A stretch of 64,000 nt of DNA from Pareuzebyella sediminis (GTDB lineage: Bacteria > Bacteroidota > Bacteroidia > Flavobacteriales > Flavobacteriaceae). The notes under the pieces were generated by a model. That model made no database searches, had not been told where the DNA came from, and saw nothing but the letters and a program-made list of their open reading frames with translations. A program made the translations under genes and the position numbers. Below are positions 1 through 64,000 of the stretch, in pieces. Each line of letters starts with the position of its first letter. The stretch's first letter is position 1. The stretch covers positions 124,001-188,000 of the forward strand of contig NZ_VTZS01000003.1 of NCBI RefSeq assembly GCF_008367235.1. Reading direction: 5' to 3'.

Positions 1-9
1 ATGGACACC

Positions 10-939
10 TCATAGAAATTTCTGACGCTCGGTCATAAAAGTATTCAAGACCTTAGCAAAATTGGAGCTGATATCTACATTCACATACTTTATTCGATAC
101 TGGATACACTTAAGTTTTAAGGTCTCCAAATACTCTGTTATCCCTTTCTCGTAGTTCTCTTTGACCGCATCGGAATATAAATCGATATGCTCCCCTGTTT
201 CCACATCGATGAAACGTTTGGGCGTATTTTCAAAATCAAAATGTAATTCCGTGGCTTTGTCCATTAGATGGAACAGAACAACTTCGTGCTTATTGTACTT
301 CAAATGTCGTAAGGCCTCAAACAGTTTTTGATCGTCTGTCTTGGTCTGGAACATATCGGTAAAAAGAAAGATCAGGCTTCTTCTTTTTATCTTTTCGGCA
401 ATCAAGTGCAAATTGGTGTACGTATCCGTATCGCGGTCCGGTTCGCTGTCACGACTTATTTCACTGAGCTTGGCCAATAACATCTGATGGTGACGTTCAC
501 TGCCCTTTTCCGGGTAATAATCGTGATACGAATTCGAATAAACACTGAGTCCAACAGCATCACGCTGCCTTTTAAGAATGTTCATGAGCGCGGCAATCGC
601 CAATACACCAAAGCCAATCTTGTTCAAATGTTCGATATCTAAATGCTTTACTTCGGGATAGTACATCGATGCCGAGCTATCTAAAATCATATGACATCGC
701 AGATTGGTTTCTTCTTCATACCGTTTTGTATACAGCTTATCGGTCTTTGCAAACAGTTTCCAGTCGATATGCTTTGTACTTTCCCCAGCATTATAGATTT
801 TATGTTCGGCAAATTCCGCTGAAAATCCATGAAATGGACTTTTATGTATACCACTAATGAAGCCTTCGACCACCTGATTGGCCAAAAGTTCAAGGTTCTT
901 AAAAAGAGAGGCCCGGTTTAATTCCGATTGTAGGTCCAT
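10..939 (-). CDS. DUF58 domain protein with vWA-like fold
   Basis: A 309-aa cytoplasmic protein with no signal peptide. The stretch around residues 50-75 (AGESTKHIDWKLFAKT, then KRYEEETN) is the conserved DUF58 signature. Residues 87-91 read DSSAS, the DxSxS metal-site motif of a von Willebrand A-like fold. DUF58 proteins usually sit beside a MoxR-type AAA+ ATPase and BatA/BatB membrane proteins in Bacteroidota and are thought to help assemble or activate surface or redox proteins; the biochemical role is unsettled. The start is the ATG at 939, and the gene ends 10 nt from the window edge, so its probable operon partners lie outside. Family call firm, function open. Confidence 0.88.
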   Translation of the reverse strand: MDLQSELNRASLFKNLELLANQVVEGFISGIHKSPFHGFSAEFAEHKIYNAGESTKHIDWKLFAKTDKLYTKRYEEETNLRCHMILDSSASMYYPEVKHLDIEHLNKIGFGVLAIAALMNILKRQRDAVGLSVYSNSYHDYYPEKGSERHHQMLLAKLSEISRDSEPDRDTDTYTNLHLIAEKIKRRSLIFLFTDMFQTKTDDQKLFEALRHLKYNKHEVVLFHLMDKATELHFDFENTPKRFIDVETGEHIDLYSDAVKENYEKGITEYLETLKLKCIQYRIKYVNVDISSNFAKVLNTFMTERQKFL

Positions 940-1012
940 AGTACTAAGATAGCGATAAATTGAGGTTAAGGGATAGGGGAAAAGAGTATGTTTTAAAAAT
1001 GGCTCAAAAATA

Positions 1013-1038
1013 AAAGGCCCGACTTTCGTCGGGCCTTT
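1013..1038 (-). terminator. Rho-independent terminator of trxA
   Basis: A perfect 11-bp inverted repeat (AAAGGCCCGAC / GTCGGGCCTTT) has a 4-nt loop, which reads GAAA on the minus strand. A T-rich tract (TTTTATTTTT) follows on the minus strand, 30 nt past the trxA stop. Confidence 0.88.
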
Positions 1039-1067
1039 AGAAATTCGTATCGCTACGTATGACTGGA

Positions 1068-1385
1068 CTACAATACTGCGTCAATCGCGTCCGTATAGGC
1101 TTTTTTCGGAGAAACACCTACTTTTCTATCTACGATTTCGCCATTTTTAAATACGAGTACCGTGGGGATGTTCCGTACCCCATATTTCGCCGCATATTCT
1201 TGATTTGCGTCTACATCGACTTTTCCTACGACGGCTTTGCCTTCGTATTCGTCGCTTACTTCTTCTATCACCGGACCGACCATGCGACATGGGCCACACC
1301 AAGCCGCCCAAAAATCTACAACAACGGGTTTATCACTTTTTAAGACAACTTCGTCAAAAGTTGCGTCTGTAATTTCTAATGCCAT
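1068..1385 (-). CDS. trxA: thioredoxin
   Basis: A 105-aa cytoplasmic thioredoxin, the usual length for the family. It carries the redox motif WCGPC (Cys30 and Cys33) after VVVDFWAAW and the cis-proline segment RNIPTVLVF. It reduces protein disulfides and is itself reduced by thioredoxin reductase, which is not in this window. The ATG at 1385 is preceded by a TAAATTTG box on the minus strand, and a strong terminator follows the gene, so it is probably monocistronic. It lies between DUF58 and dnaE, all on the minus strand. Confidence 0.97.
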   Translation of the reverse strand: MALEITDATFDEVVLKSDKPVVVDFWAAWCGPCRMVGPVIEEVSDEYEGKAVVGKVDVDANQEYAAKYGVRNIPTVLVFKNGEIVDRKVGVSPKKAYTDAIDAVL

Positions 1386-1408
1386 GTTATTTCCTTTTAT
1401 TGATTATG

Positions 1409-1416
1409 CAAATTTA
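1409..1416 (-). promoter_or_regulatory. -7 box upstream of trxA (TAAATTTG)
   Basis: TAAATTTG matches the Bacteroidota -7 consensus TAnnTTTG on the minus strand, 24 nt before the trxA ATG. I see no clear TTG -33 element at the expected spacing, so this is a partial match. Confidence 0.45.
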
Positions 1417-1541
1417 GTCAATAATTCAACGCTTTTCTTACAGAATATACATTCATTTTGGTTATAGCGCTATTACTTGAATTTATAGAATTAGGTATGT
1501 ATCTCCCTGAGAGTCCGTTTTTGGACACCGAAACTATCCTC

Positions 1542-4500
1542 TCAATTTAGTTTATAATGTACCTGCTGTTCCTCCAAATGGGAAAGAAGCTCGCTTGATA
1601 TTTGCACCTTTTGTTTTCTACTCGATAAATTCACCTTGATTTCGGCTTCCATTTCATAGATTACAAAATTCAGCGCGTGGTTACCTTTATGCGACACCAA
1701 GGTATCCTTTAGTTGGTGAACGTCTTCTTCCCTTAGTTCGTCTATATTTAGCTTGATGGTCAATTTTTTGGCATAGGCTTCCATGACGTCCTGCAATTGC
1801 ATAAAGCTGTTATACTGTATTCTAGGATCACCTTTCTTGCCGGTGTCGCGATTGACCCATCCTTCGCGAACAAAAACCTTGACGTGAACAAAGGAGTTGA
1901 TCATCAGAAAATGCCTGAATTTCAAATAATCCTCTCCAAAAATGCGAAACTCAAAAGAATCGGTATAGTCTTCCATCATAAAGGCGGCCCATCCCTTACC
2001 ATTTTTTGAGGTACGATGTTGCACATCGGTAATGACCCCTGCAAAAGAAAGCTCCCGGTTTACATAGGTTTCGAGTTCGTTCATGGCGGTAATGCTGGAG
2101 TTACAGAAAGCCTTGATCTCGGTCTTGAAATCGTCTAGGGGGTGTCCTGAAATATAGATTCCGACGACTTCCTTTTCGCGACGAAGTTTTTCCATGGTTC
2201 CCCATTCTTCACAGGGTGGTACCACCGGCTCCGGTATCTGTGCCTCGCTGATTCCCCCGAACATATCCATCTGGGATGAATTTTTGTTTTCTTGAAACTT
2301 TGCCGCCGATTTGATCACTTTCTCCAAAAAGGTGACCCCGTCGCCCTCCTCATGAAAATATTGGGCCCTGTGTGTGGTTCCAAAAGAATCGAATCCCCCC
2401 GCCACGGCAAGATTTTCAAAGGCCTTTTTATTGGCGGACCTGAGATCGACACGTTTGGCCAAATCAAAAACCGATTTGAAAGAACCTTCCTTTTTTCTGT
2501 TTTCCACAATGGTCTGTACCGCAGAACGCCCCACCCCTTTAATGGCTCCCATACCAAAACGAACGGCCCCATCTTTATTGACCGCAAATTTATAATACGA
2601 TTCGTTCACATCGGGACCCAGCACTTCGAGCCCCATTCGTTTACATTCTTCCATAAAGAAGGTAACCTGCTTGATGTCGTTCATGTTGTTGCTCAACACG
2701 GCGGCCATATACTCTGCAGGATAATGGGCCTTTAAATAGGCTGTTTGATAGGCAATGTACGCATAACAGGTAGAATGGCTCTTGTTGAAGGCATATGCCG
2801 CGAACGCCTCCCAGTCTTTCCATATTTTTTCCAACACCTCCCTTGGATGTCCGTTCTTTTCTCCCCCGTCCAAAAATTGTGGTTTTAGCTTTTGCAGCAA
2901 TGCGAAAATCTTTTTACCCATGGCTTTGCGAAGTACATCGGCGTCACCTTTGGAAAAACCCGCCAATTTTTGGGAAAGTAACATTACCTGCTCTTGATAA
3001 ACGGTGATACCATAGGTTTCCTTTAAATACTCTTCCATTTCCGGAAGGTCGTATGAAATCTCTTCCGTACCGTGCTTACGGGCAATAAAGCTTGGAATGT
3101 ATTCCATGGGGCCTGGTCTGTATAAGGCGTTCATGGCAATAAGATCATCAAAGACCGAAGGTTTTAGGTCTTTCATGTGTTTTTGCATTCCTGGGGATTC
3201 ATACTGGAAAATACCGACGGTATCCCCTCGTTGAAAGAGCTCATAGGTCTTTTCATCGTCTAATGGAAAATCGTCGGGAATCAATTCGATACCGTGTTTC
3301 GCCTTCACGATTTTTACGGTATCCTTGATCAAAGTCAACGTTTTCAGACCTAAGAAATCCATTTTTAACAGACCGGCACTCTCCACCACCGAGTTGTCGA
3401 ATTGGGTGACGTAAAGGTCGGAATCCTTTGCCGTGGCCACAGGAACGAAATTCGTAATATCGTCAGGGGTAATGATGACCCCACAGGCATGTATTCCGGT
3501 ATTACGTACCGAACCCTCGAGCACTTGCGCCATCTTCAAGGTCTGGCCTTCGAGATCATCGCCCTCGGAAATATTCAATAGCTCATTGACCTTTTCGAAA
3601 TCGTCGGAGCGGAACTTTTTCCTTAGTTCGGCTTCGGGGACGCCGAAAATTTTCCGCAATTTCGACATATTCGGAATCAATTTGGCGATACGGTCGGCAT
3701 CGCCCAATGGAAGATCCAAAACTCGGGCCGTATCACGAATGGAAGACTTCGCGGCCATGGTGCCATAGGTAATGATCTGGGCCACTTGATTCGCTCCATA
3801 CTTTTTGATAACATAGTCCATCACCCTACCCCGGCCCTCATCATCAAAATCAATATCGATATCGGGCATCGAAACCCGATCGGGGTTCAAAAATCGCTCA
3901 AAAAGCAGATCGTATTTTAAAGGGTCGATATTGGTAATCTTCAGACAGTAGGCCACCACCGAGCCTGCTGCAGATCCCCTTCCCGGACCTACGGATACAT
4001 CCATATTTCTGGCTTCACGGATAAAATCCTCGACAATCAGAAAATAGCCCGGGTACCCCGAGTTCTTGATCGTCTCCAATTCAAAATCTATACGTTCACG
4101 AATAGCCTGAGTGAGCTCTCCGTAGCGCTTCTTTGCCCCTTCGTAGGTAATGTGTCTCAGATAGGCATTCTCCCCACGTTTACCCCCATCTTCCGCATCT
4201 TCGGCTACTTTGAACTCATCGGGTATACCAAACTTGGGAAGCAACACATCGCGGGCAAGATCATAAGGCTCGATCTTATCGACGATTTCTTGAACGTTCA
4301 AAATGGCTTCGGGCACGTCTTTGAAGAGTTCCTTCATTTCGTCTTGAGACTTGAAGTAATATTCTTGATTCGGCAACCCATAGCGATACCCCCTTCCCCT
4401 TCCGATAGGGGTCGCCTGCTTTTCGCCATCTTTTACACATAATAGAATGTCATGTGCCTTGGCATCTTCCTTCGCACTATAATACGTATTGTTGGTAGCC

Positions 4501-5927
4501 ACCAATTTTACATTGTGCTTTTGGGCAAACTGCAGCAACACTAAATTTACACGGTCTTCGTCTTCCTGTCCGTGACGCATGAGTTCGATATAGAGGTCGT
4601 CTTTGAACTCCCGCTTCCACCATAGCAAGGCTTCCTCCGCTTGATTCTCCCCAACATTCAAAATTTTCCCGGGCACTTCGCCATACAAGTTTCCGGTCAA
4701 GACAATAATATCCTGCTTGTACTTTTGTATAGTTTCCCTATCTATTCGTGGCACATAATAAAATCCTTCCGTATAGGCTATAGATGACATTTTGGCCAGA
4801 TTGTGGTACCCTCTTTTATTCTTGGCCAATAATACCACCTGGTAGCCATAGTCTTTAACGCTCTTGTTCGTGCGGTCTTCACATACAAAAAATTCACAGC
4901 CAATAAGCGGCACGATCTCTTGCTCGACCTTCCCGGAATTTTCTTCCAAGGCTTTCTCGTTCCTCTTCTTTACCTCTGCATTATGGGCCTTAATTTCCTT
5001 CACAAAATGGAATGCTCCCATCATATTGGCATGATCGGTAAGTGCCACTGCCGGCATTTGATTCGCTGCTGCCGCTTCGACCAGTCCCTTTATCGTAATC
5101 GTCGACTGTAAGACCGAAAACTGGGAGTGATTATGCAGATGCACGAAGGAAACGTCCTGTAAAGTCTTGATATTTTCTTTAATTTCCTCTTGGGAAACAC
5201 CTCCGGTATCCTTTTCCCAAAGCGCATCGGCAATTTTTTTCGAAGCTTCTTTAAGATTGATATGTTTTAGACCTACGCTTTGTATTTCTTGGGGATTGGC
5301 CTCGGAGAAGCGCTCAAAATAGTCCGGAGATACATCCAGCTGTGCTATTGTATAGTGACGACGCCGTACCAGTTCTAGAAAACATCGTGTCGTCGCCTCC
5401 ACATCGGCCGTTGCATTATGGGCTTCCGCGAAGGGCTCTCTAAAAAGATATTCATGAAGTTCGGTCAAGGTCGGAAGCTTGAACTTACCGCCCCGACCTC
5501 CTGGAATTTGACACAAGACCGCAGTCTCTTCGGTACAAGTATCTAGAACCGGTAACTCCTGTAGCGCATTATCGATTTCCATCCGATGAAACTCCGCCCC
5601 CATGATATTGAGATCAAAACCTACGTTTTGGCCCACAATGAACTTGGTCTTTTCCATGGCTTCGTTGAAACGCCATAGAACTTCGTCTAAAGGAACACCC
5701 TGTTGCTCCGCCAGTTCCGTAGAGATACCATGTATTTGTTCCGCGTCATAGGGAATATTGAACCCGTCAGGCCTGACCAAGAAATCTTGATGCTCGATGA
5801 GACGGCCCATGGCATCGTGCAACTGCCAGGCAATCTGTATACAGCGGGGCCAGTTATCGGAATCGGTTATAGGGGCATCCCACCGTTTAGGAAGACCCGT
5901 GGTTTCTGTGTCGAAAATCAGATACAT
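1542..5927 (-). CDS. dnaE: DNA polymerase III alpha subunit with N-terminal proofreading exonuclease
   Basis: The replicative DNA polymerase catalytic subunit, 1461 aa from the chosen start. Residues about 1-190 form a DnaQ-like DEDD exonuclease: DTET at 6-9, GFDLN with Asp105, and AHNATAD with His170 and Asp175. A PHP domain follows from about 262 (HLHNHSQFS). The C-family polymerase core has its catalytic aspartates in MPDIDIDFDD at 687-696. An OB-fold region lies near the C terminus. The frame is open 20 codons further upstream (to 5987), but the ATG at 5927 gives MYLIFDTETTG, the natural first strand of the exonuclease, so I prefer it. The fusion puts synthesis and proofreading in one chain. 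A second DnaE without exonuclease lies at 34.9 kb. Confidence 0.96.
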   Translation of the reverse strand: MYLIFDTETTGLPKRWDAPITDSDNWPRCIQIAWQLHDAMGRLIEHQDFLVRPDGFNIPYDAEQIHGISTELAEQQGVPLDEVLWRFNEAMEKTKFIVGQNVGFDLNIMGAEFHRMEIDNALQELPVLDTCTEETAVLCQIPGGRGGKFKLPTLTELHEYLFREPFAEAHNATADVEATTRCFLELVRRRHYTIAQLDVSPDYFERFSEANPQEIQSVGLKHINLKEASKKIADALWEKDTGGVSQEEIKENIKTLQDVSFVHLHNHSQFSVLQSTITIKGLVEAAAANQMPAVALTDHANMMGAFHFVKEIKAHNAEVKKRNEKALEENSGKVEQEIVPLIGCEFFVCEDRTNKSVKDYGYQVVLLAKNKRGYHNLAKMSSIAYTEGFYYVPRIDRETIQKYKQDIIVLTGNLYGEVPGKILNVGENQAEEALLWWKREFKDDLYIELMRHGQEDEDRVNLVLLQFAQKHNVKLVATNNTYYSAKEDAKAHDILLCVKDGEKQATPIGRGRGYRYGLPNQEYYFKSQDEMKELFKDVPEAILNVQEIVDKIEPYDLARDVLLPKFGIPDEFKVAEDAEDGGKRGENAYLRHITYEGAKKRYGELTQAIRERIDFELETIKNSGYPGYFLIVEDFIREARNMDVSVGPGRGSAAGSVVAYCLKITNIDPLKYDLLFERFLNPDRVSMPDIDIDFDDEGRGRVMDYVIKKYGANQVAQIITYGTMAAKSSIRDTARVLDLPLGDADRIAKLIPNMSKLRKIFGVPEAELRKKFRSDDFEKVNELLNISEGDDLEGQTLKMAQVLEGSVRNTGIHACGVIITPDDITNFVPVATAKDSDLYVTQFDNSVVESAGLLKMDFLGLKTLTLIKDTVKIVKAKHGIELIPDDFPLDDEKTYELFQRGDTVGIFQYESPGMQKHMKDLKPSVFDDLIAMNALYRPGPMEYIPSFIARKHGTEEISYDLPEMEEYLKETYGITVYQEQVMLLSQKLAGFSKGDADVLRKAMGKKIFALLQKLKPQFLDGGEKNGHPREVLEKIWKDWEAFAAYAFNKSHSTCYAYIAYQTAYLKAHYPAEYMAAVLSNNMNDIKQVTFFMEECKRMGLEVLGPDVNESYYKFAVNKDGAVRFGMGAIKGVGRSAVQTIVENRKKEGSFKSVFDLAKRVDLRSANKKAFENLAVAGGFDSFGTTHRAQYFHEEGDGVTFLEKVIKSAAKFQENKNSSQMDMFGGISEAQIPEPVVPPCEEWGTMEKLRREKEVVGIYISGHPLDDFKTEIKAFCNSSITAMNELETYVNRELSFAGVITDVQHRTSKNGKGWAAFMMEDYTDSFEFRIFGEDYLKFRHFLMINSFVHVKVFVREGWVNRDTGKKGDPRIQYNSFMQLQDVMEAYAKKLTIKLNIDELREEDVHQLKDTLVSHKGNHALNFVIYEMEAEIKVNLSSRKQKVQISSELLSHLEEQQVHYKLN

Positions 5928-6158
5928 CGGAACGAGGTTTCGAATTAAGGTTTCAATACCAAATATCAAGGTGAGCATCACCCCCACTTGGAATCTGTAC
6001 TTGTATTTTGCTTTCTAAAAAGCAACTGTAAAATTAACGAAAAGGGATTGCTTCAAAAAAGCGAGTTGTTATGAGTTATCAACTTCAATAGGTTTCCGGT
6101 ATTGAACACACCCTTTGCCAATATTTCATTATCTTCAAAGGCTTTAAAAACTGATACC

Positions 6159-7583
6159 ATGAGCTTTCAACAATCTCGACATCATGTAATGGGCTATTTG
6201 CTCTTTCTGCTATTTTTCGCTACTTCTTCAATGCTGTTCGGTCAGCGCACTGGTCCCGATAAGCCCAACTTTGTCATTATTTTTGCCGATGATCTGGGAT
6301 ACGGGGACCTGGGAGTGTTTGGACATCCGACCATCAAAACCCCCAATTTGGACCGTATGGCGTACGAAGGCCAGAAATGGACGAACTTTTATGTAGGCGC
6401 CAGTGTATGTACGCCGAGCAGGGCCGCATTGTTAACTGGAAGGCTTCCCATTCGCAGCGGTATGGCCAGCAACACCCATCGGGTGCTCTTTCCGGACTCG
6501 AAAAACGGCTTACCTGCCGAGGAAGTCACCTTGGCAGAACAGTTGAAAAAAGCGGGGTATGCAACGGCTTGCATAGGCAAATGGCATCTGGGCCATAAAA
6601 AGCAATACCTACCGACCAACAACGGTTTCGATTATTATTTTGGCATTCCGTATTCCAACGACATGGATAGACTTCAGGGAGATGAGTACAAAAACTACTG
6701 GCAACGGCCGAACGATAGTATAAAAACCGAACATTTTAATGTACCCCTATTTCGCAATACTGAAATTGTCGAACGCCCCGCCAACCAGAATACGATTACC
6801 ACCCGCTACTCCGACGAGGCCGTTTCCTATATCAGGAAAAACAAGGAGGGGCCTTTTTTAGTGTACTTGGCCCATAACCTACCACATATTCCCCTTTTCG
6901 CCTCGGAGGCGTTTTTGGGCACCAGTGGACGCGGTTTGTACGGTGATGTAGTACAGGAAATCGACGACGGGGTGGGTAAAATTCTTCGCGCGTTAAAAGA
7001 GGAAGGTATCGCCGACAACACCATTGTGGTATTCACTTCCGACAACGGTCCTTGGCTGCCCTTCGGATTGAATGGTGGAAGTGCAGGGCTATTGCGTGCG
7101 GGAAAAGGCACGACCTGGGAGGGAGGCATGCGTGAACCTACCATTTTTTGGTCTCCAGCGAAAATAAAGCCTGCCGTAATCTCAGAACTGGGCTCGACTA
7201 TGGATCTCTTTACGACATTCAGTAGTCTGGCCGGGGTGCCCTTACCGAAAGACAGAGAGATTGATGGTGTGAATCTGAGCCCCACCCTCTTTGAGGAACG
7301 GGAAAGTCCGCGAAAGAATATGTTCTATTACCGAGGCACCGATCTCTACGCGGTTCGGCTCAACAATTACAAAGCACATTTCGTTACCCAAGGGGCCTAT
7401 GGCCAATTCGGTGCTAAGGAAAAACATGAGACACCGATTTTGTACGATCTTGAGAAAGACCCTTCGGAACAATTCGATGTTGCAGAAAAACATCCCGAAA
7501 TTATAGCAAAGATCAATACGCTGGTGTCGGAACACCAAAAGAAATTGGTACGGGGAAAAGATCAACTGGCTGATCGCGAGTAG
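6159..7583 (+). CDS. secreted formylglycine-dependent sulfatase (S1 type)
   Basis: A type I sulfatase of about 475 aa. After a hydrophobic signal segment (GYLLFLLFFATSSMLFG) comes the metal-site motif FADDLGYGD. The activation motif CTPSRAALLTG follows, whose Cys (residue 84 from this start) would become formylglycine, then KWHLGH and SDNGPW. It hydrolyses a sulfate ester in the periplasm or outside the cell; the substrate cannot be told. The frame is open to an ATG at 6102. The ATGs at 6159 and 6189 give a more normal signal-peptide length, and I chose 6159. It is divergent from dnaE and lies just upstream of rpsP on the same strand. The maturation enzyme is not encoded in this window. Confidence 0.93.
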   Translation: MSFQQSRHHVMGYLLFLLFFATSSMLFGQRTGPDKPNFVIIFADDLGYGDLGVFGHPTIKTPNLDRMAYEGQKWTNFYVGASVCTPSRAALLTGRLPIRSGMASNTHRVLFPDSKNGLPAEEVTLAEQLKKAGYATACIGKWHLGHKKQYLPTNNGFDYYFGIPYSNDMDRLQGDEYKNYWQRPNDSIKTEHFNVPLFRNTEIVERPANQNTITTRYSDEAVSYIRKNKEGPFLVYLAHNLPHIPLFASEAFLGTSGRGLYGDVVQEIDDGVGKILRALKEEGIADNTIVVFTSDNGPWLPFGLNGGSAGLLRAGKGTTWEGGMREPTIFWSPAKIKPAVISELGSTMDLFTTFSSLAGVPLPKDREIDGVNLSPTLFEERESPRKNMFYYRGTDLYAVRLNNYKAHFVTQGAYGQFGAKEKHETPILYDLEKDPSEQFDVAEKHPEIIAKINTLVSEHQKKLVRGKDQLADRE

Positions 7584-7599
7584 AAAACCGAAAAACATA

Positions 7600-7629
7600 T
7601 TGTACAATTCGGGAAATGAAGTATATTTG
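7600..7629 (+). promoter_or_regulatory. promoter of rpsP-rimM (TTG-N19-TATATTTG)
   Basis: TTG at 7600-7602 and TATATTTG at 7622-7629 are separated by exactly 19 nt, a full match to the Bacteroidota housekeeping promoter (TTG, about 19-20 nt, TAnnTTTG). It lies 107 nt before the rpsP ATG and just after the sulfatase stop, so rpsP is not dependent on readthrough. Confidence 0.8.
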
Positions 7630-7652
7630 CACCCGCTTTGTAGAAAAGCAAA

Positions 7653-7676
7653 CGGAAAGACTGCCGGTCCTTTCCG
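7653..7676 (+). promoter_or_regulatory. rpsP: hairpin in the rpsP 5' leader
   Basis: A perfect 7-bp stem (CGGAAAG / CTTTCCG) with a 10-nt loop sits in the roughly 100-nt untranslated leader between the rpsP promoter and ATG. A second GC-rich segment with GGGG/CCCC pairing potential lies at about 7706-7720. Ribosomal-protein leaders often carry autoregulatory structures; whether this one does is inference. Confidence 0.4.
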
Positions 7677-7736
7677 GAAATTATAAAAAACAAGAATTAA
7701 TAACAGGGGTCGGGCACCCCACTAAATTAATGTGAA

Positions 7737-8489
7737 ATGCCAGTAAAAATCAGATTACAAAGACACGGAAAAAAAGGAAAACCATTTTATTGGGTCGTTG
7801 CCGCCGATAGCCGTGCAAAAAGAGATGGTAAATTTTTGGAAAAGTTGGGTATTTACAATCCAAACACCAATCCCGCTACTATCGAGCTTGATATTGACGG
7901 TTCTGTAAAATGGCTACAGCACGGGGCTCAACCTACCGATACAGCACGTGCCATTCTCTCTTATAAAGGAGTGCTTTTAAAACATCATCTATTAGGTGGC
8001 TTAAGAAAAGGCGCCTTGACCGAAGAACAGGTCGAAGAAAAATTCAATGCTTGGCTTGAAGAAAAAGAAGGTAAGATAGACGCTAAGAAAAGTGGGCTTG
8101 ACAAAGAAAAAGAGAAGGCCCGGGCAGAGGCCTTAAAGGCAGAAAAAGAAGTAAACGAAAAAAGGGCACAAGCAGCAGCTGAAGCAGAATTACCTGAAAC
8201 GCCGGAAGGTGTAGATGCCTCTGAAGAAGTGGAGGCGGTAACCGAAACTGCGCCAGAGCCCAAAGCTGAGGTTGAGGCCGCAACGGAAGAAGTTGTTGAA
8301 ACTCCTGAAGTTCCTGAACCCGATACTAAAAATGCCGATACTACCCCTGTTGCACCTGTAGTCGAAAAGGAGGAAGTCAAAGCAGACGATTCAAAAGAAG
8401 AAGCTCCTAGTGTTCAAGAGGTCGTTTCAGACGAAGATTTTGAAAAGAAAGATGACGATAAGCCCAAGCCTTCTTCGGAAGAAGCTTAA
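7737..8489 (+). CDS. rpsP: 30S ribosomal protein S16 with long acidic C-terminal tail
   Basis: The first ~115 residues are a normal S16 ([32 protein letters not shown]), a small-subunit protein needed for 30S assembly. S16 is typically 80-100 aa; this product is 250 aa. The extra ~130 residues start with a Lys/Glu/Ala helical stretch ([16 protein letters not shown]) and continue as a low-complexity Glu/Pro/Val/Ala/Asp tail, probably disordered. Extended S16 tails are known in Bacteroidota, but the role of this one is unknown. The gene is followed 20 nt later by rimM, with which it is surely cotranscribed. Confidence 0.96.
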
Positions 8490-8509
8490 CCCATCAAGAA
8501 CAGTAAACG

Positions 8510-9040
8510 ATGCGCAAGGAAGATTGTTTCTACCTCGGTAAAATCGTTTCAAAATATAGTTATAAGGGTGAGGTACTCGCGAAACTCGATACCGATGAAC
8601 CCGAACTTTACGAAAATATGGAATCAGTTTTTATCGCCATGAAAGGCGGTACGCTGGTTCCATTTTTTATTGACCGCTGTCGTTTGCACAAATCCAACTT
8701 ATTGCGCATCGATTTTGAGGAAGTTAAAGATGAGGCCGCAGCTGACCGTATTTTGCGCCATGAGCTCTACCTACCGCTTTCATTCTTACCTAAACTGGAA
8801 GGCGACAAATTCTATTTTCACGAAATAATCGGCTTTACCGTTCAAGATGCCGAACATGGTAACGTGGGAATTGTAACCGGAGTCAATGATACCACTTCAC
8901 AGGCCATTTTGGAGGTAGAAAAAGACGAAAAGCAACTGTTGATCCCGATAACCGATGAAATACTCGGGAAGGTCGATCGAGAGACCAAAACCGTACATGT
9001 TAACACCCCCGATGGGCTAATCGAACTGTACTTCGGATAA
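8510..9040 (+). CDS. rimM: ribosome maturation factor RimM
   Basis: A 176-aa protein of normal RimM length. It has the N-terminal RimM beta-barrel (YLGKIVSKYSYKGEVLAKL) and a C-terminal PRC-barrel-like half (LLIPITDEILGKVDRE). RimM binds S19 and assists 16S rRNA processing and 30S head maturation. It is the second gene of an rpsP operon. The trmD and rplS genes that follow in many bacteria are absent here, and the next gene is convergent. Confidence 0.95.
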   Translation: MRKEDCFYLGKIVSKYSYKGEVLAKLDTDEPELYENMESVFIAMKGGTLVPFFIDRCRLHKSNLLRIDFEEVKDEAAADRILRHELYLPLSFLPKLEGDKFYFHEIIGFTVQDAEHGNVGIVTGVNDTTSQAILEVEKDEKQLLIPITDEILGKVDRETKTVHVNTPDGLIELYFG

Positions 9041-9070
9041 ATCGAGTGAGCTAAAAGAGCGGTCCAGCAG

Positions 9071-10108
9071 CTACGCCAAAACTTTTTCACAATACGCCAA
9101 GCACTTTTTTACCTCTTCGACCGCATTTGAACCCTCAGGAATTTCATATTCCAGCTCTATCGTTCCAGGAAACTTGTATTTCCTGTTGTGCATCAGATGT
9201 AAAGCTTCCTTTATAGGCGTATCTCCTTTTCCCCATGGTAAATTGCCCTTACCGTTGTCAGGAGTCTGACGATCTTTAAGGTGCATACTCTTGATATGGT
9301 GATGCTTTTCTTTTATAATGCCCAGAGGGTCGGTATTCCCTGCGGCCACATAATGCCCTAAGTCCAGGTTTAGGGCATTGTAATCGGATTGTTTCAAAGC
9401 GGTGTCCCATAGCGTAGGCGTCTGTTGCTCGTGACCATGGTATGCCATATAAATCTTATTCTTTTTCGCCAAATTGCCCAATCTTAGGGTCTGGGCGTCA
9501 TCGCTGGGGTGTTCGACAGTTACATGACTTGCTCCCAAAAGTTTGGCCGCTTTCATGCCCCATTCTATCTCATCGTCTGTATTATCGGGTCTAAAGGCAC
9601 TGGATTTGAACGCATAGATGTGTACCCCGGCATCATTGTACATCTTTTTGAGCTTTGTAAAGCCATTCATAGACATTTTTCTTCGCCATTCAGCTAATTG
9701 CTTATTATAAGAATCCATTTGCGACTGTAAATCGGCCAGTTCTTTTTGCTGGTCGGCACTAAGCTCCCCATCTCCTTTAGCCCGCATAAGACCGTAGAAA
9801 GCACGACGGTCGACCGGATTCTCCGGTTTTCCAACAAAAGATTCCGCTGGATCGCCCATCAACTCGATCGCACTGATTCCACTATCGACAACATATTGCA
9901 AAGTCGCCTCGGCACTTTGATCGGGCATACTTCTAAATGAATAGGTAATCGTACCTATCTGTACGCCATTAATCAAGGAATTAGGTTTGTTCCAAGAAGA
10001 AATGATGGAAGGCGCCCCGAAAAGCGAAGGTCCTGCCAATGAAAGGCCAGCGGTAGCCATTGCTGAAGTACCTAAAAATTTACGTCTCGATAGTTTCCTC
10101 GTTTTCAT
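9071..10108 (-). CDS. Tat-exported sugar phosphate isomerase/epimerase-like protein
   Basis: A 345-aa protein with a twin-arginine signal (SRRKFLG, Arg8-Arg9, then a hydrophobic Ala/Gly-rich stretch). The mature part is a xylose-isomerase-like TIM barrel: SAIELMGDP, HVTVEHPSDD, MAYHGHEQ, LNLDLGHYVAAG, IKSMHLKDR and GTIELEYE supply the His/Glu/Asp metal ligands typical of the family. A central Gln/Lys-rich helical insertion (about residues 110-145) is unusual. Exported proteins of this family in Bacteroidota and Planctomycetes accompany sulfatases and DUF1080 proteins and are presumed to rearrange or oxidise sugars; the substrate is unknown. It is divergent from the sulfatase at 10.2 kb and convergent with rimM. 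Confidence 0.87.
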   Translation of the reverse strand: MKTRKLSRRKFLGTSAMATAGLSLAGPSLFGAPSIISSWNKPNSLINGVQIGTITYSFRSMPDQSAEATLQYVVDSGISAIELMGDPAESFVGKPENPVDRRAFYGLMRAKGDGELSADQQKELADLQSQMDSYNKQLAEWRRKMSMNGFTKLKKMYNDAGVHIYAFKSSAFRPDNTDDEIEWGMKAAKLLGASHVTVEHPSDDAQTLRLGNLAKKNKIYMAYHGHEQQTPTLWDTALKQSDYNALNLDLGHYVAAGNTDPLGIIKEKHHHIKSMHLKDRQTPDNGKGNLPWGKGDTPIKEALHLMHNRKYKFPGTIELEYEIPEGSNAVEEVKKCLAYCEKVLA

Positions 10109-10211
10109 GTGCTGTTGAATTTTTTAAAGTATTTCAAGATAACTAATTTTAGCAAAACCTAGGATGGTTTCCTTATTTTTGGCTTTTAAGCTACAACCTA
10201 AAATAGAATTC

Positions 10212-11648
10212 ATGTCCCGTAAAATTTATGTGCTCCTCGCACTCGCCCTGATTGCCTCTTGCAAACCTAAAACAGCATCCAAAGAAAGCCCAAAAGCGCT
10301 AACCCCTCCCAATATTGTACTGATATTTACCGATGATCAGGGATACCACGATGTAGGTGTCTTTGGTGCCGACGATATTGCCACCCCAAATTTGGACAAA
10401 ATGGCCGATGATGGGATAAGGTTGACCAGCTACTATTCCGCCCAACCCATTTGTTCGGCTTCGCGGGCAGGTATTTTAACCGGGTGCTACCCCAATCGTA
10501 TAGGTATTCACAATGCATTGGGCCCCGGTAGCCCTGTAGGCATTAATGCTTCGGAGACTACCTTGGCCGAAATGTTGAAGGCCAACGGTTACGCTACCGG
10601 TATTTTTGGAAAATGGCATTTGGGCGATGACAAGCAATTTTTGCCCACAAGACATGGGTTTGATGAATGGTTCGGTATTCCCTATTCGAACGATATGTGG
10701 CCAAACCATCCATGGCAAGGTACCGTTTTCAATTTTCCGCCTCTCCCACTCTATGAAAATGAGACCGTAATCGACACGTTAAATGACCAAACCCAGCTCA
10801 CCACAAGGTTGACGGAAAGAAGCGTTGCTTTCATCAATAAGAATAAGGATACGCCCTTCTTTCTTTACGTGCCACATCCCCAGCCACATGTTCCGTTGTA
10901 CGTGTCGGATAAATTCAAGGGGAAATCGAATCGCGGGCTCTATGGAGACGTAATCATGGAAATTGATTGGTCGGTCGGTCAGATTTTAGAAGCTTTGGAA
11001 GAAAATAATCTAACGGATAACACTATGGTCATATTCACCTCCGATAACGGTCCATGGCTATCCTACGGTAATCATGCCGGAAGCGCCTTTCCACTTCGTG
11101 AGGGCAAAGGTACCACTTGGGAAGGGGGTCAACGCGAACCCTTTATTGCCAAATATCCCCAAAAATTGAAAGCCGGCCAAGTGATCGATATACCGGTAAT
11201 GGCCATAGATATCCTTCCAACGATAGCCGAAATTACCGACTCGAAACTACCCGAAAGAACCATTGACGGTAAAAGTGTCTGGGAAGTACTCACTGGAGTA
11301 GCCGATGAAAGTCCTCAGGAAGCCTACTTCTACTATTATAGGGTGAATGAATTAATGAGTGTTCGCTATGGAAAATGGAAGTTGTACTTCCCGCATCGCT
11401 ACCGAACCATGAACGGCCAAGAACCAGGAAAAGACGGCCTTCCTGGGGAATACCGGATGGTTGATATGGAAGAAATCGAACTATACGACCTAGAAGCGGA
11501 CATTAGGGAAACCAAAGACGTGGCGGATGAGCACCCTGAAATTATAGCAAAAATCAAAGAATTGGCCGATGAAATGCGCGCACGTCTAGGGGACTCACTG
11601 ACGGACATAACCGGCTCCGAAAACCGCGAAGCTGGAAAAATAGAATGA
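10212..11648 (+). CDS. lipoprotein sulfatase (S1 type)
   Basis: A 478-aa type I sulfatase from the chosen start. The N terminus MSRKIYVLLALALIASC is a lipoprotein signal with the lipid-modified Cys at 17. The metal motif FTDDQGYHD follows, and then CSASRAGILTG with Cys81 as the formylglycine precursor (C-x-A-S-R variant rather than C-x-P-S-R). GKWHLGDD and SDNGPW complete the active site. An upstream in-frame ATG at 10164 would hide the signal peptide, so I reject it. It is related to the sulfatase at 6.2 kb, sharing for example the LPTxxGFDxxFGIPYSNDM block. It probably pairs with the divergent isomerase-like gene; the substrate is unknown. Confidence 0.93.
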   Translation: MSRKIYVLLALALIASCKPKTASKESPKALTPPNIVLIFTDDQGYHDVGVFGADDIATPNLDKMADDGIRLTSYYSAQPICSASRAGILTGCYPNRIGIHNALGPGSPVGINASETTLAEMLKANGYATGIFGKWHLGDDKQFLPTRHGFDEWFGIPYSNDMWPNHPWQGTVFNFPPLPLYENETVIDTLNDQTQLTTRLTERSVAFINKNKDTPFFLYVPHPQPHVPLYVSDKFKGKSNRGLYGDVIMEIDWSVGQILEALEENNLTDNTMVIFTSDNGPWLSYGNHAGSAFPLREGKGTTWEGGQREPFIAKYPQKLKAGQVIDIPVMAIDILPTIAEITDSKLPERTIDGKSVWEVLTGVADESPQEAYFYYYRVNELMSVRYGKWKLYFPHRYRTMNGQEPGKDGLPGEYRMVDMEEIELYDLEADIRETKDVADEHPEIIAKIKELADEMRARLGDSLTDITGSENREAGKIE

Positions 11649-11716
11649 GCGCTTGCCCGGTAGGCGTATCGAACGCCATGTGGAATAGACTATCAATCGG
11701 ACCCTCGGATTTTTAA

Positions 11717-12466
11717 ATGAAACCTTTCCAATTCAAACAATTTACGGTTCATCAAGACCGCTGTGGCATGAAAATCGGCACGGACGGGGTGCTTTTAGGG
11801 GCCTGGACGGCCCTGAAAAACGAGACTGCCAAAATTTTGGACATCGGTTCAGGTACGGGTATAATCTCCCTGATGCTTGCCCAAAGAAGCCAGGCAGAGG
11901 AAATCGACGCCTTAGAAATCGATGAAAACGCCTACGAGCAATGTGTCGAGAACTTTGAGGCTTCCCCTTGGAGCGACAGGCTTTTTTGCTATCACGCCGG
12001 TTTCAAGGAGTTCTATGACGAGATTGAAGACCCCTATGACTTGATTGTTTCCAATCCTCCTTTTTTTAGCCCTATGTCGAATATAGAACCGAGCACTTCC
12101 TCCGATTCCAATGACCACCAAAAGGTAGGCCTTGGTAGAAAACGGGCGCGTATCAGGGAAACATTATCTTTTGAAACATTACTATTCGGAGTTTCCAAGT
12201 TGCTTACCAAAGACGGTAGGTTCTCTACTATCGTTCCATTTGTGGAAGAAAAACAATTTATAGCCCTAGCAAAACGTTGCAAGCTTTACCCCCAACGCAG
12301 AACATGGGTGAGGGGGAATGCTTCGACCAAGATTAAAAGAAGTCTTTTGGAATTCGGTCGCTTTGACGGTCAAGTACAAACAGATGAGTTGACCATAGAA
12401 ATCAAGAGACACCTCTACACTCCGGAATATATAGGGTTGACAAAAGATTTCTATTTAAAAATGTGA
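11717..12466 (+). CDS. trmN6: tRNA1(Val) (adenine(37)-N6)-methyltransferase
   Basis: A 249-aa SAM-dependent methyltransferase. The SAM loop DIGSGTGIISLMLAQ is near residues 53-67, an acidic ribose-binding strand (IDALEIDENAY) follows, and the catalytic SNPPFF motif of adenine-N6 methylases is near residue 113. The N-terminal FKQFTVHQDRCGMKIGTDG matches the TrmN6/YfiC family. It modifies A37 of tRNA-Val in the cytoplasm. The gene ends 3 nt from a convergent lipoprotein gene. Confidence 0.92.
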   Translation: MKPFQFKQFTVHQDRCGMKIGTDGVLLGAWTALKNETAKILDIGSGTGIISLMLAQRSQAEEIDALEIDENAYEQCVENFEASPWSDRLFCYHAGFKEFYDEIEDPYDLIVSNPPFFSPMSNIEPSTSSDSNDHQKVGLGRKRARIRETLSFETLLFGVSKLLTKDGRFSTIVPFVEEKQFIALAKRCKLYPQRRTWVRGNASTKIKRSLLEFGRFDGQVQTDELTIEIKRHLYTPEYIGLTKDFYLKM

Positions 12467-12469
12467 GCT

Positions 12470-12976
12470 CTATTTAACGATAGTCAATTTTTTGAGTCTA
12501 TCGGAGGTCTTTTCCAAAACTTGTTTTTCAGTGTCATACAACACTGAATCGATGGCAAAGGCAGGCCCGGTGCAAACGCTAAAATCGGTCAACGTCGTAT
12601 ACACGGTAAGGCTGTATATTTTTGAATCGACAGGGTCAATACTAATAGTGTAGACATTCTTTCCTTCAGAAAAACCATTGATCCAAATCAAATATTTAGT
12701 TTCCTCATTATACTGATCTACCACATCGGAATAGGTCTGGCCATTATAGAGGATAGTAGTCTTTTCGGGATTATCCGTCCCGGTTTCATAAATATTTTGG
12801 CCCTCTTCATCAACAAAGTTTAGAAGCAATTGCTCGTTAGCAATACTTTCAGCAGATTTTGAGGTGAAATTTAGGTTGTCAGACAAATCGGTACTCGTAG
12901 CACAGTCGATAGTTCCGTTGTCATTTGCACAGGCGAAGCACAGAAAGGCAATACCACCAAACAGTAATCTTTTCAT
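12470..12976 (-). CDS. small lipoprotein of unknown function
   Basis: A 168-aa predicted lipoprotein: MKRLLFGGIAFLCFAC is a short signal with Cys16 as lipidation site, and the mature part is polar. I do not recognise a family. Three cysteines remain in the mature part (CANDNGTIDC and FSVCTG). An in-frame ATG lies at 13000, but a consensus promoter overlaps that codon, so translation must begin at 12976. The gene has its own promoter and is convergent with trmN6. Confidence 0.75.
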   Translation of the reverse strand: MKRLLFGGIAFLCFACANDNGTIDCATSTDLSDNLNFTSKSAESIANEQLLLNFVDEEGQNIYETGTDNPEKTTILYNGQTYSDVVDQYNEETKYLIWINGFSEGKNVYTISIDPVDSKIYSLTVYTTLTDFSVCTGPAFAIDSVLYDTEKQVLEKTSDRLKKLTIVK

Positions 12977-12987
12977 AGTTTTTCTTT

Positions 12988-13018
12988 CAAAATTAATCAT
13001 GTCGTGCTATCAGTGCAA
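12988..13018 (-). promoter_or_regulatory. promoter of the small lipoprotein gene (TTG-N20-TAATTTTG)
   Basis: On the minus strand TTG (13018-13016), 20 nt, then TAATTTTG (12995-12988) gives a full Bacteroidota promoter 11 nt before the ATG at 12976. Its position excludes the upstream ATG at 13000. Confidence 0.72.
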
Positions 13019-13140
13019 TTATATGCACATCAATTTGTATTATTAATGTTATATTTCGAGAATACTTTTAAGAAGTTAATAGACACTCCAGAACCTATCC
13101 GGTCATCACCCCATTGGCCGATATATAGCAACACAAAATT

Positions 13141-14319
13141 ATGAAAACCGATTTATTTGAAGCCCCGGATTATTACCATCTTGACGAACTGTTTTCCGAT
13201 GAGCATAAACTGGTTAGGGATGCTGCACGGCAATGGGTAAAGCGCGATGTTTCGCCTATCATAGAGACCTATGCCCAGAAAGCTGAATTTCCAAAACAAA
13301 TTTTGAAAGGTCTTGCTGAAATAGGTGCATTCGGACCCTATATTCCAGAGGAATATGGTGGTGCCGGCCTAGACCAAATCAGTTATGGCCTTATTATGCA
13401 AGAAATCGAACGTGGAGATAGTGGGGTACGTTCCACGGCTTCCGTACAATCTTCATTGGTCATGTACCCTATATATAGTTATGGTACGGAGGAACAACGA
13501 AAAAAATATCTTGCTAAACTCGCCACAGGAGATTTGATGGGATGTTTTGGTTTGACAGAACCTAACCATGGTTCCAATCCTGGAGGTATGGAAACCAAGT
13601 TTAAGGATATGGGAGATCATTTTTTATTGAATGGCGCTAAATTATGGATATCAAACGCTCCTTTCGCTGATATAGCGATCGTTTGGGCAAAAAACGAGGA
13701 TGGCAGGATTCATGGTCTCATCATAGAACGTGGCATGGAAGGATTTACAACACCCGAGACCCATAACAAATGGTCATTGCGTGCTTCGGCCACCGGTGAG
13801 CTCATTTTTGACAATGTGAAAGTGCCCAAAGAAAACCTCTTGCCGAATAAATCGGGACTGGGCGCTCCCTTGGGCTGCCTCGATTCGGCAAGATACGGAA
13901 TTGCATGGGGCGCCATAGGCGCGGCTATGGACTGTTACGACACGGCACTTCGTTATGCCAAGGAACGCGAGCAGTTCGGTAAACCTATTGCCGCCTTTCA
14001 ACTACAGCAAAAAAAACTCGCCGAAATGATTACCGAAATAACGAAAGCCCAGTTACTGGCCTTCCGCTTGGGGCAATTAAAAAATCAAGGGAAGGCCACC
14101 AGCGCCCAAATCTCCATGGCGAAAAGAAACAATGTCGAAATGGCCCTTCAAGTTGCCAGGGAGGCCCGCCAAATATTGGGAGGCATGGGCATTACCGGGG
14201 AATACAGTATTATGCGCCATATGATGAACCTTGAAAGTGTCATCACGTATGAAGGTACGCATGACATTCATCTGTTGATAACCGGTGCCGACATCACAGG
14301 AATAGCTGCATTTCAGTAG
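13141..14319 (+). CDS. gcdH: glutaryl-CoA dehydrogenase (acyl-CoA dehydrogenase family)
   Basis: A 392-aa FAD enzyme that oxidises and decarboxylates glutaryl-CoA to crotonyl-CoA in lysine and tryptophan breakdown. Diagnostic segments are RSTASVQSSLVMYPIYSYG, GCFGLTEPNHGSNPGGMETK, SLRASATGELIFDNVKVP, and the C-terminal ITYEGTHDIHLLITG with the catalytic Glu, followed by ADITGIAAF. These match glutaryl-CoA dehydrogenases better than chain-length-specific acyl-CoA dehydrogenases. Length is normal for a cytosolic enzyme. No other lysine-degradation gene is nearby, so it is apparently monocistronic. Confidence 0.9.
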   Translation: MKTDLFEAPDYYHLDELFSDEHKLVRDAARQWVKRDVSPIIETYAQKAEFPKQILKGLAEIGAFGPYIPEEYGGAGLDQISYGLIMQEIERGDSGVRSTASVQSSLVMYPIYSYGTEEQRKKYLAKLATGDLMGCFGLTEPNHGSNPGGMETKFKDMGDHFLLNGAKLWISNAPFADIAIVWAKNEDGRIHGLIIERGMEGFTTPETHNKWSLRASATGELIFDNVKVPKENLLPNKSGLGAPLGCLDSARYGIAWGAIGAAMDCYDTALRYAKEREQFGKPIAAFQLQQKKLAEMITEITKAQLLAFRLGQLKNQGKATSAQISMAKRNNVEMALQVAREARQILGGMGITGEYSIMRHMMNLESVITYEGTHDIHLLITGADITGIAAFQ

Positions 14320-14544
14320 ACGGTTTTTCACCACAGCGAATTCAAGGTCTATAGGTACGCACTAATTCATTATCGCAATACCAGGCTCATCGACCAAGCT
14401 AAGTAATTAATCGGTCACGAAGTGATAGATCGCATCGTTGACCCCTCAAATAAGTCATCTCACCACAAGATGGGTATAGTTCACATCATATATTTTTAAT
14501 TCTTGAGTTCTACATGTACGTTTACCTTGTAATTCTTTTAGAAG
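14320..14544. other. intergenic stretch without a recognisable gene
   Basis: Between the gcdH stop and the 72-bp repeat I see no convincing ORF, tRNA or terminator on either strand. Confidence 0.5.
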
Positions 14545-14616
14545 TAAATTTTTTCATTTTCATATAGTGTTCTCGTAAAAGAGCCCTGTCGAATTCGACA
14601 AGGCTCTTTTTAGTTT
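14545..14616 (-). repeat. 72-bp direct repeat, copy 1, carrying a terminator hairpin
   Basis: This 72-nt stretch is identical, base for base, to 17501-17572. It contains a 15-bp stem at 14577-14610 (AAAAGAGCCCTGTCG, loop AATT, CGACAAGGCTCTTTT). The one C/A mismatch on the plus strand becomes a G-U pair in minus-strand RNA, so the hairpin is best read as a minus-strand terminator. It lies downstream of the molybdenum subunit gene. Together with copy 2 it brackets the molybdenum-hydroxylase module. Confidence 0.92.
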
Positions 14617-14646
14617 GAACATATACCTTAAGAAAGGCATATGTTC
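14617..14646 (-). terminator. hairpin just past the molybdenum subunit gene
   Basis: A 13-bp stem (GAACATATACCTT / AAGGCATATGTTC) with a 4-nt loop starts 24 nt past the stop at 14670. Its single mismatch is again G-U compatible in minus-strand RNA. It stands in tandem with the hairpin of the adjacent 72-bp repeat. There is no T tract directly after it, so it may protect the 3' end rather than terminate by itself. Confidence 0.6.
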
Positions 14647-14669
14647 TCAAAACACCTTTCTACTTATCA

Positions 14670-16859
14670 CTATCTAGCTTTCAACAGTTCAGGATCTACC
14701 GGTAGTCTTCGTATACGTATACCGGTAGCATCAAAAATTGCATTTACGATGGCAGCCGTGGCCGGAGCCTGGGTAGCCTCCCCAGCTCCCACAGGAGGTT
14801 GATCGACCCTATCGATAACCTCTACCTGCACCTCAGGCGTATCGGGAAACCGAAGAATAGGGTACGAATTCCAATCGAGGCTGGTAATGTGCTCGGCGTC
14901 GAACTTCACTTCTTCCTTCAGCGCCCAACTGGCCGATTGAATCATGCCTCCTTCCGTTTGGTTCTTTAGACCATCGGGATTAATGGTTTCGCCCGAATCT
15001 ACGACAGCCCACATTTTTTTGACGCGTACCTTTCCAGAATCCGTATTTACCGAAATCAAGGCCGCCATAGCACAATAAGAGGCTGAATTTTTATAACGAG
15101 AAAAAGCAAATCCTAGGCCCTCGTCCCTTTCCTTGGAAACCCCTTTGACCATAGTCTTCAATTGCTGCATACAATCAACCGACCTTTGGTCTAATGCATG
15201 CGACAACCGAAATTCCAAAGGATTTTTTTGGGCTTTTTCAGCCAGCTCATCCATCAAAGATTCAATGGCAAAAATATTCGTATACGTACCCAAACTTCTT
15301 AAGGAAGACGCTCTTAAGGGGCCTTGAAACATATGGGAACGGACGGTTATATTCGGGATTTTATAGTATGGCACTGTATTTCGATAAGCACCGCCACGAT
15401 ATCCTATCCCCGGATGTCCATATTCTTCCTCTAAAAAATATGCGGGCAGAAGGGTATTCGGATTTCCGTTCGGCCGATTGCTATGTCCATCAGACCAAAC
15501 ATCGCATTGCCAAGCCGCTATAGTACCACTATTATCGAGAGCGGCCTCAAGCTCAACGGCCATGGCGGTTCCATAGGGTTCCCATCCGTTTTCATCGTCA
15601 CGCATCCATTGTAGGCGAATGTGCCTGCCCGGATATTCTAGAGCCATAAGGGCAGCTTCGGCAGCGACATCATTGGCCCCGTTATGACCAAAGCATCCGG
15701 CGCCTGGCACCCCTTTGACATGCACCGATTCCTCGGGCATCCCTAAAAGTTTTGCCAAAGTTCCCCTTAAGGGATAAGCACCTTGACAATGCGACCATAC
15801 ATGTAGTTTTCCCTCTTCAAAAAGGGCAATGGCACAAGAAGGGCCGTTGGCCGCATGCATAAGGTACGGCTTGAAAAAAGAAGCCTTTACTTTTGATGTG
15901 GATTGCTGCAGCACCGTCTCTGGACTACCTATATTTTCATTAGTTTCCGTTTCGACCGGAAGCATCTTAATATACTCTTCCAAGTCTTTGCCAGCGGGCA
16001 ATTGATCCCCTCTAGAAGAATCCCATCGAACGAAGCCCTTAACCTGTTCCATGATTCGTATAGCTTCATATTCTTGCGCTGCCAATACCCCTAAAAAATT
16101 CCCTTTACGAATTAATTTTATGAGACCTGGTAGTTTCTTGATTTCCGAACTATCGAAATAAACAAGAGTAGACCTATAACTTGGTGGATGAACGACCCTG
16201 GCATGCAACATGTTCTTAAAACGCAGGTCTTGAACGAATACCTGCCGCCCCCTAACCATCGCCTCGATATCTTCTCGGGGAATCGGCCGTCCCACATATT
16301 TTCGTATCGATTTACCTCTGTACTGTTGTACCTCATGGATTGTCTTCTCTATCTGGCGGCCTTCCAGAAGTTGATAAAGGGATACCTCCTTATCAGGACC
16401 GAAAATCTTAGCATTTTTCAGTTTCAATTGCGTAGTCGGAATACTCCATTTCTCTGATGCTATCTGAAGAACGGCCTCCCTTGCGAAAGCAGCGGCATTC
16501 CGTATGGCCATCGCACTTGATTCTATAGATTGACTTCCAGCGGTAAATCCTTCATTGGGTGTCACCCCCGTTTCGGCAATCGCCACTTCGATAAGGGATA
16601 GATCGGTATCTAATTCTTCCGCCGCCATTTGTTTGACTGCAATGGTAATTCCTTGGCCTAATTCTATTTTACCGGTATAGATACGGATCCGGCCATCTTC
16701 CAGTAGCTGTAACCAAGCATCCACTTTGTTCTTATCAAGAGTTCTTTGAAGGGGCTGCCCATATTCTCCACCTGCGGCAAATCCGAACGGCCCGACCAAA
16801 GAAAACCCAATACTCACATAGCCTATTTGTTTGAGAAAGTCACGGCGCGTATTCTTCAT
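14670..16859 (-). CDS. Tat-exported molybdenum hydroxylase, molybdopterin-binding subunit (IorB/aldehyde-oxidase type)
   Basis: A 729-aa large subunit of the xanthine-oxidase family, in the isoquinoline-1-oxidoreductase/aldehyde-dehydrogenase branch. It starts with a Tat signal (NTRRDFLKQIG, Arg5-Arg6). LGQGITIAVKQMAAEEL near residue 65, VPGAGCFGHNGANDVAAEAA and GPLRASSLRSLGTYTN line the molybdenum cofactor, and PPVGAGEATQAPATAA near the C terminus carries the catalytic Glu. Such enzymes hydroxylate N-heterocycles or oxidise aldehydes, passing electrons to a [2Fe-2S] subunit, which is encoded 3 nt upstream. No FAD subunit is present, as expected for periplasmic forms that donate electrons to cytochromes. 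The substrate is unknown. Confidence 0.88.
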   Translation of the reverse strand: MKNTRRDFLKQIGYVSIGFSLVGPFGFAAGGEYGQPLQRTLDKNKVDAWLQLLEDGRIRIYTGKIELGQGITIAVKQMAAEELDTDLSLIEVAIAETGVTPNEGFTAGSQSIESSAMAIRNAAAFAREAVLQIASEKWSIPTTQLKLKNAKIFGPDKEVSLYQLLEGRQIEKTIHEVQQYRGKSIRKYVGRPIPREDIEAMVRGRQVFVQDLRFKNMLHARVVHPPSYRSTLVYFDSSEIKKLPGLIKLIRKGNFLGVLAAQEYEAIRIMEQVKGFVRWDSSRGDQLPAGKDLEEYIKMLPVETETNENIGSPETVLQQSTSKVKASFFKPYLMHAANGPSCAIALFEEGKLHVWSHCQGAYPLRGTLAKLLGMPEESVHVKGVPGAGCFGHNGANDVAAEAALMALEYPGRHIRLQWMRDDENGWEPYGTAMAVELEAALDNSGTIAAWQCDVWSDGHSNRPNGNPNTLLPAYFLEEEYGHPGIGYRGGAYRNTVPYYKIPNITVRSHMFQGPLRASSLRSLGTYTNIFAIESLMDELAEKAQKNPLEFRLSHALDQRSVDCMQQLKTMVKGVSKERDEGLGFAFSRYKNSASYCAMAALISVNTDSGKVRVKKMWAVVDSGETINPDGLKNQTEGGMIQSASWALKEEVKFDAEHITSLDWNSYPILRFPDTPEVQVEVIDRVDQPPVGAGEATQAPATAAIVNAIFDATGIRIRRLPVDPELLKAR

Positions 16860-16862
16860 ACC

Positions 16863-17330
16863 CTATGAATTTAAAGCTGCTTTTTTGATGGCCTTTATCA
16901 CTCTCGAATGGACCCCACAACGACAAATATTAATAGTGAGCTTTTCGCGAATGTCTTCATCGCTGGGTTTCTGATTTTTTTCCAACAACGCCACCGCGGC
17001 CATGACCATACCATTAAGGCAGTACCCACATTGAGCCGCCTGCTCGTCAATAAACGCCTGTTGTACGCTATGCAAATTACCGTCTTCATCTATCAGACCT
17101 TCCAGCGTCCGGATTTTGGATCTTGTCAATGCGCTTATCGGTAGACGGCAGGAGGGAATCGCTTCCCCGTCCCTTAAAACCATACAGGCACCACATTGTT
17201 GAAGTCCACAACCAAATTTGGGGCCGTTGAGTTCAAGTTCATTTCGTAACACATAAAGTAGTGGAGTATCAGGGCGAGCCGTTGTTTCATACTCCTTACC
17301 ATTAATCTGTAATTTTATGGGATTTGCCAT
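16863..17330 (-). CDS. [2Fe-2S] subunit of molybdenum hydroxylase (IorA type)
   Basis: A 155-aa electron-transfer subunit. It has a plant-ferredoxin-type cluster (FGCGLQQCGACMVL, then PSC) and the helical second cluster domain (QCGYCLNGM and NICRCGVHSR), the standard arrangement for this family. It takes electrons from the molybdopterin subunit encoded 3 nt downstream. It has no signal peptide and presumably crosses the membrane with the Tat-targeted large subunit. An electron acceptor is not obvious; the CxxCH proteins in the same locus are candidates (inference). Confidence 0.92.
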   Translation of the reverse strand: MANPIKLQINGKEYETTARPDTPLLYVLRNELELNGPKFGCGLQQCGACMVLRDGEAIPSCRLPISALTRSKIRTLEGLIDEDGNLHSVQQAFIDEQAAQCGYCLNGMVMAAVALLEKNQKPSDEDIREKLTINICRCGVHSRVIKAIKKAALNS

Positions 17331-17500
17331 ACTACATATTTAAATCAGAAGAATTCTATAGCATAAGCTACAAAAAAAATACCTTGTGATTTCTTTGATA
17401 TCGAAAAACATAGAATTCACAACAGAATCTATAGGTTACACATCATAATGTTGGGCTCTCAGCAAACAGATCGTATGTTTGTCATGTAATCATTCAGAAA

Positions 17501-17572
17501 TAAATTTTTTCATTTTCATATAGTGTTCTCGTAAAAGAGCCCTGTCGAATTCGACAAGGCTCTTTTTAGTTT
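17501..17572 (-). repeat. 72-bp direct repeat, copy 2, carrying a terminator hairpin
   Basis: Identical over 72 nt to 14545-14616, in the same orientation. The hairpin occupies 17533-17566. It lies 44 nt past the stop of the NHL-propeller gene on the minus strand, where it would terminate that transcript and separate it from the molybdenum-hydroxylase genes. Similarity fades just outside both ends, though the ~15 nt before the repeat (AATTCTTTTAGAAG versus AATCATTCAGAAA) remain partly alike. Confidence 0.92.
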
Positions 17573-17615
17573 ATACCAATTTTTTCTTTAGAATCGGTTG
17601 ATCTCCGATGAAGTG

Positions 17616-18710
17616 TTATACCCGTTCCAGTTTTATAGGATAGGTCTTGTTCGCATTCCACTGACATACATATACGTTCTCATCATCATCAATACATACA
17701 TCATGGCAATGGTGAAAAACAGCTTCTTGCTGTAACATACGCTGCAATTCGCCTTTTTTATATTCAGGGGGTGTTCCCCCGGGATTGGAAACTACGTTGT
17801 TGTCTTTGTCCAATATCGTCACAAAACCAGAATCAGGATTGTTCTGACTCGGATGGGAATTTTTAACGCCTTCCGCAAAATCAATTTTTGAAGACCAACA
17901 TACTCCCGCATATAAGTTATCGTTATGTATAACAGGACGGCATACAAAAGCCCCGGGCAAATAGATTTCTTCGAGGTAATTACCATCTAACGTAAATCTT
18001 TTGAAGCAATTACTGGCCCTAGAAGTCACCAATAATGTGGGGTCGTCCCCTTTCCTGTCATCAATACAGACACCATGAGCCGTTTGAAACTGTTCATTGG
18101 CAGTTCCCCGGCCGTTTCCGATTTTACGAATGAATTCACCTTCTTTAGTAAACTGAAGCACATATTGGGAGCCATATCCATCGGCCACATAAATATCTCC
18201 ATTGGGGCCTATCGTGGTTTCCGTGGGCTTAAAGGAATCTTCTTTTGCATATGCCCCGTACTCGGAAGGGTGACCAAGCAGCATCAATTCGCGCCCATCC
18301 AATGTGGTTTTAATCACCGAACCATCAGTGTCGCAAATGAATAAAAAATCTTTCTCGCCATCGTTCCAGAGAGAAAGACCGTGCCCTCCTTTATAGCGAA
18401 TACCCCATGAATCTAATAGCTTGCCCGACTTGTCATATATCAATACATTGTTATGCGTGTCGTCGCCAACCATCACCAGACGCCCTTTAGAATCCATTAC
18501 CATTTCGTGGCAATTATTGACCGGAGTCCTACTCGGGTCAAGATTGCCCCATTCTTTATGCACTTTATACTTGAAATCACCTTGCCCAATAATTTGTTCA
18601 CCAAGCACAGGTTTTGATTTTCCAATAAAAAAATGAGGGGTCATTACTATTCCCGTGGTGGCCATGGCTGTTTTTTCCATAAAATTTCTTCTATTGATAC
18701 TCTCTTTCAT
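17616..18710 (-). CDS. Tat-exported NHL-repeat six-bladed beta-propeller protein
   Basis: A 364-aa protein starting with a twin-arginine signal (INRRNFMEKTAMATTG). The rest is built of NHL-type repeats, for example KGRLVMVGDDTHNNVLIYDK, GDIYVADGYGSQYVLQFTKEG and ENVYVCQWNANKTYPIKL, and resembles peptidyl-glycine alpha-amidating-lyase-like propellers. Tat export suggests folding or cofactor loading before secretion. Such propellers accompany PVC-type DUF1501/DUF1553 genes in Planctomycetes, with unknown ligands. It follows the DUF1501 gene at 18.8 kb after a 130-nt gap. Confidence 0.82.
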   Translation of the reverse strand: MKESINRRNFMEKTAMATTGIVMTPHFFIGKSKPVLGEQIIGQGDFKYKVHKEWGNLDPSRTPVNNCHEMVMDSKGRLVMVGDDTHNNVLIYDKSGKLLDSWGIRYKGGHGLSLWNDGEKDFLFICDTDGSVIKTTLDGRELMLLGHPSEYGAYAKEDSFKPTETTIGPNGDIYVADGYGSQYVLQFTKEGEFIRKIGNGRGTANEQFQTAHGVCIDDRKGDDPTLLVTSRASNCFKRFTLDGNYLEEIYLPGAFVCRPVIHNDNLYAGVCWSSKIDFAEGVKNSHPSQNNPDSGFVTILDKDNNVVSNPGGTPPEYKKGELQRMLQQEAVFHHCHDVCIDDDENVYVCQWNANKTYPIKLERV

Positions 18711-18840
18711 TACTACTTACTTTTACCCTAAATGAATTATTAATCATAAGAGGTTCAATAGGGATTGAACCCTTGTCTAACAACTCTTGAATATACAACT
18801 ATTTTTAAAAGCGGAACAGGTGGGGCGCTCCAAGTTTATT

Positions 18841-20298
18841 TCAAATCAAAATATCGTTGACGACCCGGCCATGAACATCGGTCAATCGAAAATCACGGCC
18901 TTGAAATCTATAGGTCAAACGCTCATGGTCAAGGCCCAATTGGTTGAGAATCGTAGCCTGAATATCGTGAACATGAACCCTGCCCTTTGTACCTGAATAA
19001 CCGATTTCGTCTGTTTCTCCATAGGTAAATCCCTTTTTTATACCTCCACCGGCCATCCAAATAGTGAAGGCTTCGCTATGATGATCTCGTCCTAAAAAAC
19101 TCTGACCGGTCCGCGCTTCCATCATGGGGGTACGACCAAATTCACCCCCCCAAATAACCAGGGTATCTTCAAGCATACCACGTTGCTTCAAATCTTTCAG
19201 AAGGGCCGCCATAGGTCGATCTACTTGCATACATTTTCTTCTTAGACCTTCTCCTACGCCACCGCCAGGTCCAGCTCCGTGCATGTCCCAACCATTATCG
19301 TATAGTTGTACAAAACGAACTCCATTTTCTACCAATCGACGTGCCAAGAGGCAATTGTTCGCAAATGAATTTTTGCCGGGTGTGACCCCGTACATGTCTT
19401 GTATATAACCGGGTTCGCTATCGATATTCATCACTTTCGGAACGGAAGTCTGCATCTTAAAGGCCATTTCATATTGTGAAATTCGCGTCAAAATTTCCGG
19501 GTCCTGGGCTTCTTGATATTCCAGCTCATTAATTTTATTGATAATATCTACGGATTTTTTCCGCATCTTACTATCCACCCCATTAGGATTCTTAAGATTC
19601 TGTACTGGCGTACCCGTTGATTGGCATTGAACGCCCTGATGTACGGTGGGTAAGAAACCACTCCCCCAGAGGCGTTTGCCTCCTGTGGGACCTCCGGCGG
19701 AAAGCAAAACCACAAAACCAGGCAGATTCTCGTTCGGAGACCCGAGGCCGTAAGTAACCCACCCGCCCAAACTGGGCCGCCCTGTTCTCGGCGATCCGGT
19801 CTGCATTAAAAACTGGGCGGGTGCATGGTTGAACTCATCGGTGTGTACCGATTTTAGAAAAGTAACCTCATCCACAACTTCGGCAAATTGGGGCAAATAA
19901 TCGGATACCCAGGTACGCGATTCCCCAAATTGTTTAAAAGTGCTTTGTGGACCTAACATTTGAGGTACGCCCCTAATAAATGCGAAGCGTTTACCCTCGA
20001 GCAACGAAGGCGGACAAGACTGCCCGTTCATCTTTTGAAGCTCCGGTTTGTAATCAAAAAGTTCCAACTGTGAAGGGGCCCCGGCCATATGCAAATAAAT
20101 CACATGTTTTGCCTTCGGTACAAAATGTGGCATTCCGGAGCCCCCTTGTGAAGACCATGAATTTTTAGCGAAAAGGTCTGCCCCGCCCATCATCGAACCC
20201 AGTGTAACGGCTCCCATTCCGGTCACACATTTTTTTAGAAAATGCCTTCGGGTGTTGTATTCGCTTTGCCTAAAATGTGCTTCGTTTAAAATATCCAT
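18841..20298 (-). CDS. DUF1501 protein, Tat-exported (alkaline-phosphatase superfamily)
   Basis: A 485-aa protein with a Tat signal (NTRRHFLKKC, Arg17-Arg18). The body matches DUF1501, a family placed in the alkaline-phosphatase/sulfatase clan: KHVIYLHMAGAPSQLELFDYKP at the N terminus, DNGWDMHG in the middle, and TLVIWGGEFGRTPMMEA and GRDHHSEAFTIWMAGGGIKKG near the C terminus supply Asp/His metal-type residues. There is no formylglycine motif. DUF1501 genes almost always follow a PSD1 (DUF1549/DUF1553) gene, as here with a 3-nt gap. The reaction is not established. Confidence 0.9.
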   Translation of the reverse strand: MDILNEAHFRQSEYNTRRHFLKKCVTGMGAVTLGSMMGGADLFAKNSWSSQGGSGMPHFVPKAKHVIYLHMAGAPSQLELFDYKPELQKMNGQSCPPSLLEGKRFAFIRGVPQMLGPQSTFKQFGESRTWVSDYLPQFAEVVDEVTFLKSVHTDEFNHAPAQFLMQTGSPRTGRPSLGGWVTYGLGSPNENLPGFVVLLSAGGPTGGKRLWGSGFLPTVHQGVQCQSTGTPVQNLKNPNGVDSKMRKKSVDIINKINELEYQEAQDPEILTRISQYEMAFKMQTSVPKVMNIDSEPGYIQDMYGVTPGKNSFANNCLLARRLVENGVRFVQLYDNGWDMHGAGPGGGVGEGLRRKCMQVDRPMAALLKDLKQRGMLEDTLVIWGGEFGRTPMMEARTGQSFLGRDHHSEAFTIWMAGGGIKKGFTYGETDEIGYSGTKGRVHVHDIQATILNQLGLDHERLTYRFQGRDFRLTDVHGRVVNDILI

Positions 20299-20301
20299 GG
20301 G

Positions 20302-23073
20302 TTACCCTTTTACGATAAATTCATCTAAGTTCAACAAGGTATTGGCAACAATGGCAAGTGCCGCCAATTTATACTTTTCCTCGCCCATTCTTTCAATTGC
20401 AGCTTTTGGAAAGTCCGCCTCCTTCTCCTGTTGCATAAAATGTTCTTGGGCCTCTTGATAGAGTTCTTTCAATAACAAGAGTTTTTCATCGCTTATCTTT
20501 CGCCCCATTACCTTGGCATACCCAAATATCAATTGTTTTTCATAGTCCGGATCGGCTTCCATCATTTGTAACGCCAACGCATTCGATGCTTCAAAAAACG
20601 TTTCGTCGTTCAATAGGTTTAGGGCCTGCAACGGGGTATTGGTACGAATACGGCGCGATGTACAAACTGATCGGTCCGGACTATCAAAGGTAATCATTTC
20701 ATTAGGTGGTGTCACCCGCTTCCATAAGGTGTAGAGCGAACGCCGGTATTTCGCAGAATCACCTTTGACCGCCCAATCGGGAACTCCCGTCCATCCTCCA
20801 TCAACACTACTATTAATGACACTTGGGCCACCCACTAAAGGATTTAACAACCCGCTTACGGTCAAAACTTGATCTCGTATCTGCTCGGCCGATAAGCGTG
20901 TTCTGAACCCTCGGGAAAGCCATTGGTTTCGAGGATCATTTTCGATTTTTTCAATGTCTGCATCTGATGATTGTCGGTACGTTGCCGAAAGCACCAATTC
21001 ACGAAGTAGCGGCTTTACATGCCAATCATGGGTCTTTTCAAACCGAACCGCCATCCAGTCCAACAATTCAGGATGGGTCGGTTTTTCACCTTGCGTACCG
21101 AATTCTTCCATGGACTCGACCAATCCGAAGCCAAAAAGCTGTTCCCAAAAACGGTTGACCGCTACCCTTGCGGCCAACGGGTTTTTAGCACTAAGCATCC
21201 ATTGGGCAAATGCCAAACGGTCGTTTGGCTCTTCTGCTTCAGGATACCCATATATGTTGGGAATACCACGCTCCACTTCGTTCCCCAAAGTCAACCAACT
21301 ACCACGTTCGAACAAATGCGTCTTACGAGCTTCGGTCACTGGTAATTCTTGAATAATGGGTGTAGAAGTGGCAGGAATTTCAGCCAATCTCTTAAGCTTT
21401 TGATTAAAAGCAGTACTATATAATTCCATTCGAGGTTCTCTTTCGTAAAACCTCATCTTATCTAAATAAAAAAGATGGCCATCATACCGTTCTCCTTTAA
21501 AAAATCTCAAGTATATATCATGTTTGCCCTCGGTGGCAGCAATGGCTGCCTTAAATTCACGGGTATTATTTTTATGATCGACACCCTTTTGGGAGCCACC
21601 CGTTTTAGTAATCTTTACTGCACCTATTTTTTTCCCGTTCAATGAATCTAGGTGGACCGCAATATCACCTGCATAGCCAATAGTCGCCGAGGCAAAAAAG
21701 CCGATTTCATCGACATTTTTGAGGTCAATCTGATCGTACTTGACCCAAGAACTGTCTTGTACCTGCCATAGCAAACTCAAACTTTCATCCAATTCAATAA
21801 ACGGACTCGACTCATAAAAAGACTCTGCCTCATGTATTCGGTAACCGAGCCGGGTTAGCACCGCTTCCTTTTCCTCGTACAGATACGACGATTTTGGTGC
21901 TATATCTTCGGGTAAAAGTTCGGCATCAATATAAGTCAGAAGTGATTCTACTTCTTTTTTATTTTCTTCGGAATATGTAAAAATTTTAGGCTCCTCAAAA
22001 TAGGAATCATTGTCTTTGGCATTATTGAAAAATGCCATGGATTGGTAAAACTCTTCATGTCGAAATGGATCATAAGGATGGCTATGGCATTGCACACATG
22101 ACATCGTGGTACCTTGCCAAACTTCGTAGGTGGTCGCCACTCTTTCGACTACGGCGGCTATACGAAACTCCTCATTATCGGTACCTCCCTCATCATTGGC
22201 CAAAGTATTTCTATGGAACGCCGTAGCAATCAATTGTTGTTCGGTAGGATTAGGCAAAAGATCTCCGGCCAATTGTTCAATAGAAAACTGATCAAATGGC
22301 ATGTCATCATTAAAAGCATTGATTACATAATCCCTGAATTTCCATATCTCACGATTGGAATCTTTCTCATAGCCTTTGGAATCAGCATATCGGGCCAAAT
22401 CCATCCACATCGCCGCCCAACGCTCACCAAAATGTGGTGAGGCCAATAATTTATCCACTTCTTTTTCATAGGCATCCGCAGCCCTGTTTTCCATATAGGT
22501 CTCAACTTCTTCCAAAGTCGGAGGTATTCCGATAAGATCAAGGTAAAGTCTTCTCAACAAGGTGGCTTTATCGGCCTCAGGGGAAGGGTACAATTCTTTC
22601 TCCCTCATTTTCGCATAAACGAATTGGTCGATCTCGTTTTTAGGCCAAGACAGGCTATCTATGACAGGAGGGTCGATGTTCCTTTTTGGAGGGATATACG
22701 CCCAATGTTTCTCCCATTTGGCGCCTTGGTCTATCCATCTTTTGACAATATCTATCTCTGCGGATGAAAGGGGAGCGGCATCTTGCGGCATGCGCAACTC
22801 CGCATCTTCATGCACCAAACGTTTGTAGAGTTCGCTGCTTTCTGCCTTACCCCGAACAATAGCCTGCTTGCCAGATTCTGTACGGGCAAAGGCATCCTCT
22901 TCAAAAAGAAGGCTAAAACCCCCATTCGCTTTCACGCCACCATGGCACCGTAAGCACTTGGCATTCAAAATTGGGCGAACATCTCGGTTATAGCTTATTA
23001 TGTCGGAGGTTGATTCTTGACAAGAACCCAACCACATCAAACATAGTACAACGACTGTTAGTTTAAAGCTCAT
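20302..23073 (-). CDS. PSD1-type lipoprotein: cytochrome-like domain, DUF1549, CBM6-like domain, DUF1553
   Basis: A 923-aa Planctomycete-type protein. MSFKLTVVVLCLMWLGSC is a lipoprotein signal (Cys18). A PSCyt1 haem-type domain follows with CLRCH at 40-44, then DUF1549 (from about 125) with a second CxxCH (CVQCH, 326-330). A beta-sandwich insertion at about 412-546 (IHEAESFYESS to LDKMRFYE) looks like a CBM6-type carbohydrate-binding module. DUF1553 fills the C-terminal third (NPLAARVAVNRFWEQLFG, NTPLQALNLLNDETF). The two CxxCH motifs suggest covalent haem, though haem loading is unproven for the family. It is paired with the DUF1501 gene 3 nt downstream and is a paralogue of the protein at 24.6-27.4 kb. 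Confidence 0.9.
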   Translation of the reverse strand: MSFKLTVVVLCLMWLGSCQESTSDIISYNRDVRPILNAKCLRCHGGVKANGGFSLLFEEDAFARTESGKQAIVRGKAESSELYKRLVHEDAELRMPQDAAPLSSAEIDIVKRWIDQGAKWEKHWAYIPPKRNIDPPVIDSLSWPKNEIDQFVYAKMREKELYPSPEADKATLLRRLYLDLIGIPPTLEEVETYMENRAADAYEKEVDKLLASPHFGERWAAMWMDLARYADSKGYEKDSNREIWKFRDYVINAFNDDMPFDQFSIEQLAGDLLPNPTEQQLIATAFHRNTLANDEGGTDNEEFRIAAVVERVATTYEVWQGTTMSCVQCHSHPYDPFRHEEFYQSMAFFNNAKDNDSYFEEPKIFTYSEENKKEVESLLTYIDAELLPEDIAPKSSYLYEEKEAVLTRLGYRIHEAESFYESSPFIELDESLSLLWQVQDSSWVKYDQIDLKNVDEIGFFASATIGYAGDIAVHLDSLNGKKIGAVKITKTGGSQKGVDHKNNTREFKAAIAATEGKHDIYLRFFKGERYDGHLFYLDKMRFYEREPRMELYSTAFNQKLKRLAEIPATSTPIIQELPVTEARKTHLFERGSWLTLGNEVERGIPNIYGYPEAEEPNDRLAFAQWMLSAKNPLAARVAVNRFWEQLFGFGLVESMEEFGTQGEKPTHPELLDWMAVRFEKTHDWHVKPLLRELVLSATYRQSSDADIEKIENDPRNQWLSRGFRTRLSAEQIRDQVLTVSGLLNPLVGGPSVINSSVDGGWTGVPDWAVKGDSAKYRRSLYTLWKRVTPPNEMITFDSPDRSVCTSRRIRTNTPLQALNLLNDETFFEASNALALQMMEADPDYEKQLIFGYAKVMGRKISDEKLLLLKELYQEAQEHFMQQEKEADFPKAAIERMGEEKYKLAALAIVANTLLNLDEFIVKG

Positions 23074-23093
23074 GGTAAGCTTGTGTTTTACTT

Positions 23094-24554
23094 CTATGAA
23101 GAGGCCGTCTGTATAGTAGCTGTCTTGCCGAATAAATCAAGAATAGGTTTGCCATGACCATCAGGAGTGGTATAGAAAGGTCTTCCCTCTATGGTGTAAT
23201 GTGTTTCGGGATGGATGCCCAATGCATGGTATATCGACTGATGTACCTGATCGATTACCACAGGGTTTTCAATAGAGGAACAAGGCCTTTCATCCGCTGT
23301 TTTACCATATACCAACCCTTTTTCAACACCGCCTCCCCACATGAGTATCGAACTGCCATCGGTAAAATGCCGATGCATTCCATAAAATTTTTCGTCTTCA
23401 ATGACATCGGGTTGCGCCACCTGATCTTTGACCTGTTCGCCAGGCCGCCCTTCCATTATGGCATCTCTACTAAACTCACTGGCTAAAATAATCAATGTGC
23501 GATCTAAATGGCCGCTCTCATCCAAATCTTTTACCAATTGAGCAATTGGGCGATCAATAAGTTCTTTCATCTTGACCAGACGTGTATGTCCGTTTTCATG
23601 GGTATCCCATCCTAAAAAGGGTTCATATTCCGTGGAAACGCTAATAAACCGTCCCCCGTTCATGGCCAATCTTTTGGCCAAAAGGCATCCCAAACCAAAG
23701 CGACCGGTATTATACGTGTCATAGACCTCCTTTGGTTCTTGGGATAGATCGAACACTTTTGCTTCAGGAGAGTTTAACAGCCGATATGATTGTTCCATGG
23801 AGCGCATCAAAGACTCGCGCTGATAATCGCTACCCTCTTCCATCATTTTACTCTTGTTGGCCAACTCTTTATACAGTTTGTATCGGGCTTCAAATCGTTC
23901 AAGGGACATACCTTGAGGTGGACGTACGCTTTCCAATCCACCGGAAGGGTCGGGTATCAAAAAAGGACCGTACTCCGTTCCCAAAAATCCTGCGGAATGA
24001 AAAGCTTTTAGCTCCTCCGCCTCACCTACGGTAAACCGTTGTCCCATGGCAATAAATGGGGGAATTACCGGATTGGCCGGGCCAAGTTCTTTGGAGATCC
24101 ATGCCCCTATGTGCGGTGCTTGAACAGATTGAGGAGGTTCATAACAGGTATGCCAGTGATATTGATGTCGCGTATGTAAAATATGTCCTAGATCAGCCGA
24201 TTTGTAGGAACGGATGATGGCTCCCTTGTCCATCACTCCCGCCATCGATTCCAGACCTTTTGAAAAATAAAGGCCGTCAACAGCAGTAGGTATTTTTGGA
24301 AAGGTACTCAGTACCCTTTTACTTTCCACCCCCTTTTCATAAGGCACATAGGCTTTAGGGTCGAAGGTCTCGGTATGGGCCATTCCCCCGGCCATCCATA
24401 ATAAAATTACAGTATCGGCCGTAGAGGGAATCTTCGGAACCGACTTCGAACACGAGCTCAAGAAGCTCGCCATTGGAATGGTGGTAGCCGAAGCCGCCAA
24501 ACTGGCCGCCGTCATTTTTTTAATAAAATCCCTTCGTGGGTTATGTGTTTCCAT
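23094..24554 (-). CDS. second DUF1501 protein, Tat signal with possible lipobox
   Basis: A 486-aa DUF1501 protein, a paralogue of the one at 18.8 kb. The N terminus has NPRRDFIKKM (Arg7-Arg8) and then FLSSC, so it may be a Tat-exported lipoprotein. Recognisable blocks are VILLWMAGGMAHTETFDPKA, GWDTHENGH, TLIILASEFSRDA and HFTDGSSILMWGGGVEKGLV. The arrangement of His and Asp residues resembles alkaline-phosphatase-superfamily metal sites, without a visible Ser/Thr/formylglycine nucleophile. It lies 59 nt downstream of the membrane PSD1-like gene and 20 nt upstream of the next PSD1 gene, so all four appear cotranscribed. Confidence 0.88.
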   Translation of the reverse strand: METHNPRRDFIKKMTAASLAASATTIPMASFLSSCSKSVPKIPSTADTVILLWMAGGMAHTETFDPKAYVPYEKGVESKRVLSTFPKIPTAVDGLYFSKGLESMAGVMDKGAIIRSYKSADLGHILHTRHQYHWHTCYEPPQSVQAPHIGAWISKELGPANPVIPPFIAMGQRFTVGEAEELKAFHSAGFLGTEYGPFLIPDPSGGLESVRPPQGMSLERFEARYKLYKELANKSKMMEEGSDYQRESLMRSMEQSYRLLNSPEAKVFDLSQEPKEVYDTYNTGRFGLGCLLAKRLAMNGGRFISVSTEYEPFLGWDTHENGHTRLVKMKELIDRPIAQLVKDLDESGHLDRTLIILASEFSRDAIMEGRPGEQVKDQVAQPDVIEDEKFYGMHRHFTDGSSILMWGGGVEKGLVYGKTADERPCSSIENPVVIDQVHQSIYHALGIHPETHYTIEGRPFYTTPDGHGKPILDLFGKTATIQTASS

Positions 24555-24613
24555 AGCTTTTATATTGCATTATAATGTATGGCGCGTCGTTTTATTTTTA
24601 GTTTAATCCAAGC

Positions 24614-27448
24614 TCAATTTATAAACTGGAATTCCGGTAAAATCAATGTTGACCAAAAAATATCTTGTAGGCTTTCCTTTTGAGGGTTATCCCCTAAAAC
24701 ACCCAACAACAATTCCTTTTCCCCCTCCGAGGGATTTCGCCCCAATGATTTTTGATACAAATTTATCACTATTTCTTGGCTATCATGCTTATACCGGTCT
24801 AACCAAAGTGCAGCCCCTTCTTCTAGAACCCCATTGAAGAATTCGCCATTGGTCAACTCCAAGGCCTGCAATAAGGTCGCCTGTTCATCACGTGAAGTCG
24901 CCACATTTTCACGAGTCGGCCTGCCAAGGGCTTTCATAAAAGGGTGTTGTTTTACAAGGCTGGCCCTGGCAAACCCACCATTTCGATCTTTGAACGTAAA
25001 GTCGACCAATTTTCCCCAGTTCGACGTACCATAATTTCTGACATTGCTCCATGCCGTATCGTCAAAGATAGTATTGGTCCAAGCTTCATCGGGGGCTTCC
25101 GCAGTACTTTTCCAGGTTGTATCGGAATCTACCATCAATTGATCACCATTTTCAAAATCGATTTTCATTGAAAACAGAATCCCGGCCGGATTGGCAATGG
25201 TTCCTTCATTTACACCTTCAATGGCAATAACGTTCTCTCCTCTCTTCAAAAACCGCTTCACATCAAGCTTACCTACCCGTTTCCAATCTTCACCATCCGC
25301 TATTCTTTCTCCATTGAGATACATGACATATGCATGGTCGACCGAAATCAAGGCGTTGGCCTCTTCAATATTCATGGCCGGAAGAACGATGGATTTTCTA
25401 AAATAGCGTTTGCCTGGTTCTGGCAGTACATCACGATCGAACTTGATTTCTCGGTGCCAAATACGTTGTGCAGATTGTTTTTCGCCCTCAGGATTATATT
25501 CTACGGCCTGATAGACGGGAAAGACTACTTGGCTCACAGCATCCGAGAACTGCTCCGCGCTCAAACGTCGCAACAATGGACCTTCGAACACATAGTTGGC
25601 CTTGACCTCTTCTTGTTTCTCGTAATGAGCCGTTGGCAATTGATATGCTTTTGAAGTCATAATGCGCCGAATAAGATGTTTGAGGTCGCGCCCGGACTCT
25701 ATGAAATCAGAGGCTACCCAATCCAGTAAATCGGCATCCCAGGGGGTATTGTCCATCTCATCCAAGGGTTCGATGATGCCACGGCCCATTAAACGATCCC
25801 AAAAACGATTGGTTATGGTACGATATAACCTTCCATTTTCAGGTTTTACCATAATTTCCGAAAGCTTTGAAAGGCGTTCTTCGATAGTTGAACCATCAAC
25901 TACACCCAACTCAGGATACAAAAAATTCACTTTGGCCATTTTACCCAAGGGCTTATCACAGCGATTTAATTCTAGTACCGAATCGGCAAAAATAGAAGCA
26001 AAACCATACGACTGTTCCAGTGTAAGATTGCTTACAAAACTGTTATGACATGAGGCGCATTTGACATTTACCCCTAGCAATGATTGCCCGATGTTTTGTG
26101 CCGCTTGCATTTCGGTACGCTGACTGGCATTCACCACCCCGCGCCATTCAATCCCTTTTATAAAGCCTTCGGAGCTCTCGTCCGGATTGACAAGTTCACT
26201 GACGATACGGTCATAACTCTTATTATTCAACAGGGAGGTATAGAGCCAATCGGTAATTTGCTTTCTCCCTCCGGTAATGAACCCCGTTCCGCTATAATCG
26301 TTTCTCAACAAATCGTTCCAAAAGCTAAGCCAATGCTGTGTATAGTTATGGTCGTCGGCCAAAAGGGTGTCGATAAGTGCCGTTCTTTTATCAGGTCGCG
26401 AATCATCAATAAAATCGGAAATGGCCTCGGGCTGGGGCAAAAGTCCAACTACATCTAAATAGGCACGCCGTATGAATGTTCTGTCGTCTACAACTTCCGG
26501 CCAATCGATGTCTTGATCTTTAAAGTAGGTATCGATTAGCTTGTCGACCGGGTGCTTTTCTTCCGACTCCGGCAATTCGGGCCTGACCAAGGTCAACTCG
26601 GCCTCGGGAAACACTTTTAACGCCTGATCCGACCAATGTGCCCCATCTTTGATCCACATTTTGATAAGGGATATTTCACTCTTCTTAAGGACTTTCCCTT
26701 TCTTTGGCATCACGTCATCATGGTTTGGGGAAAGGGTTATTCGCTTGTAGAGTTCACTTTCTTCCGGGTTTCCTGGGATAATGACCTCTCCGGACTCTCC
26801 TCCTTTAAAGACCCCTTCCTTATTCTCGAGTACAAGTTCACCCTTCTTTTTGTTCTCACTATGACATTGATAGCAATTATGGGCAAAAATGGCCCTAACC
26901 TGCAAATTCAATTGGTCTTTTTGGACGTTCGAAATCGAATCTGAATTCTTGAGTTCAGCCAAAAGAGCAGCCCCCTTGCTATCGTCATAACCCTCGGAAT
27001 TGCCGGGTAAGACACTAGTCAAGAAATCTTCTCCATGCGTAAGGTTGGCACCGAGATGACCTGCAATGGTAAGTAATACTACCGTTATCGTAAGTGCCGC
27101 CCTATATCCACGAAAGTCCGACAATTTTCCTTTCAGGGTACGTTGGAGGAGCAAAACGGTAATGATTGCTAAAACAGCCGTAGCTATTCCTACATATTGA
27201 TGGTTGTCTACCAGATTGCCGCTATACTCATCTTGGGTGCGTAGTAGCCATCCTAAGAGGGCGGAAAGAATCGCCGAAATTGTACCTAGGTACACCATCC
27301 AACGAATTCCCTCGCGCAGCCCCTGCCGTCTGCCTCCCAGCGTCAACATTTCCATAAAGAATGCGACCACCAACAAACCAATGGGGAAGTGTACCAACAA
27401 AGGATGCAGACGCCCTAAAAATTGAAATATCCAATCAAAGTCTTCCAT
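24614..27448 (-). CDS. membrane-anchored PSD1-like protein: DUF2231-type membrane region, CxxCH, DUF1549/DUF1553, sugar-binding-like domain
   Basis: A 944-aa protein from the ATG at 27448; a TTG 12 nt upstream is also in frame. Four hydrophobic helices fill the first ~135 residues (LHPLLVHFPIGLLVVAF first), as in DUF2231-type membrane domains. A cytochrome-like domain (CYQCH, 192-196) and DUF1549 with CASCH (464-468) follow. DUF1553 blocks (YRTITNRFWDRLMGRG) flank a galactose-binding-like beta-sandwich at about 665-810 (YVMYLNGERIADG, ENVIAIEGVN). It is the membrane counterpart of the lipoprotein PSD1 downstream and could relay electrons to a membrane acceptor (inference). First gene after susD, with a 131-nt gap. 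Confidence 0.87.
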   Translation of the reverse strand: MEDFDWIFQFLGRLHPLLVHFPIGLLVVAFFMEMLTLGGRRQGLREGIRWMVYLGTISAILSALLGWLLRTQDEYSGNLVDNHQYVGIATAVLAIITVLLLQRTLKGKLSDFRGYRAALTITVVLLTIAGHLGANLTHGEDFLTSVLPGNSEGYDDSKGAALLAELKNSDSISNVQKDQLNLQVRAIFAHNCYQCHSENKKKGELVLENKEGVFKGGESGEVIIPGNPEESELYKRITLSPNHDDVMPKKGKVLKKSEISLIKMWIKDGAHWSDQALKVFPEAELTLVRPELPESEEKHPVDKLIDTYFKDQDIDWPEVVDDRTFIRRAYLDVVGLLPQPEAISDFIDDSRPDKRTALIDTLLADDHNYTQHWLSFWNDLLRNDYSGTGFITGGRKQITDWLYTSLLNNKSYDRIVSELVNPDESSEGFIKGIEWRGVVNASQRTEMQAAQNIGQSLLGVNVKCASCHNSFVSNLTLEQSYGFASIFADSVLELNRCDKPLGKMAKVNFLYPELGVVDGSTIEERLSKLSEIMVKPENGRLYRTITNRFWDRLMGRGIIEPLDEMDNTPWDADLLDWVASDFIESGRDLKHLIRRIMTSKAYQLPTAHYEKQEEVKANYVFEGPLLRRLSAEQFSDAVSQVVFPVYQAVEYNPEGEKQSAQRIWHREIKFDRDVLPEPGKRYFRKSIVLPAMNIEEANALISVDHAYVMYLNGERIADGEDWKRVGKLDVKRFLKRGENVIAIEGVNEGTIANPAGILFSMKIDFENGDQLMVDSDTTWKSTAEAPDEAWTNTIFDDTAWSNVRNYGTSNWGKLVDFTFKDRNGGFARASLVKQHPFMKALGRPTRENVATSRDEQATLLQALELTNGEFFNGVLEEGAALWLDRYKHDSQEIVINLYQKSLGRNPSEGEKELLLGVLGDNPQKESLQDIFWSTLILPEFQFIN

Positions 27449-27579
27449 ATTATTTAGCAAATTTTTCTATCATCATCTATCTCCATTGCCCAAACCAACA
27501 TAATTAGACCTATTTCTACAATAAGGTCCTTAGGGCAACTAAATTCATTAAAATACTAATTTACAAGTATAATTAAGAG

Positions 27580-29088
27580 TTAATAGCCTTCATTTTGACT
27601 TAATTTCGGATTTACTAGCAACTCTCTATCCGGAATGGGAAATAAGATCTCATATCCGTCAAACTCGTAATCTCCTGCCGAGAACGGTACTATTCCCCTT
27701 GGAGTAGTCGGGTTGGCCATTTCTTGAGCTGCATGGGCTTCAAACAATGAAATGAGTTCTGAAGTGCTCAAGGTACGTCTAAGGTCGAACCAACGATGAT
27801 TCTCAAAAGCCAGTTCAACTCTTCGTTCATGCAACAAAACAGCTCTGAACTCATCTTGGGAAAGTCCTGACACGGGGGGTAACCCTGCTCTGGCCCTTAC
27901 TTGGTTAAGATAACCATAGGCCTCCGCATTTGGTCCCGATTGCTCGTTGATGGTCTCTGCAAGCATTAATAAGACATCGGCATATCTATAGACAGGCCAA
28001 TTATTATCGGGGCGGCCTTGAATGGCATGTTCATACCGAAACTTTTCGATGAAAGGAACCGGAACAAACTCACCGGTAACCATGTCGGTATATCCTTCGC
28101 TCAAAGAAATATCTTTGCGTATATCACCATCCTCATAATCTCCAATGATATCCAAAGTTGGTATATTCCAGCCACCTCCGCTGATTCCAGGGAAACCTGT
28201 AACCTCCCCATTGGTGAACTTCGGATAGAACTGGTATATAAAACTACTTGATTCACCAAGATCATTGCCCCCCTGAAATTGTACTTCAAAAATTGATTCG
28301 TTATTGTTTTTGTTATTGGGGTCAAATACGTCTTCGTAATTTGGCAATAAATTATAACCCAATCCTGTGACTTGTTCTAGGGCCGCCTGTGCCCTTGTAT
28401 ATTCTTTTCTTGTCAACCAAAATTTGCCAGCCAATGTAAGTGCTGCCCCTTTGGTCAATCTTCCCGCTTCTGAATCGGCAACAGTATTGGGTAACAAGGC
28501 TATGGCCACATCGAGATCATTCTCGATTTGGGAATACACCTCTGTTATTGGGGAACGTTCCAGCTCAAATGCTTCCGAAGGATCACTAAAAGGTTCGGTC
28601 ACCAATATGACATCACCAAAATATTGGGTCAAAAGAAAATAGTAATACGCCCTAAAAAATCGCAATTCTCCTTCAAACCGCGACTTCGCAGCATCATTTA
28701 TATCTGCACCCTCTAATTTGGCTATGGTTAGGTTTATACTCCCCAAGGTATTGTAAATGTCCCTATACAGACCATATATATTTCCGGTATTGGCATTTAC
28801 CTGCCAATATTCGAACGTTTCTATACCGGGTGCATTTCCCCTATTTCCTTCATCAAAATGAACTGTTGTATTATCTGTAATCATCTCGGTAAAAAGCCAT
28901 TGGTTCCCTGTGATGCCTTGCAGTTGCCCATAAACACCAATGACGGCTTGATTCACTTGTTTTTCGGTAGCGAAAAAACTTTCTTCACCCAATTGATTAG
29001 GGTTTTGTTTGTCCAGAAAATCATCGCTGCACGAAACCAAGGACAAAACTATCGATAGACTTATAAAAATCTTTATTGAATTTTTCAT
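27580..29088 (-). CDS. SusD/RagB-type outer-membrane lipoprotein
   Basis: A 502-aa SusD-like protein. MKNSIKIFISLSIVLSLVSC is a lipoprotein signal (Cys20), followed by the SusD start SDDFLDKQNPNQLGEESFF. TPR-like helices carry FFRAYYYFLLTQYFGDVILV, and the C terminus has LNQVRARAGLPPV and LHERRVELAFENHRWFDLRR, hallmark SusD blocks. It forms the surface lid of the SusC transporter encoded 18 nt upstream and captures the ligand, usually an oligosaccharide. The substrate cannot be read from sequence. Confidence 0.96.
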   Translation of the reverse strand: MKNSIKIFISLSIVLSLVSCSDDFLDKQNPNQLGEESFFATEKQVNQAVIGVYGQLQGITGNQWLFTEMITDNTTVHFDEGNRGNAPGIETFEYWQVNANTGNIYGLYRDIYNTLGSINLTIAKLEGADINDAAKSRFEGELRFFRAYYYFLLTQYFGDVILVTEPFSDPSEAFELERSPITEVYSQIENDLDVAIALLPNTVADSEAGRLTKGAALTLAGKFWLTRKEYTRAQAALEQVTGLGYNLLPNYEDVFDPNNKNNNESIFEVQFQGGNDLGESSSFIYQFYPKFTNGEVTGFPGISGGGWNIPTLDIIGDYEDGDIRKDISLSEGYTDMVTGEFVPVPFIEKFRYEHAIQGRPDNNWPVYRYADVLLMLAETINEQSGPNAEAYGYLNQVRARAGLPPVSGLSQDEFRAVLLHERRVELAFENHRWFDLRRTLSTSELISLFEAHAAQEMANPTTPRGIVPFSAGDYEFDGYEILFPIPDRELLVNPKLSQNEGY

Positions 29089-29106
29089 TCTTTAGTTTTT
29101 TTAATA

Positions 29107-32100
29107 TTAAAATTGGAAGGTTGCCCCAAGGCTCATCGTAGATGGTAACGGATAAGGCGCATCATCTATTCCGGGCCTTATACCGCCGCGTGCGTTCACT
29201 TGAGGATTGCCTACATAGTCCGTGAAGAGGAATAGATTATCGCCATTGAAGAACACTCTGACGTTGTCAAGAAAAGCGATTTGATCAACAGGGATCGTAT
29301 AGCCCAAGGATACATTTCTCAACCAAACATGGCTTGCATCATGCACATACCAACTGTTCGCTTCGCGTTCCCATTTCCAAAAATTGCTGGTAGGTATCGT
29401 TGCATTAGGATCCCTTGTGGTATACCTGAATCTATTCGCTGCCCTTGTCTCTACGTTAAAGACCCCATCCATGTTCATGGTAGTGGACTCAATTTGGCTA
29501 AAAACGTCATAGTTTTGCGCCCCGGTAAAAACAATATTAAAATCAAAGGCCTTATAATCGAGGCCCATATTGAATGCCCATATGAATTCTGGATGCGGGT
29601 TCCCTATTTCGACCCAGTCTTGCGTATCATATGAAACCTCGCCATCTCCATTCGTATCTTCATAAATGAACGACCCCAGTACCGCACCATCTTGGGTTGG
29701 TGAGGCGTCAATTTCTTCTTGAGAGCTAAACGTTCCAAGGTTTCTATACCCATGAAACATACCGATGGGCCTACCTACTTTAGAAACACTGGTCGCACCA
29801 TAAAAAGATTGCGTTCTGATCTCATCATTATCACCATCTATTTCGAGTACTTTGTTTTTATTGAACGAAATGTTGAAATTACTACGGAACTTTAAGTTGT
29901 CTGTAATATTTGTTTTATAATTCAACCCAAATTCAACGCCTGAATTCTCTACTTTACCTATGTTCGTAAAGGTGGTCTCAAAACCGGTTATTACTGGTAT
30001 ATTCACCGCCAAAAGCATGTCTTCCGTTGTTCTTTTATAATATTCCGCAACAAAAGTGAGGCGGTTTTTGAACATCGTTAAATCGATACCATAATCAAAT
30101 TGGTTGGACTCTTCCCACCCTAGATTGGCATTGGATAGTGAGCTCAGTATCTTGCCCGGCGCAAAACTTCCACCAAGGATGTAATTTGCCGTTCCGAGGG
30201 TCGAAAGGCTCGTGTAATTACCAATATCGTTGTTGCCCGTTACACCAAAACTTGCCCTTAACTTAAGGTCATCGAGCCATGCGATATTCTGCAAAGAACC
30301 CTCTTCAGAGACTCTCCAACCCAAGGAAACCGCCGGAAAATCACCCCACTTGGTATTAGAACCAAATCGTGAACTTCCTTCCCTACGATAGGTAGCCGAC
30401 ACTAAATATTTGTTATCATAATCATAGTTTAATCGAGCAAAATAGGCCAATAGGCTCCAACTAGATTCGGCCGATGTCGCGGTCAACGATTCTGCTTGTT
30501 GCAAGAATCGAATCTCATCATCAGGAAATTTCAATCCATTTCCATTAATAGATCTTACCGTAGCTTCCTGTGCACTATACCCCAACAAGACATTTAAGCT
30601 ATGTACTTCTTTAAACACCTTATCATAAGAAAGCAGTTGATCTGACGACCAATTGAAAGTTTCCGAATACGACTCGTTCAGAACGGCATCGTTCGGTGCC
30701 GGCGCATTCCATGAAAAGCCGGACAGGGTAGAAGGTGTAAACTGATTGTACCTTGTATTGACCAAAATACCATTGAGGGTTGACTTGAAGGTAAAGTCAT
30801 TCAAAAATTTAATTTCTGCATACCCATTGGCTATTAATCTGCCCGTATTGAGGGTAGTTTTTTGTTCGTGCAAAATTTGAACGGGATTCGCGCTATTAAA
30901 AATCAAATCGCCCGGTGTATCATTATCTCCCAAATAGTCATTGAAACTTCCATCTGGATTATACACAGGCTCCCTTGGGTCTACCCATAAGGCTAACCCG
31001 ACCGGTTGATGTCTGCTATCTTCTCCAATAATTCTTTCGTTGGTCTTTGATCCCGATACGTTCAACCCGACGGTAATCTTATCCGTAATTTTAGTGTCTA
31101 CTTTGGCCCTAATATTGAAGCGTTCAAAATTCGTTTTAATTACGACCCCGTCTTGGTCCATATAGCCCAAGGTAATTAAGGACTTTGTCTTTTCATTACC
31201 GGCGGCGATAGAAAGGTCATATTTTTTGAATAAAGGGGCATTGGCCAATATTTCATCCATCCAATCGGTGGAAATCGTATTGTTCTCTGGATTGCGAATA
31301 CCTATCGGAATTTCACTTTCAGCAGGTTCCGAACCGTTGGCCGCAATATATTTATCGATCCAGCTTGTTCTTTGAAACTCACCAAATTCTACGGCATTCA
31401 TCATATCGTAGCGACGGTTATTAGGCACATTTTGAATACCCGTATTTACATCCAAAGTGACACTGACCTTACCTTCTTTTCCTTGTTTAGTGGTTATAAG
31501 AACCACTCCATTTGAGCCTCTAGCTCCATATATTGCAGTTGAAGCTGCATCTTTTAATATAGAAATAGACTCGATTTCATTTGGGTTCAAACCTGCTGAA
31601 GATTGAAGTGGAAATCCATCAACGACATAGAGCGGGTCATTACCAGCCCCTAATGAACCCATTCCTCTAATGGAGATATCCAGATCTTGGCCAGGACGGC
31701 CAGAATTGGACAGTACATTCACCCCAGGAGCTTGCCCCAACAACATCCTTTCCACACTTGCGGCCGGAACGTCTTTAACCTCTTCTAGGTCTACTACGGA
31801 AACAGCGGAAATAATATCTTTCTTTCTTTTCGTACCATACCCAACGATGACCACCTCTTCCAAGCCCGATGCGCTCTCTTCCAATTCTATTGAAAGAGTG
31901 TCTTGCCCGTTCACTGGTACTTCTTTAGTTGCAAAACCAATATAGGATACGATCAGAACGGCTTCGTCATCAGATAACTGAATTGAGAAATTGCCGTCAA
32001 AATCGGCCGTCACGCCATTAGTCGTACCTTTTTCAACAATATTTGCACCTGCTAAAGGAACCCCTTGGCTATCGCTCACCGTACCATTTACCTGAGCCTG

Positions 32101-32511
32101 CACCAGTGTAATCTTTTCGACAGGAACATTTGTCGTGGGTTCAGACCTCTTTTGTTTCTTGATTACGATTTGCTTTTTGAAAACTTCGAAGGTGACCTCA
32201 TCTTCCTTGAGCAATTTTTTGACCACCTCATCGATATTCTCATTTTTGGCCCTTAAGGTAACGCGGCGATTTAAATCAAGGTCTTGGTTTTTATAGAAGA
32301 ACCTGAACTCGGTCTTCTTTTCAATTTCAACAAAAGCTTCCTTTAAGGTAACCTCTTCCAGATCAAGATTGATCTTTTTAAGCTGACCATATCCAGTATT
32401 GGCTTTAATCTGAAAAAGGGTAAAAATGAGAAATAGAAAGGTGATTTTCATTTTCAAATCAAGTTTAAGACCGGTTTTTGCAAGCCTGTCCTTTATGCTC
32501 GTTTTTTTCAT
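29107..32511 (-). CDS. SusC/RagA-type TonB-dependent transporter with STN signalling domain
   Basis: A 1134-aa outer-membrane transporter with a long signal region ending near residue 43. An STN domain (about 45-115; VTLKEAFVEIEKKTEFRFFY) contacts a FecR anti-sigma factor and marks a transporter that also signals. A carboxypeptidase-D-like domain (VNGTVSDSQGVPLAGANIVE) and the SusC plug (DISIRGMGSLGAGNDPLYVV) come next, and then the 22-strand barrel. It works with the SusD encoded 18 nt downstream. The FecR and ECF sigma genes upstream are its likely regulators. It should import a ligand and switch on this locus. Confidence 0.96.
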   Translation of the reverse strand: MKKTSIKDRLAKTGLKLDLKMKITFLFLIFTLFQIKANTGYGQLKKINLDLEEVTLKEAFVEIEKKTEFRFFYKNQDLDLNRRVTLRAKNENIDEVVKKLLKEDEVTFEVFKKQIVIKKQKRSEPTTNVPVEKITLVQAQVNGTVSDSQGVPLAGANIVEKGTTNGVTADFDGNFSIQLSDDEAVLIVSYIGFATKEVPVNGQDTLSIELEESASGLEEVVIVGYGTKRKKDIISAVSVVDLEEVKDVPAASVERMLLGQAPGVNVLSNSGRPGQDLDISIRGMGSLGAGNDPLYVVDGFPLQSSAGLNPNEIESISILKDAASTAIYGARGSNGVVLITTKQGKEGKVSVTLDVNTGIQNVPNNRRYDMMNAVEFGEFQRTSWIDKYIAANGSEPAESEIPIGIRNPENNTISTDWMDEILANAPLFKKYDLSIAAGNEKTKSLITLGYMDQDGVVIKTNFERFNIRAKVDTKITDKITVGLNVSGSKTNERIIGEDSRHQPVGLALWVDPREPVYNPDGSFNDYLGDNDTPGDLIFNSANPVQILHEQKTTLNTGRLIANGYAEIKFLNDFTFKSTLNGILVNTRYNQFTPSTLSGFSWNAPAPNDAVLNESYSETFNWSSDQLLSYDKVFKEVHSLNVLLGYSAQEATVRSINGNGLKFPDDEIRFLQQAESLTATSAESSWSLLAYFARLNYDYDNKYLVSATYRREGSSRFGSNTKWGDFPAVSLGWRVSEEGSLQNIAWLDDLKLRASFGVTGNNDIGNYTSLSTLGTANYILGGSFAPGKILSSLSNANLGWEESNQFDYGIDLTMFKNRLTFVAEYYKRTTEDMLLAVNIPVITGFETTFTNIGKVENSGVEFGLNYKTNITDNLKFRSNFNISFNKNKVLEIDGDNDEIRTQSFYGATSVSKVGRPIGMFHGYRNLGTFSSQEEIDASPTQDGAVLGSFIYEDTNGDGEVSYDTQDWVEIGNPHPEFIWAFNMGLDYKAFDFNIVFTGAQNYDVFSQIESTTMNMDGVFNVETRAANRFRYTTRDPNATIPTSNFWKWEREANSWYVHDASHVWLRNVSLGYTIPVDQIAFLDNVRVFFNGDNLFLFTDYVGNPQVNARGGIRPGIDDAPYPLPSTMSLGATFQF

Positions 32512-32562
32512 AATTTTGTGTGATTTTTAGTTAGTTATTCTTAGGCTCAAAATCGATTTATG

Positions 32563-32590
32563 ATCGGGGAATGTTGCAGCATTTCCCGAT
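32563..32590. promoter_or_regulatory. inverted repeat between fecR-like gene and susC
   Basis: An 11-bp stem (ATCGGGGAATG / CATTTCCCGAT, one mismatch) with a 6-nt loop is centred in the 123-nt fecR-susC gap, 52 nt before the susC ATG. The T tract lies on the plus-strand side, so on the transcribed minus strand it is not a classic terminator. It may be an operator, an attenuator or an mRNA-stability hairpin. Confidence 0.45.
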
Positions 32591-32634
32591 TTTTGATTTC
32601 CAAATAAGATTTAGTTCATAGGCTCTTGGTTTTA

Positions 32635-33804
32635 TTATGACTGCTTTTGATTTTGCGTGTTAGGTGTATCTAGTATTATGGTATCATTTTTTACTTCAAA
32701 TTCAAACTCGGTGTTCCTCTGGAATACTTGAAGAATATGGAATATGGTTTCGGCCCGAAAGGTTCCGGTATATCTAACCTGGTCCAGTTGCCTGTTTCGG
32801 TTAATGATTGTAATATCGTAATGGCGTTCCAACTCTTTCATTATATTTTCAAAGGGATCATTGGTAAAAAACAAGGTGCCGTCAACCCAAGCTATATGTT
32901 TCATTACATCAACCTCCATAACTTCAAAACCACCATCAATGGCACTGGCCATTTCCCCCGGAGAAATTGAAATGCTTTCGGAGATCTTCTTTTCTTCCCC
33001 CTTATAGACTTCGACCTTACCCTCGACCAAAACTGTCGAGCTTGCTTTCTCATTCTTGTAACTGGAAACGTTAAATTGGGTACCCAACACCCTTATGTTC
33101 ATATTGTCGGTACGAACGATGAAGGGTTGGTCGGCATGATCCGATACGGTGAAATATGCCTCTCCGCTCAAGAAGACCTCCCTGCTTTCTGGATTATTGA
33201 AACTCTTTGGATACCGCAGCGTGGTTCCGGCATTAAGAACGACCAACGTACTATCGGCCAGTTGAATTTTAAAGCGTTTGCCATAGGGCACCCGAAGGAT
33301 ATTGTAAACAAGCTTTTCTCTTGTCTCTTTCAGCGGGGTATATACCAATGTATTCCGTTCTTGCCGAACTACATGCTCACCCTTTTTGTTGGTAATCATT
33401 CCGCTGGACTCTTCTTCCAAGGCAGTAAAGCTACCATCCTCCAATTGAAGCGTAACTTGCTTTGACTCCTCGAACGGCACGGCTTGAGCCTTATCTTCTT
33501 TAGATAAGTAAAAGATGCTGGCTACACCCAATACTACTAAAATAGCCGCAGCATAATTAAGAAAAGTACGGGGCTTACGCCGTAATTTTATGACCTGCTT
33601 TGTTGCCGCGGAGGTTGCCTCAACAATACGCTGATACGCATTTTCGGCATCGATTTTTCTATATGCGGAATCGAGCTCATAGTTGGTTGTTAGAACTTTT
33701 TTGAGATACTCTTTGTTTTTAGGATCCTCCAACCATTTTTTTAGCATCTGAAGCTCATCCTCTGTTATGGTATCGCCCAAAAATTTGTGTACTAAGTTTT
33801 CCAA
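32635..33804 (-). CDS. FecR-type anti-sigma factor
   Basis: A 389-aa membrane-spanning anti-sigma factor. The N-terminal ~80 residues are cytoplasmic and would bind the ECF sigma factor. One transmembrane helix lies at 81-100 (FLNYAAAILVVLGVASIFYL). The periplasmic FecR domain (RVPYGKRFKIQLADSTLVVL, YPKSFNN, SGEAYFTV) and a C-terminal DUF4974-type domain (ITIINRNRQLDQVRYTGTF) follow. It transmits the SusC STN signal to the sigma factor. Translation appears to start at a TTG (33804); there is no in-frame ATG close upstream. It is divergent from the ECF sigma gene. Confidence 0.93.
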   Translation of the reverse strand: MENLVHKFLGDTITEDELQMLKKWLEDPKNKEYLKKVLTTNYELDSAYRKIDAENAYQRIVEATSAATKQVIKLRRKPRTFLNYAAAILVVLGVASIFYLSKEDKAQAVPFEESKQVTLQLEDGSFTALEEESSGMITNKKGEHVVRQERNTLVYTPLKETREKLVYNILRVPYGKRFKIQLADSTLVVLNAGTTLRYPKSFNNPESREVFLSGEAYFTVSDHADQPFIVRTDNMNIRVLGTQFNVSSYKNEKASSTVLVEGKVEVYKGEEKKISESISISPGEMASAIDGGFEVMEVDVMKHIAWVDGTLFFTNDPFENIMKELERHYDITIINRNRQLDQVRYTGTFRAETIFHILQVFQRNTEFEFEVKNDTIILDTPNTQNQKQS

Positions 33805-34165
33805 ATCCGTTCGATATTTATTTGTTACATTATCAATAAGGATGCAAAAATTATATTATACCCCTAAAATAAATATGCCTTTTTTTAAAATTCTTTGTTT
33901 TTACGGGCTTTTTTCCCAATTTTAGTCTTTACTATAAAGTATATTCCCACTAACCAAAATGAACACATTTTAAAGATTAAAATGCCGCTATTTCTGATAG
34001 GTTACTCTTCTTTTCATTGTGAACATTCTCTTTATTTTCAAAAAGCCGATCGTTTTTAATAGTAAGTAACCATAATGTGAAGAACCACGGGAAATAGAGA
34101 TACTTAGAGCATTTTGATCATTTCGGTCAAAGCGGACAGTGCATATTTATTCAATAGGCAAATAG
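33805..34165. promoter_or_regulatory. divergent promoter region between fecR-like and ECF sigma genes
   Basis: This 361-nt AT-rich gap between two divergent regulatory genes must hold both promoters. I see no convincing small ORF, and only an imperfect -7 box (AATTTTTG) on the minus strand at about 33846-33853. An ECF-specific promoter cannot be defined from one copy. Confidence 0.4.
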
Positions 34166-34741
34166 ATGAACAAAGAAGATTTTGTTATATGGGAACGAAT
34201 CAAGGAAGATGACGATGCTGCCTTAAAGGTACTATTTGACCGGTACTATAAGCCTTTATGTATCTATGCGCTACAATTTTCAAAATCGTTGCCCGATGCC
34301 GAAGATTTTGTTCAGGGGGTGTTCATTACCCTATGGTCAAAACGCAATGAAATTCATATTCAGACTTCTTTAAAAGCTTATCTCTACAAATCGGTTTTTA
34401 ATACCTGCATGCAGAATAAGAGGAAGGAAAAGAAAATCGAAAAATCATTGGAGCTGTTGAAATGGCAAATTTTACAGGAACAGGTCGAGGAAGATAGTAC
34501 CCTTTTACCCCAGCGCATAGAAAGAATCAAATGTTTGGTCGACGCACTGCCTGACCGTTGTAAAGAGATATTGCTCTTAAGCAAAAGGGAAGGCTATAAA
34601 AATAAGGAGATTGCCGAAAAACTAGGAATTTCCTTAAAGACGGTAGAATCTCAAATGAGCATTGCATTTAAGAAAATACGTCTTGGGTTCAAAAAGGCCA
34701 ATCTAGTTCTTCTTGTCTTCTTAGGAAAGAGGACATTTTAA
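34166..34741 (+). CDS. ECF RNA polymerase sigma factor (Bacteroides-expansion type)
   Basis: A 191-aa sigma-70 family ECF factor. Region 2 reads ALKVLFDRYYKPLCIYALQF and DAEDFVQGVFITLWSKR. Region 4 reads LPDRCKEILLLSKREGYKNK and IAEKLGISLKTVESQMSIAF, the helix-turn-helix for the -35 element. It pairs with the divergent FecR-like anti-sigma gene in the standard sigma/anti-sigma/STN-SusC cell-surface signalling arrangement. It most likely drives the minus-strand locus from susC downstream. Confidence 0.94.
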   Translation: MNKEDFVIWERIKEDDDAALKVLFDRYYKPLCIYALQFSKSLPDAEDFVQGVFITLWSKRNEIHIQTSLKAYLYKSVFNTCMQNKRKEKKIEKSLELLKWQILQEQVEEDSTLLPQRIERIKCLVDALPDRCKEILLLSKREGYKNKEIAEKLGISLKTVESQMSIAFKKIRLGFKKANLVLLVFLGKRTF

Positions 34742-34864
34742 CTAAAAAGTGTAGGATGATATGGCTTGAGAGGAGAGCGTTCCATAGATTGAAGATCACT
34801 TACTACTGTATAATAGTTGTTCTTTGTATAAATGGCTAACTAAGACATTGAAATTCTTGACTTC

Positions 34865-37800
34865 TTATACACTATTTTTCCTTTTTTCTTCAAACACCTT
34901 GGTACTCATTTTCATATCGGCATAACGAGGGTCTTGTATGTAATCTTGCTTTTGCATTTTGATGACCTCGATGCTCAAAAAACCGAACTCGCTCACCACC
35001 TTACCATAAAAGCGATATATGCCTTTGCCCCGAAAAAAGTATTTTGAGGCTACGGGCGGAAACAAGACCGTATCGAACACCTTTCCGTCTTGGTCTACCA
35101 AGGTTGCAAAATGCATACGCCTGCCATGGTGTGTACTGGTGTTCTTGACGGTCACCAAATAACCATATATATCGATATGGCGGTCGAGGAAACGCCCTAA
35201 ATCTTTCGCGCATCGATTATTTTTGGGCGGTTCGGCCAATAACTCGAACGGACTACACAAACAAAACCCCAATAGCTCGATCTGGGCAAATGCCGTTTCA
35301 AGATCGGTAGTGTGCAATGGTGGGATTTTAAAGTCTTGGTGTTTGGGCGGAAATAACTTGGGGTGGTCAACCTTTTCATTTTTGTTGAGGAACAAATGGG
35401 CTTTCCAAAGCAAGCGATGTTTATTCACCCCGGTAAACCGAAAGGCGTCAATTTGAATGAAGATACTTACTTGCTCTATGGATATAAATACGCGGTCTAA
35501 AAAATCTTCCAAAGAGGTAAAATTTCCATTTTGCAACCGTTCCTTTAATATGCGCTGCGATACCCGGTCTTCCATTTCACGCAGATAACCGAATCCCAAA
35601 AAAATATCCTTCCCATAAATGACATTGCCCTGATGGCTTCTGTTGATGCAAGGGGGGTGTATGGTCGCCCCCAACATTCGAGCCTCGTGTACATAGAACT
35701 CCGAGCGATAGAAGCCGCCCCCATTATTCAGAACGGCCACCATATATTCCAACGGATAGTAAGTCCTTAAGAACAAGGTCTGATAACTTTCAACGGCATA
35801 GGAAGCCGAATGGCCCTTGGCAAAGGCATAGCCCGCAAAACTGGCAATCTGGCCCCAGACCTCAAAAATAATATGATCGGGCTCCCCTTTTTTTCTACAA
35901 TTGTCGATAAACTTCAAACGTACCTTTTCAAACTCTTCACGAGACCTGAATTTTCCGCTCATACCACGGCGCAATACATCGGCTTCCCCCAAATCGAGAC
36001 CGGCAAAATGGTGGGCTACCTTAATGACATCTTCTTGGTAGACCATTACCCCGTAGGTGTCTGGCATGATGTCAAGCATTACAGGATGTGCCTTCTTCTC
36101 CGCCCTGCCCGGCTCACGATGTCTCAGAATGTACTCTCTCATCATACCACTTTTGGCCACCCCCGGTCTAATGATGGAACTGGCGGCCACCAACCCCATA
36201 TAATTATCGACCTCCAGTTTTTTCAGCAGCATGCGCATCGCGGGCGATTCTACGTAAAAACACCCCATACATTGGGCCGTTTTAATCAAATTATTGATTT
36301 TGGGGTCCCTTTTGAAAGTATTGACATCGTGTATATCAAAATCATCGGAACTATTTGACCGGTTGTACCCGATGATTTCCAAGGTATCCTTGATCTTTGC
36401 CAGTCCACGTTGACCAAGAATATCAAATTTGTATAGCCCTACATCCTCGGCAATAACCATATCAAACTGTGTCGTCGGAAAACCCTTGGGCGGCAAATGG
36501 GTAGCCGCAAACCAATGCAGGGGTTTTTCACTGATCAGAATACCTCCAGCATGTATACTCAGGTAGTTCGGCATACCCATAATCAGACGACCATACTTCA
36601 ATACTAACCGTGAGACCTCATCAAGTTGCGAACTATCATACCTTCCTTCAGAAAGGAAATCGATTTCACTTTTAGGCAGTCCGAAGACCTTTCCAAGTTC
36701 ACGAACCACGCCTTTTTCCTTAAAGGTCACATAGGTGCCTAAAAGAGCTACATGCTCGAAACGTTCAAAAATGTATTGGGTCATTTTCGGCCGGTCACGA
36801 TGTGAAAAATCAATATCAAAATCAGGGGGGTTGGCACGGTAGAGGTTGATAAAACGCTCAAAATAAAGATCAAGTTCCATGGGATCGACATCGGTAATAC
36901 GAAGCAAATAGGCCACAATACTATTCGCCCCGCTACCGCGACCGACATAAAAAAATCTGCGTCGTCTGGCTTCGGAAACGATATCCCAATTAATGAGAAA
37001 ATAGGAGACGAACCCCATGCCTTTGATCAGATGCAGTTCTTTACTAAGGCGTTCGGCAATTCCTTCTCCCCCGTTCGGATATCGGTAAGGCAACCCTTCT
37101 TGGCATAACCGCTCGATCATTTTCTCATCTCCTTCCCGACTATCCGTATAAGTTCGAAGGTTTTGGGACTTTCGTTCTTTGGAAAAATCGAAATGAATGG
37201 AGCAGGAATTCAACAAGCGTTCGGTATTCTCAAGAATAAAAGTGTATTCGGAAAAAGCGGCCACTAGGTTTTCGATGGGAAACATTTTTTCACCTTCGTG
37301 GGCTTCCTCGGCTTTCTCCAGTTTGCTCAATACCACATTTCTGTCGATGGCCCTCAGTAATCGGTGTGCGTTGAAATCACGCTTGTTCCGAAAAGTGACC
37401 GGTTGTTGTACTACCAATCTATCTTTTAACCGTAACACCCTTGAAAACGGTAAACGTCGTAAATCGGCAATCGATATCCCAATAAACTCATGGTCAGAAA
37501 ACGTATGCATATCGTTGCGCAGCACCTGTTCGAAAGGGTACACAACATAAGCGTTTTCGAACTTTGGGGCTGTTGAAGGCAATGCCTCTTCGGCATATAA
37601 GTGCTTTGAAAGAAAATCGTTCAACTCTAAGTAACCCATGTTGTTCTTGGCAATACCCAAAAAACAAGGCTCGATGCCATTTCTGAAATCGATGCCCAGT
37701 ATAGGTCTAATATCACATTCTTGGGCCTTTCGAACAAAATTGAGACATGCCGAGGTGTTGTTAATATCGGTAAGCGCCAACTGGGTCACCTTATTTTCTT

Positions 37801-37876
37801 GGGCCAGACGCAAAAGTTCCTTCTCGGAAAAAGTTCCGTAGCGAAGACTGTAGTATGTATGGCAGTTTAAATACAT
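34865..37876 (-). CDS. dnaE2: second DNA polymerase III alpha subunit, probably translesion type
   Basis: A 1003-aa C-family polymerase from the ATG at 37876; an in-frame GTG at 37891 would add five residues. A PHP domain opens the protein (LNCHTYYSLRYGTFSEKELL, LALTDINNTSA), and the polymerase core has PPDFDIDFSHRDR with the catalytic aspartates and GYAFAKGHSASYAVESYQ. It lacks the N-terminal exonuclease and is ~450 residues shorter than the replicative DnaE at 1.5-5.9 kb. It lies directly downstream of dinB, the arrangement of SOS-type mutagenesis cassettes, so an error-prone role is likely. The gene symbol is provisional. Confidence 0.88.
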   Translation of the reverse strand: MYLNCHTYYSLRYGTFSEKELLRLAQENKVTQLALTDINNTSACLNFVRKAQECDIRPILGIDFRNGIEPCFLGIAKNNMGYLELNDFLSKHLYAEEALPSTAPKFENAYVVYPFEQVLRNDMHTFSDHEFIGISIADLRRLPFSRVLRLKDRLVVQQPVTFRNKRDFNAHRLLRAIDRNVVLSKLEKAEEAHEGEKMFPIENLVAAFSEYTFILENTERLLNSCSIHFDFSKERKSQNLRTYTDSREGDEKMIERLCQEGLPYRYPNGGEGIAERLSKELHLIKGMGFVSYFLINWDIVSEARRRRFFYVGRGSGANSIVAYLLRITDVDPMELDLYFERFINLYRANPPDFDIDFSHRDRPKMTQYIFERFEHVALLGTYVTFKEKGVVRELGKVFGLPKSEIDFLSEGRYDSSQLDEVSRLVLKYGRLIMGMPNYLSIHAGGILISEKPLHWFAATHLPPKGFPTTQFDMVIAEDVGLYKFDILGQRGLAKIKDTLEIIGYNRSNSSDDFDIHDVNTFKRDPKINNLIKTAQCMGCFYVESPAMRMLLKKLEVDNYMGLVAASSIIRPGVAKSGMMREYILRHREPGRAEKKAHPVMLDIMPDTYGVMVYQEDVIKVAHHFAGLDLGEADVLRRGMSGKFRSREEFEKVRLKFIDNCRKKGEPDHIIFEVWGQIASFAGYAFAKGHSASYAVESYQTLFLRTYYPLEYMVAVLNNGGGFYRSEFYVHEARMLGATIHPPCINRSHQGNVIYGKDIFLGFGYLREMEDRVSQRILKERLQNGNFTSLEDFLDRVFISIEQVSIFIQIDAFRFTGVNKHRLLWKAHLFLNKNEKVDHPKLFPPKHQDFKIPPLHTTDLETAFAQIELLGFCLCSPFELLAEPPKNNRCAKDLGRFLDRHIDIYGYLVTVKNTSTHHGRRMHFATLVDQDGKVFDTVLFPPVASKYFFRGKGIYRFYGKVVSEFGFLSIEVIKMQKQDYIQDPRYADMKMSTKVFEEKRKNSV

Positions 37877-37886
37877 AGTATCAGAC

Positions 37887-37925
37887 GACACCCCAAAAAA
37901 TGGTTAACATCTGATTTTTGGGCGT
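37887..37925. promoter_or_regulatory. intercistronic hairpin between dinB and dnaE2
   Basis: The 81-nt gap between the two polymerase genes holds an 8-bp perfect core stem (CCCAAAAA / TTTTTGGG, 37892-37922), extended imperfectly by GAC/GTC on the outside, with a 15-nt loop. It ends 10 nt before the dnaE2 ATG and could tune the relative expression of the two genes. Confidence 0.4.
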
Positions 37926-37957
37926 CCACTTTATTGAGTATGAACGATAAACTCTAT

Positions 37958-39172
37958 TTACTGCTTTCTATGTGCCAAAACAATCGGTGGTTGTCCGTTG
38001 AAGGGGTTGTGCATACGTCCAATAGTATTCTTTCCCATGGCCGATGCACGTATCACACTTTTGTCACCATATCGTTTGCGAATATGATCCATGGCATGGT
38101 ACAGATTCAATATTTCTTCGGTATCGTCAAAAAGATTAATTTGGTAATTACCTGATACCAGATGACTGAAACGAATACCTATCAAGCGTACCAATAATCT
38201 GCGATGGTATAGGGTTTTGAACAGGTCTAAAATTTTTGGAATCAGAATATGATCGGCACTAGTGTAGGGTATTCGCAGTTGTTTAGAATAGGTGTTGAAA
38301 TCGGAATATCGAATTTTCACCGCTATACAGGCCGTTAACTTTTGCCCTCGTCTTAATTGATATGCCAAGTTCTCGGTCATGGCGATGAGAATACCTCTCA
38401 GTTTTACCACGTCTATGGTATCTTGATCAAAGGTGCGCTCTGTAGAAATCGATTTACGTTCCCAAAAAGGAATTACAGGGGTATGGTCTATACCATTGGC
38501 CCGCTTCCAAATAACGGTTCCGTTTTTACCCAACACACGCTGCATGACATCCATGGGCATCTCTTGAATAGTACGTACCTGCCTCAGCCCAAGATTGCGA
38601 AGCGTCTGATAGGTCTTATCACCTACCATAGGTATCTTTTTGATGGATAAGGGTGCCAAAAAGGATTTTTCCAGACCGAAATCGATTTTCAGCTGGTTGT
38701 TGGGTTTCGCCTCGTTGGTGGCCACCTTCGAAACTACCTTATTGACCGAAAGCCCGAACGATATGGGCAGGTCTGTTTCTCGAATGATGCGTTGGCGTAG
38801 TTCGGAAGCATATTTGTACGACCCAAAAAACCGGTCCATCCCGGTAAGGTCTGCATAAAACTCGTCAATGCTCGACTTTTCGAAAAGCGGTACCTGCTCT
38901 TTGATGATTTCCGTGACCACATCGGAAAACTGACTATAGGTGCCCGCATTACCTTTGATCGTAATCGCTTCCGGACATAGTTCGCGAGCCATTTTCATAG
39001 GCATTCCCGAATGTATACCATAACCTCGGGTTTCATAACTACAGGCAGCCACCACACCACGGTCACTCAATCCACCCACTAAAATGGGCTTGTTGCGCAA
39101 TTTATTGTCAAGTCGTCGTTCTACCGATACAAAGAATGTATCAAGGTCGAGATGAAGAATGGTCTTTTGCAT
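37958..39172 (-). CDS. dinB: Y-family DNA polymerase (DNA polymerase IV)
   Basis: A 404-aa translesion polymerase. LDLDTFFVSVERRL carries the first metal-binding Asp and SSIDEFYADLTGMD the Asp-Glu pair, so the active site is intact, unlike ImuB-type inactive relatives. The little-finger domain follows about residue 230. Length fits DinB with a short C-terminal extension. It copies damaged templates, probably with the DnaE2-type polymerase encoded next. Two copies of an 18-nt site lie 58-95 nt upstream of its ATG. Confidence 0.92.
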   Translation of the reverse strand: MQKTILHLDLDTFFVSVERRLDNKLRNKPILVGGLSDRGVVAACSYETRGYGIHSGMPMKMARELCPEAITIKGNAGTYSQFSDVVTEIIKEQVPLFEKSSIDEFYADLTGMDRFFGSYKYASELRQRIIRETDLPISFGLSVNKVVSKVATNEAKPNNQLKIDFGLEKSFLAPLSIKKIPMVGDKTYQTLRNLGLRQVRTIQEMPMDVMQRVLGKNGTVIWKRANGIDHTPVIPFWERKSISTERTFDQDTIDVVKLRGILIAMTENLAYQLRRGQKLTACIAVKIRYSDFNTYSKQLRIPYTSADHILIPKILDLFKTLYHRRLLVRLIGIRFSHLVSGNYQINLFDDTEEILNLYHAMDHIRKRYGDKSVIRASAMGKNTIGRMHNPFNGQPPIVLAHRKQ

Positions 39173-39230
39173 GGCAATCCTTAGAAAGAAATAGTTTTGT
39201 TTTTTGTATTATTAAAGGACCACTAATATA

Positions 39231-39267
39231 TGGAATATTTCCTATTTTTTGGAATATTTCCTATTTT
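39231..39267 (-). promoter_or_regulatory. tandem operator-like sites upstream of dinB-dnaE2
   Basis: The 18-nt unit TGGAATATTTCCTATTTT occurs twice in tandem (39231-39248 and 39250-39267, 19-nt period). Each copy holds the dyad GGAA-TAT-TTCC. The position, 58 nt before the dinB ATG, and the two-turn spacing suggest cooperative binding by a repressor, plausibly the damage regulator. No lexA-like gene is in the window. Confidence 0.65.
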
Positions 39268-39273
39268 AACATC

Positions 39274-39301
39274 AAAAAAACGCCCTGTTGTTCACAGAGC
39301 G
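39274..39301 (-). terminator. rho-independent terminator of the small-membrane-protein genes
   Basis: An 8-bp stem (on the minus strand CGCTCTGT / ACAGGGCG, with one U-G pair) and 5-nt loop are followed on the minus strand by seven T. It lies 41 nt past the stop of the 41-aa gene, which supports real transcription of this strand here. Confidence 0.8.
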
Positions 39302-39342
39302 CATTTCAATATTCATATAAAGATTACTCGCAAAAGAGGAAT

Positions 39343-39468
39343 TTATCCATTCAAATACACATATAGAAACACAACCGATACTACAAAATAGCAAATGATT
39401 CCTACCCGCATATAATCAATATTCCGTCTTTTTGCCAAGCTCTCAAAACTTTGCGTTTTAGAATCCAT
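39343..39468 (-). CDS. 41-aa small membrane protein
   Basis: A short ORF that starts MDSKTQSFESLAKRRNIDYM and continues with one hydrophobic helix (GIICYFVVSVVFLYVYL), ending in NG. The layout of a charged N-terminal half and a single C-terminal membrane span is that of a real microprotein. It is bounded downstream by a terminator on the same strand and preceded by another small membrane-protein gene, so the two may form one transcript. I do not recognise a family. Confidence 0.6.
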   Translation of the reverse strand: MDSKTQSFESLAKRRNIDYMRVGIICYFVVSVVFLYVYLNG

Positions 39469-39551
39469 ACTTAACTGTTTTTTAGTGAATCCATTGGCAA
39501 AGCAGATGTCAGGTTACACTACACATTACCGTAGTGCATGCTTGGGGATAT

Positions 39552-39722
39552 TTAATCAAATGCAAATCCGGTAGCCACCCTAAAAACAAAGGCATACAAT
39601 ACCACAATTAGCATCACAAAACTAAACCAGGCAAATGCCTTAAAATAGTTTCTTACGAGAAAACTCCCAATATTTCGAAATCCTTCTATATAGATTTCCC
39701 TCAAAAGTAAAATTGTCTTCAT
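39552..39722 (-). CDS. 56-aa small membrane protein (possibly DUF6747-like)
   Basis: A short ORF starting MKTILLLREIYIEGFRNIGS. A basic linker (VRNYFKAF) and one membrane helix (AWFSFVMLIVVLYAFVF) follow, then the end RVATGFAFD. The composition is strongly protein-like, and a TAAATTTG -7 box lies 30 nt upstream. It resembles short conserved Flavobacteriaceae proteins that I recall as DUF6747, but I cannot confirm that. The function is unknown; the gene for the 41-aa protein follows 83 nt downstream on the same strand. Confidence 0.65.
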   Translation of the reverse strand: MKTILLLREIYIEGFRNIGSFLVRNYFKAFAWFSFVMLIVVLYAFVFRVATGFAFD

Positions 39723-39751
39723 AAGCTGATAATTTATAATTGTTATGCCTA

Positions 39752-39759
39752 CAAATTTA
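39752..39759 (-). promoter_or_regulatory. -7 box upstream of the 56-aa gene (TAAATTTG)
   Basis: TAAATTTG on the minus strand, 29 nt before the ATG at 39722, matches TAnnTTTG. No convincing TTG lies at the -33 distance. Confidence 0.45.
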
Positions 39760-39982
39760 CTTTTGAGTCTGTTAAGAAGAGTTGTTTTTGGCTAAATAGG
39801 AGGGTTCATCGATAAACTGCAAGGAGTGTACCATATAGCATCATATTTCGTATTTCATAGATTTTTATATTTTTTTAGGAGAGGTGCTTCATCAATTGAT
39901 TCCATCATTTTAACGAAGATTTACGATTGATATCGCTATTGTCGCTCATATAGAAGGAAATACCGACATGAAAGAAGTTACA

Positions 39983-40918
39983 CTATAAAGGCAGGTTGTT
40001 CAAATCGACATTACCGCCAGATATGATGACCCCTATATGTTTGTTCCTAAATTTGTCCTTTTCGCGAAATACGGCCGCTAAAGCAACCGCACTTGAAGGT
40101 TCGATGATTATTTTCATGCGTTCCCAAACAAACCGCATCGTTTCAACGATTTCGGCCTCCTCTACCCGAATGATTCCTTTCATGTATTTTTTCATGATAG
40201 GGAAACTTCGGTCGCCCAATTGTGTCCTGAGCCCATCTGCAATGGTCTCGGTCGAAGCATTTGATTCTATTTTTCCACTCTTAAAAGAACGATAGGCATC
40301 ATCGACCGAAAAGGGTTCCGCTCCCCAAACTTCACAATGCGTTCCGAAGAAATATGCGGCCAGAGAAGTGCCCGCAGCGAGTCCGCCACCTCCTACAGGT
40401 ATCAGTATGGCACTAAGGCCAGGTCTTTCCTCAAGCAATTCCATACAAGCCGTACCCTGACCCATAATCACTTGCTCATCATTAGAAGGATGAATAAAAG
40501 TTGCCTCTTTTTCACGTACTATTTTCTCGGCCATCGCCTCCCTTGCTTTCAAAGTGGGTTCACATTCGATGATGTTTCCACCATATGCCTTGACAGCATC
40601 TTTCTTTACTTTCGGAGCTGTCAAGGGCATCACGATAAATGCTTTGGCCCCAACATTTTTGGCCGCAATAGAAAGCGCTTGTGCAAAATTACCCGATGAG
40701 TGGGTAACCACTCCATTTTTCTTTTGTGTATCGGTCAATTGAAGAACAGCGTTTGTGGCGCCCCTGGCCTTATACGCTCCCCCTCTTTGAAAATTCTCGC
40801 ACTTAAAAAATACTTCTGTCCCGGCCCGTTCGTTGATCCATCGAGAAGTCAGCACCGGAGTTCTGTGTATATAGGGAAGTATTCGCTCGTGACAGGCAAG
40901 CAGATGTTTTTGGTTCAT
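39983..40918 (-). CDS. PLP-dependent threonine/serine dehydratase or serine racemase
   Basis: A 311-aa fold-type II PLP enzyme. FQRGGAYKARGATNAV contains the Schiff-base Lys (Lys50), HSSGNFAQALS binds substrate, and PVGGGGLAAG is the phosphate-binding glycine loop. It deaminates threonine or serine to 2-oxo acids, or racemises serine; sequence alone does not decide. There is no C-terminal ACT regulatory domain, so it is the short catabolic form. The frame is open 38 codons further upstream, but homologues begin near HERILPYIHRTPVL, so I chose the ATG at 40918. Confidence 0.88.
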   Translation of the reverse strand: MNQKHLLACHERILPYIHRTPVLTSRWINERAGTEVFFKCENFQRGGAYKARGATNAVLQLTDTQKKNGVVTHSSGNFAQALSIAAKNVGAKAFIVMPLTAPKVKKDAVKAYGGNIIECEPTLKAREAMAEKIVREKEATFIHPSNDEQVIMGQGTACMELLEERPGLSAILIPVGGGGLAAGTSLAAYFFGTHCEVWGAEPFSVDDAYRSFKSGKIESNASTETIADGLRTQLGDRSFPIMKKYMKGIIRVEEAEIVETMRFVWERMKIIIEPSSAVALAAVFREKDKFRNKHIGVIISGGNVDLNNLPL

Positions 40919-41173
40919 TCTTAAAGATTGAAAGGTTATGTCGATATACCGTAATTGCTTAAAGCTACGAAGAAAATGGTTTTTAGTACCTTCATAGGTA
41001 TACTGTATAATGGATAAAAAACACCTACTCAATGATTAATCTAATCCTGGCCGAAAATTCATGGCTATCTGTCTCGGATAAATACATGAAAAAGTCTTCT
41101 GCATATCCAACATTTTGACCGAACATTCGTTTTACCAATATATTAATAGCTAAACACCAACCACTTAGCACAA

Positions 41174-41983
41174 ATGAAAGTTCATTTTTTAATATCATTT
41201 TGTAGTTGTATATGTTTTTTGGGACAAGCCAATGTATTTCAGACAGGACAAAAGTCATCCATAGAAATTATCTCCCCTAATGCCTCAACGATTTGGAATA
41301 TTCCAGGGCCCGCTAAAATAGAATGGAAAACTTCGAATATCGACCCCGCAAAAAACATCCGTTTTTTTCTGGCCCGAAATGATATGGTAGTTCAAGAATT
41401 AGGCACTTTTGTGAACAATTCGGTCGCCAATGGAATAAAATTGGCCAAGAATATCGGTTCAGGGGATGCGTATCAAGTAGTAGGTATAGAACTCTTTCCC
41501 GATAACAAGTTTCAAGTAGCCAAATTCGCAACTCCCTATTTTTCGATTCGTAATGCCGCTTCCGATGCGAGAAAAGCCCAAAGAAACGGTAACGTATACC
41601 CCCAGAATACAGAATCGGTATCGCCTACCAGAGAGGTTTTCGAAGGAAGAAAAATTTCCTATACAAAAGAATTGACCTTTGCGAGCAAAAATCTGAAGGT
41701 AGCCATTTGGGACCACGGGCGACAAGACGGTGATATCGTTTCGATCTATTTAAACGGGGAAACCATCATTGCCAAGCACAGTCTAACCTATCGAAAAAAG
41801 AAAATAGCCATCGAATTGGATCCAGATAAGTCAAATGACCTATTTCTATACGCACATAATTTGGGGAACTCTCCCCCAAACACAGTTTCCATTGAAATTA
41901 CCGATGGGAACTCTTCTGAAAATATGATCTTAAACTCAGACCTTAAAAGTTGTGAGGCAGTTCTCATCAACGTAAAAAAGTAA
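41174..41983 (+). CDS. secreted two-domain protein of unknown function
   Basis: A 269-aa protein with a signal peptide (MKVHFLISFCSCICFLGQA). The first domain (IEIISPNASTIWNIPGPAKI, then EWKTSN) looks like the Kre9/Knh1-type beta-sandwich often found on secreted and surface proteins. The second (LKVAIWDHGRQDGDIVSIYL to SSENMILNSDLKSCEAVLI) is a beta-rich domain I associate with secreted Bacteroidota proteins, without an assigned role. A linker of ~30 polar residues joins them. It is divergent from the dehydratase gene and 180 nt upstream of the DUF1080 operon. Probably a surface or matrix protein. Confidence 0.7.
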   Translation: MKVHFLISFCSCICFLGQANVFQTGQKSSIEIISPNASTIWNIPGPAKIEWKTSNIDPAKNIRFFLARNDMVVQELGTFVNNSVANGIKLAKNIGSGDAYQVVGIELFPDNKFQVAKFATPYFSIRNAASDARKAQRNGNVYPQNTESVSPTREVFEGRKISYTKELTFASKNLKVAIWDHGRQDGDIVSIYLNGETIIAKHSLTYRKKKIAIELDPDKSNDLFLYAHNLGNSPPNTVSIEITDGNSSENMILNSDLKSCEAVLINVKK

Positions 41984-42107
41984 CGATTACCCCTAAAGCG
42001 TTTTATCGAGAGGATAAGGTCTAGGTAATCTCCTTTCTTTCCCTTTGAAAGGACTATAGTTACAAATCAATGACTTTGGTATTCCTATGAGACCAAAAAA
42101 TGACTAT

Positions 42108-42121
42108 CTTGTACGTACAAG
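42108..42121. promoter_or_regulatory. 14-bp perfect palindrome upstream of the DUF1080 operon
   Basis: CTTGTACGTACAAG is a perfect palindrome 41 nt before the first possible ATG of the operon, overlapping a second one (GTCGAC) at its right edge. Its length and place suit a dimeric repressor such as a LacI- or GntR-type protein. No such regulator gene is adjacent. Confidence 0.45.
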
Positions 42122-42162
42122 TCGACAGTCTTAAGGAATATTAAAAAATCTTCTATTTAATT

Positions 42163-42852
42163 ATGGGTTTGATTTCATGTGGGTCATTTGTATCGTCCCT
42201 TGCTCCTGCATTAAAAAAACACTACCCTTATATAATGGGCGTACTGCTATTGGCTGCAACTTTCTCATGTAAAGACCATGAAAGGCGCTCAAACGCCCTT
42301 TTTGATGGGCAGACCTTTTCGGGATGGGAAGGAGATACACTTACAACTTGGTATATCGAAAATGGAATGATAGTTGGCGGTTCTTTACAAAAAACCGTAC
42401 CGCATAACGATTTTTTATGTACGGAGCTTACCTACGGCGATTTTATCTTAAAACTCAAAATTAAATTGACCGGAGATGAAGGTTTCATCAATTCAGGAAT
42501 TCAATTTAGAAGTGAACGTCTAGCCGAACCAGCCTATGAAATGAAAGGATATCAAGCGGACTGGGGCAAAGCATATTGGGCGAGTCTCTATGACGAATCG
42601 CGCAGGAACAAGACCTTGGCCGCTCCAGACTCTTTAAAAGTGCTGGAATGGATTAATAAAGACGGCTGGAACGATTATGAGGTGCATGCTGAAGGTCGGC
42701 GAATACGTTTGTATATCAACGGCCATCAAACAGTAGATTATACCGAGCCCGATACTAGCATTCCCCAAACCGGCCTTATCGGCTTTCAAATTCACGGGGG
42801 CGGTAAGGCAAAAGTCGCTTTCAAAGATATCTACCTTGAAGAACTTAAATAA
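42163..42852 (+). CDS. DUF1080 lipoprotein (3-keto-disaccharide hydrolase-like)
   Basis: A 229-aa protein. The signal (basic KKHYPY, then IMGVLLLAATFSC) suggests a lipoprotein with Cys36. The mature part is a DUF1080 concanavalin-like sandwich: LFDGQTFSGWEGD, WYIENGMIVGGS, FILKLKIKL, NSGIQFRSE, GWNDYEVHAEGRRIRLYING and IGFQIHGGG. Some DUF1080 members hydrolyse 3-keto-glycosides after sugar oxidation, which would fit the oxidative genes of this window, but here that is inference. Internal ATG 42235 is possible but would lose the basic n-region. It is the first gene of a three-gene operon. Confidence 0.88.
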   Translation: MGLISCGSFVSSLAPALKKHYPYIMGVLLLAATFSCKDHERRSNALFDGQTFSGWEGDTLTTWYIENGMIVGGSLQKTVPHNDFLCTELTYGDFILKLKIKLTGDEGFINSGIQFRSERLAEPAYEMKGYQADWGKAYWASLYDESRRNKTLAAPDSLKVLEWINKDGWNDYEVHAEGRRIRLYINGHQTVDYTEPDTSIPQTGLIGFQIHGGGKAKVAFKDIYLEELK

Positions 42853-42892
42853 AATCATGCCTACAACCGCCAAATTCTAAATTCAAAACGCC

Positions 42893-45787
42893 ATGCGAAG
42901 TATATACCACGCATCTATTACATCATCTTTGTTGCTATTTCTGGTAACCTTGTCCATTGGTTGCCGTTCAGAAAAAAAAGAAGAGGTCGTTGAAAATCAA
43001 CGGCGCGATTCTACGATTATTGACCGAGAATATGCCCTTGAAGCTAGTATGTTAGGTTATTTTGCTCCTGACGGCACAAGAAATCCCGTTTTAAAGGCAA
43101 ACAAGGGAGATCGGGTTCGTATTACAATAACTAACGGTGAAACAATGACCCATGATATCGCCATGGAAAAACTGGGTATCAAGAGCAACACCCTTCTCGA
43201 AGAGGGCTCAACGGCAAGCATTACGTTTTGGGCCGAAAATGACGATACCTACTATTGTACGGTTCCGGGACATCGTGCTGCCGGAATGGTCGGAAAATTT
43301 CAAATTGTCGAGGGCAAAATATCAACATCCGTTATGGCGGGCATTGTACCCATGAAGAACGGAAAGCCTCTGAACGTCGGTTTTGAAAGGGGAAACCTTA
43401 GTGACTGGAGGTCCGAAGGCGAGGCTTTCAAAAACCCACTTTTTACCCGCTTGGCTCCTGTGCATGACAAAGACGCCAAAATAGGTTTTGACGGCGATTA
43501 TTTTTTAAGCAGTGGCGGCACCAAAGATTATAAATTAAAGGGTACCCTCACTTCAGTGCCCTTCGAAGTCGAATACCCATTTGCCTCTTTTCGAATTTCG
43601 GGAGGTGCATTGGCCGATACTCGGGCCGAAATCGTTTTGGCCGATACCGATAAGGTCATCTTCAAATCTACCGGGCAGGGCAGGGTGACTATGCAACCCG
43701 TAGTTGTTGATTTGAGCGATTACTTGAACAAAGAAATCTATATCCGTATTGTAGACAATGAAACCGGCACATCACCTATACCTTACATCAGCGATGATAC
43801 ATGGGCCCATATAAGTTTTGATGACTTCCTTTTTTATCCAAGTCGACCTAGTTTTCCGAATGAGCTTAATCAAGAAGACATTATTGTAATGCCTCCTTTA
43901 GATCCTGTGATTAATTCGGGCCTATCCGGTAAAAAAGCAGCAGAAGCCATGACCCTTCCAAAAGATTTCAAAATTACGCTGGCCGCGGATGAACCCGACG
44001 TGGTGCGCCCTATTAGTTTTACCATCGATGCACGGGGCCGCCTTTGGGTATTAGAGGGACATACTTATCCCGTTCCGGCGGAAGAAGGAAAGGGCAAAGA
44101 CCGTATTCTCATCTTCGAAGATACCGATGGCGACGGTTCTTTAGATAAAAGAAAGGTTTTCACAGAGGGCATCAATATGGGAAGCGGCATTGAAGTGGGC
44201 ATGGGAGGTGTTTGGGTCGGGGCCGCACCCTATTTGCTTTTTATTCCAATAGACGTCGAAAACGATAAGCCCGCAGGCCCCCCAGAAATTCTATTGGACG
44301 GATGGGGGCTTGACGACACACACGAAGTACTGAATAATTTGAGATGGGGGCCGGATGGATGGCTCTATGGCGTACACGGTGTATTTACCCATTCGAATGT
44401 CGGGAAACCCGGTGCCCCTGACGAAGAACGTACCAAACTAAATGCCGCCGTTTGGCGATACCATCCGACCCGACATGAGTTCGAGATTTTTTCCGAAGGC
44501 ACCAGCAACCCTTGGGGCATTGACTTCAATGACTATGGCCATCCATTTATTACGGTTTGCGTTATACCTCATATGTACCACGTAATCCAAGGCGCTCGTT
44601 ATCAGCGACAGGGAGGAAAGCATTTTAACCCATATACCTATGATGACATTAAAACGATAGCCGATCATGTACACTATCTCGGAGATCGAGGCCCACATGC
44701 TGGTAATTTTCGATCTGCAGCGGCTGGAGGGGGGCATGCCCATGCCGGGGCAATGATTTACCTAGGGGGTGCAACCTGGCCCGAGGAGTACCATAATACC
44801 ATATTCATGAACAATATTAATGGGGCACGGTTAAATAACGATCAATTAACACGCTCGGGTTCGGGATATACCGCTTCTCATAGGGACGATTTTTTGGTGA
44901 TGAACGATTCTTGGTCACAATGGCTGAACTTTAAATACGACCCTAGCGGTTCCGTATTTGCCATCGATTGGTACGATCAAAACCAATGTCATAGTCCGAA
45001 CCCCGATGTTCACGATAAAACTTTGGGCCGTATTTTTAAGATTACGCACAAAGATGATAAATGGGTACAGGTAAACCTCTACGAAGCCTCAGATCAAGAG
45101 CTGGTCGATTATCATCTGAACGAAAACGAATGGTACGTGCGCCAGGCACGTACCTTGTTGCAGGAGCGCGGTGGAAGTCCGGAGGTGCATGCCGCCCTTA
45201 AAAAGATCTTGACCGACAACCCCGATGTGACCCGAAAACTACGGGCACTTTGGACCCTTCACGCTACCGAAGGCCTTTCCGAAGTAGAGCTTCAGGAATT
45301 ATTGAACCATTCCGATGAAAATATTAGAGGCTGGGCCATACAGCTTCTCACCGAAACAAAGAAGGTATCACCAAAAACACTCCAACAATTTGAAGCCATG
45401 GCCCAAAACGACACTTCTCCATTGGTACGCCTTTATTTGGTTTCAGGATTACTTCGCCTGGATCCCGATCAGCGGTGGAACTCCTTGGAAAGGTTGGTCC
45501 GTAGGGCCGAAGATGCCAACGACCACAATATGCCCCTCATGTTATGGTATGCTTCGGAACCCTTGTCGGAGTTAGACCCAGACCGTGCCCTAAGAATGGC
45601 GGAAAAAGCCGAAAATTCAATTTTGCTACCGTATATGATTCGTCGGGTAGGCGAAATCGATAGCCAAGTCGCAAAAAAAGCGCTGGAAGCCGTTCAGAAA
45701 AGACTGGGGGATAGTAGTGAAGAAGAAATGATAGCCCATCGACAGCTTATCGACTCCATATTAACAAAGAAAGAAAAACTATTATAG
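42893..45787 (+). CDS. lipoprotein fusion: cupredoxin, glycan-binding-like domain, PVC-type propeller, HEAT repeats
   Basis: A 964-aa protein with a lipoprotein signal (LSIGC, Cys24). Residues about 48-140 form a plastocyanin-like domain with a complete type-1 copper set: His87 (MTHD), Cys122, His127 and Met132 (YCTVPGHRAAGM). A beta-sandwich follows (FERGNLSDWRSEGEAF at about 159). Residues about 355-720 are the propeller typical of Planctomycete/Verrucomicrobia membrane-bound dehydrogenases (ITLAADEPDVVRPISFTIDA, GIEVGMGGVWVGAAPYLLFI), and HEAT-like repeats follow. PVC homologues usually end in a CxxCH haem domain; this one has none, so the copper domain may replace haem as electron carrier (inference). 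Start 40 nt after the DUF1080 gene. Confidence 0.85.
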   Translation: MRSIYHASITSSLLLFLVTLSIGCRSEKKEEVVENQRRDSTIIDREYALEASMLGYFAPDGTRNPVLKANKGDRVRITITNGETMTHDIAMEKLGIKSNTLLEEGSTASITFWAENDDTYYCTVPGHRAAGMVGKFQIVEGKISTSVMAGIVPMKNGKPLNVGFERGNLSDWRSEGEAFKNPLFTRLAPVHDKDAKIGFDGDYFLSSGGTKDYKLKGTLTSVPFEVEYPFASFRISGGALADTRAEIVLADTDKVIFKSTGQGRVTMQPVVVDLSDYLNKEIYIRIVDNETGTSPIPYISDDTWAHISFDDFLFYPSRPSFPNELNQEDIIVMPPLDPVINSGLSGKKAAEAMTLPKDFKITLAADEPDVVRPISFTIDARGRLWVLEGHTYPVPAEEGKGKDRILIFEDTDGDGSLDKRKVFTEGINMGSGIEVGMGGVWVGAAPYLLFIPIDVENDKPAGPPEILLDGWGLDDTHEVLNNLRWGPDGWLYGVHGVFTHSNVGKPGAPDEERTKLNAAVWRYHPTRHEFEIFSEGTSNPWGIDFNDYGHPFITVCVIPHMYHVIQGARYQRQGGKHFNPYTYDDIKTIADHVHYLGDRGPHAGNFRSAAAGGGHAHAGAMIYLGGATWPEEYHNTIFMNNINGARLNNDQLTRSGSGYTASHRDDFLVMNDSWSQWLNFKYDPSGSVFAIDWYDQNQCHSPNPDVHDKTLGRIFKITHKDDKWVQVNLYEASDQELVDYHLNENEWYVRQARTLLQERGGSPEVHAALKKILTDNPDVTRKLRALWTLHATEGLSEVELQELLNHSDENIRGWAIQLLTETKKVSPKTLQQFEAMAQNDTSPLVRLYLVSGLLRLDPDQRWNSLERLVRRAEDANDHNMPLMLWYASEPLSELDPDRALRMAEKAENSILLPYMIRRVGEIDSQVAKKALEAVQKRLGDSSEEEMIAHRQLIDSILTKKEKLL

Positions 45788-45788
45788 G

Positions 45789-46958
45789 ATGTACTTGAAA
45801 ACATATTTAAGCCTCTTGGGCGTATCGTGTATTGCCCTATCACAAATGCTCTACAGTCAGTCGGACACATCACCTGATTTCAAAAAAACGGTGCTTACCC
45901 GTGATTTCATTTCCGAGGGAGTGGCGACCGCCGATTTGAACAAAGATGGAAAGTTGGATATCGTCGCAGGCTACTACTGGTTCGAAGCACCCAATTGGAA
46001 TCGCCACGAGATGGCCCCATCAAAAACCTTCGACCCCCGTGACGGATATAGCGAATCTTTTCTCAACTTGGGCATGGACGTTAATCTCGATGGATGGGAC
46101 GACGTGGTGATCATCGACTTTCCGGGAAAGGCGGGCTTTTGGTTCGAAAACCCGAAAAATGCCTCGGGGCCTTGGACAAAACACTTTATCGCCGATTCGA
46201 TGGGTATCTCCAACGAATCTCCAGGCTTCATCGATATAGACGGCGATGGTAGACTTGACATTCTCTGTGGCGATTTGGAAAAAAAACAAATTGTGTGGCT
46301 ACAAGCGCCAAAGAACAAAGGCGAAACCCAATGGAAACGTTTTCCCCTGAGTTCGGAAAACGTACCTGGAACCGAGGAATTCTCGCACGGTATAGGCTAT
46401 GGAGATGTCGACGGAGATGGTTTTGGAGACGTTGTTATCAAAGAGGGTTGGTTCAAAGGTACCGGTAATCTCAAAGCTGGGGATTGGGCCTTTCAAAAAG
46501 CAGACTTGGGAGAACCTTGTTCCCACATGCAAGTACTCGATGTCAATGGGGATGGAAAGAACGACGTAGTCAGTGCCTCTGCACACAGATTGGGAGTGTG
46601 GTGGCACGAACAAGGAGAAAATAATAATTTTACTACCCATGTTATAAGTACCACTACGGCCCAGACCCATTCTTCAATTATGGCAGACCTCAATGGTGAT
46701 GGAAGTGACGAATATATTACCGGGAAACGCTATTTAGCCCATAATGGCAACGACGCAGGCGATGCGGACACGCCTTATCTCTTCTTTATCGAATTCACCC
46801 CGGATCAGGCACCTTATTTCAAAGAACACCTCATCGATTCCGATTCCGGGGCCGGGCTCAATATTGCCATTGCCGACATAAATGACGATGACAGACCTGA
46901 TATCGTCATTGCCAATAAAAATGGTGTTTTTCTTTTCGAGAATTACCTAAAAAAATAA
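45789..46958 (+). CDS. secreted VCBS/FG-GAP repeat protein
   Basis: A 389-aa protein with a signal peptide (MYLKTYLSLLGVSCIALSQ). It has about six FG-GAP/VCBS repeats, each with a calcium-type loop, for example DLNKDGKLDIVAG, DVNLDGWDDVVI, DIDGDGRLDILCG, DVDGDGFGDVVIK, DVNGDGKNDVVSA and DINDDDRPDIVIA. It forms an integrin-like seven-bladed propeller, probably periplasmic or surface-exposed, of unknown ligand. It begins one nucleotide after the stop of the cupredoxin/propeller gene, so the two are translationally coupled. Such partners accompany DUF1080 and PVC-propeller genes. Confidence 0.87.
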   Translation: MYLKTYLSLLGVSCIALSQMLYSQSDTSPDFKKTVLTRDFISEGVATADLNKDGKLDIVAGYYWFEAPNWNRHEMAPSKTFDPRDGYSESFLNLGMDVNLDGWDDVVIIDFPGKAGFWFENPKNASGPWTKHFIADSMGISNESPGFIDIDGDGRLDILCGDLEKKQIVWLQAPKNKGETQWKRFPLSSENVPGTEEFSHGIGYGDVDGDGFGDVVIKEGWFKGTGNLKAGDWAFQKADLGEPCSHMQVLDVNGDGKNDVVSASAHRLGVWWHEQGENNNFTTHVISTTTAQTHSSIMADLNGDGSDEYITGKRYLAHNGNDAGDADTPYLFFIEFTPDQAPYFKEHLIDSDSGAGLNIAIADINDDDRPDIVIANKNGVFLFENYLKK

Positions 46959-47031
46959 TCACAAACGCTTTTTATGTAAAGGACTTATTGAAAAGATTCG
47001 TTTTTATTTAAGACAAGAGCTAAAGGCATAA

Positions 47032-47068
47032 AAAAAGCTTCAAAAAGTATTCCTTTTTGAAGCTTTTT
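47032..47068. terminator. bidirectional terminator between the VCBS gene and atpC
   Basis: A perfect 16-bp stem (AAAAAGCTTCAAAAAG / CTTTTTGAAGCTTTTT) with a 5-nt loop carries A and T tracts at both ends. It lies between convergent transcripts and can stop both. Confidence 0.88.
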
Positions 47069-47088
47069 ATTTCGTACGCTTATTTTGT

Positions 47089-47367
47089 TTAGTCCGCTAG
47101 TACAATAACTTTATTATCTTTCATTTCGACCGTTCCGCTAGTAATGGGAAGAATGGTCTTACCACTAGTGTCTTGAGAAAATTTTGAAGCATGGGCTTCA
47201 TCAATAACTACATTGCCATCTACCTTCACGTTACCTTCTTGTAGTAAGGAAACAATCGGTGCATGATCGTTCAACATTTGAAACTCTCCATCAACACCCG
47301 GTACGGTGACCGAACTGACCTCTCCAGCAAACAATGTAGCCTCTGGGGAAACAATTTCTAAGTACAT
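47089..47367 (-). CDS. atpC: ATP synthase epsilon subunit (short form)
   Basis: A 92-aa F1 epsilon subunit containing only the N-terminal beta-sandwich (MYLEIVSPEATLFAGEVSSV, DGEFQMLNDHAPIVSLL). The C-terminal helical arm that inhibits ATPase activity in many bacteria is missing, as is usual in Bacteroidota. It is cotranscribed with atpD 72 nt upstream. Confidence 0.95.
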   Translation of the reverse strand: MYLEIVSPEATLFAGEVSSVTVPGVDGEFQMLNDHAPIVSLLQEGNVKVDGNVVIDEAHASKFSQDTSGKTILPITSGTVEMKDNKVIVLAD

Positions 47368-47438
47368 ATGTATTTGGTTTGCAGTTGACAGTTACCAAAA
47401 GTTGTATTACATACAATCTTTAGTGACTGCTAATTTTT

Positions 47439-48974
<1,536 letters not shown>

Positions 48975-49026
48975 CTAAGGTATTATACAAGTAAAAAAGA
49001 GCCTATTGATCTTGTTTTTCAGGCTG

Positions 49027-49034
49027 CAAATATA
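49027..49034 (-). promoter_or_regulatory. -7 box of atpDC (TATATTTG)
   Basis: TATATTTG on the minus strand, 79 nt before the atpD ATG, matches TAnnTTTG. A T-rich element (TTTT) lies about 20 nt further upstream, without a clean TTG. Confidence 0.55.
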
Positions 49035-49084
49035 GTTCATTACACTTGAATTGAAAACTACTTTTTATTCTTTTTTATTAATAA

Positions 49085-49113
49085 AAGAGAGCGCCTTAAA
49101 AAGGCGCTCTCTT
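49085..49113. terminator. terminator after the TonB-dependent receptor gene
   Basis: A perfect 13-bp stem (AAGAGAGCGCCTT / AAGGCGCTCTCTT) with a 3-nt loop, 18 nt past the stop at 49132 on the minus strand. Downstream on the minus strand the sequence is TTTATTAATAAAAAA, a modest U tract. Confidence 0.82.
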
Positions 49114-49131
49114 GTTATAACAGGTGTAATT

Positions 49132-51918
49132 TTAGAGGTTTACACCCCATGAAATGTAATAGATCGAACCTATAAGGCCTGTACCAACGGCTTGAAAGTA
49201 TTCATCTCCCAACAAATTAGATGCCCCAACCTTAATAGTAGATTTAATACTTGGAATAGAATAGTTCATCTGGGCGTCGAGCACCGTGTATGCAGGAACA
49301 TCCCCGTTGGCAAAGGATGCCTGCCAAAGAAAAGCATCACTCCAACGGTAGTTCACGTTAAAACCGAAGTTTTTGAATAATTCGGTATTGCCAAAAGAGG
49401 CCTTCACCTTATGTTTGGGCGTGTTGAACGCTGGTTGAAAATCTGGGTTGGCAGTCTGGTCAAAATCAAAATCCGCATAGGTATAGTTGACCCCCAAATC
49501 AAAATTACCCATTATCTTGGTGTCAACACCTATCGTAGCCCCATAGGAATTAATGTCCACTTCTGAATTGGTGTACGTTTGGTAACCTTGAACGTCTCCG
49601 TTCGCTACTGCTTGAATAGATGCGGCGTTATCGCCTACCTGACCATAAAAAGGTACAGCTACCGATAGTTCAGAGATAAAGTTTTTGTAGCTATTGTAAT
49701 AACCGCTCAGGTCTATGGCCAGCTTTCCGAACTGGGCCCTGTAGCCTGCCTCAAAAGCCGTGACCTCTTCAGGTTGTACCAGCCCTGGGGTTGCCCTTTC
49801 CAATAAAGCAGGATTGGGACTCCCACTAGCGGCAGAAGCGGCGAACTGCTGAACAGAGGTAGCAGTGAATGCATTTTCATAAGCCTGTCGGCCTATGACT
49901 TGCACCGTTTCTTGGCCCAAAAGATCTTGACCCTGCTGGCTCAGGTTAAATGTTCTAACATCACGGTCAAGGTTCGTGGGTGCCGAACCTACTAAAATGC
50001 CAATTCCTGCATCCAAACCAATAAAAAGATCCTGTGTGGTGGGGTTTCTAAAGCCTTGTTGCGCAGAGACCCTAAAATTGTGGTTCTTCTTTTCACCGGC
50101 GGTATACGCCAAAGAAATCCGAGGAGATACGAACCCATCGAAAAACTCATTTTTATCATACCTTGCAGAGCCTGTGAATTTCACCCTTTCATCGAAAAAT
50201 TCTTTTTGTAACTGCACGTAGGCTCCATATTCATTGTAAGTGATAGGCCCGTCTATATCAGTAAATATGGTGCCCCCAGAATTTAGCTCATATTCTCTAA
50301 AAGAGCCTCCAACCTGAATATCGGCCCAATCATCGATCAGGTGTGCTAAATTATAGTTGCCGTTTACATGCCGAAGTTTGGTGTTGTCAATGAACTTAGA
50401 CCCCTTGGTTAAATCACCATCAGAGGTTACGGCATCAAAGGCAGTTTGAAATTCTGGGGTTCCAGGCAAGAACCTACCTGAATCGGCAACCTGCCTTGCA
50501 GCGGCGTGGGCCTGCTCGTCAGATAATTGAACCCCCGTTCCGATACCTAATTTTGCACCAATGTATGTCTGGGCGTATTGAGTAAACCAATCTAAATCGG
50601 ATTTCCATCTTCGATTAATATTCAATGCGGTGAAACGCGTATCATATGAATTACCGGCATTCTCGGAAGTAATATACCCTCTCAAGAAAAAATGATCGTT
50701 ACGTACCTCAATTTTGTGCTGTTGCATGATAAAATCACGAATGGCATATCGACTCGCACCCTGATAAATGGTGTTCCCACGACCTACTCTCCCATTGTAT
50801 ACAATCTCTAAATCGTCGGCAAAGGGTCTGTAATGTAACGAAAAATCAGCCTTGACGCTTTCGGCCCCGTAATTCAGCAAATCCGACTCATCATATCCTG
50901 TTCTAGAAACCCTTGCAGAGCCCAAAGTTCCGGAGGGCAGCCCAGCCAACTCGTCAAAGTTGAATAGGTTGGTAAAATCATCACCATACACGTTTAATCC
51001 GTTATAGGCAGGGTCGGTACGGTCAGCACCCGGATTTCCCAAATCAATACGATTATTCGCATGCCAATCTTCCCCGCTCATATAAGAAAAATTCGTCTTC
51101 ACTGCCAACTTATCATTAAAAGCGTGGGCTGCCCTAATACCGAAATCATAGTAGGGATTGGTTCCGGCTGCATCTTGGTTCGTAAACCCGGTCTTGAAAT
51201 AGGAGCTGATTCCTTGAAAATCGAAAGGACTCTTACTGGTCATAAACAAAATACCGTTGAAGGCTCCCGCACCATACAAGGCGGAAGAGGCTCCCGGTAG
51301 TATCTCGACACTCTGAACCTCGAGCTCGGACATACCTACCAAATTACCCAAGACAAAATTGAGGCCAGGGGCAGAATTATCCATTCCATCGACAAGTTGT
51401 AAAAACCTTTCGTTGGCAAAAGTGGCAAAGCCTCTTGTATTGACTGATTGAAAAGTCAAACTGTTGGTATTGATATCAACACCCTTCAAATTCTGGAGTC
51501 CGCTATAAAATGATTCGGAGGAAGTATTCTTTATTTCTTTGAGTCCAAAACGTTCTACCGACACCGGAGATTCAAAAATACGTTCTGGTGTTCTAGATGC
51601 CGATATCACCACTTCGTCTAGGAAAGTCTGAGTTTCTGTAAGAACAATCGTAAAACTTTGGTTGCTTTCGGTTACTTCTTGTGTTTTATCGGCATAACCA
51701 AGACTGGTTATTTTTAAGGTAAACGGGGTAGCCTCGGAAGTTTCAAGAACAAAATTTCCATCAAAATCCGTGGTGGTACCTATGGCTTTCCCTTGGATGA
51801 TAATATTGGCTCCCGGTACGGGCTCGCCACTTTGATCAACTACCGTACCATCTAATGTTGTCTGTGAAAACGCCAAGTTGCCTATTAAAAGCAAACCTAT
51901 AAATAGAACTGTTTTCAT
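49132..51918 (-). CDS. TonB-dependent outer-membrane receptor with CarboxypepD-like domain
   Basis: A 928-aa receptor from the ATG at 51918; the frame is open 11 codons further, but MKTVLFIGLLLIGNLAFSQ is a clean signal peptide. A carboxypeptidase-D-like domain (LDGTVVDQSGEPVPGANIII) precedes the plug (SASRTPERIFESPVSVERFG, ILPGASSALYGAGAFNGILF) and the barrel, ending in an aromatic-rich C terminus (IYYISWGVNL). There is no STN domain and no SusD partner, so it is a stand-alone transporter, for example for a metal chelate, cofactor or small peptide; the ligand is unknown. Terminators and flanking genes suggest it is monocistronic. Confidence 0.92.
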   Translation of the reverse strand: MKTVLFIGLLLIGNLAFSQTTLDGTVVDQSGEPVPGANIIIQGKAIGTTTDFDGNFVLETSEATPFTLKITSLGYADKTQEVTESNQSFTIVLTETQTFLDEVVISASRTPERIFESPVSVERFGLKEIKNTSSESFYSGLQNLKGVDINTNSLTFQSVNTRGFATFANERFLQLVDGMDNSAPGLNFVLGNLVGMSELEVQSVEILPGASSALYGAGAFNGILFMTSKSPFDFQGISSYFKTGFTNQDAAGTNPYYDFGIRAAHAFNDKLAVKTNFSYMSGEDWHANNRIDLGNPGADRTDPAYNGLNVYGDDFTNLFNFDELAGLPSGTLGSARVSRTGYDESDLLNYGAESVKADFSLHYRPFADDLEIVYNGRVGRGNTIYQGASRYAIRDFIMQQHKIEVRNDHFFLRGYITSENAGNSYDTRFTALNINRRWKSDLDWFTQYAQTYIGAKLGIGTGVQLSDEQAHAAARQVADSGRFLPGTPEFQTAFDAVTSDGDLTKGSKFIDNTKLRHVNGNYNLAHLIDDWADIQVGGSFREYELNSGGTIFTDIDGPITYNEYGAYVQLQKEFFDERVKFTGSARYDKNEFFDGFVSPRISLAYTAGEKKNHNFRVSAQQGFRNPTTQDLFIGLDAGIGILVGSAPTNLDRDVRTFNLSQQGQDLLGQETVQVIGRQAYENAFTATSVQQFAASAASGSPNPALLERATPGLVQPEEVTAFEAGYRAQFGKLAIDLSGYYNSYKNFISELSVAVPFYGQVGDNAASIQAVANGDVQGYQTYTNSEVDINSYGATIGVDTKIMGNFDLGVNYTYADFDFDQTANPDFQPAFNTPKHKVKASFGNTELFKNFGFNVNYRWSDAFLWQASFANGDVPAYTVLDAQMNYSIPSIKSTIKVGASNLLGDEYFQAVGTGLIGSIYYISWGVNL

Positions 51919-51994
51919 ATCAAAATTGCATTGGATTTGTTTGTAGGGCAAGTTACATTATTTTTCATATTGAAATTCATAAAATGGAAAAAAT

Positions 51995-52006
51995 TATGCA
52001 TGCATA
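51995..52006. promoter_or_regulatory. 12-bp palindrome upstream of the TonB-dependent receptor gene
   Basis: TATGCATGCATA is a perfect palindrome 77 nt before the receptor ATG. It could be an operator; with a single AT-rich copy, chance occurrence cannot be excluded. Confidence 0.25.
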
Positions 52007-52114
52007 GTATATTTTTCGCAAAAATGGAACCCCAGATTACAAAATCCTCAAATGCAAAAGCCATTGAACGTGCCTGGCTATATATCAATTAGGGTATTTT
52101 TGAAAGAAAGAGTC

Positions 52115-53962
52115 CTATTCTACCGTTACGGATTTTGCCAAATTCCTAGGTTGATCTACATTACATCCGCGCATTACTGCAATATGGTAAGACAATAATT
52201 GTAAAGGAATTGTAGTTAAAAGCGGAGTAAGGCTCTCTATAGTTTCAGGAACTTCTATCACATGATCGGCGAGTTCTTTGACTTGGCTATCGCCTTCGGT
52301 AACAATGGCTATAATCTTACCTTTGCGTGATTTTATTTCCTGAATATTACTGACGACTTTATCATAATGACCCTTCTTGGTCGCGATTACAAAGACAGGC
52401 ATTTGCTGGTCTATCAGGGCAATCGGCCCGTGCTTCATTTCGGCCGCCGGATATCCTTCCGCATGAATATAGCTGATTTCCTTTAGTTTAAGAGCTCCTT
52501 CCAAAGCTACCGGAAAATTATATCCCCTCCCGAGGTAAAGGCAGTTCGTTGCATTTTTGTGCACCTCGGCAATAATCTCGACCAGCGCATTTGACTCCAA
52601 GGCCCGCTCGACCTTCGAAGGAATAGATTCCAATTCAATCAAAAACTCATGGTATTTTGATTCCGGAAATACACCTTTCTCCTTGGCCAATTTCAGGGCC
52701 ACCAATGTTAACACCGTAATCTGGGTCGTAAACGCCTTGGTGGACGCGACACCTATTTCAGGACCTGCATGGGTATAGGCCCCTGCATCAGTCTCCCTTG
52801 CTATTGAAGAACCTACCACATTGCAGACACCGAAAACAAAGGCTCCGTTCGCTTTGGCCAACTTGATGGCTGCCAAGGTATCGGCCGTTTCCCCGGACTG
52901 GGATATAGCGATGACCACATCTTTGTCGGTAATTACCGGATTTCGATACCGAAACTCAGAGGCATATTCGACCTCTACGGGTATACGGGCCAAGTCTTCA
53001 AAAATATATTCGGCCACCAGACCTGCGTGCCATGAAGTACCGCAGGCAACAATGATGATGCGATCGGCATTCATAAACCTTTCGAGATTATCATCTATTC
53101 CCGCCATTTTGATCAATCCCTGATCCACATTCAGTCGCCCTCGATAGGTATCCAATATAGCGCGGGGTTGTTCATAGATTTCCTTCAACATAAAATGATC
53201 GTAGCCGCCCTTTTCAATTTCTTCGATATTTAATTTGAGCTCCATTATATTAGGATAGGCTATGGCATCGTCTTTGATTTTTCGAAGTTTAATTTCCTTG
53301 CCAAGACGAACTATCGCCATTTCTTCATCTGCCAGATAAACAGCGTTATTGGTGTACTCTATAAAAGGTGAAGCATCGGAGGCAATAAAGAACTCGTTCT
53401 CTCCGACCCCTATTGCCAGTGGGCTTCCAAGTTTTGCGACCACGATCTCATCAGGTTTATTTCGGTCGATGATGGCAATAGCATAAGCTCCGACGACCTC
53501 ACTCAAAGCAATCTGAACGGCATGGCCCAATTTGACGTCCTCCTTTTTTTTAACCTCTTCTATTAAGTTAACCAACACCTCGGTATCAGTATCCGAATGA
53601 AAATTATACCCCCTTTTCGTAAGTTCTTTTTTAATGGACTCATAATTCTCAATGATCCCATTATGGACAATTACCAAATCTCCGGAATTTGAAATATGGG
53701 GATGTGAATTTTCATCGTTGGGAATACCATGGGTGGCCCATCGAGTATGTCCTATTCCCAAACCACCCTTGAGGGACATGCTCTCTTCAGCTTTTTTCTT
53801 TAGATGTTCTACTTTACCCTTGGTCTTGGAAAGATTGATGTCGGAACCATCGAACAACGCGATACCAGCACTGTCATAGCCCCTATATTCTAGGCGCTGT
53901 AAACCTTTTATTATAATTGGATAGGCATCTCGATGACCTATATAACCGACAATTCCACACAT
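52115..53962 (-). CDS. glmS: glutamine-fructose-6-phosphate aminotransferase (isomerizing)
   Basis: A 615-aa enzyme that makes glucosamine-6-phosphate for peptidoglycan and LPS. The N-terminal glutaminase has the nucleophile Cys2 (MCGIVGYIGH), followed by GIGHTRWATHG and HNGIIENY. Two SIS sugar-isomerase domains follow (IACGTSWHAGLVAEY, AISQSGETADTLAA, YLGRGYNFPVALEGALKLKE), and the C terminus is DQPRNLAKSVTVE with the catalytic Lys. Length is normal. The 159-nt upstream gap lacks any glmS-ribozyme-like sequence. Confidence 0.98.
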   Translation of the reverse strand: MCGIVGYIGHRDAYPIIIKGLQRLEYRGYDSAGIALFDGSDINLSKTKGKVEHLKKKAEESMSLKGGLGIGHTRWATHGIPNDENSHPHISNSGDLVIVHNGIIENYESIKKELTKRGYNFHSDTDTEVLVNLIEEVKKKEDVKLGHAVQIALSEVVGAYAIAIIDRNKPDEIVVAKLGSPLAIGVGENEFFIASDASPFIEYTNNAVYLADEEMAIVRLGKEIKLRKIKDDAIAYPNIMELKLNIEEIEKGGYDHFMLKEIYEQPRAILDTYRGRLNVDQGLIKMAGIDDNLERFMNADRIIIVACGTSWHAGLVAEYIFEDLARIPVEVEYASEFRYRNPVITDKDVVIAISQSGETADTLAAIKLAKANGAFVFGVCNVVGSSIARETDAGAYTHAGPEIGVASTKAFTTQITVLTLVALKLAKEKGVFPESKYHEFLIELESIPSKVERALESNALVEIIAEVHKNATNCLYLGRGYNFPVALEGALKLKEISYIHAEGYPAAEMKHGPIALIDQQMPVFVIATKKGHYDKVVSNIQEIKSRKGKIIAIVTEGDSQVKELADHVIEVPETIESLTPLLTTIPLQLLSYHIAVMRGCNVDQPRNLAKSVTVE

Positions 53963-54020
53963 AAGCGATTTATTTAAGCTGGGGATACCTTCAATTTACG
54001 AATAAATTCTTTTTGAAGCG

Positions 54021-54040
54021 TTTGGTTCCACTGAACCAAA
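54021..54040. promoter_or_regulatory. inverted repeat between the DUF4270 gene and glmS
   Basis: TTTGGTTC / GAACCAAA, a perfect 8-bp stem with the 4-nt loop CACT, lies 58 nt before the glmS ATG and 81 nt past the stop of the DUF4270 gene. No T tract follows on the minus strand, so it is either a weak terminator or an operator for glmS. Confidence 0.4.
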
Positions 54041-54121
54041 ATCTTATTAAACGTAAAAATTAAAATAAAGTATAAATCGGTAGATGCTTTTTTGGCGGAG
54101 ATCCGATTTCTTTCTAGACAA

Positions 54122-55960
54122 TCAGTTGGTTTCAGTATAAAAAATTTCCAACTTCAACTTTTTATCTGCATTTGCAGCATCAACATTACTTCCATAAAGT
54201 ACGGTACCCAAAGGTGATACCGTGGCATATACAGGTAATCTCTTCTCTTCATTATCTTGAAGTATGGCATTGGACACCCCGAATTGTCGAAGATCAGAGG
54301 TAATCGTTAAACCCAACGTAACATTCTCGTTGTTACGAATGACCATATCGTTGATGTAGTCCGTTATTTTAACTGTATACTTAAAGCTAGAACCATCCTC
54401 TACAAGAATACCATCATAGAAGGGGTAGCTGCCCAATGAGCTGGATGCGCTAAAAGAATCGTTGGCCCCGACAAGTGGAAGATATGTTTCGGAATTGAAC
54501 AAATACAATCTTGGCGGCTCGATTACCCCCGCTTCTTTGTCTACGTAAAACACAAGATTGGCTTCATTAACAATCCAATTATTGGCCTTTATTTGATTAA
54601 TGGCGGCTTTTCCGTTCACTTCATCAAAAAGTTTGATTTCAGCATAGGCTCCCGGCCCACCTTTAAGGTATATTCTAGAGGCATTCTCACCGGTGTCGAG
54701 ATTCTCAGAAATTTCACTTGGAAAAGTCTCATTGATTATTGTATTTACTGCATTGTTGCGTATAGCTCCAGTAGCTTGTCCTTGACTGTTGGTTAGGGCT
54801 TGTAAAAAACTAAGCCTGAAATCTCGGCTTTGACCTTGTTCGGTTACCGCGCCAGATGTATCGGCACTATCATAACTATATGAAACCGTGATATTCGCTG
54901 CTTTTAAATCGAACAAAAACATAATTTCGTCAGTATCCGAAACTAACGAAAAATGTAAACCTCTTAAAAACTCATTAAAATTGGCCTGAGTAGCAAGTTC
55001 TGGACTACCTTCCATATCAAGAATGTGTTGTTGAAAAAAGTCTACATCAAGCGCGACCCGAATACCTGGGTCTAAATATGTATTCTGGGTAGATTCATCT
55101 TCATCTTCTGTAGCTGGATCATCCCTTCTCTTCAAAGGAATCTGCTCGTGGCTAATGGGAACGATCCCATCAAAAACCACCTCATCGACAAAAGTCGGTG
55201 AAAATTGTTGGTTAGAAAAATAGGATTGGGTCTCTTGAAAGTTTGCATTCGGATCTAAATCACGTAAGAAGAAGTTTGACCGCTCCACCTTCAAGTGAAT
55301 GGAAGCCTCTTTCCCTCGATCGAATATTTCACCATTAACGTAAATGCTATCGAGGTCGAAATTCTTCTTGTACTGATTTTGCACAAAATCGTCGTCTACA
55401 TCATCACTAATGCCATCTCCGTCGGTGTCGTCGTTAAGAGGATCGGTCCCACGAGACTTTTCTTGGCTATCGGTTAGGGTATCTGAGTCACTATTGCTAT
55501 TCGGATCGTCTGGATCGGCGTCAAGATCATTACTTACCCCATCCGCATCGGAATCGTCCATAGGATTCGTCAGGAAGGGAATATAGAGATAAACGGAATC
55601 CACCGTCTCGTTTTCCACAATTTGTTGTGGCACGGAAGAACTTGGGTTATCTTCTACGGCTTGACTATATGCTCCAAACGTGGGGTTGCCGTTAGGCAGC
55701 AAAATCTGACTGGTAACCGAAGCTTCCGTTTTTCCGTAGACAGGATGGTCAAAGGTTCCTAATTGATACACAGGAAGTTTGTTCGTTCTTACCGCCTCGA
55801 TTTTCTTATTGTAGGCAAAAACATCGTATATGGCCGAACCCGTATCGAAAGGCTCTCCCCCTACCACACCTGCTCCGATGGTTGTCGGGTCTTTTTCACA
55901 AGAGACGAGGGCAGCAACCAGCAGTACTACTGCGACCGCAGGAATTATGAATCTTTTCAT
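54122..55960 (-). CDS. DUF4270 lipoprotein with Asp-rich calcium-type repeats
   Basis: A 612-aa lipoprotein from MKRFIIPAVAVVLLVAALVSC, with the lipidated Cys at 21. DUF4270 follows (DPTTIGAGVVGGEPFDTGSA, NKLPVYQLGTFDHPVYGKTE). Between about residues 137 and 200 lies an insertion of thrombospondin-3/EF-hand-like loops (DSDADGVSNDLDADPDD, DDTDGDGISDDVDDD), predicted to bind calcium. DUF4270 proteins are conserved in Bacteroidota next to the short glycogen-synthase-like gene, as here (15 nt downstream of it); their role is unknown. An alternative ATG at 55969 adds three residues. Confidence 0.88.
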   Translation of the reverse strand: MKRFIIPAVAVVLLVAALVSCEKDPTTIGAGVVGGEPFDTGSAIYDVFAYNKKIEAVRTNKLPVYQLGTFDHPVYGKTEASVTSQILLPNGNPTFGAYSQAVEDNPSSSVPQQIVENETVDSVYLYIPFLTNPMDDSDADGVSNDLDADPDDPNSNSDSDTLTDSQEKSRGTDPLNDDTDGDGISDDVDDDFVQNQYKKNFDLDSIYVNGEIFDRGKEASIHLKVERSNFFLRDLDPNANFQETQSYFSNQQFSPTFVDEVVFDGIVPISHEQIPLKRRDDPATEDEDESTQNTYLDPGIRVALDVDFFQQHILDMEGSPELATQANFNEFLRGLHFSLVSDTDEIMFLFDLKAANITVSYSYDSADTSGAVTEQGQSRDFRLSFLQALTNSQGQATGAIRNNAVNTIINETFPSEISENLDTGENASRIYLKGGPGAYAEIKLFDEVNGKAAINQIKANNWIVNEANLVFYVDKEAGVIEPPRLYLFNSETYLPLVGANDSFSASSSLGSYPFYDGILVEDGSSFKYTVKITDYINDMVIRNNENVTLGLTITSDLRQFGVSNAILQDNEEKRLPVYATVSPLGTVLYGSNVDAANADKKLKLEIFYTETN

Positions 55961-55974
55961 AAAAGTCATTCGGG

Positions 55975-56784
55975 CTATTTTAAAACTTCAGTGTTATAAA
56001 AATTAGCATAGGCATCCTCAAATTCTTGTAGGGACACGTACGGCAACACAGGTTTTTGAAGGTTGGAAATATGGCTTTGTAAATCTTCAGGAATTTCTTC
56101 GGCCGCTAAAATAACCGCATCGCAATGATCTACGGCAACTTTTAACAAATTATTATAGGTAGGGGTTTCCAAGGGTGCAATACTCTCTTCGGAAATACCA
56201 TCAAAAGCTATTTTCTTAATCATGCTCTTGTCAAGTTCACCCTCAAAAGACTTACCATAAACCGAAATGACAATTTTACTCGTATCGAATAAAGGCTCGT
56301 CTGCATAGTATTTTTTAAGATATAATGGCAATAGAGAAGCCATCCATCCATGAACGTGAATAATATCAGGAGACCAATTCAATTTTTTGACTGTTTCAAC
56401 TACGCCCTTGGCAAAGAAAATGGCTCTTTGATCATTATCAGGGAAAAGATTTCCTTGAACATCGGTAAATGTAGCCTTACGCTTAAAATATTCATCGTTG
56501 TCAATAAAATATACTTGTATACGCTCTCGGGGTATAGAGGCGACCTTGATAATCAAAGGCATATCCATGTCATTGATGACCAAATTCATTCCAGATAATC
56601 GAATTACCTCATGAAGTTGGTGCCTGCGCTCGTTGATATTCCCATAACGGGGCATGAAAATACGAATCTGACCACCGTTGCTGTTAACCATTCGAGGGGT
56701 TTCGTAAGACATCAGGGAAACTTCGTTTTCCGGAAGGTATGGCACCAGTTCCGAAGAAACAAACAATATCTTTTTACCATTCAT
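55975..56784 (-). CDS. glycogen/starch synthase-like protein, N-terminal lobe only
   Basis: A 269-aa protein equal to the N-terminal GT5 lobe of glycogen synthase: KKILFVSSELVPYLPENEVS at the ADP-glucose-binding start, QIRIFMPRYGNINERRHQLH, FFAKGVVETVKKLNWSPDII and HVHGWMASLLPLYL. Full glycogen synthases run to ~480 aa, and the C-terminal GT-B lobe that completes the active site is absent. The usual KxGGL motif is also altered to LPENEVS. The reading frame is intact, so it is a fixed short form, known in flavobacteria opposite panC, and not a fresh deletion. It is probably not a glycosyltransferase on its own and may be a regulator or have another ligand. Confidence 0.82.
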   Translation of the reverse strand: MNGKKILFVSSELVPYLPENEVSLMSYETPRMVNSNGGQIRIFMPRYGNINERRHQLHEVIRLSGMNLVINDMDMPLIIKVASIPRERIQVYFIDNDEYFKRKATFTDVQGNLFPDNDQRAIFFAKGVVETVKKLNWSPDIIHVHGWMASLLPLYLKKYYADEPLFDTSKIVISVYGKSFEGELDKSMIKKIAFDGISEESIAPLETPTYNNLLKVAVDHCDAVILAAEEIPEDLQSHISNLQKPVLPYVSLQEFEDAYANFYNTEVLK

Positions 56785-56819
56785 AAAGCTGTATTTTGTT
56801 AATTAAGCGAGCGTGGCTG

Positions 56820-56827
56820 CAAAATTA
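56820..56827 (-). promoter_or_regulatory. -7 box of the glycogen-synthase-like/DUF4270 operon (TAATTTTG)
   Basis: TAATTTTG on the minus strand 35 nt before the ATG at 56784 matches TAnnTTTG. The -33 element is not clear. Confidence 0.5.
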
Positions 56828-56858
56828 CAAAAATTATGCAGATTAGCCGTAATTATAG

Positions 56859-56866
56859 TAAGTTTG
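56859..56866 (+). promoter_or_regulatory. -7 box of panC (TAAGTTTG)
   Basis: TAAGTTTG lies 20 nt before the panC ATG and matches TAnnTTTG. Together with the minus-strand box at 56820 it makes this 102-nt gap a divergent promoter region. Confidence 0.5.
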
Positions 56867-56886
56867 CTCGCTTATAAGTAAAAAAT

Positions 56887-57729
56887 ATGAAGATCTTTCA
56901 TACCAAAGAAGAGCTCACCAAATACTTGTTTTCTACAAACATTAAAGGTAATCTCGCATTGGTGCCTACCATGGGCGCACTACATGATGGCCACAAGTCG
57001 CTGGTAGAACGTGCCAAGGATGAAAATACAGTAGTCGTGGTAAGTATTTTTGTCAATCCTACCCAATTTGACAATCAAGATGATCTTAAAAAATATCCGA
57101 AAACCTTGGACGCCGACCTTGATCTTTTACACGGTATTTCGGATGATATTTTGGTTTTTGCCCCTTCGATCGACGAAATATACGACCATAACGTAAAACC
57201 AAAAACCTATGATTTTGAAGGCCTTGACAAAGTGATGGAAGGAGCTTTTAGAGAAGATCATTTCAACGGTGTAGGCACTATTGTCGAACTCTTATTTTTA
57301 TTGGTAAGACCAGATAGGGCCTATTTTGGTGAGAAAGACTTCCAACAATTACAGATTATCAAGAAACTGGTCAAGAAGTTAGAATTGCCGGTGAAGGTTG
57401 TTGGCTGTCCGATTGTCAGGGAACCTCATGGCCTTGCCCTGAGCTCACGTAACAAAAGACTTACAAAGACACAACATGAGAAAGCCTCTTTTATCTATCA
57501 GACCTTGAATACCGCCAAATCAAAGTTTGGCACGAAAAGTGCTAATGATGTGAAGGTTTGGGTCGAAGAACAATTCGAAAAAAATCCCCATTTTAAACTG
57601 GAATATTTTGAAATAACGGATGCTGAAACCTTAACGCCCATTCAAAAAAAGAAACAAAATTTAAAATATCGGGCCTTTATCGCCGTTTACGCCGGTAAGA
57701 TTCGACTGATCGATAACGTGGCCCTGTAA
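56887..57729 (+). CDS. panC: pantoate-beta-alanine ligase
   Basis: A 280-aa cytoplasmic enzyme joining pantoate and beta-alanine with ATP to give pantothenate. The nucleotide motif is [14 protein letters not shown], followed by [36 protein letters not shown] with the neighbouring GEKDFQQL, and [11 protein letters not shown]. Length is normal. It is followed 17 nt later by panD, which supplies its beta-alanine. Confidence 0.97.
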
Positions 57730-57746
57730 TTTACTATCTTTGTACC

Positions 57747-58097
57747 ATGCAAATAGAAGTTGTAAAATCGAAGATACACCGAGTAAAAGTCACTGGTGCC
57801 GACCTAAACTATATAGGCAGTATTACCATTGATGAAGACCTTATGGACGCTGCCAATATTATTCGCGGTGAGAAGGTGCAAATCGTAAACAATAACAATG
57901 GCGAGCGTTTAGAAACGTACGCGATACCAGGTCCGCGAAAAAGCGGTGAACTGACCCTGAACGGGGCTGCAGCACGTAAAGTGGCGGTCGGTGACGTTCT
58001 CATTCTAATCACCTATGCTAGGATGGATATCGAAGAAGCCAAAAAGTTCAATCCAGCTTTGGTATTTCCGAATGAAGAGAACAACTTGTTGAACTAA
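57747..58097 (+). CDS. panD: aspartate 1-decarboxylase
   Basis: A 116-aa pyruvoyl enzyme making beta-alanine from aspartate. The self-cleavage site Gly24-Ser25 is in YIGSITID; Ser25 becomes the pyruvoyl group. [20 protein letters not shown] is the conserved beta-barrel part. Cotranscribed with panC. A TATCTTTG sequence lies directly before the ATG and might be an internal -7 box, but the spacing would make the transcript leaderless. Confidence 0.97.
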
Positions 58098-58099
58098 CT

Positions 58100-59065
58100 T
58101 TGAAAGACAACCTGAAAAAAACCTTGAAGACCGTACTCCCAATTCTTTTGGGAGTTTTTTTAGTTTGGTACTCTTATCATAAGACTTCGCCAGAAGATAG
58201 GTCGCAAATTCTTTTCTACATCAAGGATGCCGATCTCTTCTGGGTAGGTCTCTCCGTAATACTGGCCATTTTGAGCCATCTTTCGCGTGCCATTCGATGG
58301 AATTACTTGCTTGAACCTTTGGGTTACAAACCTCGACTTACCAATAACATCCTAATAATATTGATGGCCTACCTAACCAATCTTGGCATTCCACGAACGG
58401 GCGAAATTTTAAGGGCAACAGCTCTTTCTACGTACGAAGGGGTGCCTTTCGAAAAAGGATTTGGAACTATCGTAACCGAACGTGTAGTCGATATCATAGT
58501 GCTATTAGCCCTTATCGGTCTAACCCTTGTCCTCCAGACCGACAGCATCCTCGCCTTTCTAGAAAATAGGGGTTTCAACCTCAACGGCATCTTGGCTATG
58601 TTAACTTTAGGGGCTGTGGCCATGGTCATTTTTCTAGTTTTTATTAAAAAATCGTCGCATTCTATCGCCATCAAAATCAAAAGATTCGTCAAAGGTCTTA
58701 TGGATGGGGTATTGAGTATTTTCAAAATGAGAAACAAATGGGCATTTGTTTTTCACACCTTCTTTATTTGGGCATGTTATATCGGCATGCTTTGGGTTAT
58801 CAAATATACCGTTCCTGAAACCATTGGCCTATCCTTCGGCCAACTAATGGTGGCATTTATAGCCGGATCTTTTGCCATGACCACCACAAACGGGGGTATA
58901 GGGCTTTACCCCATTGCAGTAAGTAGCGCGCTGTCGGTTTTTGGAATCAGTAAAGTTTCCGGAGATGCTTTCGGATGGATCATGTGGATATCACAAACGC
59001 TTCTTATTGTAGTTTTTGGTGCAATATCTTTTCTGGTCTTACCGTTATTGAACAGAAACCGCTAG
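58100..59065 (+). CDS. flippase-like membrane protein (lysylphosphatidylglycerol synthase TM / UPF0104 family)
   Basis: A 321-aa protein with about eight membrane helices and the family blocks HLSRAIRWNYLLEPLG, YLTNLGIPRTGEILRATALS, VTERVVDIIVLLALIGLTLV and SFAMTTTNGGIGLYPIAVSS. It corresponds to the integral-membrane half of MprF-like proteins without the aminoacyl-transfer domain, so a lipid or glycolipid flipping role is possible. It begins at a TTG codon only 2 nt after the panD stop, indicating translational coupling. Confidence 0.88.
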   Translation: MKDNLKKTLKTVLPILLGVFLVWYSYHKTSPEDRSQILFYIKDADLFWVGLSVILAILSHLSRAIRWNYLLEPLGYKPRLTNNILIILMAYLTNLGIPRTGEILRATALSTYEGVPFEKGFGTIVTERVVDIIVLLALIGLTLVLQTDSILAFLENRGFNLNGILAMLTLGAVAMVIFLVFIKKSSHSIAIKIKRFVKGLMDGVLSIFKMRNKWAFVFHTFFIWACYIGMLWVIKYTVPETIGLSFGQLMVAFIAGSFAMTTTNGGIGLYPIAVSSALSVFGISKVSGDAFGWIMWISQTLLIVVFGAISFLVLPLLNRNR

Positions 59066-59092
59066 AGGTTTTATAGTCCCAAAAACTAGACC

Positions 59093-60235
59093 ATGTTACG
59101 GAAACTTACATTTTTCATAATTTTTCTGTGCGTAAACCTGAACGCGCAAGTTACTCAAGAAATTTTTGAATCCTTCAAATTGCAAGAGCGCCGAGACGTC
59201 AGGTATTATTTCCCGGAAGACTACGATAAGGAGAAAAAATATCCATTAATCGTCGTATTAGACGCAGAGTACCTATTCGATCAGGTAGTGGCCAATGCAA
59301 AATTCTACCATAGATTTCACGGTATGCCCCCAAGTATTGTGGTGGGTATCGACCAAAGCAAACAAAGCATCCGGTTCGACGATTGCGCCTTTGAACCCGA
59401 TACGGGCCTTCCATCGGAAAAAGGAAAGCATTTCTTTGAGTTCATAGGGATGGAAATAATTCCCTATCTCGATTTGAATTACAGCACCGCCCCCTTTAAA
59501 ATGATAGTAGGGTATGATATCACAGCCAATTTTATGAACTATTGGCTTTTTAAGGAAAACTCGTTGTTTAACGCCTATATCAGCATATCACCAACACTTG
59601 CGCCTGAAATGGAAACACGAGTACCGGCTCGTTTATCGGCCTTTGATAAACAAATATTTTATCAGCTTATTGTTGAGGGGGAGAAAAATGATGATACTGC
59701 GAAAATTTTAGCGATGGACAGGGCCATTAAGGCAATTGACAAGGAATCACTTCATTATGCCTTCGAGCAATACGAGGGAGCCGACCCTATTTCAATAGCC
59801 TCCTATGGTATAGGAAAAGCATTTGACAACATCTTCGGAATGTTCAAGCCCATCAGTCCGAAAGAATATAAAGAACAAATTTTAACCTCCGAAAACCCGG
59901 TCTTTCAATATTTGGAAAGCAAATACCAAAGCATAGAAGACCTATTCGGATTTGAGAAGCCCGTTGAGTTAAACGATATAATGGCCATCTACGCCGCAAC
60001 CCGTAAAAAGGAAGATGTGGAATCGTTAAAACCTCTTTCAGACCTTTGCAAAAAAGCATTTCCAGAGACCATGATGGGCTTTTATTTCGAAGGCGAATAC
60101 TACGAACAACTTGGAGAGCCCAAAAAAGCATTCAAGACTTTTGAAAAAGCATTTGCCATGGAAGAAATCGATTTCTTGACCAAAGAAATGGCCTTAGAGA
60201 AAATCGATGCACTCAAAGCGGATTTCGGTTATTAA
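59093..60235 (+). CDS. secreted alpha/beta-hydrolase-fold protein with altered nucleophile
   Basis: A 380-aa protein with a signal peptide (MLRKLTFFIIFLCVNLNAQ). The fold matches the esterase-D/Fes-like family (RDVRYYFPEDYDKEKKYPLI, VVGIDQ). The nucleophile elbow, usually GHSxGG, reads GYDITA at 140-145, so the catalytic Ser is an Asp (Asp142). The last ~110 residues are helical with a TPR-like ending (AFKTFEKAFAMEE). It could be a non-enzymatic relative or use Asp as nucleophile, as haloalkane dehalogenases do. It follows the pan operon by 27 nt. Confidence 0.8.
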   Translation: MLRKLTFFIIFLCVNLNAQVTQEIFESFKLQERRDVRYYFPEDYDKEKKYPLIVVLDAEYLFDQVVANAKFYHRFHGMPPSIVVGIDQSKQSIRFDDCAFEPDTGLPSEKGKHFFEFIGMEIIPYLDLNYSTAPFKMIVGYDITANFMNYWLFKENSLFNAYISISPTLAPEMETRVPARLSAFDKQIFYQLIVEGEKNDDTAKILAMDRAIKAIDKESLHYAFEQYEGADPISIASYGIGKAFDNIFGMFKPISPKEYKEQILTSENPVFQYLESKYQSIEDLFGFEKPVELNDIMAIYAATRKKEDVESLKPLSDLCKKAFPETMMGFYFEGEYYEQLGEPKKAFKTFEKAFAMEEIDFLTKEMALEKIDALKADFGY

Positions 60236-60440
60236 GTCATGGCTTTTCATTTAATGGAATTGAGATTTTTTTATTTGCGCCTTAATCCAACTTTCCGTTT
60301 TTTCCCATTTAGAAAAGTTCTGGGCTAAAAAGAACCTATTGGGCTATTTGCCCCTATGATTAAAAACCTTTGACCTTTCGCATTTCTAGCCGTTCTTAAT
60401 CTATAATTGGGATTCTGGCAAATATGTACGACATTAAAGG

Positions 60441-60460
60441 TCTAATTCCTTACAATTAGA
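60441..60460. promoter_or_regulatory. inverted repeat just upstream of the PL8 lyase gene
   Basis: TCTAATT / AATTAGA with a 6-nt spacer, ending 11 nt before the lyase ATG. It could be an operator or a translation-blocking stem. The rest of the 236-nt gap (60236-60471) shows no gene or clear terminator. Confidence 0.35.
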
Positions 60461-60471
60461 CTATAGATGGT

Positions 60472-62700
60472 ATGAAAAAAGTCAGAGAAAAAGTACTCTT
60501 AACCCTAGTTCTAGTTGTGCTCATGGTCTCCGTACCAGTTTTTGCTATCCAAACAGATATAGATATTGTAAAGCAAAGAGTAGTCAATGAATTGATGAAG
60601 CCGGTAAATGACGGTCAAATCGAAATTTTAGTAGCTACTATAAAGGAAGATGGTACCTGGCCGGGTATTGATTATCAAGATTTTTCACGTGAGGGTTTTC
60701 TTCATCGTATTCACGCCAACAATATGTTATTGCTGGCGAGAGCCTACAAAACTGAGCATTCAAAATTTTATAATGACGGTTCGGTCAAAAAAAGTATTGA
60801 GCTGGCTTTGACCAATTGGGTAAGCCATGTCTATATCAGCGATAATTGGTGGTATAACCAGATCGGTATACCGAACAGCTTGGTTTCCCTAATGTTAGTA
60901 ATTGGAGAAGAATTGCCTGAGGACCTGATAGAAAAAGCGCAGCCAATCATCCAAAAGGCCAATATTCAGGCACAAGGGGCACGACCCGGTGGAGATCGCA
61001 TTAAAATCGCCGGGATAGAGGCAAAAAACATGCTTTTTCTCGAGAATCGAGAAAGGTTCGACACCTTGATCAAAGTTATAGAAGAAGAGATAAAAAAAGT
61101 AGCATGGATCGGTATGACCTACGGATATGGTTTTCGCGACCAAGAAGGTGGTTTCAATAGCCGCAAAGTAGGGGGTCGGGGCATTCAATATGACTATAGT
61201 TTTCACCATCGTGGCGATGGGGTGAACAATACGCTTTCTTACGGTCTAGGGTATGCAGATGCCTTTATCGAATGGGCATGTTATGTGGCCGACACCCAGT
61301 ATGCCTTTTCAAATCAAAAGCTTGAAGAATTGATCGATTATTTTTTAGATGGTATCTGTAAAACGGCCATCTATGGCCAATACCCAGACCCTGGCGCAAA
61401 AAATAGAAGCATTAGCCGGCCAAATGCCCTCAAACCATACAGTGCGACCATGGCACAAAAACTGTTTCGTATTTCCACGTACAGGAAAAAGGAGCTACAG
61501 GAAATAATCGATATTCGAAAGAACAAGAAGAGACCAACTACCGCCCATGCCACATTCTTTCGCCATTCGGAACATTTTACTTTTCAACGTCCGGATTTTT
61601 TTACGTCTGTACGTATGTATTCGACCCGTACGCACAATATGGAAGTTCCCTATAATAGTGAAGGCTTGTTAAACCACTATAGGGGTGATGGTGCCAATCA
61701 TATTTCAGTAAACGGCGATGAATATTATAACATCTGGCCCGTTTATGACTATAGGAAAATACCAGGTACGACAACCGTACAGAGCGCCAAAATGCCTGTC
61801 CCCGAAAAAATCGCAAAATTGGGAATCACTGATTTTGTGGGTGCCGTAACAGATGGCAAGTATGGTGCCGTCGCCTTCGACTTTAAGAACCAAGTCGATA
61901 CGCTGGCCGCTAGAAAATCGTGGTTCCTCTTCGACCATGAGTATCTATGCCTTGGGGCGGGCATCTCTAGCGACAAAGAAAAATCGTCAGTCGCGACTAC
62001 ATTGAATCAATCCCTGTTACGCACCAAAGTAACCCTTTCCCAAAACAACATAACCAAAGAAATCGACAAAGGGGAAAAAGTCTTCGAAAATGTCGATTGG
62101 GTTTTTCAAGATAAGGTGGGTTACCTCTTTACAAAACCGACCACTATTTATATTAGGAACCGACCAGAGTCAGGTTCATGGTGGCGAATCAACAAACAGG
62201 CCAACTCCCCAAAAACCAAGGTAACCCTAGATGTTTTCTCCTTATGGCTTGACCACGGAGTTCAGCCAAAAGATGCATCTTATGAATACATCGTCGTGCC
62301 AGCTACATCAGTCGAAAAACTAGAACGTACAAATATTACCAAAACGCTTACCGTTCTATCGAACACCCCATATCTTCAAGCGGTACGGCACAACACCCTA
62401 GGCATCTGCCAAATAATCTTCTATAAAGCGGGTGAAATTCGATTAACGGATCACCTTACACTGAGGTCAGACACCCCAGGAATCGTTATGCTAAAAACCA
62501 ATGGTCGGGATATCAAAGAAATATCGGTGGCCGATCCGAACCGCGAATTGGGCAAAATGCACCTATCCTTATCGGCCAAGATTAAAAAAAAGGGGGGAAC
62601 GTATGGCACACTATGGGATAAGGAAAAAGGCATCTCCACTTTATCCATAGAAATGCCCAGTGGTGTCGAGGCAGGAAAAAGCGTTACTATTCTCTTTTGA
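60472..62700 (+). CDS. polysaccharide lyase family 8 enzyme (chondroitin/hyaluronan/xanthan lyase type)
   Basis: A 742-aa secreted enzyme. The signal peptide (LLTLVLVVLMVSVPVFA) leads into an alpha/alpha toroid. It has the substrate-cleft motif DNWWYNQIGIPNSL (Asn125, Trp126-127), then DYSFHHRGDGVNNTLSYGLG with candidate catalytic His245/His246 and Tyr257. The middle and C-terminal beta-sandwich domains (NHISVNGDEYYNIWPVYDYR, YEYIVVPATS) are complete. PL8 enzymes cleave uronic-acid polysaccharides such as chondroitin, hyaluronan or xanthan by beta-elimination. Which one cannot be told. It stands alone, with no SusCD next to it. Confidence 0.9.
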   Translation: MKKVREKVLLTLVLVVLMVSVPVFAIQTDIDIVKQRVVNELMKPVNDGQIEILVATIKEDGTWPGIDYQDFSREGFLHRIHANNMLLLARAYKTEHSKFYNDGSVKKSIELALTNWVSHVYISDNWWYNQIGIPNSLVSLMLVIGEELPEDLIEKAQPIIQKANIQAQGARPGGDRIKIAGIEAKNMLFLENRERFDTLIKVIEEEIKKVAWIGMTYGYGFRDQEGGFNSRKVGGRGIQYDYSFHHRGDGVNNTLSYGLGYADAFIEWACYVADTQYAFSNQKLEELIDYFLDGICKTAIYGQYPDPGAKNRSISRPNALKPYSATMAQKLFRISTYRKKELQEIIDIRKNKKRPTTAHATFFRHSEHFTFQRPDFFTSVRMYSTRTHNMEVPYNSEGLLNHYRGDGANHISVNGDEYYNIWPVYDYRKIPGTTTVQSAKMPVPEKIAKLGITDFVGAVTDGKYGAVAFDFKNQVDTLAARKSWFLFDHEYLCLGAGISSDKEKSSVATTLNQSLLRTKVTLSQNNITKEIDKGEKVFENVDWVFQDKVGYLFTKPTTIYIRNRPESGSWWRINKQANSPKTKVTLDVFSLWLDHGVQPKDASYEYIVVPATSVEKLERTNITKTLTVLSNTPYLQAVRHNTLGICQIIFYKAGEIRLTDHLTLRSDTPGIVMLKTNGRDIKEISVADPNRELGKMHLSLSAKIKKKGGTYGTLWDKEKGISTLSIEMPSGVEAGKSVTILF

Positions 62701-62771
62701 GCAAGTTGTTTTAACACCTTCATTTTTATGTTCAAAATTAGAGAAAGCGATAAGATTCATAAAGTTCTTGC

Positions 62772-62779
62772 TACCTTTG
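62772..62779 (+). promoter_or_regulatory. -7 box of radA (TACCTTTG)
   Basis: TACCTTTG, 21 nt before the radA ATG, matches TAnnTTTG. No TTG at the -33 spacing was found. Confidence 0.45.
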
Positions 62780-62800
62780 AAGTGCACAAAAACGCTTTAA

Positions 62801-64000
62801 ATGGCCAAAACAAAAACCGCTTTTTTCTGCCAGAACTGTGGTACTCAATATGCCAAATGGGTAGGCCAATGCTCAGCATGTAAGGCCTGGAATACGGTAG
62901 TGGAAGAGGTGGTACAAAAATCGGAGAAATCTCCATGGAAAACCAACACTATAGCCAACAAAAAAATTGCCAAGCCTCTTCTCGTCAACGAAATCAATAC
63001 TGACAAAGAACTCCGTCTGAATACTTTTGACCTTGAATTTAATCGAGTTTTGGGAGGTGGCCTCGTGCCTGGCTCATTGGTGCTTTTGGGTGGTGAGCCT
63101 GGTGTGGGTAAAAGCACCTTGCTCTTACAGATTGCGTTAAAGCTTCCTTATAAAACACTTTATGTTTCTGGTGAAGAAAGCCAAAAGCAGATTAAAATGC
63201 GGGCAGACCGCATACATCGCGATAGCGAAAGCTGTTTTATTCTTACAGAAACGAAAACCCAAAATATTTTCCATCAAGTCGAAGCCATTAGGCCCGATAT
63301 CGTTGTAATCGATTCAATTCAAACCTTACACTCCGATTACATAGAGTCGGCGGCAGGAAGTATCTCACAAATACGGGAATGTACCGGCGAACTCATAAAA
63401 TTTGCAAAAGAGACGAACACGCCGGTCATTCTCATTGGGCATATTACCAAAGACGGTTCAATTGCGGGACCTAAAATTTTAGAGCATATGGTAGACACCG
63501 TTTTGCAGTTTGAGGGCGACCGCAATTACGTCTACCGCATTCTTCGCGCCTTAAAAAACCGTTTTGGTTCTACTGCAGAGCTGGGCATTTATGAAATGCA
63601 GGGTGCCGGTCTAAGGCAGGTAAACAATCCTTCGGAAATACTAATCTCTAAGAATGAAGAAGGTCTTAGTGGCACAGCCGTTGCTTCGACCGTTGAGGGT
63701 ATGCGACCCTTGCTTATCGAGATTCAGGCCTTGGTCAGCACGGCTGTATATGGAACCCCGCAACGCTCTACGACAGGATATAATGCGAAACGCCTGAACA
63801 TGTTACTGGCGGTCCTTGAAAAAAGAGCCGGTTTCAAGCTTGCGGCCAAAGATGTTTTTTTAAATATTACAGGAGGTATTTCCGTAGATGACCCGGCCAT
63901 AGATTTAGCGGTAGTTGCGGCCATCTTGTCAAGTAATGAAGATATTCCCATCGAAAAAGGTATATGTTTCGCTGCCGAAGTAGGTCTTGCCGGTGAAATA
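62801..64000 (+). CDS. radA: DNA repair protein RadA (cut by window end)
   Basis: The first 400 codons of RadA, which is normally ~450 aa; the reading frame is open to the last base. The N-terminal zinc finger has paired Cys motifs (FFCQNCG and GQCSACK). The RecA-like core has the Walker A GGEPGVGKST, and LKNRFGST is the RadA-specific KNRFG motif. The C-terminal Lon-protease-like domain begins near residue 300. RadA drives branch migration in recombination repair. A promoter-like TACCTTTG precedes the ATG. Confidence 0.95.
   Translation, partial: MAKTKTAFFCQNCGTQYAKWVGQCSACKAWNTVVEEVVQKSEKSPWKTNTIANKKIAKPLLVNEINTDKELRLNTFDLEFNRVLGGGLVPGSLVLLGGEPGVGKSTLLLQIALKLPYKTLYVSGEESQKQIKMRADRIHRDSESCFILTETKTQNIFHQVEAIRPDIVVIDSIQTLHSDYIESAAGSISQIRECTGELIKFAKETNTPVILIGHITKDGSIAGPKILEHMVDTVLQFEGDRNYVYRILRALKNRFGSTAELGIYEMQGAGLRQVNNPSEILISKNEEGLSGTAVASTVEGMRPLLIEIQALVSTAVYGTPQRSTTGYNAKRLNMLLAVLEKRAGFKLAAKDVFLNITGGISVDDPAIDLAVVAAILSSNEDIPIEKGICFAAEVGLAGEI

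Follow-up and report, generated by a model that had tools for sequence, protein, structure and literature searches.

Two exact 72-nt repeats were identified on either side of an iorAB molybdenum-hydroxylase module in the window (the whole 64,000-nt stretch of Pareuzebyella sediminis DNA that was analyzed), and each is very likely the transcribed part of a complete plus-strand small-RNA gene of ~85-100 nt, as judged from its sequence. The two would be sibling genes in a family of four in the genome. A LytTR response regulator and a TPR histidine kinase would act at a direct repeat with a 21-nt period and drive the kinase gene along with the RNA genes. The RNA core would pair around the start codon of a CAP-domain lipoprotein mRNA and block its translation, and iorAB would be neighbors, not targets. 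The chain as a whole, made up of sibling small RNAs, LytTR control, a CAP target, and homogenized copies, is considered fairly likely.

Repeat pair and genomic context

The sequence-only reading had described the repeats as identical, codirectional, and carrying the same terminator hairpin, which was confirmed: identity was exact over 72 nt and stopped at both ends, extending leftward to 83 nt at 96% (14534/17490) when mismatches were allowed, and the hairpin AAAAGAGCCCTGTCGAATTCGACAAGGCTCTTTT was present at 14577-14610 and 17533-17566 (Table 1). The fold of this hairpin beat 200 of 200 shuffles on either strand, with z-scores of -5.3 on the plus and -7.2 on the minus strand. The placement of iorB and iorA between the repeats also held, and their products displayed the expected Mo-cofactor-binding and 2Fe-2S domains (Pfam); a Pfam scan of six proteins from the window revealed no transposase. 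Two further copies, 85-87% identical, were identified in the P. sediminis genome, bringing the total to four, with different hairpin stems and an unchanged adjoining stretch, and promoter-like sequence was found 5' of the copies.

Table 1. Features of the two predicted small-RNA genes and adjoining genes (window positions).
Feature	Positions	Strand	Remark
Acyl-CoA dehydrogenase (presumably gcdH), adjoins copy 1	13141-14319	+	Pfam
Copy 1 direct repeat ACCACA-N15-ACATCA	14462-14488	+	Candidate site for the response regulator; 21-nt period
Copy 1 -7 promoter box TACGTTTA	14517-14524	+	35 nt start-to-start after CACATCA box
Copy 1 predicted small RNA	14531-14616	+	Contains 72-mer 14545-14616; start inferred ~7 nt past -7 box
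Copy 1 unpaired core ATTTTTTCATTTTCATATAGTGTTCTCG	14548-14575	+	Antisense to CAP-lipoprotein start site
Copy 1 intrinsic terminator	14577-14616	+	T-rich tail after hairpin 14577-14610
iorB-like molybdenum-hydroxylase large subunit, bracketed	14670-16859	-	ORF list and Pfam
iorA-like 2Fe-2S subunit, bracketed	16863-17330	-	ORF list and Pfam
Copy 2 direct repeat ACAACA-N15-ACATCA	17419-17445	+	21-nt period
Copy 2 -7 promoter box TATGTTTG	17474-17481	+	
Copy 2 predicted small RNA	17488-17572	+	Contains 72-mer 17501-17572; start inferred
Copy 2 unpaired core	17504-17531	+	Same letters as copy 1
Copy 2 intrinsic terminator	17533-17572	+	Same letters as copy 1
NHL/6-bladed propeller protein, convergent with copy 2	17616-18710	-	Pfam

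Probable small-RNA genes rather than a shared terminator

A promoter and an intrinsic terminator were recognized by sequence for each copy. Across the family, 215 distinct copies extended far enough upstream to be assessed, and 204 of them had a TAnnTT[TA][AG] box 22-70 nt 5' of the core, compared with 11% of 5000 random positions, and the motif CAMAWCA was placed exactly 35 nt 5' of the -7 box in 152 of the 165 copies with both boxes and at 56 nt (35 + 21) in seven more. Conservation extended ~115 nt 5' of the hairpin, up to this fixed-spacing promoter. The family model R1, built on 64 of 178 non-redundant copies, matched copy 1 with 101 bits (E 1.4e-15) and copy 2 with 100 bits (E 2.2e-15), both copies being part of its training set.

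In the 64-row hairpin alignment 95.8% of cells were paired, and cells changed on both sides numbered 74 against a shuffled mean of 24.5, a count reached by 0 of 500 shuffles; covariation was 0.372 vs 0.227, with slid versions at most 0.124. Two stricter measures, those said to tolerate relatedness better, were weaker, with eight pairs showing a double change vs 6.6 (88 of 500 shuffles reached it) and 25 further pair types vs 21.1 (6 of 500). The stem varied across copies and the core was constant, its invariance within the 21-23-mer being partly due to selection because copies were collected via the exact core pattern; TCGTAAAAGAG, just outside the search pattern and not selected for, was conserved at 1.2-1.9 bits.

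The sequence-only reading had instead proposed that the module was inserted or duplicated through a shared terminator and could excise or amplify by homologous recombination; the origin would then be a bidirectional terminator duplicated on insertion of iorAB. Such an origin would suit the strength of the hairpin on both strands, the short distance (median 60 nt) between many copies and the ends of convergent genes, the gcdH-RNA synteny seen with and without iorAB, and the identity of the copies here, and the hairpin may end convergent genes too, since it is more stable on the minus strand. It accounts poorly for the conservation reaching to the promoter, for a core that stays while the stem varies, for the non-identical copies bracketing iorAB elsewhere, and for the gene layout over 214 copies (crude ORF calls), where upstream neighbors were codirectional in 134 cases and divergent in 72, and downstream neighbors convergent in 129 and codirectional in 76, so that termination of a neighboring gene does not by itself explain the element. 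The plus-strand hairpin of copy 2 would have no coding gene to end, as this copy lies upstream of the divergent iorA. Each copy having its own promoter, core, and terminator, the repeats look like independent transcription units, a terminator as the vehicle of the module was not borne out, and this origin is considered very improbable.

Candidate LytTR regulator and its promoter

Small-RNA copies were often located in the gap between the gene for a LytTR response regulator and that for its histidine kinase. Among the neighbors, a cluster of 48 on the upstream side was assigned to LytTR response regulators and a cluster of 46 on the downstream side to TPR histidine kinases (Pfam, one representative each). 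The regulator was found in all 39 RNA-positive genomes tested (74-100% identity) and in 1 of 33 RNA-negative genomes tested (65% identity), co-occurrences that are not independent because the genomes are related. Weaker relatives (36-40%) were detected in three RNA-negative genomes, and G045, counted as RNA-negative, gave a borderline model match (E 7.4e-4). The P. sediminis orthologue was located at C10:491332, and the RNA core was absent from the regulator-kinase gap of this genome.

LytTR-regulated promoters carry a pair of direct repeats separated by about two turns of the helix, beside the promoter. The layout found here, with its 21-nt period and a constant distance of 35 nt to the -7 box, fits this pattern, and the 15/28 spacing yielded 270 matches in the DNA examined (overlapping loci, enriched for sites) compared with 0-10 for 12 other spacings. 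The full direct-repeat promoter occurred in the 4.9-Mb genome at 10 exact sites and at 17 with at most one mismatch (reversed control 0). The 10 exact sites included all four RNA copies; of the others, one would drive the regulator's own kinase gene and three to four a second set of putative transcripts of ~170 nt that appear to be non-coding. The promoter was also present in 27 of 30 regulator-kinase gaps; an exact RNA core was absent from 12 of the gaps, 10 of which had the promoter, and the same promoter type preceded the kinase gene. One of these 12 loci (G056) had a diverged model match beside the regulator, and G030, RNA-negative by core, encoded the regulator with two direct repeats and a terminator-like hairpin preceded by different upstream sequence. 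Control of the RNA genes by the LytTR regulator is considered likely, given the promoter shared with the kinase gene and the regulator co-occurrence.

Predicted target mRNA

The core was antisense to the start codon of a gene for a CAP-domain (PF00188) lipoprotein at C14:270706 of the same genome, with one mismatch in 19. A search of the genome with the 21-mer at up to three mismatches retrieved the four RNAs and the CAP gene only (control 0), and the CAP gene ranked first among 357 gene starts of P. sediminis (-26.9 kcal/mol; next -23.9, mean -12.7), drawn from the window plus ~432 kb of other DNA of this organism, about a tenth of the genome. As candidate targets the neighboring genes were rejected, with ranks of 267 (iorA), 181 (iorB), 150 (gcdH), and 224 (NHL) of the 357. 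The CAP start site was conserved across genera. In RNA-positive genomes, where the best 30 of 52 matches were inspected, 20 loci had a site with at most 3 of 19 mismatches and 10 lacked a good site. In RNA-negative genomes (best 30 of 41 matches) the count was 0 of 30 (minimum six mismatches), and the CAP homologues there were 30-44% identical and may be paralogues. The CAP lipoprotein mRNA is thus a likely target of the RNA core on the basis of predicted pairing.

The small RNA may also be real and act mainly on other mRNAs or by protein sequestration, or answer to a regulator other than the neighboring LytTR protein, an alternative judged unlikely but of appreciable weight. The CAP pairing is a prediction whose energy ranking covers about a tenth of the genome, and another gene with a start-site match was found in two genomes (L154 and L155); the CAP start site is retained in different genera and missing from RNA-negative genomes, which speaks against a different main target, as do the regulator co-occurrence and the shared kinase promoter against a different regulator. 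The minus strand was also considered as a conserved leader or short ORF (ATGAAAATGAAAAAATT, MKMKK...) after the hairpin, encoding a translated leader or a small protein. Its attraction is ATGAAAATGAAAA in the tail of exact copies, but the conserved promoter is on the opposite strand and the same letters follow from the complementarity of the core to the CAP start site, making it exceedingly improbable. A minus-strand leader peptide was rejected, the frames in 10 copies stopping after 8-27 residues with unrelated letters and the promoter being on the plus strand.

History of the iorAB slot

Two RNA copies also bracketed iorAB in five other genomes, where the copies were non-identical, so that the bracketing looks old. 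In this comparison G211, G265, G420, and G168 were chosen for two RNA cores ~2.9 kb apart, and G011 and G037 came via an iorB search; the exact RNA core was absent from the 7.7-kb contig of G037 that carries its iorAB (iorB 48%). At species level, several genomes had a single RNA gene after gcdH and lacked iorAB there, and one had four tandem RNA genes in this slot. As gcdH-RNA synteny occurs also without iorAB, the module may plausibly have been gained or lost here, and to judge from these arrangements such an event probably took place during evolution, next to duplicated RNA genes. The proposed module insertion or duplication is compatible with gain or loss at the gcdH slot, and less so with a fresh insertion, given the recurrence in five genomes.

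The P. sediminis RNA pair was 94% identical, compared with 75-89% between its copies and their orthologues. The identity of the two copies is most simply explained by recombination, and probably reflects homogenization by gene conversion or another exchange between them. Homogenization was seen in P. sediminis and G168 only; in G011, G211, G265, and G420 the pair was less alike than the closest orthologues.

Family distribution and related systems

The family was found in genera around Maribacter, Zobellia, and Muricauda, and no record titled Flavobacterium was present among the 120 named matches listed. Dispersal at unrelated genes, which the sequence-only reading had named as counting against it, was observed, with four genome copies and occurrence in many genera. 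Counts from the dispersed-copy scan refer to the matches listed, and three-mismatch matches include background, as reversed-control matches arise in some genomes. Copies recurred at the regulator-kinase gap, an enoyl-CoA hydratase family gene, ppc, and gcdH. A mobile or REP/MITE-like dispersed repeat containing a terminator by chance would likewise be multicopy, dispersed, and sometimes tandem, as these copies are; it is scarcely credible given three to five copies per genome only (10 strongly matching family genomes, P. sediminis with four and nine others), recurrent positions, a constant core with a covarying stem, and a fixed promoter spacing.

Rfam 15 returned four matches up to E 5 for 13800-18200 of the window, all under gathering scores, and tRNA alone for seven further loci; the core as literal 18-mers had no match in the text of published papers. 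No counterpart of the family was recognized in titles and abstracts of the literature searched. With several similar copies per genome, each having its own promoter and terminator by sequence, the family resembles multicopy small RNAs that are under two-component control elsewhere. In the passages cited, the Streptococcus csRNAs of the CiaRH regulon form a group of similar small RNAs within each genome that depends on a single two-component system and can base-pair with start codons and ribosome binding sites (PMC4507080); they differ in phylum and regulator, the candidate here being of LytTR type with the RNA gene often between regulator and kinase. Listeria LhrC1-5 (LisRK) are described as five copies controlled by one two-component system via an element 5' of the promoter and act on the mRNA of a cell-envelope-associated protein, unlike the present family in their three CU-rich binding sites, regulator, and phylum (PMC4132741). 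FasX of group A Streptococcus, a small-RNA effector, is encoded together with FasBCA, the system that regulates it, and is portrayed as a single RNA of a four-gene locus in another phylum (PMC12675982). Rfp18 of Flavobacterium psychrophilum is a conserved Flavobacteriaceae small RNA with secreted proteins as proposed targets; according to the passages cited it has at least three stem-loops, pairs via the third with metalloprotease targets, and is conserved in the genus Flavobacterium (PMC9723704). The present family has a single terminator hairpin.

A LytTR system with largely non-coding direct output, whose RNA family silences a secreted CAP-domain lipoprotein and whose RNA genes mark slots where modules such as iorAB come and go, can be put forward tentatively. 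To our knowledge, few small RNAs of Bacteroidota have so far been assigned both a candidate regulator and a candidate target. An RNA family of many genera here comes with a candidate two-component regulator, promoter motif, and target that are testable in cultivated marine strains, and the case illustrates that striking exact repeats flanking a module may be homogenized RNA genes instead of a mobile-element boundary.

Predicted Small-RNA Genes Flanking iorB and iorA

The sequence-only reading had placed iorB and iorA between two exact 72-nt repeats and had taken the repeat for a shared terminator. The two copies were indeed identical on the same strand, with the exact match ending at both 72-nt borders and a 96% match extending to 83 nt, and Pfam backed the identities of the enclosed genes. 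The search for further copies proposed in that reading yielded two more in the P. sediminis genome (4.9 Mb, 20 contigs) at 85-87%; these two share the neighbouring stretch but have hairpin stems of different sequence. The 23-mer GAACACTATATGAAAATGAAAAA (reverse strand) had four exact matches in this genome and two additional ones at three mismatches, one being the start of a CAP-domain lipoprotein gene (CAP gene), compared to none for its reversed control. Within three mismatches, a threshold that includes background, it occurred in 113 of the 397 family genomes sampled, among the matches listed. A scan of named genomes gave at least 120 stretches with the core, i.e., the conserved unpaired stretch 5' of the hairpin. 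The main titles among the matches listed were Maribacter, Muricauda/Allomuricauda/Flagellimonas, Arenibacter, Cellulophaga, Zobellia, Pseudozobellia, Robiginitalea, Eudoraea, Muriicola, Croceitalea, and other Flavobacteriaceae. Tandem arrays of three to four cores about 230-310 nt apart were observed at L108 (G385), L097 (G388), and L160 (G057), with a promoter-like sequence at each core in G385 and G388.

From its sequence, each repeat copy looks like a gene on the + strand of the window. Aligned copies displayed, from 5' to 3', a direct repeat, a -7 box (TAnnTTTR), a variable 5' part, the conserved core, the hairpin, and a T-rich tail. TAnnTTTR matches the Bacteroidota promoter consensus; a -7 box was present in 204 of 215 copies versus 11% of random positions. 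Both this box and CAMAWCA were present in 165 copies; CAMAWCA preceded the -7 box by exactly 35 nt in 152 of them and by 56 nt, one additional 21-nt period, in seven more. The complete pattern had 10 exact matches in the P. sediminis genome, including all four RNA genes, and its reversed control had none there.

Coordinates of the repeat copies and their promoters in the window
Feature	Position	Strand	Basis
Copy 1, 72-nt repeat	14545-14616	+	
Copy 1, complete promoter	14462-14524	+	exact pattern match
Copy 2, 72-nt repeat	17501-17572	+	
Copy 2, complete promoter	17419-17481	+	exact pattern match

Hairpin covariation amounted to 74 double-change cells versus 24.5 in shuffles (0/500 attained 74) and scored well over slid versions, with a less clear excess of pairs with a double change (8 versus 6.6; reached by 88/500) and of further pair types (25 versus 21.1; 6/500). 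Core invariance is partly chosen because the core belonged to the search pattern; TCGTAAAAGAG, outside that pattern, was conserved at 1.2-1.9 bits per position. A covariance model recovered four copies in P. sediminis. Of 60 family genomes, 10, with P. sediminis among them, gave strong matches (E below 1e-6) and one more gave a borderline match; outside the family, matches were confined to borderline ones in two of 39 genomes.

The gene layout does not support the terminator claim. Among 214 copies (crude ORF calls), 134 had a codirectional and 72 a divergent upstream neighbour; downstream, the neighbour was convergent at 129 copies (median distance 60 nt) and codirectional at 76 (median about 300 nt). 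With these mixed orientations, the hairpin is not simply the terminator of an adjoining gene. Copy 2 is flanked by divergent iorA and the convergent NHL propeller gene, which leaves its + strand hairpin without a coding gene to terminate. The hairpin is stable on both strands and may well terminate convergent genes in addition.

Bracketing of iorAB and the gcdH Slot

Two same-strand RNA copies also bracket iorAB in five other genomes (G011, G211, G265, G420, and G168), four of which were selected by RNA spacing, and a more distant iorAB in G037 is unbracketed on its short contig. In P. sediminis (94% versus 75-89%) and G168 (88% versus 75-82%), the two copies resembled each other more than they resembled their orthologues; in G011 (66%), G211 (82%), G265 (91%), and G420 (89%), they resembled each other less than their closest orthologues. 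The P. sediminis values point to local homogenisation as the most likely origin of the exact identity in the window.

The RNA adjoins gcdH, an acyl-CoA dehydrogenase gene, with no adjacent iorAB in G001, G018, G037, G119, G223, G274, G395, and several named genomes, and as four tandem RNA genes in G385; the genes beyond the RNA vary among these genomes. This distribution makes it plausible that iorAB was gained or lost at an RNA-marked slot on an evolutionary time scale. Differing genes followed the RNA at L079, L108, L119, L121, L133, L140, L220, L228, and L281, and the following gene pointed towards the RNA in 13 of 15 loci examined; the slot is a possible site of frequent gene turnover. Genes for DUF1501, PSCyt1/PSCyt2/PSD1, and one further DUF1501-like protein (window 18841-24554) adjoin the NHL gene and iorAB, and DUF1501-like genes adjoin the RNA in other genomes as well.

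Candidate Regulator

Among the commonest recurrent neighbours were a LytTR-domain response regulator, immediately upstream of the RNA at 48 copies, and a TPR/HisKA_2 histidine kinase, immediately downstream at 46, with domains assigned by Pfam on one representative per cluster. All 39 of the RNA-positive genomes tested had the regulator, at 74-100% identity; 1 of 33 RNA-negative genomes had it at 65%, and three others among the RNA-negative had weaker relatives (36-40%). A direct-repeat promoter occupied the gap preceding the kinase in 27/30 regulator loci, including 10 of the 12 loci without an exact core, and 9/30 carried two when the pattern was applied strictly, preceding the RNA and the kinase, respectively. 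The P. sediminis regulator (C10:491332, 82%) has the promoter in this gap, where the RNA core was not found. LytTR proteins bind direct repeats spaced about two turns. Together, co-occurrence, promoter placement, and this binding mode suggest that the regulator probably drives the RNA genes and its own kinase gene.

At L429 (G030), a genome with the regulator and no recognisable core, two direct repeats follow the regulator gene, and there is also a terminator-like hairpin whose upstream sequence is different; this may be a diverged RNA. In P. sediminis, matches to the direct-repeat promoter at C14:235167, 666333, 688912, and 657079 (exact) and 688650 (one mismatch) (L417, L419, L420, L418, and L426) precede apparently non-coding stretches of ~170 nt beginning CCCTGT..GATAGT..TTGACCC and carrying a GC hairpin and T run, with a clear resemblance among L417, L419, and L420 and a more distant one in L426 and L418. 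These stretches likely form another small-RNA family within this regulon. The tenth of the exact promoter matches (C2:3307-3369, L412), on an 11-kb contig, is followed within ~110 nt by a hairpin and T run.

Candidate Target

Several near-matches of the core at gene starts belonged to one gene across different genomes, the CAP gene (PF00188 in P. sediminis). In the P. sediminis genome, no sequence other than the CAP gene and the RNA copies lay within three mismatches of the 21-mer. The CAP gene ranked first in predicted duplex energy (-26.9 kcal/mol; second -23.9, mean -12.7, sd 3.5) among 357 gene starts, a sample that included the CAP region on purpose, used the first ATG per ORF, and left accessibility out of the energies; iorA, iorB, gcdH, and NHL ranked 267, 181, 150, and 224. 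The second-best predicted pairing was at the gene start of L361:9106-9879 (C14), with ACGAGAACGCATATATGAAATTTC.

The CAP start site AGAACACTATATGAAAATG and CCTACTTACAAAT ahead of it recurred across genera with small changes. A site within 3/19 mismatches was present in 20 of 30 CAP loci examined from RNA-positive genomes, a good site being absent from the other 10, and in 0/30 from RNA-negative genomes, with the genomes being related and the RNA-negative homologues possibly paralogues. Pairing of the core at this start site would probably block CAP translation. CAP 5' regions (L288-L317) also carried GAGAAC/GAGAAT motifs beyond the start site (mean per region 1.1 versus 0.03 in RNA-negative genomes), which could be further pairing sites. 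At L154 and L155 (G211 and G385), another gene, encoding an exported-looking protein, matches the core at its start site (GGACAGTTTATGAAAATGAAAAA) and has a ACGAGAAC motif upstream.

Relation to Known Small RNAs

In its predicted function the family resembles csRNAs (PMC4507080) and LhrC (PMC4132741), small RNAs that occur in several copies and are controlled by a two-component system. Identity with Rfp18 (PMC9723704), compared by its description, was not demonstrable. No Rfam family fitted the RNA, and a literal sequence search of a paper collection gave no match. The RNA family is rated as new; multicopy small RNAs under two-component systems are already known.
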